Source: Solirubrobacterales bacterium
Lineage (GTDB): Bacteria; Actinomycetota; Thermoleophilia; Solirubrobacterales; Solirubrobacteraceae
Reading direction: 5' to 3'
Assembly: GCA_019247075.1 (NCBI GenBank)
Contig: JAFAPR010000200.1
Location: 1 to 32,779, forward strand
DNA length: 32,779 nt
Position 1 is the first letter of the stretch; every line of letters starts with the position of its first letter. The translations under genes were made by a program, and so were the position numbers. Below the pieces are notes generated by a model that had not been told where the DNA came from, did no database searches, and saw nothing but the letters and a program-made list of their open reading frames with translations. Of the stretch, positions 1 to 32,779 are shown piece after piece.

Positions 1-654
1 GAGCTTGATGCGCGCGTCATCCTCGAGCCGGCTACGCCCCATGGTGCGGCGCGCGCACATCTGTGGCTCGTGGAGTCTGCGGTCGGCGGGTTGGTGCTTG
101 GGCATGGTGCGGGCGCGAGCATCGAGACGCCCGATCTGGCGGCAGCGGCGCGCGCTGCGGGCAGCGTGGGTTTCAGCGTCGCGCTGGTGGAGCAGCCCTA
201 CCGGGTGGCGGGCAGGCGCACTCAGCCGCCCGCCGCGCAGCTCGACGCTTCCTGGCTGGCCGTGATCGCTGCGCTGCGAGACGGCTCGCTGCGTGACGTT
301 CCGGTGGTGGCCGGCGGCCGTTCGGCCGGCGCCCGGGTTGCCTGCCGCACGGCGGGTGCGGTCGGCGCGGTCGCCGTGGTTTGCTTGGCGTTCCCGTTGC
401 ACCCGCCAGGGCGGGGCGGCGACCCGGCAAAGAGCCGCCTTGGGGAGCTCGAGGCGGTGCGGCTGCCAGTCCTGGTCGTGCAGGGAGAACGCGACCCGTT
501 CGGCACCCCACCCGAAGGTCCTCGCCGCACGGTCGTCCGCGTCCCGGGTACCCACGCGCTCAGGAGCACGGCCGCGATCGAGACCGCCGTGGCCGAATGG
601 CTCCCGAAGGCCATTGCTCACGAGCGCCCGACTAGCGCCCGGCCCTGGCGCTAG
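1..654 (+). CDS. Alpha/beta hydrolase, KANL3/TEX30-like (5' end cut by window)
   Basis: The reading frame is open from base 1, so the start lies upstream. The first codons read TPHGAARAHLWL and are followed by GGLVLGHGAG, the opening strand and oxyanion segment of the small KANL3/TEX30-type alpha/beta hydrolases (dienelactone-hydrolase-like). GGRSAGARVA is the nucleophile elbow with Ser in GRSAG. LPVLVVQGERDPFG is the Asp strand, and the late GTHAL supplies the catalytic His. A Ser-Asp-His triad is therefore present. The protein has no membrane segment, so it is probably cytoplasmic. The substrate cannot be inferred. Its stop codon overlaps the stop of the convergent F420-type gene by four bases. 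The family call is firm; the exact activity is unknown. Confidence 0.8.
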   Translation, partial: ELDARVILEPATPHGAARAHLWLVESAVGGLVLGHGAGASIETPDLAAAARAAGSVGFSVALVEQPYRVAGRRTQPPAAQLDASWLAVIAALRDGSLRDVPVVAGGRSAGARVACRTAGAVGAVAVVCLAFPLHPPGRGGDPAKSRLGELEAVRLPVLVVQGERDPFGTPPEGPRRTVVRVPGTHALRSTAAIETAVAEWLPKAIAHERPTSARPWR

Positions 655-1028
655 CCGGTCACAGTGCGCGCGCGGCGGCCCTGTTCGAGTCCCCAGCTGA
701 CGATCCGTTCCGGATGGATCCGGATCAGCGGCGTAGGTAGCGCGATCGCCTCGCCCCGTCCGCGAACTTCAATCCCTCTCGGCCGCCACGGCTCTGTGCT
801 CTCGACGTCGTCGATCACGATTGCGGCTCGCCCGCTGCGGGCGGCGTCGCGAAACTTCTTCGACTGCTCCAGCTCGTAGCCGCCGATGTCGATCGTGTCG
901 CGCGCCGCGTTGTAGATCCATCCGACCGGCACGACATGCGGCGTGCCGTCCGCCCCAACGGTCGCGATCCTTCCCAGTCGCCGGCCCCCGGTCAGGTATC
1001 GGAGCTCGGCCTCCGTGAACACGCTCAT
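651..1028 (-). CDS. PPOX-class F420-dependent enzyme (flavin-reductase-like split barrel)
   Basis: A 125-residue protein starting MSVFTEAELRYLTG. The stretch LGRIATVGADGTPHVVPVGW is the first strand pair of the pyridoxamine-phosphate-oxidase-like split barrel. GYELEQSKKFRDAARSGRAAIVIDD and IEVRGRGEAI complete the core. The length and the GYELEQSKKFRD segment fit the actinobacterial PPOX-class F420-dependent subfamily (MSMEG_5819-like). These are small cytoplasmic homodimers that bind deazaflavin F420 or flavin and reduce unidentified substrates. It lies 58 bp downstream of a small membrane protein gene on the same strand. Family is confident; cofactor and substrate are inferred. Confidence 0.85.
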   Translation of the reverse strand: MSVFTEAELRYLTGGRRLGRIATVGADGTPHVVPVGWIYNAARDTIDIGGYELEQSKKFRDAARSGRAAIVIDDVESTEPWRPRGIEVRGRGEAIALPTPLIRIHPERIVSWGLEQGRRARTVTG

Positions 1029-1086
1029 CGCCGCCTCCCCGCCCAGCCGGCGGCCGCGATCGCCTCACCGGGCGGCGTGCGGCGAC

Positions 1087-1482
1087 TCAGCCGGCGACGG
1101 GTGCGCGCTCGCGCTCCTCGAGATACTCGCGCAGCTCGCGCTCGAGCTCGGGCCACAGGTCCGGGCCGTCCGATGGAGGCTGGGGAGGGCCCGGGTCGGG
1201 GCCGCCCCGGCCCCAGCCCTCGCCGCCGGCGCCGTCGCTGCCGTCATCGAGGCCTCCAAGCCCAGGAAAGACCAGCCACAGCCACAGCCCGATGAGCAAG
1301 AACCCGAAGGCCACGGCGACGGCTAACCCTGCGAGCAGCACCACGCTGTGAGGTCGGGCCCTGAACGCCACGCCGCTCACGCCGGCGAACAGCGCGACCG
1401 CGGCCAGGACACCTACAAGCACCGTAACAACCGCCAGCCCCGTCGATCGGCGTCCGTGTCCACCTGACTTGTCCGCTGACAC
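1087..1482 (-). CDS. Small two-helix membrane protein, unknown function
   Basis: A 131-residue protein with two hydrophobic segments at about residues 15-38 (LAVVTVLVGVLAAVALFAG) and 47-73 (VVLLAGLAVAVAFGFLLIG). A Gly/Pro-rich linker follows, then an acidic-basic amphipathic C-terminus (LWPELERELREYLEERERA) that is probably helical. I do not recognise the family. The topology suggests a short hairpin in the cytoplasmic membrane with a soluble tail. It sits between the rlpA-like gene and the F420-type gene on the same strand with gaps of 110 and 58 bp, so cotranscription is possible. Confidence 0.6.
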   Translation of the reverse strand: MSADKSGGHGRRSTGLAVVTVLVGVLAAVALFAGVSGVAFRARPHSVVLLAGLAVAVAFGFLLIGLWLWLVFPGLGGLDDGSDGAGGEGWGRGGPDPGPPQPPSDGPDLWPELERELREYLEERERAPVAG

Positions 1483-1592
1483 CTCGCTGCACTCCTCGAC
1501 CGCAGGTGCGGACCCGAAGAGTAACGCGGCAGGCTGCGATGTGCGGCTTCAGCAGCCTCCTGACGGCGCTCGCGCGCAGGAGGTGGGGGCTC

Positions 1593-2024
1593 TCACATTC
1601 TTTTTACCCACAGGGGGTGGACGCCGCTGAAGTGGAGGGCTGCGGCTGTGTGTTCGTCGAGATCCCAGTTGCGGCCGGCGATGTAGGGACCGCGGTCGTC
1701 GACCGTGGCGGTCACGCGGTGGCCGTGAAAGCGGAACTTGACGCGCGTGCCGCAGGGGAGGGTGCGGTTCGCCACGCCGTACTTGACGCTGAAGCCGCAG
1801 GCGGTGGACAAGCCGTCGTCCCAGTACCAGGAGGCGACCGCGCGGTGGAATCCGCGAGGTCTGTGAGCCTGTTGCTGGGAGTGCACGCCGAGCGCCAAGG
1901 AGCTGGGGGCGGCGAGCAGCAGCGCGGGCACGCTCGTGGTGAGCGCCGCCAGCGCGCCCGCGCGCGCGGCAAAGCGCGGGGTGCGCCGCCTTGATTTCAG
2001 CCGTGGCTTAGGGTTAGGCCGCAT
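1593..2024 (-). CDS. RlpA-like secreted double-psi beta-barrel protein
   Basis: A 143-residue protein with a long basic N-region (many Arg/Lys in residues 1-21) and a hydrophobic signal segment at about 22-46. One RlpA-like double-psi beta-barrel follows (about 62-140). Visible family signatures are VASWYWDD, the pair Cys76/Cys91 likely forming a disulfide, TLPCGTRVKF, and VTATVDDRGPYIAGRNWDL, which matches the RlpA core V-x-D-R-G-P-F. RlpA proteins bind or cleave peptidoglycan lacking stem peptides. No SPOR domain is present, so this is the bare barrel form common in Gram-positive bacteria. AGGAGG lies at 2034-2039, nine bases before the ATG and just below the riboswitch, so c-di-AMP control of this gene is expected. 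Confidence 0.85.
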   Translation of the reverse strand: MRPNPKPRLKSRRRTPRFAARAGALAALTTSVPALLLAAPSSLALGVHSQQQAHRPRGFHRAVASWYWDDGLSTACGFSVKYGVANRTLPCGTRVKFRFHGHRVTATVDDRGPYIAGRNWDLDEHTAAALHFSGVHPLWVKRM

Positions 2025-2050
2025 CGCTGGGGTCCTCCTGTGGCTAGTCG

Positions 2051-2238
2051 GCCGGCGCCTACGGGGTTAGCTGTCGGGCTCGCGACCGCTCTGCGCAGCG
2101 CCCGGACGCGCTCGCTTAGCTGCCGCTACGACCGCCGCCGCCTGAATGGCGGGCGATCGATTCGCCCCTGCCCGGGTTGTACCCAGATGGATCCCCCGCT
2201 CGCCCCCGCACCGGGCAGGGACGATTCGGCAAGGCCGC
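2051..2238 (-). promoter_or_regulatory. Cyclic di-AMP riboswitch (ydaO-yuaA class) upstream of the rlpA-like gene
   Basis: Read on the minus strand, the 5' end is TTGCCGAATC (from about 2232), then GGGGGATCC and CAGGGGCGAATC. The 3' end is GAGCCCGACAGCTAACCCC then GTAGGCGC (to about 2051). These are the conserved blocks of the c-di-AMP aptamer: GCCGAAUC at the 5' side and CCCGACAGCUAAC-N-CC-N-AGGC at the 3' side. The order and spacing fit, with one long variable stem between. The aptamer ends 12 bases before the Shine-Dalgarno of the rlpA-like gene, so switching of translation or of a short attenuator is plausible. Known actinobacterial examples sit in front of wall hydrolases and rpf genes. 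Confidence 0.9.
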
Positions 2239-2249
2239 TTTCGGCGCCC

Positions 2250-2255
2250 CTTATA
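2250..2255 (-). promoter_or_regulatory. Possible -10 element (TATAAG) for the riboswitch transcript
   Basis: TATAAG on the minus strand lies about 12 bases upstream of the first aptamer base, so initiation about seven bases downstream would include the whole aptamer. No convincing -35 hexamer was found 16-18 bases upstream. The call rests on position and the -10 match only. Confidence 0.35.
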
Positions 2256-2305
2256 TCAGACCTGCGCACAAATCACGCCCGCCCCGCGCGGCGGGCGCCG
2301 GCTGA

Positions 2306-2776
2306 TTACCCGTGATCCTCGAGGCGAGGTGGCATGTGATCCTCCACTTGCGCAGGAGCGGACTCTCCGGGCAGCGAGGTGGCTTCCGAGCGCCACACGC
2401 CATTTAAGGAGTCCTGTATGTACGCCCAAAGAGCCGGTGGGATCACGAAGAAAAGGACGATCCCAATGAAGCCATTGATCGGCTCCTTCCCAGCGAGGCT
2501 CGCCGCGCCCTGGATCCGCTTGCCGCCGCGCCAGTACGTGATCAGTGCAGGCACGATGATGAGGCCGCCGGGAAAGGCGGCGAGCAGCGAAGCCATCGGA
2601 TTCTGCCCGAGGTCGTAGCCCTTGGCCCGGCCGAGGTCACGTAGCTCGCGGTTTATGCGGTACCACCAGACGAGGTGGTAGATGCCGAGGGTGATGATCG
2701 GCAGCAGGGCCGCGCCCCAGGGGCTGCGTAGCTTCACCCGCTCGTTGGTGTTTCGGATCTCAAGCTCTTGCGCCAC
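2306..2776 (-). CDS. DUF4234 family membrane protein
   Basis: A 156-residue protein from a GTG start preceded by a purine-rich GAGAGAGG. The segment RSPWGAALLPIITLGIYHLVWWYRINRELRDLG is the DUF4234 signature: a helix ending in G-I-Y-x-x-x-W-Y followed by a basic turn. Further hydrophobic helices are at about 61-82 and 103-123. WRGGKRIQGA between them matches the family's basic loop. The C-terminal 25 residues are hydrophilic and variable. Function is unknown; members are small integral membrane proteins of actinobacteria. It is divergent from the P450 gene (112 bp apart) and upstream of the riboswitch-controlled gene on the same strand. Confidence 0.75.
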   Translation of the reverse strand: MAQELEIRNTNERVKLRSPWGAALLPIITLGIYHLVWWYRINRELRDLGRAKGYDLGQNPMASLLAAFPGGLIIVPALITYWRGGKRIQGAASLAGKEPINGFIGIVLFFVIPPALWAYIQDSLNGVWRSEATSLPGESAPAQVEDHMPPRLEDHG

Positions 2777-2888
2777 CGCGGACCTCTCTCTCTTTGTGAC
2801 TGTCCGTAGGAGAACACGCTAATAAAGCGCCCGACGCCGTTCAACATCGGCGGCCGCGGTCGGTAGCGTAAGCAGCGCTTCTCTTTCG

Positions 2889-4340
2889 ATGTCGGCCATT
2901 CAGACACTGACCCCGACCCGGTCGATTGCCGCGGCTCGCCCGGCGCCGATGGAAGCCGGGATCCTGGCGCGGATCGCCGATGATCTGCGGCGCGAGCATC
3001 GCATCCGCAGCCGAGCGAAGCTGCCACCGGGCAGCACCGCGCCGAGCTGGTCCCATACCAGACGCATCATCGCCGATCCACTGGGGCTGCTGCTCGAGCA
3101 CGAGCGGCGCTTTGGCCCGGTCTTCACGATCCGGCTGCTGTACGAGCCGATCGTATGGGCGATCGGGGCCGAGGTCAACCATCAGATTCTGGTCGGGGAC
3201 TTCGATGCCTTCCAGTGGCGGGAAGGGCGCTTCGCAGATCTCTGGCCGCTGCTGGGCGACGGCCTGCTGAACACCGACGGGCCGTACCACCGCGACTTCA
3301 GGATGCTGATGCTGCCCGCCTTTCACCGCGACTACATCGCCGCGGTGGCGGAGACCATGATCGAAGAGGCGGTGCGCGCAGCTGAGACGCTCCGGGACGG
3401 AGAGGTAATCGAGATCTACCATTGGGTCCGCGAGTTGGCGCTGCGGATCGCGCTCCGGGGACTGCTTGGGATCGACGCCACCGACGGCCGCGAACGGACC
3501 TTGGCAGCCGCCTTCGAGCAGTCGCTGGCGATCCACGGCGAACCCGTCCTGGTACAGATGCTGCCGTTCCCGAGGAGTCCGCGGACGAAGGCGATCGCGG
3601 CTCGGCGCAGGCTCGACGCGGTGGTGCGCGCGGAGATAGATGAGCGCCGGCGCAGAGGCGACTCCGGCCCGGGCGTCCTGGGGCTGCTCTTGAGCGCCAC
3701 CGATGAGCATGGAGCGCCGCTGCGCTCCAGCGTAGTACGGGACCAGGCGGTCACCCTGCTCTTCGCCGGCCACGACACGACCACCACCACGTTCACCTTC
3801 CTGGTCCACGAGCTGGGACGCACGCCCCGCGTGCGCGCAGACGTCGAAGGCGAGCTCGACCGGGTTATGTGCGCCAGGAACCCGGCCCCGGCAGACCTGG
3901 ACGGCCAGGCGCTGCCGGTACTCGAGCGGTCACTCAAGGAGACCCTCAGGCGCTATCCGCCGGCGTGGGTCGGGCCGCGGCGTACCGTCCGCGACGTGAC
4001 GCTGGAGGGTGTGCGGGTGCCCGCGGAGATCGGGGTGCACTACTCCTCCTGGGTGACTCACCACCTCCCACGCCTGTATCCCGATCCTTTCCGCTTCGAT
4101 CCTGACCGGTTCCTGCCCGACCGAGAGGCCAGTCTTCCTCGCGGCGCCTACGTGCCGTTCGGCGGAGGATCGCGCATGTGCCTGGGCAAGCGCTTCGGCG
4201 AGTACGAGCTGCGCGCGCTTTCCGCCGTCCTGTTCAGCCGCTTGCGGCTCGAGCCGCTCTCGCGCCAGGATCCCCGGGTCGTGACCACCCCGACCCTCGG
4301 CCCGAAGGGCGGTCTGCGCTTCGTGGTCCGGCCGCGCTGA
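2889..4340 (+). CDS. Cytochrome P450
   Basis: A 483-residue heme monooxygenase of normal bacterial length. The I-helix oxygen-activation motif AGHDT is at 293-297, the K-helix E-x-x-R (ETLR) at 351-354, the PDRF meander segment near 405-408, and the heme-binding loop FGGGSRMCLG at 424-433 with axial ligand Cys431. It has no N-terminal membrane anchor, so it is a soluble enzyme needing a ferredoxin or other partner, and none is encoded next to it. FGGGSRMCLGKRFGEYE resembles the CYP110-like, class-E-like bacterial P450s rather than macrolide hydroxylases. Substrate is unknown. The next gene is convergent. An earlier Met in the frame is not available; later Met21 is an alternative start. Confidence 0.95.
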   Translation: MSAIQTLTPTRSIAAARPAPMEAGILARIADDLRREHRIRSRAKLPPGSTAPSWSHTRRIIADPLGLLLEHERRFGPVFTIRLLYEPIVWAIGAEVNHQILVGDFDAFQWREGRFADLWPLLGDGLLNTDGPYHRDFRMLMLPAFHRDYIAAVAETMIEEAVRAAETLRDGEVIEIYHWVRELALRIALRGLLGIDATDGRERTLAAAFEQSLAIHGEPVLVQMLPFPRSPRTKAIAARRRLDAVVRAEIDERRRRGDSGPGVLGLLLSATDEHGAPLRSSVVRDQAVTLLFAGHDTTTTTFTFLVHELGRTPRVRADVEGELDRVMCARNPAPADLDGQALPVLERSLKETLRRYPPAWVGPRRTVRDVTLEGVRVPAEIGVHYSSWVTHHLPRLYPDPFRFDPDRFLPDREASLPRGAYVPFGGGSRMCLGKRFGEYELRALSAVLFSRLRLEPLSRQDPRVVTTPTLGPKGGLRFVVRPR

Positions 4341-4358
4341 GCGGGCCGGCCCGAGCCC

Positions 4359-4380
4359 GGCTCGCGACTAGGCGCGAGCC
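4359..4380. terminator. Hairpin between the convergent P450 and DapA-family genes
   Basis: GGCTCGCG (4359-4366) and CGCGAGCC (4373-4380) form an 8-bp perfect stem with a 6-base loop, placed just after the P450 stop and overlapping the last codons of the opposite gene. It lacks a T-run, as is common in high-GC actinobacteria. It may act in both directions. Confidence 0.4.
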
Positions 4381-5261
4381 CGGCCCGCGAACACCTCGGC
4401 GCCGAGCAGACGCTCGAGCTCGCCGCGCAGGCGGTCGGCCGCTTCGGGCGGCAGGGGCAGCAGCGGCGCGCGCACGTCGGGGCGCACGCGGACGCCGCGG
4501 GATCGCAACGCCACCTTCACCGACGGCTGGAAAGGATGCTCTGAGAGCGCGCGTCGAAGCGACCGAAGGAGGGCCACGCGGTCGGGCGTGGGATCGCGAA
4601 CGAGCGCCAGAACCTCCTCGGGGAACGCCGCCGCGACTCCCGACACGGCGCCCGCCGCGCCGTGCTCGAGCCCTTCGCAGATGAGGCTCTCAGCGCCGAT
4701 GAAGATGTCCAGTCCGGTGCCCAGGTAGGGCTCGACACGGCTCCAAGGCACGTCGGAGACCTTCATCCCCATCAGGTTCGGAGCGCGTCCCCCCACATCC
4801 TCCACGACGGCCACCGGAACGGCGTAGCCGCTGCGCTCGGCGTATTCGTAGATATAGAACGGCAGCGGCGCGCAGGCCGCGGCCGCGGCAACGAAGTGCG
4901 CCACGAGCTCGCGCGCAGTAAACGGGAAGTACGGCGGCCCGATCACCGCGACCGCGTCGGCGCCTGCCTCCGCGGCGTGGGCCGCCAATGCGCACGTCTG
5001 GGCCGTTGTCTGCGCGCCGCAGTGCACGATGAGGCGCAGCGCTTCAAGGCCCGAGGCGGCGAGCTCCGCGACCCGCCGCCGCTCCCCATCCTCGAGCAAC
5101 ATCCCCTCGCCGGTCGTGCCCAGCACCAGTAGGCCATCGAGGCCGCTGGCACCGTAGAGCTCGAGCAGGGGCTCGAACGCGTCCAGGTCAAGCCGCTCAC
5201 CGTCATCGCGCAACGGCGTCACCGCCGCGCCAACGGCCCCCGAGATCCGCTCCTGCGCCAT
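4368..5261 (-). CDS. DapA/N-acetylneuraminate lyase family aldolase (dihydrodipicolinate-synthase-like)
   Basis: A 297-residue TIM-barrel protein. GTTGEG at 48-53 is the carboxylate-binding loop of the family. IYEYAERSG places the catalytic Tyr at 138 and a conserved Arg at 143. GMKVSD puts the Schiff-base Lys at 167. These residues allow class-I aldol chemistry on pyruvate or a related 2-oxo acid. The LYNVP motif of true DapA is replaced by IYEYA, and the gene is far from any lysine-pathway gene, so a catabolic aldolase or dehydratase is more likely than lysine biosynthesis. It is followed 68 bp later by the sulfotransferase-like gene's stop, both on the minus strand, so that gene is upstream and could be cotranscribed. 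Confidence 0.9.
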   Translation of the reverse strand: MAQERISGAVGAAVTPLRDDGERLDLDAFEPLLELYGASGLDGLLVLGTTGEGMLLEDGERRRVAELAASGLEALRLIVHCGAQTTAQTCALAAHAAEAGADAVAVIGPPYFPFTARELVAHFVAAAAACAPLPFYIYEYAERSGYAVPVAVVEDVGGRAPNLMGMKVSDVPWSRVEPYLGTGLDIFIGAESLICEGLEHGAAGAVSGVAAAFPEEVLALVRDPTPDRVALLRSLRRALSEHPFQPSVKVALRSRGVRVRPDVRAPLLPLPPEAADRLRGELERLLGAEVFAGRARA

Positions 5262-5329
5262 GTCCTCATCCTCTCACGAACCGGCGGTCCCGCGCCGGCC
5301 CCGATCCTGCCTTGTCCGGGTCTCCCGGC

Positions 5330-6061
5330 TCAGACCCGCAGCCGGCGGGCGTGGAGCGCCGCGTAGATCGGGCGGCAGGCCTCTGCCACGGCGGCGTGGT
5401 GGCCGGAGAGTTTCACCTCCCGCGCGTGCCAGGGCGCAAACCCCGTCGAGCACCAGACCTTGGCGTACCAGTGAGGTGCCCAGACGCCGTCGGACGGGCG
5501 CGGCCCCGGCGGCCAGGACAGCATCCGGGCGGTGAATGGGATGTCCAGCCAGTCGCACAGCCAGCGCAGGTGGGCCTCAGGCGCGCGCAGGAAATCGCCG
5601 GCGTCGAGGATCGGCACCTGGACGCCGCACCTGTCCCACAGCTCGAGCAGCCACCCCTGCTGGGGCAGACCGATGTCGTCCGGCTCGCAGGTCTCGCGGG
5701 CGCGCACGTAGGAGGCGACCACTTCCCCCGGATCGCGGATCAGCAACACGTTGCGGAAGGCCAGCGTCCAGCGCAGGTCCATGTCGCGGGAGACGTGGTG
5801 CGCCATGTGCTTGGCGTAGTGGACGCGACGGCCGGCCGGCAGCGGGCCTGACAGGCCGGCGAGAGCCTTTGCTAGGTCGGTGGGCTGGGAAGCGATCACG
5901 GCCTCGCGCGCAGGGTGGTCGATCCCGGTGCGGGCGAGGTAGGCCGCGTACAGCGGCTCGTCGACGACGACCGTATCGGGGCGGTTCTCGAACGCGCGCA
6001 TCATCGCGGTGGAGATGTTCCGCGGACCGGACCACATCGCCACCCGCACGGTCTCGCTCAC
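5330..6061 (-). CDS. Sulfotransferase-like protein (P-loop, MWSGPRNIST family)
   Basis: A 243-residue protein opening with VRVAMWSGPRNISTAMMRAF. This is the 5'-phosphosulfate-binding loop of a bacterial sulfotransferase-like family. The second cofactor segment is NVLLIRDPGEVVASYVRARE, with the Arg and Ser that contact the 3'-phosphate in sulfotransferases. No transmembrane segment is visible, so it is cytoplasmic. From general knowledge, this subfamily is often encoded beside class-IV aminotransferases, and one lies about 1.2 kb away here. Whether it transfers sulfate from PAPS is unproven for the family. It is divergent from the secreted HAF-repeat gene. Confidence 0.75.
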   Translation of the reverse strand: MSETVRVAMWSGPRNISTAMMRAFENRPDTVVVDEPLYAAYLARTGIDHPAREAVIASQPTDLAKALAGLSGPLPAGRRVHYAKHMAHHVSRDMDLRWTLAFRNVLLIRDPGEVVASYVRARETCEPDDIGLPQQGWLLELWDRCGVQVPILDAGDFLRAPEAHLRWLCDWLDIPFTARMLSWPPGPRPSDGVWAPHWYAKVWCSTGFAPWHAREVKLSGHHAAVAEACRPIYAALHARRLRV

Positions 6062-6209
6062 AGATGGTCCTTGCTCGCTGCGCGGCCGTCGCTGGCCGTG
6101 TGACCGTTCACCGAGTTTTCACAACGGCGTCTCGCCTGGGTTGTTATCGTACCGGTCCGTCATCGAGCGGCCGAAAACGACGGCCCTCAAGATCTCAGTG
6201 GAGGGGCAC

Positions 6210-7199
6210 ATGAGCTTTGTCAACGCATCCAAACTCAAGCTGGCGCTGGCGCGGGGGCGTTTGCGGGCGGCGATGATCGCAGCGCTGCTGACGGCCGGGG
6301 TGCTGGCCGCATCCGCCGCCGCAACCGGATCGCCGGTTCCCAACGGGAGCAAGCACTACTCGTTCCGGACCTTCAACAACCCACGCGATCTCACGTTCAA
6401 CCAGCTGTTGGGGATCAACTCGCGCGGCACTATCGCCGGCTACTTCGGGTCCGGAGCCCCCGGGCATCCGAACAAGGGTTATCTGCTGACCCACTTCGGT
6501 CGCGGCAGGTACATAAACGAGAACTTCCCGGGTTCGCTGCAGACCCAGGTCACCGGCCTCAACGACCACGGCGTCACTGTCGGGTTCTGGGCCAACAAGG
6601 CGGGCGCGAACTTCGGCTTCTACGCCATCCACCAGCGCAACTTCACGAACGCCGACTTTCCCACGAAGAACCATTCCAAGCCCCCGGTAGACCAGCTGCT
6701 CGGGGTCAACAACCGCGACGTCGCGGTGGGGTTCTACAACGATTCCATGGGCAACAGCCACGGCTACACCTACAACATCGCGAAGCATCGCTTCCGCCGG
6801 GTGCTCGTCCCGGGCGCGACGAGCGTGACGGCGGCCGCGATTAACAACGCGGGCGACATCGCGGGGTTCGACACGAATGCGAAGGGCGCGGTGGTCGGGT
6901 TCCTCAAAACCAGCAGCGGCCACTTGATCACGCTGAGTGTGCCCGGCGCGAGCATGACCCAGGCCTTCGGGGTAAACGACGGCGACATGGTCGTCGGCGG
7001 CTACCAGGTCGGGACCGGGAGCAGCGCGAAGATGTATGGATTCACCTGGGCGCCGGGGGTCGGGTTCCGGAGCATCAGCGATCCGTCAGGGGTCGGCACG
7101 ACCACGGTCAACGGGCTCAACAATCGCGGCTGGCTCGTCGGCTTCTATGTCGACTCGAAGGGCAACACCGACGGCTTCGTCGCGAAGCCGCGGCACTGA
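6210..7199 (+). CDS. Secreted HAF-repeat (beta-propeller-like) protein
   Basis: A 329-residue protein. ATG at 6210 was chosen because GGAGGGG lies at 6200-6206 and because it gives a standard signal peptide: basic residues, then AAMIAALLTAGVLAASAAA. Six to seven repeats follow with the core L-G-I-N-x-x-G-x-I-A-G-Y. Examples are LLGINSRGTIAGYF, LNDHGVTVGFW, VNNRDVAVGFY, INNAGDIAGF, VNDGDMVVGGY and LNNRGWLVGFY. This is the pattern of the 'extracellular HAF' repeat proteins, thought to build a propeller-like surface module. The upstream in-frame extension to 6009 lacks any signal-like start and overlaps the divergent gene. Function is unknown. Confidence 0.85.
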   Translation: MSFVNASKLKLALARGRLRAAMIAALLTAGVLAASAAATGSPVPNGSKHYSFRTFNNPRDLTFNQLLGINSRGTIAGYFGSGAPGHPNKGYLLTHFGRGRYINENFPGSLQTQVTGLNDHGVTVGFWANKAGANFGFYAIHQRNFTNADFPTKNHSKPPVDQLLGVNNRDVAVGFYNDSMGNSHGYTYNIAKHRFRRVLVPGATSVTAAAINNAGDIAGFDTNAKGAVVGFLKTSSGHLITLSVPGASMTQAFGVNDGDMVVGGYQVGTGSSAKMYGFTWAPGVGFRSISDPSGVGTTTVNGLNNRGWLVGFYVDSKGNTDGFVAKPRH

Positions 7200-7229
7200 C
7201 CGGCAAGCCAGGCGAAACGAAACCCCAGC

Positions 7230-7257
7230 TGGGCGGGCGCCGGGGGGCGCCCGCCCA
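7230..7257. terminator. Strong bidirectional hairpin terminator
   Basis: TGGGCGGGCGCC (7230-7241) and GGCGCCCGCCCA (7246-7257) form a perfect 12-bp stem with a GGGG loop, exactly between the convergent HAF-repeat and aminotransferase genes. There is no T-run on either side, but position and stem strength support a terminator for both. Confidence 0.75.
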
Positions 7258-7258
7258 C

Positions 7259-8197
7259 TCATCTGTCGACGCGCGCCGCCACGTCGGCGTCGATGAGCTC
7301 CCGGTACAGCGTCTGAAGGCGCTTCACCGTCGGCCCGCGGCGGCCATCGCCCACCGTGCGGCCGTCAACGGACCGGACGGGCACCACGCCGGCGAACGTG
7401 CCGGTGACGAACGCCTCCCGGGCGGCGTAGACGTCGGTGAGGCTTAGCGTCGTCTCGCGCGCCGCGATGCCGTTGGCACGGCAGATGGCAAGCACCTTGC
7501 CGCGCGTGATCCCGGCGAGGCAGTAGCGCCCGTCGGAGGTCAGGACCTCCGGCTCCTCGTCCGGCCCGACGACAAGGAAGAAATTCGTCGAGTTACACGT
7601 CGCGACGAACCCGTGGGGGTCGAGCATCAGTGCCTCGTCGGCGCCCGCCGTGTAGGCCTGGATGCACGCGATGACGTCGCCCAGCTTGGAGTGTGAATTG
7701 AGCTTTGGGTCGAGCGTGTCGGGCGCGGCGCGACGCACATGGGTAGTGAACAGCGCGATGCCGTCGGTCAGGGTCCTCGGCAGCGGCTCCTTGTGCTCGG
7801 CGATGATCACCACGGTCGCGGGTCCGACCGTCACGCGCGGATCCTGATAGGGCGTGCGCTTGATCCCGCGGGTGGCCATCAGCCGCACATGCACGCCGTC
7901 GGTCATGCCATTGGCTCGCAGCGTCGTGTAGATCGCCTCGGTCAGCTCCCGGCGGCTGCGGCCGAGGTCGAGCAAGATCGCCTTCGCGCCCGCGAATAGG
8001 CGGTCGAGATGGAGGTTCAGAAAGACCGGATGCCCCGCCCGCACACGCAGGCCCTCCCACACGCCGTCGCCGAGGATGAAGCCCGCATCGAAGACCGATA
8101 CGACCGCCAGCTCGCGCGGCACGAGCTCGCCGTTGACCCAGACGAGGACGCGCTCGTTGCGAACGTCGTCCTCGAAGTCGTGCGTGCCATGAGCCAT
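7259..8197 (-). CDS. Class-IV PLP aminotransferase with altered cofactor-binding motif
   Basis: A 312-residue fold-type IV enzyme of the branched-chain/D-amino-acid aminotransferase and aminodeoxychorismate lyase family. WVNGELVP, SVFDAGFILGDGVWEGLR and VRLMATRG are family landmarks. Lys165 in LDPKLNS aligns with the PLP-binding lysine. In most members the next motif is V-T-E-G-x-x-x-N, whose Glu contacts the PLP ring nitrogen. Here it reads VATCNSTNFF, with Thr200 at that position. This points to a distinct subfamily, possibly the one that accompanies sulfotransferase-like proteins such as the neighbour at 5330. It could be a transaminase of unknown specificity. It lies upstream of no same-strand gene closer than the HAF terminator, and downstream of the sigma-factor gene by 75 bp. 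Confidence 0.85.
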   Translation of the reverse strand: MAHGTHDFEDDVRNERVLVWVNGELVPRELAVVSVFDAGFILGDGVWEGLRVRAGHPVFLNLHLDRLFAGAKAILLDLGRSRRELTEAIYTTLRANGMTDGVHVRLMATRGIKRTPYQDPRVTVGPATVVIIAEHKEPLPRTLTDGIALFTTHVRRAAPDTLDPKLNSHSKLGDVIACIQAYTAGADEALMLDPHGFVATCNSTNFFLVVGPDEEPEVLTSDGRYCLAGITRGKVLAICRANGIAARETTLSLTDVYAAREAFVTGTFAGVVPVRSVDGRTVGDGRRGPTVKRLQTLYRELIDADVAARVDR

Positions 8198-8272
8198 AGC
8201 GCGAAGACTATGGCGCTCTCACGGCAGCTGCGGATGCTCGAGGACGCCGGCTGGCCAGCGGAGGGTGGCTGT

Positions 8273-9133
8273 CTAGCGCGAGCGTACGAGGCGCGGCACC
8301 AGCTCGCGGTCGTTGAAGATGTCGATCGTGATCGCCCGGTCGCCGACGACAGTGAAGGCGAGGATCGCGAACGGGGTGTCGCCGTCGAACGCCACCACGC
8401 CGGCGGTGCCGTTGATCAGCGCCGGGCGCACGAAGGGCGCGAACCTGCGCGTGCCCATCGCGGCGCGCGCAACCTTTTCGGCGCCGCGGAGCTCGAACAC
8501 TCCGGCGCGTCCGTGGGAGCGCGCGACGACGTCGGGGTCGAGCACGGCGACCAGAGCATCGAGCTCGCCCTCCCGGGCGGCCGCGAAGTAGGCGTCGACG
8601 ACGGCTCGCTGACGAGCCAGGTCGGGTTCCGGCGGCGGCGCGGCGGCCCTGACGCGGCGCCGCGCGCGGCTGGCAAGCTGCCGGGTCGCCTCGGGCGAGC
8701 GCTCGATCAGCGTGGCGATCTCATTGAAAGGCACGGCGAACATGTCGTGCAGGACGAAGGCGAGGCGCTCTGCCGGGCTCAAGGTGTCGAGGACGACCTG
8801 CAGAGCGACCCCAACGGCGTCGGCGAGCAGGGCCTCGCGTTCGGGATCGCCGTCCGCGTCGGTCGAGATGATCGGCTCGGGGACGAACGCCTCGAGTGGC
8901 TCCTCGGCGTTGTACCGCCTGTCCCGCAGGATGTTCAGGCAGATCCGCGCGACAACCGTGGTCAGCCACCCCTCCAGGTTGTCGATCCCCTCGGCGTTCG
9001 CCCGCTGAAGCCGCAGCCATGCTTCCTGCACGGCGTCCTTGGCCTCGCTCAACGAGCCCACGATCCGGTACGCGACCGTCCGCAACCGCACGCGCTCGCA
9101 ATCGAACCTGTTTGCCAACTCGAGCTGATCCAT
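8273..9133 (-). CDS. ECF sigma factor with C-terminal SnoaL-like domain (ECF41/SigJ-like)
   Basis: A 286-residue protein. Region 2 is at about 8-80 (VAYRIVGSLSEAKDAVQEAWLRL, then LEGWLTTVVARICLNILRDRR). Region 4 is at about 110-165 (LSPAERLAFVLHDMFAVPFNEIA, then ATRQLASRARRRV). A NTF2/SnoaL-like domain runs from about 172 to the end (VVDAYFAAAREGELDALVAVLDPDV). This architecture defines ECF41-type sigma factors, which work without an anti-sigma factor because the C-terminal domain modulates activity. The motifs usual in that domain (DGGGR and NPDKL) appear only as SHGRAG and NDREL, so it may be a related group. It is divergent from a carboxymuconolactone-decarboxylase-family gene, the classic ECF41 target. 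Confidence 0.92.
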   Translation of the reverse strand: MDQLELANRFDCERVRLRTVAYRIVGSLSEAKDAVQEAWLRLQRANAEGIDNLEGWLTTVVARICLNILRDRRYNAEEPLEAFVPEPIISTDADGDPEREALLADAVGVALQVVLDTLSPAERLAFVLHDMFAVPFNEIATLIERSPEATRQLASRARRRVRAAAPPPEPDLARQRAVVDAYFAAAREGELDALVAVLDPDVVARSHGRAGVFELRGAEKVARAAMGTRRFAPFVRPALINGTAGVVAFDGDTPFAILAFTVVGDRAITIDIFNDRELVPRLVRSR

Positions 9134-9159
9134 GTCACACCGCCGCCTGGTTTCGGGTC
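9133..9159 (+). promoter_or_regulatory. ECF41-type promoter for the CMD-family gene
   Basis: TGTCACA at 9133-9139, then exactly 16 bases, then GGTC at 9156-9159. The published ECF41 consensus is TGTCACA-N16-CGTC, so only the first -10 base differs. The -35 begins at the last base of the sigma gene's start codon. The predicted transcript would begin near 9166, leaving a leader of about 43 bases that carries CAGGAGG at 9196-9202 before the ATG at 9209. Confidence 0.8.
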
Positions 9160-9169
9160 ATGCCCGGTA

Positions 9170-9196
9170 GACCCCACAAAACCACCCGATGTGACA
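9170..9196 (-). promoter_or_regulatory. ECF41-type autoregulatory promoter for the sigma-factor gene
   Basis: On the minus strand, TGTCACA (9196-9190) is followed by 16 bases and GGTC (9173-9170). It has the same motif, spacing and -10 as the opposite-strand promoter 10 bp away. It points at the sigma gene, whose ATG is at 9133, and implies positive autoregulation. Confidence 0.78.
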
Positions 9197-9208
9197 GGAG
9201 GTTGTTCG

Positions 9209-9835
9209 ATGGCACGGATCCACGGAGTACAAAGCGATCAGGCCGGCGCCAGGGTCAAGCTCGTGTACTGGTTCATGCGCGCCGGAATGAAGAAGCTGAC
9301 CGGCCGCGAAGCGGCCCACGGCAGTGGGATCGAGCCCATCGAGATCTGGGCCCACCAGCCGAAGATGATGACCGGCATGGGCAAGTTCCAGCAGGCCGTG
9401 AGGAAGGGAAACACCGTGGAGGAGCGGCTCAAGTACCTGGTCGAGCTGAAGGGTGCCCAGGTGATCGGCTGCGAGTTCTGCGTCGACCTCGGCTCGCAGA
9501 TCGCTCGCAACTCCGGCCTCTCCGACGCGGAGCTGTTGGCTTTGCCGCGCTACCGCCAGAGCGAGCTGTTCACGGCGCGCGAAAAGCTGGCGCTCGACTA
9601 CACCGTCGCGGTAATGCGCACCCCGGTGGAGGTCGCCGACGAGCTGTTTGCCCGCATGCGGGAGCAATTCACCGACGAGCAGCTTGTCGAGATCACCGCC
9701 CTGCTTACGGTAGTCAACCTCGACCGCTTCAACGCCGCCTTCGGTGTCGGGTCAGCCGGGTTCTCCGAAGGAATGGTGCGCGTCCCGCCGGACCGCCCCG
9801 CGGACCACCCGTCGCAGCTCGCGAGGATCGCATAG
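9209..9835 (+). CDS. Carboxymuconolactone decarboxylase (CMD/AhpD-like) family protein
   Basis: A 208-residue protein. The ATG at 9209 is chosen for CAGGAGG at 9196-9202 and because the upstream open frame crosses the promoter region and the antisense sigma gene. The CMD core is EERLKYLVELKGAQVIGCEFCVDLGSQIARNSGLSDAEL, with Cys88 and Cys91 in C-x-x-C. The AhpD-type His three residues after the second Cys is absent (Leu-Gly-Ser follow), which is a known variant of CMD proteins with CEFC. These are small alpha-helical oligomers with peroxidase/disulfide-type or unknown activity. It is the predicted regulon member of the adjacent sigma factor. Confidence 0.9.
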   Translation: MARIHGVQSDQAGARVKLVYWFMRAGMKKLTGREAAHGSGIEPIEIWAHQPKMMTGMGKFQQAVRKGNTVEERLKYLVELKGAQVIGCEFCVDLGSQIARNSGLSDAELLALPRYRQSELFTAREKLALDYTVAVMRTPVEVADELFARMREQFTDEQLVEITALLTVVNLDRFNAAFGVGSAGFSEGMVRVPPDRPADHPSQLARIA

Positions 9836-9849
9836 CCCACCAAGGTCCG

Positions 9850-10032
9850 TTACCAGTCGCCGCGACGCAGCGCGCGCCGCACCGATTGGCGTGCGCGGCG
9901 ATTGTGCGCACGACGGGACCCGCCGTGCTCGCCTGCTCCGGAGCGCTGGAAAGCGGCCACGCCGACGGCGGAGCGAACGGAGCGCGCAAGCTTCACGGCG
10001 CTGTTGGAGGCTCTGGACTTCGTGTGGGCCAT
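9850..10032 (-). CDS. Possible small basic protein, unknown
   Basis: A 60-codon frame, MAHTKSRASNSAVKLARSV..., very rich in Arg, Ser and Ala. Third positions are mostly G or C, as in neighbouring genes, and no other frame here is better. There is no clear Shine-Dalgarno before the ATG and I recognise no family. It may be a small nucleic-acid-binding protein or a chance frame. The rest of the 9836-10118 interval shows nothing else. Confidence 0.3.
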   Translation of the reverse strand: MAHTKSRASNSAVKLARSVRSAVGVAAFQRSGAGEHGGSRRAHNRRARQSVRRALRRGDW

Positions 10033-10118
10033 ACGGTCAGGGTAGCCGTTGCGGAGATGACCGCCTCCACGAGGCCATACGCCGAGTGGGCGAACAGCTG
10101 AAGGGAAGCTCAGCCAAT

Positions 10119-10778
10119 CTAGCCACCAAGCCCGCCGAGCACCGCGAACGGGCTGAACGGAGTCGCGTAGGGCGCGTCCCGGGTGATCTCTTGCATGCTT
10201 CCTTCCGCGCTCACCTCGGTGCCGGCCGGCGCTTCATTACGGATGCGCTCGGCGAGGGCCTTGGCGGTGTCTTCATCGTTTGCGCCAGCGACGACGAACC
10301 GCCAACGGTGGGCCATTGGGATGCCCTCCGCGTCCAGTCTGCGGGCGAGCCTCTCTGCGTCGCGATGCGATTCGCACTTGACGCGCACTTCGAACATCGG
10401 GAATCCTTGTGCCGCCGATTCGTCGCGCTCGCTCTCGATCAGCTCGGTGTGTTCCTGCGCGCGTTCCGCGGAAGAGTCGGGCTGGTCGGCATCGGGCGGC
10501 TCCCATCGCTCGGCCAGCGGATGCCAGCGCTCGAGGTCGATCCCACTGCTCCAGCGGTGCTGGTCCTTCAGCGTCTCGATCGCGCGCTGCGCCGCCTCCG
10601 CCTGCGCGCGGCTGTTCGCGTAGCAGAACACGATCTCCCCGTCCCGCGAGACGACCACGCGGCTATGAAAAGAAGTCTCCAGGTCATGCTCGAGGTCGCG
10701 GGCCTGCAGGCCCGCGGCTAGCTCGCGGGCACCCGCCTCATCGTCGAACCGGACCCTCAGACGCCAGTCTTCAGCCAT
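10119..10778 (-). CDS. Hypothetical protein with two ferredoxin-like repeats
   Basis: A 219-residue soluble protein built of two similar halves. Residues about 5-70 read RLRVRFDDEAGARELAAGL, then a strand (RVVVSRDGEIVFCYA) and a helix (AQAEAAQRAIETL). Residues about 128-185 read FEVRVKCESHRDAERLARRL, then RWRFVVAGANDED and TAKALAERIRNEA. Both halves follow beta-alpha-beta-beta-alpha order with a helix full of Ala/Arg, suggesting ACT- or ferredoxin-like modules. An acidic linker (about 95-122) joins them. The C-terminus ends PFSPFAVLGGLGG. No catalytic motif is seen. This resembles conserved hypothetical proteins of Thermoleophilia; function unknown. Confidence 0.75.
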   Translation of the reverse strand: MAEDWRLRVRFDDEAGARELAAGLQARDLEHDLETSFHSRVVVSRDGEIVFCYANSRAQAEAAQRAIETLKDQHRWSSGIDLERWHPLAERWEPPDADQPDSSAERAQEHTELIESERDESAAQGFPMFEVRVKCESHRDAERLARRLDAEGIPMAHRWRFVVAGANDEDTAKALAERIRNEAPAGTEVSAEGSMQEITRDAPYATPFSPFAVLGGLGG

Positions 10779-10864
10779 CGCAGCCCGAGCCTACTTGATC
10801 GTCTAGCCGATCGATCCCAAGTCCGAGCGCTGCCTTGTTCAGGCGCGTCAGAGTAGGCTGTCTC

Positions 10865-11992
10865 ATGACCCAGCAGACGTGGGCGGATAGGGCGATCGCC
10901 GCCTACGATGCATTGCAGAGGTACTTCTACCTCGGCGATGGCACCGGCCTCTATCGCGAGAGCTACTCCTTCGGTTCTCGAGGGCATTCCGCGAGTGCGT
11001 GGGGCTTCGGGCGAGCCTTGATCGGCACCCTTGCGCTTGCTGGTATCCCGTCGCGCCTTCTTGGCGAGCGGCGTCATCTGGAGTATCAGTCCGCCGTGGA
11101 GGACCGGCTGGGCGCGCTCGCGCACTACCTGGACAGCTCCTCCAGTCCGGCGGGATATGGCGGACGCCCGACCCCGCCGGTTGGCCCTGGGGGCGACAGG
11201 TATTACGACGACAACGCCTGGATCGGGCTCGCGCTTTTGCAGGACTACAAGATGACCGGGAGGTCGCGGTCGCTGCGCGACGCCGGGGCCGTGTATGGCT
11301 TCGTCTATCCCGGCGGTTGGCACACGAACCCCACTGACCCGCATCCGGGCGGGATCTTCTGGCTACAACAGGGCATCGGCAAAGGCTTAGCCAATCACGA
11401 CCGGACCTGCACCTCCAATGCCCCCAACGCCGAGATTGCCTTTCAGCTCACGGAGCTGCTCTCGGACAAGGCGCCGCCTTCCGTGGCCGGTGGTGCCGCC
11501 ATCCAAGATTGGGTTCTAGGCGCTCTGTACGACGAAGGTTCGGGTCTGGTGTACGACAAGTTGATGGGCGACGGCAGAATCGACACCACGCTGCGAACGT
11601 ATAACCAGGGCGCGGTGATCGCCGCAAACGTGATGCGGTACCGAACTACCGGGGAACGCTCGTACGTGTCGCAGGCGGAGGCGGTCGCGAGGGCGGCGTT
11701 GGGCTACTTCTCGGAATCCTTCTATGTCAGCCACCCCTGCGTCTTCAACGCGATCTACTTTCGCGGACTGCTCCAGCTGTACGCGGTGTCTGACAACACG
11801 AGCCTGAAGAGCGCGATCGTGCTCGCAATGCAGACCTACGCCGAGGACGCCTGGAGCAACTACCGCTCGCGCAAGACCCTGTTCAGGTTCTCCGCGTCGG
11901 CGGCCAGCCTTGATCTACTCGACCAAGCCGCCATGGTGCAGATCCTCGCCACGCTGGCCTGGGACCCCGGCGATTACCCGATGCTCGGCTAG
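10865..11992 (+). CDS. Glycoside hydrolase family 76 (alpha-1,6-mannanase-like)
   Basis: A 375-residue (alpha/alpha)6-barrel enzyme. ATG at 10865 gives MTQQTWADRAIAAYDALQRYF, the usual first helix; an in-frame TTG at 10835 is less likely. YYDDNAWIGLALLQ carries the paired Asp residues that are catalytic in GH76. HPGGIFWLQQG, RTCTSNAPNAEIAF and TYNQGAVIAANV are conserved barrel motifs. The end is trimmed compared with secreted mannanases, and no signal peptide is present, so the enzyme looks cytoplasmic, which is unusual for the family. GH76 cleaves alpha-1,6-mannan backbones. No glycan genes adjoin it. It is convergent with the small winged-helix gene. Confidence 0.88.
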   Translation: MTQQTWADRAIAAYDALQRYFYLGDGTGLYRESYSFGSRGHSASAWGFGRALIGTLALAGIPSRLLGERRHLEYQSAVEDRLGALAHYLDSSSSPAGYGGRPTPPVGPGGDRYYDDNAWIGLALLQDYKMTGRSRSLRDAGAVYGFVYPGGWHTNPTDPHPGGIFWLQQGIGKGLANHDRTCTSNAPNAEIAFQLTELLSDKAPPSVAGGAAIQDWVLGALYDEGSGLVYDKLMGDGRIDTTLRTYNQGAVIAANVMRYRTTGERSYVSQAEAVARAALGYFSESFYVSHPCVFNAIYFRGLLQLYAVSDNTSLKSAIVLAMQTYAEDAWSNYRSRKTLFRFSASAASLDLLDQAAMVQILATLAWDPGDYPMLG

Positions 11993-12026
11993 AGGACCGC
12001 TGCGCGTCGAGCCCGCCCGCCGGTGG

Positions 12027-12311
12027 CTAGACCCGCGGACGCCGTGTCCGGAGGGCGTGTCCCGCCGGAGTCAGCGTCCAATGCAGCGGAGCGCCGCTGG
12101 CTGACTTGCCCGTGGTACAGACGTAACCCCGGCGCTTCAGCAGGCGCAAGAGCGTCCGCGCCGCCGATCCGTCGACACCTCGGATTCGCAGAGAGACCAA
12201 CCGAGTCGACGCACTACTCGCGCGTTGTGCCGCGCACGCCTCGGACACGGCATCAAGCACGGCTAGCCATTGCTCAGGCACCGCAGCGCCCACATCCCGG
12301 ACTGTGGCCAC
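12027..12311 (-). CDS. Small winged-helix-like DNA-binding protein
   Basis: A 94-residue protein from a GTG start. The C-terminal half, SAARTLLRLLKRRGYVCTTG then GAPLHWTLTPAGHAL, has the layout of a winged helix: a recognition helix (LLRLLKRRGYV), a turn, and a wing strand ending in W-x-L-T-x-x-G, as in MarR/PadR-type and other wHTH proteins. The N-terminal half is helical (QWLAVLDAVSEACAA). It lacks an effector domain. Downstream on the same strand is nothing; upstream is a decayed acetyltransferase remnant. Confidence 0.6.
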   Translation of the reverse strand: MATVRDVGAAVPEQWLAVLDAVSEACAAQRASSASTRLVSLRIRGVDGSAARTLLRLLKRRGYVCTTGKSASGAPLHWTLTPAGHALRTRRPRV

Positions 12312-12341
12312 GGAAAGGGCTATACCGCGAAAACCCGACTT

Positions 12342-12633
12342 CTAACCACTTATGCGATCTGGAACTTGGACGCGGTCACGCTCTGTGATCTCGCGAGTTA
12401 CCCGCGCGGGGACCCCGACTGCTACCACACCCGAGGGGATGAGTCGCGGTGACCAGTTGCACGCGGGTGCCCAGTTGGCAGTGGGCTCCAATCGTGATCG
12501 CCACCACGTCGAGCAGGACGCAGTCGTAGTTGACGAAGGTGCCCCGGAAGCCCCGTGGGAATGATTCCGCCGCGAACGGCGTCCGCAAGGTCACCGCTCG
12601 TGAGTAGCCGCCTAGGTCCCGTCGAGTTTCCAT
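12342..12633 (-). pseudogene. Remnant of maltose/galactoside O-acetyltransferase (maa/nodL family)
   Basis: The minus strand from about 12633 reads TLRTPFAAESFPRGFRGTF and then NYDCVLLDVVAITIGAHCQL and GTRVQLVTATHPL, the left-handed beta-helix of sugar O-acetyltransferases including the NYDC and TATHP signatures. Immediately after (about 12430) the frame shifts. In the next frame GVVAVGVPARVTREI and ERDRVQVPDRISG end at a stop (12342-12344), matching the family's C-terminal VVAGNPARVIREI. Roughly 50-60 residues that normally separate these blocks, including the catalytic His-containing turns, are missing, and the N-terminal domain is not present. The gene is therefore an internally deleted, frameshifted fossil. 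Confidence 0.75.
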
Positions 12634-13309
12634 GAGCGCCGAGCCGCTCAGATCGCAAACAGCAGGTCTCTGGTGCGCGGGGCGCGCACTCGGCAGCCTG
12701 GGCGGAGCGCGATGGCTACGGCGCATCGCAGGCAACGCCCTTGGCGCCGCCTTTGCGGCATACCTGCTGGTCCCCAACCTACGGTTCTTCTTGCACACAG
12801 GCCGACCGATCGGGCTCGTCTTCGCGGTTCAGCAGGCGTGGGTTGTGCTCGTGTTCTTGACCAGGCGAGAGCCACGCACGGTGAGCAGACGCGCGCTGGA
12901 CTGGACCGCGGCCTACGCCGGCTGGTTCACCTCGTTCCTGATCAGGCCTGGGGGTGAGCACCTCGCTTGGGGAGTCGCCGTCGGATTCTGGGTCCAGATC
13001 GCCGGCCTCGTGCTATGGACCTGGGCGTTTGCCAAGCTGGCACGCTCCTACGGCATCGTGGCTGCCGATCGCGGGCTCGTCACCGGTGGGCCGTACGCCA
13101 TCGTCAGGCACCCTCTGTACAGCGCCTACATCGTGGGAGGCATCGGCTACCTCATGCAAAGCCTCTCGGCGTGGAACATCCTCGTCAATCTGGCTGCCAT
13201 TGGTTGGCAGTTCGTTCGCATTCGCGCCGAGGAGCGGCACTTGGCGAGTCCCGAGTACGCCGCCTACCGCGCGCGTGTGCCCTGGCGCTTATGCCCCGGA
13301 CTCTGGTGA
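12632..13309 (+). CDS. Isoprenylcysteine carboxyl methyltransferase (ICMT)-family membrane protein
   Basis: A 225-residue integral membrane protein with about five hydrophobic helices. The C-terminal half has the ICMT/PEMT hallmark GPYAIVRHPLYSAYI, where Arg-His-Pro-x-Y contacts S-adenosylmethionine. It then has RIRAEERHL, with conserved Glu residues, and ends YAAYRARVPWRLCPGLW. Bacterial members methylate unknown lipid-like or small substrates. The ATG at 12632 overlaps the acetyltransferase remnant and has no obvious ribosome site, so the true start may lie a little downstream. No partner gene is evident. Confidence 0.85.
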   Translation: MSAEPLRSQTAGLWCAGRALGSLGGARWLRRIAGNALGAAFAAYLLVPNLRFFLHTGRPIGLVFAVQQAWVVLVFLTRREPRTVSRRALDWTAAYAGWFTSFLIRPGGEHLAWGVAVGFWVQIAGLVLWTWAFAKLARSYGIVAADRGLVTGGPYAIVRHPLYSAYIVGGIGYLMQSLSAWNILVNLAAIGWQFVRIRAEERHLASPEYAAYRARVPWRLCPGLW

Positions 13310-13380
13310 CGTTGCCGCGGGGGGCGCCTGCCGCCCGCGCGGTCCCAGCCCGGCACACTGGTTGTCGTCAGCCTCCCGGT

Positions 13381-13665
13381 CTACTCGCCACGAGCGGCCC
13401 AGTACGCCTCGGCCTCGGCCTCCATCACGGCCAGACGGCTGTAGTAGTCCGGGAACTCGTTGAGGTGGGCCCGCGCGATCTTGGCCGTCACAACGACATC
13501 GTCATCCGTGACGTTCGTCTCCTGATCGTGCGTCCCGTGCTCAAGCTCGACGTCCATCCCCATCCGTAGCTGCTCGACGTCAAACCGCGAACTGGCCCAG
13601 TCGATGCCGATCTTTTCACCTGCCGCTCGCGCCTGCTCGACGGTAAAGACCTTGTTCTCGCTCAT
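13381..13665 (-). CDS. DUF5661 family protein
   Basis: A 94-residue soluble protein containing FDVEQLRMGMDVELEHGTHD, then VTDDDVVVTAKIARAHLNEF and PDYYSRLAVMEAEA. These are the core motifs of DUF5661: E-x-L-R-x-G-x-x-V-E-x-E-H-G and K-I-A-x-A-H-L-x-E-x-P-D-Y-Y. The conserved His and acidic residues could bind a metal, but the function is unknown. It is divergent from the DUF1918 gene with 75 bp between them, so a shared promoter region is likely. Confidence 0.85.
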   Translation of the reverse strand: MSENKVFTVEQARAAGEKIGIDWASSRFDVEQLRMGMDVELEHGTHDQETNVTDDDVVVTAKIARAHLNEFPDYYSRLAVMEAEAEAYWAARGE

Positions 13666-13740
13666 GCGTGAAAGCTAACGTGTCTCTCGTCCACGCAGTA
13701 ACGTTACGGCGAGGTTCGAGAAACGTGGAAGGGGTGGCTC

Positions 13741-13965
13741 ATGGCCTTTAAAGTCGGGAATCGCGTGGTTGCCGAGGCGCAGTCAACGAACCGCCAGCCG
13801 CGGCCCGGTGTTGTCGAGGAGGTCCTCCGGGGTGATCCGTCGCCTCGGTATCGCATCCGTTGGGATGACGGCCACGAAAGCATCTACGCCCCTGCTGACG
13901 GTGCCCTACGAGCCGAGCGGCGCGCCAAGACGCAGCGGAAGAACACATCGCGCAAGCGCCGCTGA
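13741..13965 (+). CDS. DUF1918 domain protein
   Basis: A 74-residue protein preceded by GAAGGGG. FKVGNRVVAEAQSTNR, RPGVVEEVLRGDPSPRY and WDDGHESIYAPADGALR form the SH3-like DUF1918 barrel common in actinobacteria. A basic tail (AKTQRKNTSRKRR) follows, which suggests nucleic-acid contact, but the role is not established. A convergent MreB-like gene follows. Confidence 0.9.
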   Translation: MAFKVGNRVVAEAQSTNRQPRPGVVEEVLRGDPSPRYRIRWDDGHESIYAPADGALRAERRAKTQRKNTSRKRR

Positions 13966-13984
13966 CTGTTCAGTAGTCGATCGG

Positions 13985-14025
13985 GCAACCGAGCGCGGCC
14001 CGAGGCGCCTAGCCGTGTCGGTTGC
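13985..14025. terminator. Hairpin between convergent DUF1918 and MreB-like genes
   Basis: GCAACCGA (13985-13992) pairs with TCGGTTGC (14018-14025) over a 25-base GC-rich loop in the 66-bp convergent gap. The 8-bp stem is perfect. There is no T-run, so the call is moderate. Confidence 0.4.
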
Positions 14026-14031
14026 GCGGCG

Positions 14032-15051
14032 TCACGACCCGTTGATCGGTTTGGGCTCTTCCAGCCACGCCCCCGAGCCGGTCGCGACGCAGGTGATCGG
14101 CCACTGTGCCAGCTGCGCCGGTAGGTGTGTCTCCTCCCGCAAGCGCTGTTCCAGGCCACGTAGCAGCGAGCCGCCTCCGACGAGCACCATCCCGCGATCG
14201 ACGATGTCGGAGCCAAGCTCCGGCGGCGTATTGGCGAGAGTCTCCTTGACGGTGTCGACGATGCGCGCGACCGGCTTCTCCAGCGCTCCCCGGATCTCTT
14301 CGTTTCCGACCAGGACCGTCGTGGGCTGCGCCGACCGAGCGTCGTGGCCCTGGACCTCGGCCCACTGCTGGGCGCCGATCGGAGCCGCGGAGCCGATCTC
14401 ACGCTTGACCTCCTCCGCTGTCTGCTGAGTGATCAGGAGGTTGCGCTCGCGCTTTAGGTATCTGACGATCGCCTCATCGAAGTCATCGCCGCCGACCCGG
14501 ATCGAGCGCAACACCACGATTTCCCCCATCGCGAGCACCGCGGCCTCGCTCATTCCGGCGCCGATGTCCACGATCAGGGTTCCGGCCCGCTCTGCGACCG
14601 GCAGCCCCACACCAACGGCCGCGGCGACCGGCTCCTCAACCAGGTAGGGGCGCTCGGCGCCCGTCGACCGACACACCCGCTCGACCGCCTGGCGCTCCAC
14701 CGCCGTGGCCCCGCCCGGCACGACCACCACCCCCAGCCGAGGGCGCGCCCCGGCGCCGCGGTGCACCTTGCGTACAACCGAGCGCAGTAGGCTCTCCGCG
14801 GGCTCGTCATCGGTGATGGCGCCGCGCCTGATGGGCCAGACCGCGCTGATTGATCCAGCCTCATGCTCGAGCAGACGCCGTGCGTCGATTCCCGCGGCGC
14901 GGACCTTTCCGTTGCGCGAATCGACCGCTAGCAGGCTCGGCTCGGAGAGCACGATCCCGCGCCCGCGAACGTACACCAGCGTGTTCGCGCTACCCAGGTC
15001 AACCGCGACGTCGTGGCCGCTTAACCGAGTCAGCCGCGTGAGTGAGCTCAT
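14032..15051 (-). CDS. mreB: MreB-like actin homologue
   Basis: A 339-residue protein. ATG at 15051 gives MSSLTRLTRLSGHDVAVDLG; a GTG at 15075 is the alternative. DVAVDLGSANTLVYV is the phosphate-1 loop. LIVDIGAGMSEAAVL is phosphate-2, where MreB normally has DIGGGTT. VLVGGGSLLRGLEQRL is the adenosine loop. EEPVAAAVGVGL matches the connecting E-P-x-A-A-A-I-G. Membrane-bound MreB filaments guide lateral wall synthesis. No mreC, mreD, rodA or pbp2 gene lies nearby, and the altered phosphate-2 loop marks a divergent copy, so this may be a second, specialised paralogue. It is divergent from the YbhN-type gene. Confidence 0.9.
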   Translation of the reverse strand: MSSLTRLTRLSGHDVAVDLGSANTLVYVRGRGIVLSEPSLLAVDSRNGKVRAAGIDARRLLEHEAGSISAVWPIRRGAITDDEPAESLLRSVVRKVHRGAGARPRLGVVVVPGGATAVERQAVERVCRSTGAERPYLVEEPVAAAVGVGLPVAERAGTLIVDIGAGMSEAAVLAMGEIVVLRSIRVGGDDFDEAIVRYLKRERNLLITQQTAEEVKREIGSAAPIGAQQWAEVQGHDARSAQPTTVLVGNEEIRGALEKPVARIVDTVKETLANTPPELGSDIVDRGMVLVGGGSLLRGLEQRLREETHLPAQLAQWPITCVATGSGAWLEEPKPINGS

Positions 15052-15137
15052 CGATACCGAGGCCCCAGCGTACACCCCCGCCGCGCGATCAGAGCGCCCG
15101 CAGATAAGCCTTGTCTCCTTAGCTACCGTTGCCGTGG

Positions 15138-16220
15138 ATGCCTGTTCCTAGATGGCGGCGCGCCGCAATCGGCACAGCGATCACCGCGAGCGCGTTCGCG
15201 GGGGTCTACCTGCTGCTATCGAAATTTGCTGGCTTCGGCCACACGTGGAGCGAGATTCGCCACGCCAATCCGGCCTGGCTCGCCCTCGGCGCGGCGCTCG
15301 AGCTGCTGTCGCTCGGCGGATACATGGCGCTGTTCGCCGGGGTTGTCGCGCGCGGTGTCGCGCGCATCGGCTGGTGGGTAAGCGTCCAAATTCCGCTCGC
15401 CGGCATCGCCGCGTTGCGGGTGCTCGCTACCGGCGGCGCCGGCGGCTTCGCCGTCCAGGCGTGGGCGCTGGACCGGGCGGGCATGCCCGCGCGCACGATC
15501 GCCTCACGACTGGTGACCAACGTCGTCATCCAGTACGCGGTGTACCTGGGCGCGCTCGCCGTCTGCGGAATCGGGCTGTGGACGAGGGTCCTGCCTGGAG
15601 GCGGGTCGTTCGCCGTCACGCTCGTTCCGGCGTTGTTCGCGGTGGCGGTCATCGCCGGCGTCGCCACGCTTGGAGTGTTGCCGGCTGCCCCCGAGCGCTG
15701 GCTCGCCGCGCCTGCCAGAGACCCGAAGTGGTCGAGGCAGGCTCGACGATGGCTGGTCGTCGCGTACTCGACCGTGCGGATGGGCGTGCGCTCGGCGCTG
15801 GCGCTGCTCGCGCGACCGCGTCCCTGGCTGCTCGGGGCGCTCGTGTACTGGGGCTTCGACGTCGCGGTGCTGTGGTGCGCCTTTCGCGCCTTCGGCGAGG
15901 CTCCCGCCGTTCCGGTCGTGATCGCGGCGTATTTCGTAGGCACGCTGGCAGACCTGCTGCCATTCCCCGGCGGGATCGGCGGCGTCGATGGCGGCATGAT
16001 CGGGGTGCTGCTCGCCTTCGGCGTCCCGAGCGGTCGGGCGGTCGTCGCCGTGCTGGTCTACCGTGCGTTCTCGTTCTGGCTCCCGACGCTGCCCGGCGTT
16101 GCGAGCTACTTCAAGCTGCGGGCCACCGTCCGCGGCTGGCAGCGCGCCGCCCGAGACGTCGCCGCGACAGACGCTCAGCCACTGGCCGGCCCCCGTATCA
16201 GCTCCATCGTGGAGCAATGA
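15138..16220 (+). CDS. YbhN/AglD-type membrane protein (lysylphosphatidylglycerol synthase TM domain family)
   Basis: A 360-residue polytopic protein from ATG 15138, with about eight hydrophobic segments. LRVLATGGAGGFAVQAWALDRAG and DLLPFPGGIGGVDGGMIGVLLAFGVP are the two conserved Gly-rich motifs of the UPF0104/LPG_synthase_TM family (P-x-P-G-G-x-G-x-x-E/D). VLVYRAFSFWLPTLPGV follows them. Members flip or help synthesise membrane lipids or glycolipids. The soluble aminoacyl-transferase domain of MprF is absent. Its 3' end overlaps the opposite-strand deiminase-like gene by 46 bp. It is divergent from mreB (86 bp), which hints at an envelope role. Confidence 0.88.
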   Translation: MPVPRWRRAAIGTAITASAFAGVYLLLSKFAGFGHTWSEIRHANPAWLALGAALELLSLGGYMALFAGVVARGVARIGWWVSVQIPLAGIAALRVLATGGAGGFAVQAWALDRAGMPARTIASRLVTNVVIQYAVYLGALAVCGIGLWTRVLPGGGSFAVTLVPALFAVAVIAGVATLGVLPAAPERWLAAPARDPKWSRQARRWLVVAYSTVRMGVRSALALLARPRPWLLGALVYWGFDVAVLWCAFRAFGEAPAVPVVIAAYFVGTLADLLPFPGGIGGVDGGMIGVLLAFGVPSGRAVVAVLVYRAFSFWLPTLPGVASYFKLRATVRGWQRAARDVAATDAQPLAGPRISSIVEQ

Positions 16221-17185
16221 ATCCCGCCGCCGTTCTTGTGCAGCTCGTCGTAGGCGATCGTGATCACCTCGATGCCGGCGTCCGCGAGCGCATCGGCAGT
16301 CCGAGGAGAGCCTTCCGCCATCAGCACCCGCCCAGGCTCGAGACACAGCGCGTTGACCGACCACGCCTCCTCAGGATCGGGATGGATCGGACGGATGCCC
16401 AGCTCTGCGAGCTTGCGCAAGAACCCATACGGCAGACCGGCAGCATCCACGATCGCTCTGTCGACGTCGACCATGGCCAGATGCAGGTCCAGATGGATCG
16501 AATAGCCGGCGAGGGGCACCACCAGGAGCTCCCAGCCGATCCGGGCAAGCTGCTCGCCTAGCTGCCGCGCCCCTTCCTCGTTGCAGCGGATAGATGTGCC
16601 AAAGGCGGCCAGGCCCGGACGGATCTTGACGAACGAGCCACCTTCGAGCGTGCCGGTGCCGGTGATCGTGGCCAGGATCGGCATGCCTTCACCCGCCACG
16701 TGACGCGTGATGTCCGCTTCCTCGCCGCGACGCATGCGGACCGCCATGCGGCCGACGATGGCCCCACCGGGAACGGTGATCAGCGGATCCCGCACGTAGA
16801 CCGACTTGACGTAGCGGCCTCCCATCGGACCCGCTACGACCACCTCGATGCCTTCGCGGCGCAGTGCATCGACCAGGCCGGCGTGCTGCTCGGCGACCAG
16901 CTCGAGGTCGGGCGGCTCGCGGTCGGTCCAGTACCACATGCCGTTCGGATCGACGAGCGCCTGCGCCCGCTCGTCCCAGGCGTCCCCGTGGATTTGCGCG
17001 AGCTCGTTCCCCGGCGAACGGACTAGCACGCTCTGGAGCTTCCCGACCTCGTCCCAGGCTCCCCAGCGCCTGCCCCAGACCTGCTCGAGCTCATCCAAGA
17101 ACGGCGGTTCGGCGGCGGTCTCCATGAGGGTCTGGTGCAGTTGAGGCACCGTCGGTGCCGTTCGGTGCTCCCGATCAGTGGCCAT
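16175..17185 (-). CDS. Amidinotransferase/arginine-deiminase-fold enzyme
   Basis: A 336-residue protein of the guanidine-modifying (pentein) superfamily. GKLQSVLVRSPGNELA is the first blade. YVRDPLITVPGGAIVGRMA carries the substrate-guanidine Asp. GTLEGGSFVKI carries the conserved E-G-G. YSIHLDLHLAMVD includes the catalytic His. NGGGIHCSTMEL near the C-terminus places the nucleophile at Cys324. The family includes DDAH, arginine deiminase, arginine dihydrolase domains and glycine amidinotransferase. All catalytic residues are present. Its start overlaps the end of the upstream carbamoylase-type gene by 11 bp on the same strand, so the two form an operon. Substrate is unknown. Confidence 0.85.
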   Translation of the reverse strand: MATDREHRTAPTVPQLHQTLMETAAEPPFLDELEQVWGRRWGAWDEVGKLQSVLVRSPGNELAQIHGDAWDERAQALVDPNGMWYWTDREPPDLELVAEQHAGLVDALRREGIEVVVAGPMGGRYVKSVYVRDPLITVPGGAIVGRMAVRMRRGEEADITRHVAGEGMPILATITGTGTLEGGSFVKIRPGLAAFGTSIRCNEEGARQLGEQLARIGWELLVVPLAGYSIHLDLHLAMVDVDRAIVDAAGLPYGFLRKLAELGIRPIHPDPEEAWSVNALCLEPGRVLMAEGSPRTADALADAGIEVITIAYDELHKNGGGIHCSTMELIRGPASG

Positions 17186-18401
17186 GTGGCAGCTCCTTGT
17201 CGTTGACGAGATTGCGGACGAGCGTCGAGAAGGCGCTGATCGCGGCGATCAGGTCCGGCTCGGGCGTGTCCTCCTTGCGGGTGTGGCTGAGCCCCTTTGC
17301 CGAAGAGGCGAACATCATCGCCGTGGGGATCCCCGCGCGGGCGACCGCGGCTGCGTCATGGAGCGCGCCCGAGGTCAGCGGCGGTCCTCCACCGGTCGCT
17401 TCAGTGGCGAGTGCAACGAGCCGCGGATCGAACTCGACCGGCGCGATCGCCCAGATCTCGTCGATCGCCAGGTCAGTCCCGGTAACTCGTGCGGCATCGG
17501 CGGCAAGTCGGCGCGTTTCCTGATCCAGTCGCTCGAGCGCCTGGCGGTCGGCGTGACGGAGATCGACCACCACCGCGCATCGTCCGGCGATCGCGGTGGG
17601 CACGTTCGGCTCGGCATGGATCTCGCCGATCGTGGCCAGCCCGCGGGTCTCGCTCGCGGCCGGCCCCAGGGCGACCTTGAGGCGCGCCGCGGCCTCGATC
17701 GGGTCCCGGCGGGAGTCCATCGGCGTGGTTCCGGCGTGGGCGGCCTGGCCCTGGAACGTGGCTCGCCACCGGCGGACCCCAAGGCAACCCGCGACTCCCG
17801 CGCACGGCCGCCCCTCGGCTTCGAGCACCGGACCTTGCTCGATGTGAAGCTCCACGTAGGCATCGAGCTCGGCCACCTCCGCCACCGGGCCCGCGCTCAG
17901 ATCGAACCCTCGGGCGCTCACCTCGTCTATCAGCCGCGCTCCCTCGGTGTCCTCTAGCTGATCCGCGTCGTCGGCCGCCAGCAGCCCCACCGCGGCAGAT
18001 GATCCGAGGAGCGACCGTCCGAACCGAGCCCCCTCCTCATCTGCCCAGTCGACCACGACCAGCGTCCGCCCACGCGGCTGACCCGCGAGCGCTTCCAGAA
18101 GTCCAAGTCCGGTGAGGACTCCGAGCACGCCATCGAGCCAACCGCCGTCAGGCACGCAATCCAAATGGCTGCCGACCGCCACCGCGCGTTCGGAGTCACC
18201 CCGCAGCCTCGCCCACATGTTCCCACATGCGTCGAAGTTCACCTCGACTCCCGGCACCTCCCGCGCGAGCCCGGCAAACCAGGCCCGTGCATCGTCCCAC
18301 GTGTCCGTCCAGGCCACCCGCCGGCCGCCCGAGCCTGCGTCCAACTCCCGCAGGCGCGAGATCACCCCAGCGGCCCGGTCCTGGGAGAACGGTGCAGTCA
18401 T
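17175..18401 (-). CDS. M20-family Zn hydrolase, N-carbamoyl-L-amino-acid hydrolase/allantoate amidohydrolase type
   Basis: A 408-residue dinuclear metal enzyme. [20 protein letters not shown] gives His79 and Asp90, [12 protein letters not shown] gives Glu122/Glu123, [11 protein letters not shown] gives His186, and LSHTRKEDT near the C-terminus gives the last His. [16 protein letters not shown] is the dimerisation/substrate motif of the hydantoinase/carbamoylase family (beta-ureidopropionase, allantoate amidohydrolase, L-carbamoylase). These hydrolyse ureido groups to amine, CO2 and NH3. The preceding 128-bp divergent region has a perfect GTTGTACAAC palindrome. It overlaps the deiminase-like gene downstream, which suggests sequential action on one substrate. 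Confidence 0.9.
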
Positions 18402-18408
18402 GGGGCTG

Positions 18409-18418
18409 GTTGTACAAC
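18409..18418. promoter_or_regulatory. GTTGTACAAC palindrome, possible operator
   Basis: A perfect 10-bp palindrome 7-17 bases upstream of the carbamoylase-type start codon and in the divergent region shared with the TrpB2-type gene. TTGTACAA-like palindromes are typical of GntR/FadR-type repressor sites. No regulator gene is adjacent, so the assignment is by pattern only. Confidence 0.35.
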
Positions 18419-18529
18419 AGCGACGCCCACGAGCGTACGTCGGTGACGGTCGCGGCGTGTAGGAGTCGGGGTGTGCAGACAGTGGCGCTTAGAATCGCCC
18501 GAGCACAGCGACTGGAAGGGAGAGAGAGA

Positions 18530-19894
18530 ATGAGCGACGCCCGGGTCAAGTTCGTGCTCGACGAGCCGGAGATCCCTACCCATTGGGTGAACCTGATGGC
18601 GGATCTGCCCGGAGACGCGCCGCCGCCTCTTCATCCTGGCACCAAGCAGCCCGCGGGCCCCGAGGACCTGTCGCCGATCTTCCCAATGGCGCTGATCCTC
18701 CAAGAGGTCTCGACGGAGCCCGAGATTGAGATCCCGGAACCGGTATGGGAGGCATACAGGCTCTGGCGCCCGACGCCGCTCTACCGCGCGCTGCGACTTG
18801 AGCGGGAGCTCGATACCCCGGCGCGCATCTACTACAAGTACGAAGGCGGCTCTCCCCCTGGCTCGCACAAGCCGAACACCGCAGTCGCGCAGGCGTACGA
18901 GAACGCCGCCGCGGGAACGCGCAAGCTGACAACCGAGACCGGGGCGGGCCAGTGGGGTTCGGCGCTCGCGTTCGCCTGCCGCCTGTTCGGGCTGGAGTGC
19001 GAAGTCTGGATGGTCGGCTCGAGTTACGACCAGAAGCCGTACCGTCGTTCGATGATGGAGTCCTGGGGGGCGGTCGTCCACCGCTCTCCGTCCGACGTGA
19101 CCGAGGCCGGGCGCTCGCAGCGGGAGCACACGACCGGATCGCTCGGGATCGCGATCTCGGAGGCAGTTGAGGTCGCGGCGCGCAACCCGGATACGAACTA
19201 CTCGCTTGGCTCCGTGCTCAACCATGTGCTCCTGCACCAGACTGTGATCGGCCAGGAAGCGCTCGCGCAGATGGCGATGGCAGGCGAGGAGCCCGACACC
19301 GTGATCGCGTGCGTGGGCGGCGGTTCGAACTTCGGCGGCCTGACGCTGCCCTTCCTGCGGCGGGTCATGCGCGAAGGGGCCGGGACCAGATTCATTGCCG
19401 CCGAGCCGGCCGCGTGCCCGACTCTAACTCGTGGCGTGTATGCGTATGACTTCGGCGACACCGTCGGACTGACACCGCTGATGCCGATGTACACACTCGG
19501 CCACAACTTCGTCCCGCCCCCGGTGCACGCTGGTGGCCTGCGCTACCACGGCGACTCACCGCTCGTCTGCGGCCTGGTGAAGCAGGGACTGGTGGAACCG
19601 CGCGCTTACAGGCAGAACGAAACGTTCGAGGCCGCTGTGCGGTTCGCGCGAGCGGAGGGCATCATTCCCGCCCCGGAGCCCGCGCATGCGATCCGGGCGG
19701 TGATCGAAGAGGCGGAGGTGGCGCGCGAGTCGGGAGAGGCTCGGGTAATCCTGTTCGGTCTCTGCGGTCACGGCCATTTCGATCTGAGCGCATATGACGC
19801 TTACCTGGCGGGGAAACTGCCCGACCCAGAGTTCTCCGAGGGGGAGCTGAGCGCGGCTCTGGCGAGCCTGCCGGAGGCGCCGGCGCTGGCCTGA
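18530..19894 (+). CDS. TrpB2-type tryptophan synthase beta-like PLP enzyme
   Basis: A 454-residue fold-type II PLP protein. ATG at 18530 is chosen for the preceding GGAAGGGAGAGAGAG run. [19 protein letters not shown] puts the Schiff-base Lys at 114. [14 protein letters not shown] gives catalytic Glu136. [10 protein letters not shown] is the phosphate-binding Gly-rich loop. The N-terminal extension and the SPPGSHKPN insertion are typical of TrpB2 (TrpB_rel, about 430-460 residues) rather than TrpB1. No trpA or other trp genes are here. TrpB2 can make tryptophan from indole and serine, but solitary copies next to catabolic genes may act as other beta-replacement or deaminase enzymes. The gene is divergent from the carbamoylase/deiminase pair. 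Confidence 0.9.
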
Positions 19895-19966
19895 CAGCCG
19901 ACCGCGTAGTGCCCGCCAGTTGACTCCTGGCCGCGTTCGGCTTTGCCGCACGCCTGCATTTCGGCG

Positions 19967-21403
19967 CTAAGGGTGGCCGAAAGGATGCCCCTGCTCGTGC
20001 AGGTGTTCGTGTGCGCTGAGCAGTCCGGATTGAAGGTCGGTCAGTCCACGTTCCGTCGCCTTGCCCAGCACCCCGACCGGATCCACGAGCAGCCTCCTGG
20101 CGCGCGCGCCTTGTTCTCCCGCGAACCACTCCACCAGGGCGCCGCGGTCCGGCGCGGACCGCGGTTCGGTGAGGCTCAGGAGCGCTCCCAGGTCGAGCGC
20201 GTGAGCGACACGCCTGGAGATGTAATTCCGATGACCCTTCTCGCGATGATGCGCCAGGCCGCCGGGGTCCGGCTGCGCCTCAAGGTCGTTCGGGCAGAAG
20301 CGTTGCAGGATCGTCTTTGGAATGGTTGCGTGGTCAAACAGCGTGTGGGAGACCGAGCGCGGTTTTACCCATGGCGAGATTACGAATGCGGGCACTCGCA
20401 CGCCGTAGCGCGCGAAAGTTGCCGGTTGGTCATCGGGCGGGTGCTCGGGCGGTGTGACGTGGTCAAAGAACCCGCCATGCTCGTCGTAGAAAACGAGCAG
20501 AAGCGTCTTGTCCCATAGCGGACCAGCGGCGACGGCGTTGTAGACGAGCAGCGCGAGTTCTTGCCCGTGAGTCACGTCTGACGGTGGGTGGTCGTCGTTG
20601 GGTGGAGACCCGATGAGGTTGAAGTCCTTGAAGTTCGGGTCGATCCAGGAGACTGCGGGCAGTTGACCGTACGCTGCATCCTCGAGGAAGCTTGCAGCAT
20701 CCTCGTTGAGGTACAGCAGGCCTCTGCCACGTGTCTTGAACACCAGCTTCAGCTTCTGTACGTAGGCAAAGCGCTCGCGGTGACCGACGCGGTACTTGAC
20801 ATCGGCGAGGCGCAGCGTGGCCACGTCGTGGGAATACCAGCGCCATGAGACGCCGGCAGCGTCCAGGTGGCGAACGAACGAGTGCTGATGGTAGATCGGC
20901 ACCCTGGGATCGTCGCGACTCCCGGCGCCACTCCCGGTAAGCGCGTAGAGCCGGTTGGGCCAGGTCGCTCCCGCGACCGAGCTGTGCCAGCGGTCACAGA
21001 CACAGAAATGTTCTGCGAAGTGGTCGAACACGGGCAGGTCCGAGGCGTCGTAGTAACCCATCACGACGCCGGGGTCCCCACCTTCGACCCCGCGAGTGGC
21101 GAGCGTCTCGGCGTAGCTCGCGGAAAAGCCATCCATCGCGCCACCGTTGATCTGCCGGTCGGTCGCCGATGCAGTGTGCTCGGGATCCCACCGTTCGTTG
21201 GGCAAGTCAGTCGCTGCCAGATGGTGGATTGGGTAGCGCCGGTTTTCGTGGCCGTTAGCCATTCCTGGCCGAAGACCATCTACATCGCCGCGGCCGCCCT
21301 CGAGCGAGAGGTAACCGAGCATGTGATCGAAGGAACGGTTTTCCAACATCAGCACCACGATGTGCTCGATCCGTTCGAGACCGCTGCTGACGGCGACAGT
21401 CAC
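19967..21403 (-). CDS. Phosphoesterase family protein (phospholipase C/acid phosphatase type), no signal peptide
   Basis: A 478-residue alkaline-phosphatase-superfamily protein. ERIEHIVVLMLENRSFDHMLG is the metal-binding start (Glu, Asn). CDRWHSSVAGATWPNRLYAL holds the predicted nucleophile Thr in A-T-W-P-N, as in bacterial phospholipases C. VFYDEHGGFFDHVTPP carries the second metal cluster (Asp, Asp, His). RVPAFVISPWVKP is the final family motif. It starts directly at the catalytic domain with no signal sequence, so it is cytoplasmic or exported by an unusual route. It is divergent from a second family member 287 bp away that does have a signal peptide. Confidence 0.88.
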   Translation of the reverse strand: MTVAVSSGLERIEHIVVLMLENRSFDHMLGYLSLEGGRGDVDGLRPGMANGHENRRYPIHHLAATDLPNERWDPEHTASATDRQINGGAMDGFSASYAETLATRGVEGGDPGVVMGYYDASDLPVFDHFAEHFCVCDRWHSSVAGATWPNRLYALTGSGAGSRDDPRVPIYHQHSFVRHLDAAGVSWRWYSHDVATLRLADVKYRVGHRERFAYVQKLKLVFKTRGRGLLYLNEDAASFLEDAAYGQLPAVSWIDPNFKDFNLIGSPPNDDHPPSDVTHGQELALLVYNAVAAGPLWDKTLLLVFYDEHGGFFDHVTPPEHPPDDQPATFARYGVRVPAFVISPWVKPRSVSHTLFDHATIPKTILQRFCPNDLEAQPDPGGLAHHREKGHRNYISRRVAHALDLGALLSLTEPRSAPDRGALVEWFAGEQGARARRLLVDPVGVLGKATERGLTDLQSGLLSAHEHLHEQGHPFGHP

Positions 21404-21690
21404 AAACCGGCTTGTCGACCTGGTGATTCGACGGCGAGGTGAACCGAATCAGGCGCTCAGGATCCGCGCTTTCCGGACCTCGAACTCACCGTCGGTGCAC
21501 ACGCCCGATGCTCGCAAGTCTGCCACGAATCCCTCTCCCTCTAGTCGAATTCCGGCAACCCCTCGCGCTCGTACTCTACCGCGACGGGCTGCCGCAACAT
21601 CCTGTAGACCCGTGTGCCCAAGCCCGCCGAGGCTACCCCCGGTGCGCCGCGCCAACCCGATGTAGAGTGCGGGTCGTGGGACGTGGTTAG
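21404..21690. other. Intergenic region between divergent phosphoesterases
   Basis: 287 bp between the divergent starts. Short frames occur on both strands, but none has a ribosome site or a recognisable product. It should hold both promoters; no motif was found that I can defend. Confidence 0.4.
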
Positions 21691-23163
21691 ATGAGGGTGG
21701 CACGGGTCACGGCGCTGCTGGCGGTGGCGGTGTTGCTCGCGACCGCAGTCGCGAGTAACTCAGAGCCCGTCGCCCAACCCCGACATCAGCTTTCTGGTCG
21801 TCCAGAGCCTTCTCCGGCGGGGCGCGGCGCGATCCTCCAGGGGATCCACAAGATCCGCCACGTCGTAATCATCCTGCAGGAGAACCGCTCGTTCGATAAC
21901 TACTTCGGCACGTATCCGCGGGCGGATGGCATCCCCGGACTCGCCGGCCACCCCGGCCGGGTGCCGTGTATTCCGGATCCCCACAAGCGGTGCGTGCGTC
22001 CCTTTCACGACCGTTACGACCTGAACATCGGCGCACAGTTTCACTACAAGAACGCCATCGCGGAAATCGATCGTGGCAAGATGGACGGGTTCGTCCGGCA
22101 GCAGGAGAAGTTCCGGCGGTCGGTGCCTCCCCATGACACGATGGGCTACCACAACGGCAAGGACATCCCCGACTACTGGACATACGCGCGCGATTTCGTG
22201 CTCCAGGACCACATGTTCGGGTCCATTCCCTCCTGGAGCTTGCCTTCCCACCTGTTTGTGGTTTCGATGTGGTCGGCACACTGCAAACAGCACGATCATC
22301 CCCACACTTGCACCAACGCCCGGGAATCGCCGGGTGCACCTCCCGGCTGGGGAGGGAGACACCCGCCCCCGATCTACGCGTGGACCGACCTCACCTACAT
22401 GCTGCACAAGCACCATGTCAGCTGGCGCTACTACATCTTCACGGGCACCGAGCCCGCGTGCGAGTCGGACGCAAGGCAGTCGTGCGCGCCGCGCACCAAC
22501 GGGCCCCGAAGCTTCTCCATCTGGTATCCGCTCAAGTGGTTCGACACTGTCCGAAATGACAACCAAACCCGAGACATTCGCTCTGTGAACCATCTGTTCG
22601 TCGCGGCACGCAAGGGCGCGCTGCCCTCGGTCTCCTGGGTGGTACCTAGCGGGGTTGTCTCGGAACACACCGACGGATTGGCGCGAGTCAGCACCGGGCA
22701 GACCTACGTGGCCGGGCTGGTCAACGCGCTTATGCGCAGCCCTGACTGGAAGTCGACCGCGATCTTCCTCACCTGGGACGACTGGGGCGGCATGTATGAC
22801 AACGTCGCCCCGCCCCGCGTGGACAAGAACGGCTATGGCCTGCGGGTCCCCGGCCTAGTGATTAGCCCGTACGCCAAGCGGGGCTACGTCGACCACCAAA
22901 TCCTCAGCTTCGACGCCTACGCGAAGTTCATCGAAGACGACTTCCTCGGCGGTGCCAGACTCAATCCCAAGACCGACGGCCGGCCCGACCCCCGCCCGGA
23001 CGTGCGCGAAAGCACCCCCATTCTCGGCAGCCTGGTCAAGGACTTCAACTTCCATCAGAAGCCCCGCAAGCCGGTGATCCTGCCGGTCCATCCAAAGACC
23101 GACTTGATCGAGCCCTCCGGTGCTGCGACCTGGCGCATTGGCGGTGGATCCGGCTGGGGGTGA
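21691..23163 (+). CDS. Secreted phosphoesterase (phospholipase C/acid phosphatase family)
   Basis: A 490-residue protein with signal peptide [21 protein letters not shown] (about 1-22). [19 protein letters not shown] opens the catalytic domain with the metal Glu-Asn. [20 protein letters not shown] aligns with the nucleophile loop and carries Ser where the neighbour has Thr. [16 protein letters not shown] provides the second metal site. [21 protein letters not shown] and FIEDDFLGG are C-terminal family motifs. Several Cys pairs (near 90-100 and in the loop around 195-205) fit an extracytoplasmic protein. Substrate may be a phospholipid or a phosphate ester. The DUF1707 gene follows 52 bp later on the same strand. 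Confidence 0.9.
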
Positions 23164-23215
23164 GGACCGACTGACGGATGTCATGCTGCCGCGAAATACA
23201 TGAGGAGTCAGCTGA

Positions 23216-23833
23216 GTGGGAGTCCCCGAGGAACGAGTCTCTGACGCCGAGCGAGACCAGGCGGTGGCGTGGTTGCAAGACCATCTCCTGTCTGGGCGGC
23301 TCAACCTGCAGGAGTTCTCCGAGCGTGTCGAGGCGGCTTATGCTGCCCGCGTTCGAGCGGATCTCGACCGTGTCAGCACGGGGCTGCCGTCGAGTCAGGA
23401 GTTGCTGGCGGTCAGCTCTCAACGTCGTGCGACCCGTCTCACCGGCGCTCTGTTCGCTCACGTGGTCAAGCGCGGCCGGCTCAAGCTAGGGCGCTGGACA
23501 GTCGCGGGCGGAGCATTCTGCGATATCGATCTCGACCTCCGTAAAGCCGAGATGCGCGGTCCTAGAGCGACGTTGACCGTGCTCGTCGGTTTCGGCAATG
23601 TAGACGTTTACGTGCCTGAGAACGTCAATGTCACCGTAAGCGGGCTCAGCGTCGGTGGCCACCGCCGCGAGTGGGGCCACGACTCCGAACGGCCGCGCTC
23701 ACCTGAGCTCTCGGTGCGCGCCATATCCGTATTTGGCACAGTCGATGTGTGGCGAGTCCCAGCGGAGATGCCGGCCGACTACGGGGAGATCACTCGTCAG
23801 CTAGAGCGCCGCCACCAGGAGCTACCGCCCTAG
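23216..23833 (+). CDS. DUF1707 protein with LiaF-like C-terminal domain
   Basis: A 205-residue soluble protein from a GTG start with GAGGAG upstream. Residues 1-60 are DUF1707 (RVSDAERDQAVAWLQDHLLSGRLNLQEFSERVEAAYAARVRADLDRVSTGLP). Residues about 85-200 resemble the cell-wall-active-antibiotic response (LiaF-like) beta-helix: AGGAFCDIDLDLRKAEMRGP, then VGFGNVDVYVPENVNVTV and VFGTVDVWRVP. The intervening membrane helices of LiaF are missing, so it is cytoplasmic or peripheral. Such proteins report or tune envelope stress, but the partner here is unknown. Confidence 0.85.
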   Translation: MGVPEERVSDAERDQAVAWLQDHLLSGRLNLQEFSERVEAAYAARVRADLDRVSTGLPSSQELLAVSSQRRATRLTGALFAHVVKRGRLKLGRWTVAGGAFCDIDLDLRKAEMRGPRATLTVLVGFGNVDVYVPENVNVTVSGLSVGGHRREWGHDSERPRSPELSVRAISVFGTVDVWRVPAEMPADYGEITRQLERRHQELPP

Positions 23834-23893
23834 CGGGAGCCAGGTAAGGACAAACGCTGCGCGCTGGAGCGGCTGGCGCGCGTAACTGAGCAG

Positions 23894-24667
23894 CTACGAG
23901 TGCTTCCAGGTTGTGGTGAAGGCCTTCTTCGTCTTACCGGTGAGGCCGCCGGTCAGGATCTCGAGAACGTGCGTCGACGTCTCCATGTTGAATGCCTCTC
24001 TCAGCTTCACCGACCCGAGGGGCTTCCCGCCGACTTTGCCGGCCGTGAACCGGATCGTCCCGAAGTTAGCCACCGGCACCTGTTTGTGGGTACTCGTGAT
24101 CAGCGCGTCGTCGATCAGCGCCTCCTTCAGCGACGCCGCGCCGGCGCCGGTCTTGGTGAGCTTGAACTTGTGGCCCGCTGTGAGGTCCTGGATCGTCGCG
24201 GTGGTCTTCGTCGCAGAGGTGGTCACCGTCCCCTTCATGAGATCGCCGACGAACAGCGCGTGGGGCGAGCGGGTGGTGGCACCATCGACGGTCGCCACCG
24301 CTTGGGCCGCTGGGGTTCCGCCGCTGCAATCCATCACGACGCCGGCCACATTCTGCTTGGGCGCCTTGCTGGTTCCGGTCACCATGAAGGTCCCGGGGCC
24401 CACGCCGCGCAACCTGCTGGTGCACTTCAGCGATGGCAGCTTGAACTTCGACACGACGCTCGTCGCGCCCTTGCGCGCAAATACCCATCCTCCGAACGCC
24501 TTACTGGTTCCTTTGGCTGTGATTGCCGAAAACGCGGTGTGCGTCCCTAGGGTCGAGAACGCCGCGCTGCTGTTGTCTCTGGCCAGCGCCGGGCTGAGCG
24601 CGATTAGTACGAGCACCAGCGATGCGGCCGCGCCGAAAGAGGCGCGAAGCCTGAAACTGCATTGCAT
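23894..24667 (-). CDS. Secreted protein with degenerate eqolisin (peptidase G1) fold
   Basis: A 257-residue protein from ATG 24667, with signal peptide MQCSFRLRASF then GAAASLVLVLIALSPALA. The mature part follows the strand order of bacterial eqolisins: GGWVFARKGATSVVSKFKLP, then VAGVVMDCSGGTP, LFVGDLMKGTVT, TATIQDLTAGHKF, SLKEALIDD and PVANFGTIRFTAG. The active-site Glu position is kept (Glu182 in KEALIDD). The catalytic Gln that normally precedes the D-C-x-G-G segment is replaced by Val, and the conserved Trp/Tyr residues are gone. It is therefore probably a non-peptidase or inactive relative, perhaps a surface binding protein. A frameshifted paralogue lies at 30081-30745. Confidence 0.65.
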   Translation of the reverse strand: MQCSFRLRASFGAAASLVLVLIALSPALARDNSSAAFSTLGTHTAFSAITAKGTSKAFGGWVFARKGATSVVSKFKLPSLKCTSRLRGVGPGTFMVTGTSKAPKQNVAGVVMDCSGGTPAAQAVATVDGATTRSPHALFVGDLMKGTVTTSATKTTATIQDLTAGHKFKLTKTGAGAASLKEALIDDALITSTHKQVPVANFGTIRFTAGKVGGKPLGSVKLREAFNMETSTHVLEILTGGLTGKTKKAFTTTWKHS

Positions 24668-24769
24668 GTGGAACCCCAATCCCAATGATTGATGGTCGTT
24701 GGCGAGGTGCGAAGACGTCCTACGGGACCCATCTCGCCACGGACAATCTTATAGCCGTACCGGGCCTCA

Positions 24770-25240
24770 TCAGGCGTTCGAGGTGGATCTCGACCGCACC
24801 AACACCAAAACGAGTGCCGCGCATGCCAGCACGACCGCAAGAACGCCTGCCGTGGACGCCGCCATGATCAAGTCCTGATGCGGATCTGGGAGCGGACTCC
24901 GGACCCTGAGTTGTCCGATGTGTCCTGAGCCCATGGCCGCCGTTGTGGAATGCACGCGTAGGACGGCGAGCCTTCCAAGCACCGCGAGCACTAGCATGAG
25001 CGCGCCGACGGCGCCGACCCAGCGCACGACTCGAGGCCGAGGCCGGCCCCGTGAGTGACTTACAGGCAGGTCGGCGACGAGCGCATCCAGTTCGGCATAC
25101 GTCCGGGCGGCGTACAGCGCGTCAAGACGCTGCTCAAGCTCGTCTGCGCTGAGCCGGCCCTCGACCATCGCGCGGCGCACACAAGTAGCCACGTTCTCCC
25201 GATCGGCATCTGCAGCGCGAAGCGACGGCCTATTCGCCAC
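24770..25240 (-). CDS. DUF1707 membrane protein
   Basis: A 156-residue protein. Residues 1-60 are a DUF1707 domain (RAADADRENVATCVRRAMVEGRLSADELEQRLDALYAARTYAELDALVADLP). Two transmembrane segments follow, at about 76-96 (VGAVGALMLVLAVLGRLAV) and 125-148 (AASTAGVLAVVLACAALVLVLV). It differs from the DUF1707 gene at 23216, which ends in a soluble LiaF-like domain. Function unknown; this type may sense the membrane. The eqolisin-like gene is downstream on the same strand. Confidence 0.82.
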   Translation of the reverse strand: MANRPSLRAADADRENVATCVRRAMVEGRLSADELEQRLDALYAARTYAELDALVADLPVSHSRGRPRPRVVRWVGAVGALMLVLAVLGRLAVLRVHSTTAAMGSGHIGQLRVRSPLPDPHQDLIMAASTAGVLAVVLACAALVLVLVRSRSTSNA

Positions 25241-25386
25241 GCACCAAGGGTAACGCAGCGCCTCTCTGCGGCAGGCCGCCCCTGATCGGCCCGCGCTCGT
25301 CGTTGCGCGTGCTCGTCAGCGAGGTTCGCGGTCTGCTCGAGCGCCTCCGCGCCGCCTAAGCGGTGCCTAACCGGACGATTGCCAGG

Positions 25387-25428
25387 CTTGGAGTCCTGGA
25401 ATGCCGTCGACATCCCAGGACTCCCAAG
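25387..25428 (-). terminator. Hairpin downstream of the Rpf-like gene
   Basis: GGAGTCCTGG (25390-25399) and CCAGGACTCC (25415-25424) make a 10-bp perfect stem that extends by three more pairs past a one-base bulge. It lies 40-80 bases after the Rpf-like stop. A partial repeat of the arm (CCCAGGACT) recurs at about 25446. No T-run. Confidence 0.5.
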
Positions 25429-25466
25429 TGCCTAGTGACAGCCCTCCCAGGACTGTCTCATTCATC

Positions 25467-26072
25467 CTAGTGAGCGCAACTCCAGGCCGATGGCCCAGCG
25501 CTGTTCCATATCTTGCTCGCAATGGCGCTCTGCTGCGCTGGTGATGCGTTTTGCGGCAGTCCCGATCCACCGTAAGCCTGCCAGGTGGACGGCATGATTT
25601 GGTAGGCGCCTCCAGCGCCGCTCGATGGATTCACAGCACCCCAGTTACCACCGCTCTCACACTGCACGATGTAGCCGGGGATCGCCCATCCGCCCGAGCC
25701 GGTTGCAGGCCCAGACACGGTCGGCGCGGGATCGGCCGGGGCGGGAGCCGCCGGTGCTGGTGCTGGCTCCGGCGCGACGTACGTCGACGGTTGGGTGACG
25801 ATTGGCGTGGTAACGTAGTGGACCACGGGCGCCGGATGGAGCATTCGCTCTAGGACGCCGATAGATTGCAGAACATCGGTCTTGCTAGCAGGATGGCCGT
25901 TTGACAGACCCCATCTTACGATGTTCCTACCCGGTGCCCGCTTACCAAACTTGCTGGCAACGGCGATGTAATCCCGCTTGTAGTGGGTAGCCATCGGATT
26001 AGGTTGTGCAGCGGCGGCGGCGGGGAGCGCAATGGCTCCGGTCGTGGCCACCGCTAGGATGCGGTATTTCAT
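25467..26072 (-). CDS. Rpf-like (resuscitation-promoting-factor type) transglycosylase
   Basis: A 201-residue secreted protein. A signal peptide is at about 1-22 (LAVATTGAIALPAAAAA). An uncharacterised segment with a basic YKRDYIAVASKFGKRAPG motif follows, then a Pro/Ala-rich linker (about 85-125). The C-terminal Rpf/lysozyme-like domain is IVQCESGGNWGAVNPSSGAG and YQIMPSTWQAYGG, with catalytic Glu139 in C-E-S-G-G-N-W. Rpf proteins cleave peptidoglycan and promote growth from dormancy. No LysM or G5 anchor is present. GAGGA precedes the ATG. A c-di-AMP riboswitch lies upstream with a long leader of about 330 bases. Confidence 0.88.
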   Translation of the reverse strand: MKYRILAVATTGAIALPAAAAAQPNPMATHYKRDYIAVASKFGKRAPGRNIVRWGLSNGHPASKTDVLQSIGVLERMLHPAPVVHYVTTPIVTQPSTYVAPEPAPAPAAPAPADPAPTVSGPATGSGGWAIPGYIVQCESGGNWGAVNPSSGAGGAYQIMPSTWQAYGGSGLPQNASPAQQSAIASKIWNSAGPSAWSCAH

Positions 26073-26322
26073 GGCTTGGTTTTCCTCGTCCTGCCGCCAT
26101 GGCGCGTCCTCATTGTCCCCATGGTCCCGCGGGTCGCACGCGGGTTGGCGGTAGTCCGGTGGAGTGTCTCCTTTCGTTTGTTGTTGGTTGAGTCACAGCC
26201 AGCCCATTCAGTGACGACTGCTAGTGAGTGATCGCCCGAAGATGTGTACGTGCGCAGGGACGGCTGGCGCAGTGTCGGGTGTGACGGTTGATGCGCAGCG
26301 GGTTGCGCGACCGCATGCCTCT

Positions 26323-26342
26323 TGGAGCGAACAAGCGCTCCA
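26323..26342 (-). other. Leader hairpin between riboswitch and Rpf-like gene
   Basis: TGGAGCG and CGCTCCA (26323-26329 and 26336-26342) form a 7-bp stem with a 6-base loop, about 65 bases after the aptamer in the transcript. It could be the attenuator of the riboswitch. There is no U-run, so this is a guess. The remainder of the 26073-26405 leader contains only a 95-codon frame with no recognised product. Confidence 0.3.
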
Positions 26343-26405
26343 GCGAGTCCTCCCATAGCTCTATCCAGCCACGGTCACGCGTGGTCAGCACGAAATTCTC
26401 CTTCG

Positions 26406-26541
26406 GTCGAAGCCTGCGGAGTTAGCTGACGGGCTCGCGCTTGGCGCTACGCCGATGAGCTTCCGGCGATTCGCCCCAACGGTCTGTCGACCACTTCGGG
26501 TTCCCCGCTCGCCTGCCACGGATGGCGGGCGATTCGGCTTT
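26406..26541 (-). promoter_or_regulatory. Cyclic di-AMP riboswitch (ydaO-yuaA class) upstream of the Rpf-like gene
   Basis: Minus-strand order is AAGCCGAATCGCC at the 5' side (from 26541), GGGGAACCC and TTGGGGCGAATCGCC in the middle, and GAGCCCGTCAGCTAACTCC then GCAGGCTTCG at the 3' side (to 26406). The closing P1 pairs AAGCC with GGCTT. All conserved blocks of the c-di-AMP aptamer are present: GCCGAAUC, the GGGG-AA/C-CC turn, GGGGCGAAUC and GUCAGCUAAC-CC-AGGC. The same switch occurs before rpfA genes of Streptomyces, where c-di-AMP lowers expression; that direction is assumed here. Confidence 0.9.
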
Positions 26542-26898
26542 ATGTTGACCGCGGCAAGCTATCACGTTCCGCCATGGCGTGGCGCGGCAAGCAGTGCGGG
26601 GCCCATCAAAGGGCCCGCCAAGCCCGCGGTCATTAGCGGAAGCGCGCTGGCGGCGGTGGGGTTCGTCCTGCTCGCCGGATCCAAACGCGACGCGTGTGCA
26701 CGCTCTGGTCCTCGACCACCGCGCCGGTCGCCGGAAATGCCGCCAGTGCCGCGCCACCTCTCGCCGCTACCAGTACGCGCTTCCCAGAGACGCAGCCTTC
26801 CACGACGAGCGCCCCCGCGATCCGGGGGCACGCGTAAGTACGGCGGTCGCAACCCCGCGGATGTCGACCTGATATCGCCCCTGAGCGAGCTAGGTCGC
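26542..26898. other. Non-coding stretch between riboswitch and Clp-N gene
   Basis: 357 bp without a supportable gene. The plus strand near 26590-26690 encodes a short hydrophobic run (KGPAKPAVISGSALAAVGFV) that could be a remnant of a small membrane protein, but no start or ribosome site supports it. The interval should also contain the promoter for the riboswitch transcript on the minus strand. Confidence 0.4.
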
Positions 26899-27648
26899 TC
26901 AACTATCGGCAGACGCCGCGGGCGGCTCGTCAGATGCGTCGGAGGCATCGATCGCCCTGCGCACCGATGTCTCATCGATGTTGAGCCGTGAGAACAGGGC
27001 CGCCGCTTGCTCATCGCGCACGAGCGCGAGCATCAGATCGCGTAGCTGAGTGTCGGTGCGCCCGTCGTCGAGCGCCCGGGCCGCAGCGAGCATCAGCACG
27101 CGGCGCAGCTCAGGCGCCAGGCCGACCTGGATCGGAAAGTCCGGCGAAGACCGCGGGAGATGTGGCATGGGAACCACTCGACGCCACCGTGGTTCTGGCG
27201 ACGGCCGCTCGCCAGGCCCCGTCACCTTGCCTAGCACCTCGTCACGGAGCTTCCCCGCATCGGCGCCGAGGTTCGGCAGGACGCGGGCCGCGACGCCCCC
27301 GTTCTCGGCCAGCAGCCCGAGCAGTAGGTGCTCGGTGCCGATGTAGTTGTGGCCCAGGCTGAGCGCCTCGCGCAGCGCCAGCTCCAACACCTGCTTAGCG
27401 CGCGGCGTGAACGGCACCTGACCGCCAGTGGCCTCCTCGCCCCCACCGACGATCTGCACTACTTGGGCACGGACGCGCTCAGGCGTGACGTCAAACGACG
27501 CGAGCACGCGGGCGGCGATGCCCTCCTCCACTCCCAGCAGCCCGAGCAGCAGGTGCTCGGTGCCGATGTAGTTGTGCCGAAGCGCCTGCGCCTCTTCCCG
27601 CGCAGAGACGAGGACCTGACGGGCTCGCTCGCTGAAGCGTTCGAACAT
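26899..27648 (-). CDS. Stand-alone Clp N-domain (ClpC-like) protein without ATPase
   Basis: A 249-residue protein from ATG 27648 (MFERFSERARQVL), the exact start of ClpC. Two complete Clp N repeats follow, each ending H-N-Y-I-G-T-E-H-L-L-L-G-L-L: about 1-70 and 82-135. A Pro-rich linker and a third weaker repeat (about 180-240, ELRRVLMLAAARALDDG then LMLALVRDEQAAALF) complete the protein. No Walker motifs or AAA+ domain are present, and no clpP or clpC lies nearby. Such proteins may act as adaptors or decoys that bind phospho-Arg degrons or adaptors of ClpCP. An in-frame earlier GTG-type start (27666) is possible. Confidence 0.88.
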   Translation of the reverse strand: MFERFSERARQVLVSAREEAQALRHNYIGTEHLLLGLLGVEEGIAARVLASFDVTPERVRAQVVQIVGGGEEATGGQVPFTPRAKQVLELALREALSLGHNYIGTEHLLLGLLAENGGVAARVLPNLGADAGKLRDEVLGKVTGPGERPSPEPRWRRVVPMPHLPRSSPDFPIQVGLAPELRRVLMLAAARALDDGRTDTQLRDLMLALVRDEQAAALFSRLNIDETSVRRAIDASDASDEPPAASADS

Positions 27649-27828
27649 GACTACCGAGGATCCCACGCGCGGAGCAGACCCTCAAGCCACCGCTTCCACG
27701 AGACGACAGCGACCCCGATAATGCGCGCGCCCCACGCGAGCCTAGCTTTCCCGACCCTCGTGCTTCTCGTCGTCCCACGCCTCCTCCTGGGCTAGTCGAT
27801 GGTCGAGCGCGGCTCGGACGGGCCGCGA

Positions 27829-28275
27829 CTACAGACTTGGGTCACCCGAACCTGGCGGGCGTGGAGGGCTCGGGTTGAGTGCCGCGCCGAGCCCGGATTG
27901 GTCCTCGGCACTCACGATGAGCCGACGCATCCGGACCTGGAGCGGACCCAGACGCACCCGCTTCGGCCGATCCAACGTGATCTCGACCAGCCCAGTACCG
28001 GCGCCGTTGACAAGAGCGGTGCCTCGCCAGTAGTTGACGCCCCGGAGAACGCTAAGCCCCAGAGGACCAGGCACTTCGCTCAGGCCTCTGTTCAGTGGCC
28101 GGGCAGATGCAACGGTCTCGCGAGGGATCGTGGCTTGAAATGCCCACCCCACGCGAATGTCGATCGTTGAAGAACTGACCTTCACGCGCGAGACGTTCGG
28201 ACCGGCGCCGAGCACCGTCATAGGGATGCGGCTGGGTCGATCGAACCCGATCGGAAACGTCGTTGTGCTGTCCAT
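27829..28275 (-). CDS. Conserved actinobacterial hypothetical protein
   Basis: A 148-residue soluble protein. ATG at 28275 has GAGGA six bases upstream. The body is a single beta-rich domain: VKVSSSTIDIRVGWAFQATI, VNYWRGTALVNGAGTGLVEI and RLGPLQVRMRRLIVSAEDQSGLGAAL. The pattern W-A-F, L-V-N-G-x-x-x-G-L-V-E-I and L-x-V-S-x-E-D-x-x-G-L is shared by a family of mycobacterial and actinobacterial proteins of unknown function. It is divergent from the M24 peptidase-like gene (128 bp). Confidence 0.75.
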   Translation of the reverse strand: MDSTTTFPIGFDRPSRIPMTVLGAGPNVSRVKVSSSTIDIRVGWAFQATIPRETVASARPLNRGLSEVPGPLGLSVLRGVNYWRGTALVNGAGTGLVEITLDRPKRVRLGPLQVRMRRLIVSAEDQSGLGAALNPSPPRPPGSGDPSL

Positions 28276-28403
28276 GATCATTCCTCGGAAAGCCGTCGAA
28301 ACTGATACCAAATCGGTCATCTCAATGGGTGCGGGCGGATGCTTACTGGAACCCGCCGCCCAGCGCAAGCCTCTATCCCGGTTATGCTGGATAGAACTGC
28401 AGG

Positions 28404-29609
28404 ATGCGAGCCGATGCGGTCGTGGACCCGGAGGAGTATCACGAGCGCCAGAATCGCGCGCGGGCGGCGGCGGACTCTCGTGGCCTTTCCGCGTTGGTGT
28501 CCTTCTCGCGTGGCGGGGGCGCGCATGATCGGCAAGCGAACGGGTTGTGGCTCGCCGGAGTGAGGACCCCGCAACCATACGTGCCAGATCTTCCGGACCA
28601 TTGGCGCGCAACGGGGCATGTGGCCGTAATCGTTCCTGTGGATGGTCCGGTCACGGCGGTGGTTGAGTCCGTGGAATCCTGTCCGTGGGTCGTGGCTGAC
28701 GAACTCGTGGTGGGTGAAGATCTGATCGCGGCGACGGCGGCCGCGCTGGCGAATTGCCTGACCGCGCGGGTGCGGCAGCGCGTCGGCGTCCTCGGTGCTG
28801 ATGTGCTGCCGTACGCGTGGTGGACGGCGTTGGAGGAGCTGGTGCTGGCCAGGCGCCCCCACGCGCGGTTGCAGGCGGCGGACGACCTCAGCGTGGCGCT
28901 GCGGCTGGTCAAGAGTCCGGCAGAGCAGCGGCTGTTGCGGGCCGCGGGCCGGCTTGGATCGCGGGCGATGGCCGAGGCGCTGGCTGCGGCAGTACCTGGG
29001 GCCTCAGAGGCCCAGGTGGCTGCGGCGTTCATCAAACGTGTGGTCAGCGAGGGCGGGGCGATCTATGACGTTGTGGTCTCCTCCGGCGCGGCGTCCGGGA
29101 GGCTCGGGCCATCGGGAGGCGCTGCGGGCGCGGCCGGATGGACCACCAGAGGGCTTGAGGTTGGTGATCTGTTGAGGATCGACGCGTACGGATCGGTCGC
29201 CGGATACCTATTCGACTTCGCCCGGTCTATAGTCGTGGGCGACCAGGCGTCCGAGGAGCAGGTCGAGCTGATCGACGCCTTGCGTGCTTCGGTCATGGCG
29301 GGAGTTAGCGCCCTGCGTCCCGGGGTGCCTCTGTCAGAAATTGTCCGGGTGTGCGAGCAGACCCTTGCGAACTCGGCTCACGCCCGCCGCTACGGGGTCC
29401 CCGACCACCTAATGGGCGGCTTCTGGGGGCACGGCATGGGGCTGGACTTCGGACCTCCTTGGATCGGTCCGGGCAATCACGAGCTCGTCCAGGCGGACTG
29501 GTGTCTGGCGCTTGAGCGGCGCGCGTCGGTCGCTGGCCTGGGCGGAGCTCAGTATGAAGACAACGTCCTGATCGGCTCCGCCAGCGCCGAACTGCTCACC
29601 GAGTCATAA
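28404..29609 (+). CDS. M24-family peptidase (Xaa-Pro aminopeptidase-like)
   Basis: A 401-residue protein with an N-terminal creatinase-type domain (about 1-150) and a pita-bread catalytic domain. Visible metal ligands are the Asp of LLRIDAYGSVAGYLFDFARS (two Asp), the His of GHGMGLDFGPP, and the Glu residues of CLALERR and QYEDNVLI. This gives the five-ligand D-D-H-E-E set. ALRLVKSPAEQRLLRAAGRL is the linker typical of Xaa-Pro dipeptidases/ectoine hydrolase (DoeA)-like enzymes. No signal peptide, so cytoplasmic. It could hydrolyse a Xaa-Pro dipeptide or a non-peptide substrate such as a creatine- or ectoine-like amide. Confidence 0.88.
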   Translation: MRADAVVDPEEYHERQNRARAAADSRGLSALVSFSRGGGAHDRQANGLWLAGVRTPQPYVPDLPDHWRATGHVAVIVPVDGPVTAVVESVESCPWVVADELVVGEDLIAATAAALANCLTARVRQRVGVLGADVLPYAWWTALEELVLARRPHARLQAADDLSVALRLVKSPAEQRLLRAAGRLGSRAMAEALAAAVPGASEAQVAAAFIKRVVSEGGAIYDVVVSSGAASGRLGPSGGAAGAAGWTTRGLEVGDLLRIDAYGSVAGYLFDFARSIVVGDQASEEQVELIDALRASVMAGVSALRPGVPLSEIVRVCEQTLANSAHARRYGVPDHLMGGFWGHGMGLDFGPPWIGPGNHELVQADWCLALERRASVAGLGGAQYEDNVLIGSASAELLTES

Positions 29610-30080
29610 GCACGACCCCCAGCCGAAGCGCAGGCTGCGAGATCATCGGCCTGGTGGCAACGTCGCTTTCCACACGCGGCAGCGACCAGGGCGACGGCCG
29701 CTTGCGCCGAGACTCGGCACCGCGGCCGGTTGTTCTCGGAACCCGGGATCGGATCGGACACTGCGCGGATTTCAGGGATTCCTAAGCCACGACTGCGGGC
29801 GGCCCTGCTAGCCAAACCCCCGGTATGCCGGCAAGCACCTAGGCATCCGAAAAGCGACAATCTCCGGCGTCCCGACCAGGCGCTCGCTCCGGGCTACGAG
29901 CACCAGCGAGCCCCCTCGAGCTGAACGGTTAGCGGCCGGAAGGGCCAAGATTGTCGCTAATCGATCCGTCCTCGAGCGAGGCTGCCGCGTTAGGTTGTTT
30001 GGCTTAGCCGGCGTGCGTGAGGTAGGGTCGTGGTGTCGTTGAGGCAGCCCGGGGGCGCTCACCAAACATGGGGTGACGGG
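29610..30080. other. Intergenic region with a 10-bp inverted repeat
   Basis: 471 bp without a supported gene. GCGACAATCT (29854-29863) is repeated inverted as AGATTGTCGC (29948-29957), 84 bases apart. Frames on the minus strand continue past 29860 and 30323 but show no recognised domain. A promoter for the decayed eqolisin-like gene may be in the last 60 bases. Confidence 0.4.
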
Positions 30081-30745
30081 ATGGTTTTGACTGGGATGCG
30101 TGGGTTTGCGTTTGGCGGTGGCACTCGGGTGGGCGCGACGCGCGTGGCTTATGGCTGGGCTGGCGTTCGCGGCGTTGCCAGCCGGTTCGGCGCTGGGCGA
30201 CGCGACGGTCAGGCTGGGCACGCCCGTAAGGCGAACGAGGCAATCGAGCCGGGCACCGGCGCCTACTACATGCCAGGGTCGATCGCCGATCTCTCCACCG
30301 CCGGCATGTTCGTTGGCTGCCACGGCGGAAAAGCGCGCAAATACCCCACCTTCACGCTCAATGCAGTCAATGTGGCTTCCCGAAGTTGCGGGCCAAGGCG
30401 GGCGACACGGTCGTCCTCAAGCTCTTTATGGCCACCTTCGGCACAAGGCTTTCGGTGGTTGACAAGACCACCAAGAGCGTCAAGAAAACCCTGGTGGGAA
30501 CCGGCGCGCCGGTGGACGGAGTTTGGGCCGGCGACTCGGAATACCCAGCGACGAAGTCCTCAGCCGGGCCCGTGCCCCGCTTCGGCAAGGTCACCTTCTC
30601 CGACGTATTGTCCGGGGGAATTCCATTTGGCGACGTCATCGGCATCATGCGATACGGCCGCTATCGCAGGCACACGCTGCAGATCGCGACCGGTCGTCTC
30701 ACCGGCGACCAGGACGTCTTCAAGACCGTCTTCAAGCACCCCTAG
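30081..30745 (+). pseudogene. Frameshifted paralogue of the secreted eqolisin-like protein
   Basis: Three frames carry consecutive pieces of one product. From about 30100, WARRAWLMAGLAFAALPAGSALG gives a signal peptide. From about 30235 in another frame, GAYYMPGSIADLSTAGMFVGCHGG matches the A-G-x(4)-C-x-G-G segment of the gene at 23894. From about 30380 in a third frame, KAGDTVVLKLFMATFGTRLSVVDKTTK and VPRFGKVTFSD match the eqolisin strands, ending KTVFKHP like TTTWKHS in the paralogue. The first strand pair is missing. At least two shifts plus a deletion make a functional product unlikely, unless the assembly is wrong. Glu of the active site is at best GVWAGDSEY. Confidence 0.7.
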
Positions 30746-31099
30746 GCACTTGGGCGAGCGGGACTGCGCCGATCCCGCTCTCCTGCACCTTCGCCATCCC
30801 GCTCGTGCATAGTCAGCAGCCGCCAGGCGTCCGCTTTGGGGCTGGTTGCATCGGCCTTTAGGGATTAATTCGAGCCGCGGAGATTTCTCATTAGGAACGA
30901 AACGAGCAGCGGGCGACTGGCTTACCAGAGTGCCGGGTTGATCGCGATCCGCCACTCTCAAATGCAGCAGGCGCCGTGGGAGGCTGTTGCTGGTCGATCA
31001 ACGCACCGGTCTGCTCGCCGCTCTGGGGGGCTGCTGGCTTCCGCCGCGGCAGGCGTGGGCGCACCGCCTTTCCTGACGGCCTCGTCTCGCGCGCGGGTT
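30746..31099. other. Intergenic region
   Basis: 354 bp separating the decayed plus-strand gene from the convergent MFS gene. Apart from the hairpin at 30756-30780 I see nothing that I can support; short frames look like chance. Confidence 0.4.
30756..30780 (+). terminator. Hairpin after the eqolisin-like pseudogene
   Basis: GAGCGGGA (30756-30763) and TCCCGCTC (30773-30780) form a perfect 8-bp stem with a 9-base loop, 10 bases after the stop codon. No T-run follows. Confidence 0.55.
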
Positions 31100-32380
31100 C
31101 TACGCCGAGATCGCGCGCGGGCTGCTCGGCTGCGGCGCCAGCTGCTCGGCGCGCCCGGGACCGGTGAGCTGGCGGGTGGCGCGCGGTGCGAGCGCGAGGA
31201 GCGTCAGCACCAGCCCGACCGCGCCGCCCACGCCGAGGACGGTCCGCGCGCCGAACGCGCTCGCCAGCGGGCCAGCCACGAGGTATCCGACGGGGAGCAG
31301 CACGAGCGATCCCATCCAGTCATACGAGCTCACGCGCGACAGGGCGTGCGGCGGGACGTGGTGCGCGAGCGCTGTCTCCCACCAGATCAAGAACAAAGAG
31401 AACCCCACTCCCGCTCCCAGCGCCATCACCAGCACGACCACCAGCGGTGCGAGCAGCGCGAACACGACGCACAGCAGGGGCACCGCAAGCGCGATCAGCA
31501 GGCCGGTCCGCAGGGGGTGTCGCGGGCGCCACGCGAGGCCGGCGAGCGAGCCCGCGACAGCGCCGGCGCCCAGGACCGTCTCGATCCAGCCGAATACGCC
31601 AACCCCGCCGTAGTGTTCGCGCGCGACACTCGGAGCGAGCGCGAACCACTGCGCGTCTACGCAAAGCATCGCGCCGGCAAGCGTCACGATCGTGACCCAT
31701 ACCCAGCGCCGGGATACCACCTCGCGCCATCCGGCGCGAAGGTCGTCCAGCACGCGCGCGGACGCTGGCACCCTCCCCCTGGCGCGCGGGTTGACGCGCG
31801 TCAGCAGCGCCGCGCTGAGCACGAACGTCGCCGCGTCGACCGCGAACGCCTCGCCCGCGCCGATGCCCAGCACCAGCAGCGTCGCCAGCGCAGGGCCGAG
31901 CAAGGTCGCCAGGTTGGCCATCGACTCGGTCACGGCGCGTGCCTCCTGGATCAGCGCCTCGGGTACCGTCTGGGGGACAAGGCCGGTGTAGGCGGGCTGG
32001 AAGAACGCCTGCGCCGCGCCGAAACACGCCTCGATCGCCACCACCTCCCAGATCCGCACCTCCCCCACGAGAATCAGAGCGGCCAGCCCGGCGTGCAGCG
32101 CCGCGCGGATCAGGTCGGTGACAACCATGATCCGATGCCGCGCAACACGGTCCGCCCACACCCCGCCGAACGGCAGCAACAAGACGAGCGGGGCGGTTGC
32201 CGCAGCGAGCACCAGCCCCAGGTCGGTCGGTGAGCCCGTCCGCCTGGTCACAAACAGGGCGAGCGCGACGAACACCAGCCGGTCGCCGATCACACTCGCC
32301 GCCTGACCCAGGAACAGATAGCGGAAGCTCCGTTCGCGCAATACGCGCAAGTGCGAGGTCACGCCGTTAGTGCCCATCAT
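31100..32380 (-). CDS. MFS transporter (MFS_3/transmembrane secretion effector type)
   Basis: A 426-residue protein with about twelve hydrophobic helices. RERSFRYLFLGQAASVIGDRLVFVALALFV is the standard first helix of the MFS_3/enterobactin-exporter-like group. FGGVWADRVARHRIMVVTDLIRA is the motif-A loop (G-x-W-A-D-R-x-x-R-R). IEACFGAAQAFFQPAYTGLVPQTV is the conserved segment of helix 4. The C-terminus is hydrophilic. These proteins export small molecules such as drugs, siderophores or antibiotics by proton antiport. No regulator or biosynthetic neighbours indicate the substrate. Confidence 0.9.
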   Translation of the reverse strand: MMGTNGVTSHLRVLRERSFRYLFLGQAASVIGDRLVFVALALFVTRRTGSPTDLGLVLAAATAPLVLLLPFGGVWADRVARHRIMVVTDLIRAALHAGLAALILVGEVRIWEVVAIEACFGAAQAFFQPAYTGLVPQTVPEALIQEARAVTESMANLATLLGPALATLLVLGIGAGEAFAVDAATFVLSAALLTRVNPRARGRVPASARVLDDLRAGWREVVSRRWVWVTIVTLAGAMLCVDAQWFALAPSVAREHYGGVGVFGWIETVLGAGAVAGSLAGLAWRPRHPLRTGLLIALAVPLLCVVFALLAPLVVVLVMALGAGVGFSLFLIWWETALAHHVPPHALSRVSSYDWMGSLVLLPVGYLVAGPLASAFGARTVLGVGGAVGLVLTLLALAPRATRQLTGPGRAEQLAPQPSSPRAISA

Positions 32381-32739
32381 GGCCGCCAGAGCTCGGCTCT
32401 ATATCCGCATCGCCGTCAGCCGAACGCACCGTCTCTCACCGCAAACCTCTCGTCGCTCCCGACCCTACGCGATGAACAAGACAAGAGTTACACGGCCAAG
32501 CTTCGCGAGCGACACAGTAACCTGTCGATAGTAATGCCCAAGGGCACGGCGCGTATGGTTACAACCCGCTGAGATGGGCCGCTCCCTTCCTACCCTCTAC
32601 AGATTCACGGGATAGGAGATAGGGGGGTCAAAACTGGGGTCTTGCTGAGAGACCGGGGTTGAGGGCTTAGAACGAAGACATCCGCTGCCCTTTCCAGGCT
32701 TCGCGTGGTCATCAATCGCGGAGCTAGGAGGAACAGCGG
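32381..32739. other. Intergenic region upstream of a partial gene at the window edge
   Basis: 359 bp with no convincing gene. Composition falls to lower GC from about 32450, unlike the rest of the window, which suits the flank of a mobile element. GGTCT (32637-32641) and AGACC (32649-32653) form a 5-bp stem within a run of related G-rich motifs (ACTGGGGTC, ACCGGGGTT) that could belong to an IS end. No terminal repeat can be confirmed because the other end is outside the window. Confidence 0.35.
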
Positions 32740-32779
32740 ATGCAGGATCACGTTAGCCGTCTGCTCGGTCTGGACGGGT
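32740..32779 (+). CDS. 5' fragment of a gene, possibly an ISL3-type transposase
   Basis: An AGGAGGAA ribosome site (about 32727-32734) precedes ATG at 32740, reading MQDHVSRLLGLDG to the window edge. V-S-R-L-L-G-L-D-G resembles the first residues of some ISL3-family transposases. Thirteen residues are too few for a firm call, and any gene starting with this sequence would fit. The lower-GC upstream region is consistent with a mobile element. Confidence 0.35.
   Translation, partial: MQDHVSRLLGLDG

What the first reader, a model, noticed from the sequence alone, without database searches (positions are those of the whole stretch)
9133..9196. Mirror-image ECF41-type promoters between a sigma factor and a CMD-family gene
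Seen in sequence: TGTCACA-N16-GGTC occurs once on each strand, 10 bp apart, pointing at the two divergent genes, with exactly the same spacer. Established: ECF41 sigma factors carry a SnoaL-like C-terminal domain, neighbour carboxymuconolactone decarboxylase/oxidoreductase/epimerase genes, and recognise TGTCACA-N16-CGTC. Inference: a self-contained autoregulated switch with no anti-sigma factor. The twist is a GGTC rather than CGTC -10 on both sides and missing DGGGR/NPDKL motifs in the regulatory domain, so the sigma factor may belong to a neighbouring group with a shifted -10 preference.
Basis: partly seen in the sequence, partly recalled or inferred. Interest (0 to 1): 0.72.

Follow-up and report, generated by a model that had tools for sequence, protein, structure and literature searches.

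The report
Face-to-face promoters of a self-switching sigma factor
Two copies of the same gene switch point at each other between a regulator gene and an enzyme gene, at a spacing that recurs across several bacterial phyla, so the regulator probably turns on itself and its one target from a shared spot where only one polymerase fits at a time.

Summary
TGTCACA-N16-GGTC occurs once per strand at 9133-9159 (+) and 9170-9196 (-); 0 matches in 100 shuffles; no other TGTCACA-N16-GGTC in the 3.88-Mb, 87% complete draft genome. The promoters are not back to back. They face each other, with overlapping footprints and 10 bp between the -10 elements.

This is a divergent SigJ/ECF41-like sigma factor-CMD locus. 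Divergent loci with both promoters are already published (Wecke 2012). Two things go further:

(1) Face-to-face spacing is nearly fixed. In 80 loci from a capped scan allowing gaps 0-30, the gap was 8 in 58, 9 in 14, 10 in 4, 11 in 1; three Prevotella hits had 30. A protein-first survey gave gap 8-10 in 33 of 34 facing pairs. Back-to-back pairs vary (0-54).

(2) GGTC goes with one sigma residue. Residue 67 is Asp in 64 of 64 relatives with CGTC and Asn/Thr in 40 of 40 with GGTC/TGTC; 22 of 22 later loci agree, one residue corrected by eye.

Best reading: one autoregulated, mutually exclusive bidirectional promoter, read by an Asn67 branch of ECF41-like sigma factors. Transcription starts are unmapped.

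The parts
8273..9133 (-). SigJ/ECF41-like sigma factor, 286 aa (sigma2, sigma4, C-terminal SnoaL/NTF2-like domain)
   Evidence: Pfam Sigma70_r2 and r4_2; NCBIfam SigJ 230.1 bits, curated cut-off 271; Foldseek 5xe7 E 8.5e-16
8315..8620 (-). C-terminal SnoaL/ketosteroid-isomerase-like domain (about residues 172-273)
   Evidence: AlphaFold2 block means of pLDDT 83-96 in this stretch; SnoaL_2 sub-threshold, 19.3 bits against 27
8933..8935 (-). codon of Asn67, the residue that covaries with the first base of the -10 element
9133..9139 (+). -35 element TGTCACA of the CMD promoter; its first base overlaps the sigma ATG
9156..9159 (+). -10 element GGTC of the CMD promoter
9160..9169 (.). 10-bp inner gap, where both predicted start sites lie (sigma: A at 9161 on -, 9 nt after its -10; CMD: A at 9169 on +, 10 nt after its -10)
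   Evidence: position inferred from the mapped S. meliloti ECF41 start and base conservation in relatives
9170..9173 (-). -10 element GGTC of the sigma promoter
9190..9196 (-). -35 element TGTCACA of the sigma promoter
9197..9201 (+). Shine-Dalgarno-like GGAGG of the CMD gene, abutting the sigma-promoter -35
   Evidence: sequence
9209..9835 (+). carboxymuconolactone decarboxylase-family protein, 208 aa, with CEFC (CxxC)
   Evidence: Pfam CMD E 5.5e-9; sequence

Best explanation
The 64-bp element is one bidirectional promoter made of two complete ECF41-type promoters that face each other and overlap. The sigma factor encoded on the left reads both, so it transcribes itself and its single target, the CMD gene. 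The two start points fall a few bases apart in the 10-bp gap and the two holoenzymes would melt almost the same DNA, so only one can occupy the site at a time: sigma and target compete, which caps the positive feedback of a sigma factor with no anti-sigma-like gene among the neighbours examined. Activity is presumably gated by the fused SnoaL-like domain. The first -10 base is read by sigma2 residue 67: Asp goes with C (CGTC), Asn or Thr with the keto bases G or T (GGTC, TGTC); this sigma factor has Asn. Shown: motif, geometry, conservation, covariation. Inferred: use by this sigma factor, start sites, mutual exclusion, feedback limit, the hydrogen-bond logic.
For: Pair exact, and the only TGTCACA-N16-GGTC sites in the genome. 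Same layout in nine of nine closest relatives among the loci (L011-L019: gap 10 in eight, 9 in one). Protein-first survey: 159 sigma loci, 34 with a facing partner at gap 0-60, 33 of them at 8-10. Gap 31-61: 0 of 296 genomes. Residue 67: 64 of 64 and 40 of 40, later loci 22 of 22. In sigmaH the equivalent residue N92 hydrogen-bonds the base pair next to this position (PMC6411747 section 11). Mapped ECF41 start 9 nt after CGTC, so in the majority gap-8 class each +1 G would be the partner of the last C of the opposite -10. Opposed polymerases exclude each other at bidirectional promoters in E. coli (PMC12825309).
Against: No start site or expression was measured. 109 of 159 sigma relatives have no exact motif within 400 bp upstream. 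The back-to-back layout also exists (7 places in 6 of 296 genomes, twice as many genomes as facing pairs in the same set; 6 of 25 later loci), so facing is not obligatory. One later facing pair has gap 24 (L321, both -35s with a changed first base) and one in the survey has gap 20 (L251). Two of 106 sigma factors have mixed -10s, L045 (Asp with one GGTC) and L285 (Thr with one CGTC); L316 (Asp) has a GGTC-type site besides its CGTC pair. The covariation is phylogenetically clumped: 9 changes on the best tree but only 1 independent pair on strongly supported branches, too few for a test. In E. coli, the five bidirectional promoters tested were too weak at basal activity to compete. In the window's gap-10 class the +1/-10 sharing of the gap-8 class does not hold.
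Confidence: 0.7

Rival explanations
1. Two ordinary ECF41 promoters brought close by compaction of the intergenic region; the spacing is a by-product of short leaders and has no regulatory meaning.
For: In 61 of 78 unique loci the sigma start codon lies less than 11 nt from the target promoter's -35, so space is tight. Divergent layout with both motifs is long known.
Against: In the 17 loci where the start codon is 11-52 nt away the gap is still 8 (16) or 9 (1) (start codons chosen by script). Gaps 0-7 and 12-29 are absent in the 80-locus scan. Back-to-back pairs, also compact, have loose gaps.
Confidence: 0.2
2. The inverted repeat TGTCACA...TGTGACA is an operator for a dimeric transcription factor rather than two sigma-factor promoters.
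For: TGTSACA is itself nearly palindromic and the pair is an inverted repeat (sequence).
Against: The -10 base covaries with a DNA-facing sigma2 residue. In the 12 family loci with a pair, where spacers of 15-17 were allowed, 12 of 12 have 16 on both sides (the other loci were selected for 16). The same motif is a tested ECF41 promoter in two other bacteria (PMC3426412).
Confidence: 0.04
3. Only the CMD promoter is used in vivo; the sigma-side motif is vestigial or weak.
For: B. licheniformis and R. sphaeroides sigma factors appear to act on a single transcript. In G/T pairs the two sides are not equal: G on the sigma side in 14 of 15.
Against: Both motifs are kept in nine of nine closest relatives among the loci; the sigma side is GGTC in eight and TGTC in one.
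Confidence: 0.06

Closest known systems
ECF41 sigma factors (Wecke et al. 2012, PMC3426412)
   Same: SigJ-like architecture with C-terminal SnoaL-like domain, CMD neighbour with CxxC, -35 TGTCACA, 16-nt spacer, no anti-sigma gene found, divergent layout with both promoters (55 divergent loci there; motif before sigma in 36, before the target in 41).
   Different: -10 is GGTC, not CGTC; DGGGR/NPDKL-type motifs absent; the face-to-face, near-fixed spacing is not mentioned in the passages and two sections I read of that paper.
Bidirectional promoters of E. coli and other prokaryotes (Warman et al. 2026, PMC12825309, first of six parts read; PMC10268837, passages)
   Same: Start sites on opposite strands a few bases apart, one polymerase excludes the other, -10 and +1 positions overlap reciprocally.
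   Different: Those are housekeeping promoters that share one near-symmetrical -10; here two full -35/-10 sets of an ECF sigma factor face each other with separate -10s.
M. tuberculosis SigJ (PDB 5xe7)
   Same: Best structural match over the full length, 34% identity; Arg at the position of sigmaH N88 in both (PMC6411747 for SigJ; R63 here).
   Different: Its promoter arrangement was not examined here.
ECF sigma-promoter specificity code (Todor et al. 2020, title and content recalled; a code of this kind is summarised in PMC8103513, passages)
   Same: Residues in sigma2/sigma4 predict -10/-35 bases.
   Different: The original paper is not held, so whether the residue-67 rule is already listed there is unknown.

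Membership tests
ECF41 | sigma2 and sigma4 domains | tested here: met
   Sigma70_r2 1.7e-10, r4_2 5.1e-8
ECF41 | large C-terminal SnoaL-like extension | tested here: met
   Model (mean pLDDT 71, pTM 0.50) aligns with SigJ 5xe7 over the whole length; SnoaL_2 below the Pfam cut-off in the window protein (19.3 against 27 bits), listed at E up to 0.01 in 24 of 30 members of the alignment, window included
ECF41 | adjacent carboxymuconolactone decarboxylase/oxidoreductase/epimerase gene | tested here: met
   CMD 5.5e-9
ECF41 | promoter -35 TGTCACA and spacer 16 +/- 1 | tested here: met
   consensus
ECF41 | -10 consensus CGTC | tested here: not met
   GGTC on both strands; note that a tested ECF41 promoter of B. 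licheniformis also departs (TGTT)
ECF41 | conserved C-terminal motifs DGGGR and NPDKL (motif names from the finding and recall, not from a paper I saw) | tested here: not met
   0 of 12 close relatives including the window; also missing in most of the other 92 relatives examined
ECF41 | target is the neighbouring gene only | tested here: inconclusive
   no other convincing GGTC/TGTC site in the 87% complete genome; in silico only. A CGTC site stands before an epimerase-like gene (L005), reader unknown
ECF41 | assignment by the ECF group HMM | not testable with these tools
   library not available; NCBIfam SigJ model 230.1 bits, under its cut-off of 271
Bidirectional promoter (Warman) | start sites on opposite strands 7-25 bp apart | tested here: inconclusive
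   predicted 8 bp (9161 and 9169), not mapped; definition from PMC10268837
Bidirectional promoter (Warman) | shared -10 element | tested here: not met
   two separate GGTC elements 10 bp apart

The most novel reading that the evidence does not exclude
A conserved class of ECF bidirectional promoter in which the spacing of two opposed promoters is itself the regulator. In the main class (gap 8) the last base of each -10 doubles as the partner of the other transcript's +1, so sigma and target must share one melted bubble and their output ratio is set by DNA geometry rather than by an anti-sigma factor. A one-residue Asp/Asn-Thr switch in sigma2 splits these systems into two promoter languages (CGTC and GGTC/TGTC) that can sit in one genome with little cross-talk.
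Probability: 0.4. Interest if true: 0.7.

Novelty: new variant of a known kind. Interest (0 to 1): 0.52.

Why it matters
ECF41-type sigma factors have no known separate anti-sigma brake, and where both promoters are present they should switch on themselves. A fixed face-to-face promoter would supply a brake: each round of sigma synthesis blocks the target and the reverse. The near-constant spacing in loci from seven phyla and the single-residue -10 rule make this testable with a few point changes, and would let -10 bases of this widespread group be predicted from protein sequence alone.

Tried and rejected
Chance: rejected (0 in 100 shuffles). Further targets in the own genome: TGTCACA-N16-CGTC at three places. 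L003 and L004 lie inside long open frames; L005 lies about 30 nt before an epimerase-like gene. No GGTC/TGTC target beyond the pair stood out from the control. Missing C-terminal motifs as a sign of another group: not diagnostic. Paralogue insulation: 32 of 90 surveyed genomes hold both Asp and Asn/Thr types (46 of the 90 have two or more surveyed sigma factors) against 26.4 expected; 230 of 5000 shuffles reach it, so weak, and the survey was drawn by similarity to the window protein. Independent-pair test of the residue rule: only one pair on strongly supported branches. Sigma70-like promoter scan: none in 8200-10150. The binomial value ignores kinship and is not used.

Full report
WHAT IS THERE. 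The window (32,779 bases, contig C88 of a 3.88-Mb draft, 87% complete; phylum Actinomycetota is my inference, since several scan loci with 70-80% identical sigma factors are titled Solirubrobacterales or Solirubrobacteraceae, though the most similar one, L046 at 84%, is titled Dormiibacterota and L087 at 75% Acidobacteriaceae) carries a sigma factor gene at 8273-9133 (-) and a CMD-family gene at 9209-9835 (+). Between them TGTCACA-N16-GGTC occurs once on each strand, 9133-9159 (+) and 9170-9196 (-); 0 matches in 100 shuffles. The + strand copy points to CMD and begins at the sigma start codon; the - strand copy points to sigma and abuts the CMD ribosome-binding site. The promoters therefore face each other with 10 bp between the -10 elements. 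In the whole draft genome these are the only TGTCACA-N16-GGTC sites; the wider TGTCACN-N16-[GT]GTC search adds two sites against three in the control.

WHAT THE PROTEIN IS. Pfam finds sigma region 2 and region 4. NCBIfam's SigJ subfamily is the best model, 230.1 bits, under its cut-off of 271. An AlphaFold2 model from an alignment of 30 sequences (window plus 29 of the 80 loci of the scan) has mean pLDDT 71 and pTM 0.50, with block means of 83-96 in the C-terminal domain. Foldseek's best match is M. tuberculosis SigJ over the full length (TM 0.55), then Streptomyces SigG1, then other ECF sigma factors and, for the C-terminal part, ketosteroid-isomerase-like folds. So the fused SnoaL-like domain is present. 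DGGG is absent in all 12 close relatives (60% identity or more, window included) but also in 56 of 64 other CGTC-type and 25 of 28 other GGTC/TGTC-type sigma factors; its absence does not separate this protein. The close relatives have their own conserved forms there ([SAN]H and mostly F-N-D-x-x-L-V).

GEOMETRY, FIRST SURVEY (starting from the DNA). The gap was 8 in 58, 9 in 14, 10 in 4, 11 in 1 and 30 in 3. The three with 30 are Prevotella with no sigma relative beside them. Without them the loci come from Actinomycetota 54, Pseudomonadota 12, Acidobacteriota 5, Chloroflexota 3 and one each of Dormiibacterota, Myxococcota and FCPU426 (by record titles). With 29 family loci and three phylum-search loci added (112 given), 95 had a pair and 83 of these had the sigma relative beside it, 78 of them unique. 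The 12 without are the three Prevotella and nine pairs of gap 8 or 9.

GEOMETRY, SECOND SURVEY (starting from the protein). 160 loci were given (not every match was fetched); 159 unique sigma loci were read 400 bp upstream: no exact motif 109, motif towards sigma only 26, away only 4, facing pair 19, back-to-back 1. Allowing up to 2 mismatches in the partner -35 gives 34 loci with a facing partner at gap 0-60; 33 have gap 8-10 and one has 20. In 296 genomes of the phylum, facing pairs with gap 0-30 occur in 3, the window's own included (gaps 9, 10, 11), gap 31-61 in 0, back-to-back with -35s inside in 6 (7 places, gaps 0, 11, 16, 17, 23, 23, 24); all six back-to-back loci fetched hold a sigma relative. 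In 25 later loci, with the first -35 base relaxed, facing pairs have gap 8 (4), 9 (3) and 24 (1), and back-to-back pairs 9, 10, 10, 12, 21 and 54. So two divergent layouts exist; the facing one is tight, the other loose.

IS IT JUST PACKING? In 61 of 78 unique loci the sigma start codon is less than 11 nt from the -35 of the target promoter, so leaders are short. But in the 17 others (11-52 nt) the gap is still 8 in 16 and 9 in 1. Start codons were chosen by script, so single values can be off.

WHY 8? A mapped ECF41 start in S. meliloti lies 9 nt after CGTC (PMC3616915, passage; sequence in PMC6180224 Table 1, passage). R. sphaeroides and B. licheniformis start at G (PMC3426412, passage). With gap 8 the ninth base is the G opposite the last C of the other -10, and position 8 is T or C in 43 of 43 towards sigma and 42 of 43 towards the target in the Asp class read by the script, a pyrimidine-purine start step. 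Of 8 one-directional promoters without that GAC, 6 have the same step at positions 8/9 (my reading of the printed sequences, several of them alike). In the window's class (gap 10, Asn) the bases are A at position 9 towards sigma (10 of 10) and T-A at 9/10 towards the target (8 of 10 each), so the starts probably lie inside the gap and do not share the -10 bases. The melted regions would still almost coincide.

THE -10 BASE. Among 106 unique sigma factors with a readable promoter, the alignment column of window residue 67 is Asp in 64 of 64 with only CGTC and Asn (36) or Thr (4) in 40 of 40 with only GGTC/TGTC; no other column comes near (0.96 bits, next 0.59). Two have mixed -10s: L045 (Asp; CGTC and GGTC) and L285 (Thr; CGTC and GGTC). 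On a tree built without this column both traits change 9 times, but only 1 independent pair rests on strongly supported branches. Later loci, fetched after the rule was seen: 26 given, one already known, 25 new; 22 had a motif (first -35 base relaxed); Asn with GGTC/TGTC 7 of 7, Asp with CGTC 15 of 15 (L316 corrected by eye and with an extra GGTC-type site). They come from one order of the same phylum, so they are not fully independent. In the survey, one of 159 proteins has a gap at this column. Counting from the conserved Trp, residue 67 equals N92 of sigmaH, which hydrogen-bonds the base pair directly downstream of the one discussed here (PMC6411747 section 11). Asp can only accept from the amino group of C, Asn and Thr can donate to the keto groups of G and T; that chemistry is my inference. 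That ECF residues predict promoter bases is published (summary in PMC8103513, passages); whether this rule is listed I could not see.

GAP AND BASE GO TOGETHER. Among 78 unique pairs: CGTC/CGTC has gap 8 in 48 of 51; GGTC/GGTC has gap 10 in 9 of 11; G/T pairs have gap 9 in 10 of 15; one pair is C/G. In G/T pairs G is on the sigma side in 14 of 15, and in 4 of 4 later ones. I have no explanation for either; kinship contributes.

HOW IT MOST LIKELY WORKS. The sigma factor, released by its fused domain on an unknown signal, reads both promoters. The two polymerases cannot sit there together, so sigma and enzyme share the site. Opposed polymerases exclude each other at bidirectional E. coli promoters, strong activation one way can repress the other way and constraint lowers noise, while basal activity of the five tested was too low to compete (PMC12825309, first of six parts read). 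Applied here this would limit the sigma factor's positive feedback and tie its level to that of its target. This step is inference.

KNOWN OR NEW. Divergent ECF41 loci with both motifs are published: 55 loci, sigma promoter in 36, target promoter in 41 (PMC3426412 Table 4). The passages and two sections that I read there say nothing on overlap, symmetry or spacing of the pair. 18 papers of the library from 2012 on mention ECF41; of these I saw passages of five (PMC3426412, PMC6180224, PMC8999054, PMC3616915, PMC8103513) and the others as listing and start of abstract only. Goutam 2017, Todor 2020 and Wu 2019 are not held and may say more. I file it as a new variant of a known kind, and do not file the protein formally under ECF41 because the -10 consensus and the C-terminal motifs are not met and the group HMM was not available.

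Noticed in passing
L005:1501-1527 (own genome C324): TGTCACA-N16-CGTC about 30 nt before an NAD-dependent epimerase-like gene: a canonical ECF41-type target, yet both close sigma41 relatives of this genome carry Asn67 (GGTC type); an Asp-type reader may be in the missing part of the draft.
   Followed up: partly
L007 (own genome C352): A second sigma41 paralogue, 55% identical, also Asn at the residue-67 position, with no TGTCAC-N15-19-NGT[CT] motif in the 3.8-kb stretch fetched.
   Followed up: partly
L042:272-355, L059:427-510, L093:588-671: Three Prevotella contigs share an 84-bp TGTCACA...TGTGACA pair with inner gap 30 and TGTC on both sides, without a sigma relative detected on the stretch; nature unknown.
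   Followed up: no
L019, about 140-198: A second, back-to-back TGTGACA/TGTCACA pair over 1 kb upstream of a close relative's sigma-CMD promoter pair.
   Followed up: no
one search set; L300, L313, L315, L318: In pairs with one GGTC and one TGTC the G is on the sigma side in 14 of 15 unique loci and 4 of 4 later loci; reason unknown.
   Followed up: partly
window 7259-8197, 10119-10778 and 10868-11992: Neighbours: class IV aminotransferase (-), protein with a weak SPOR-domain match (-), GH76-like glycosidase (+); no anti-sigma-like gene among these three.
   Followed up: partly
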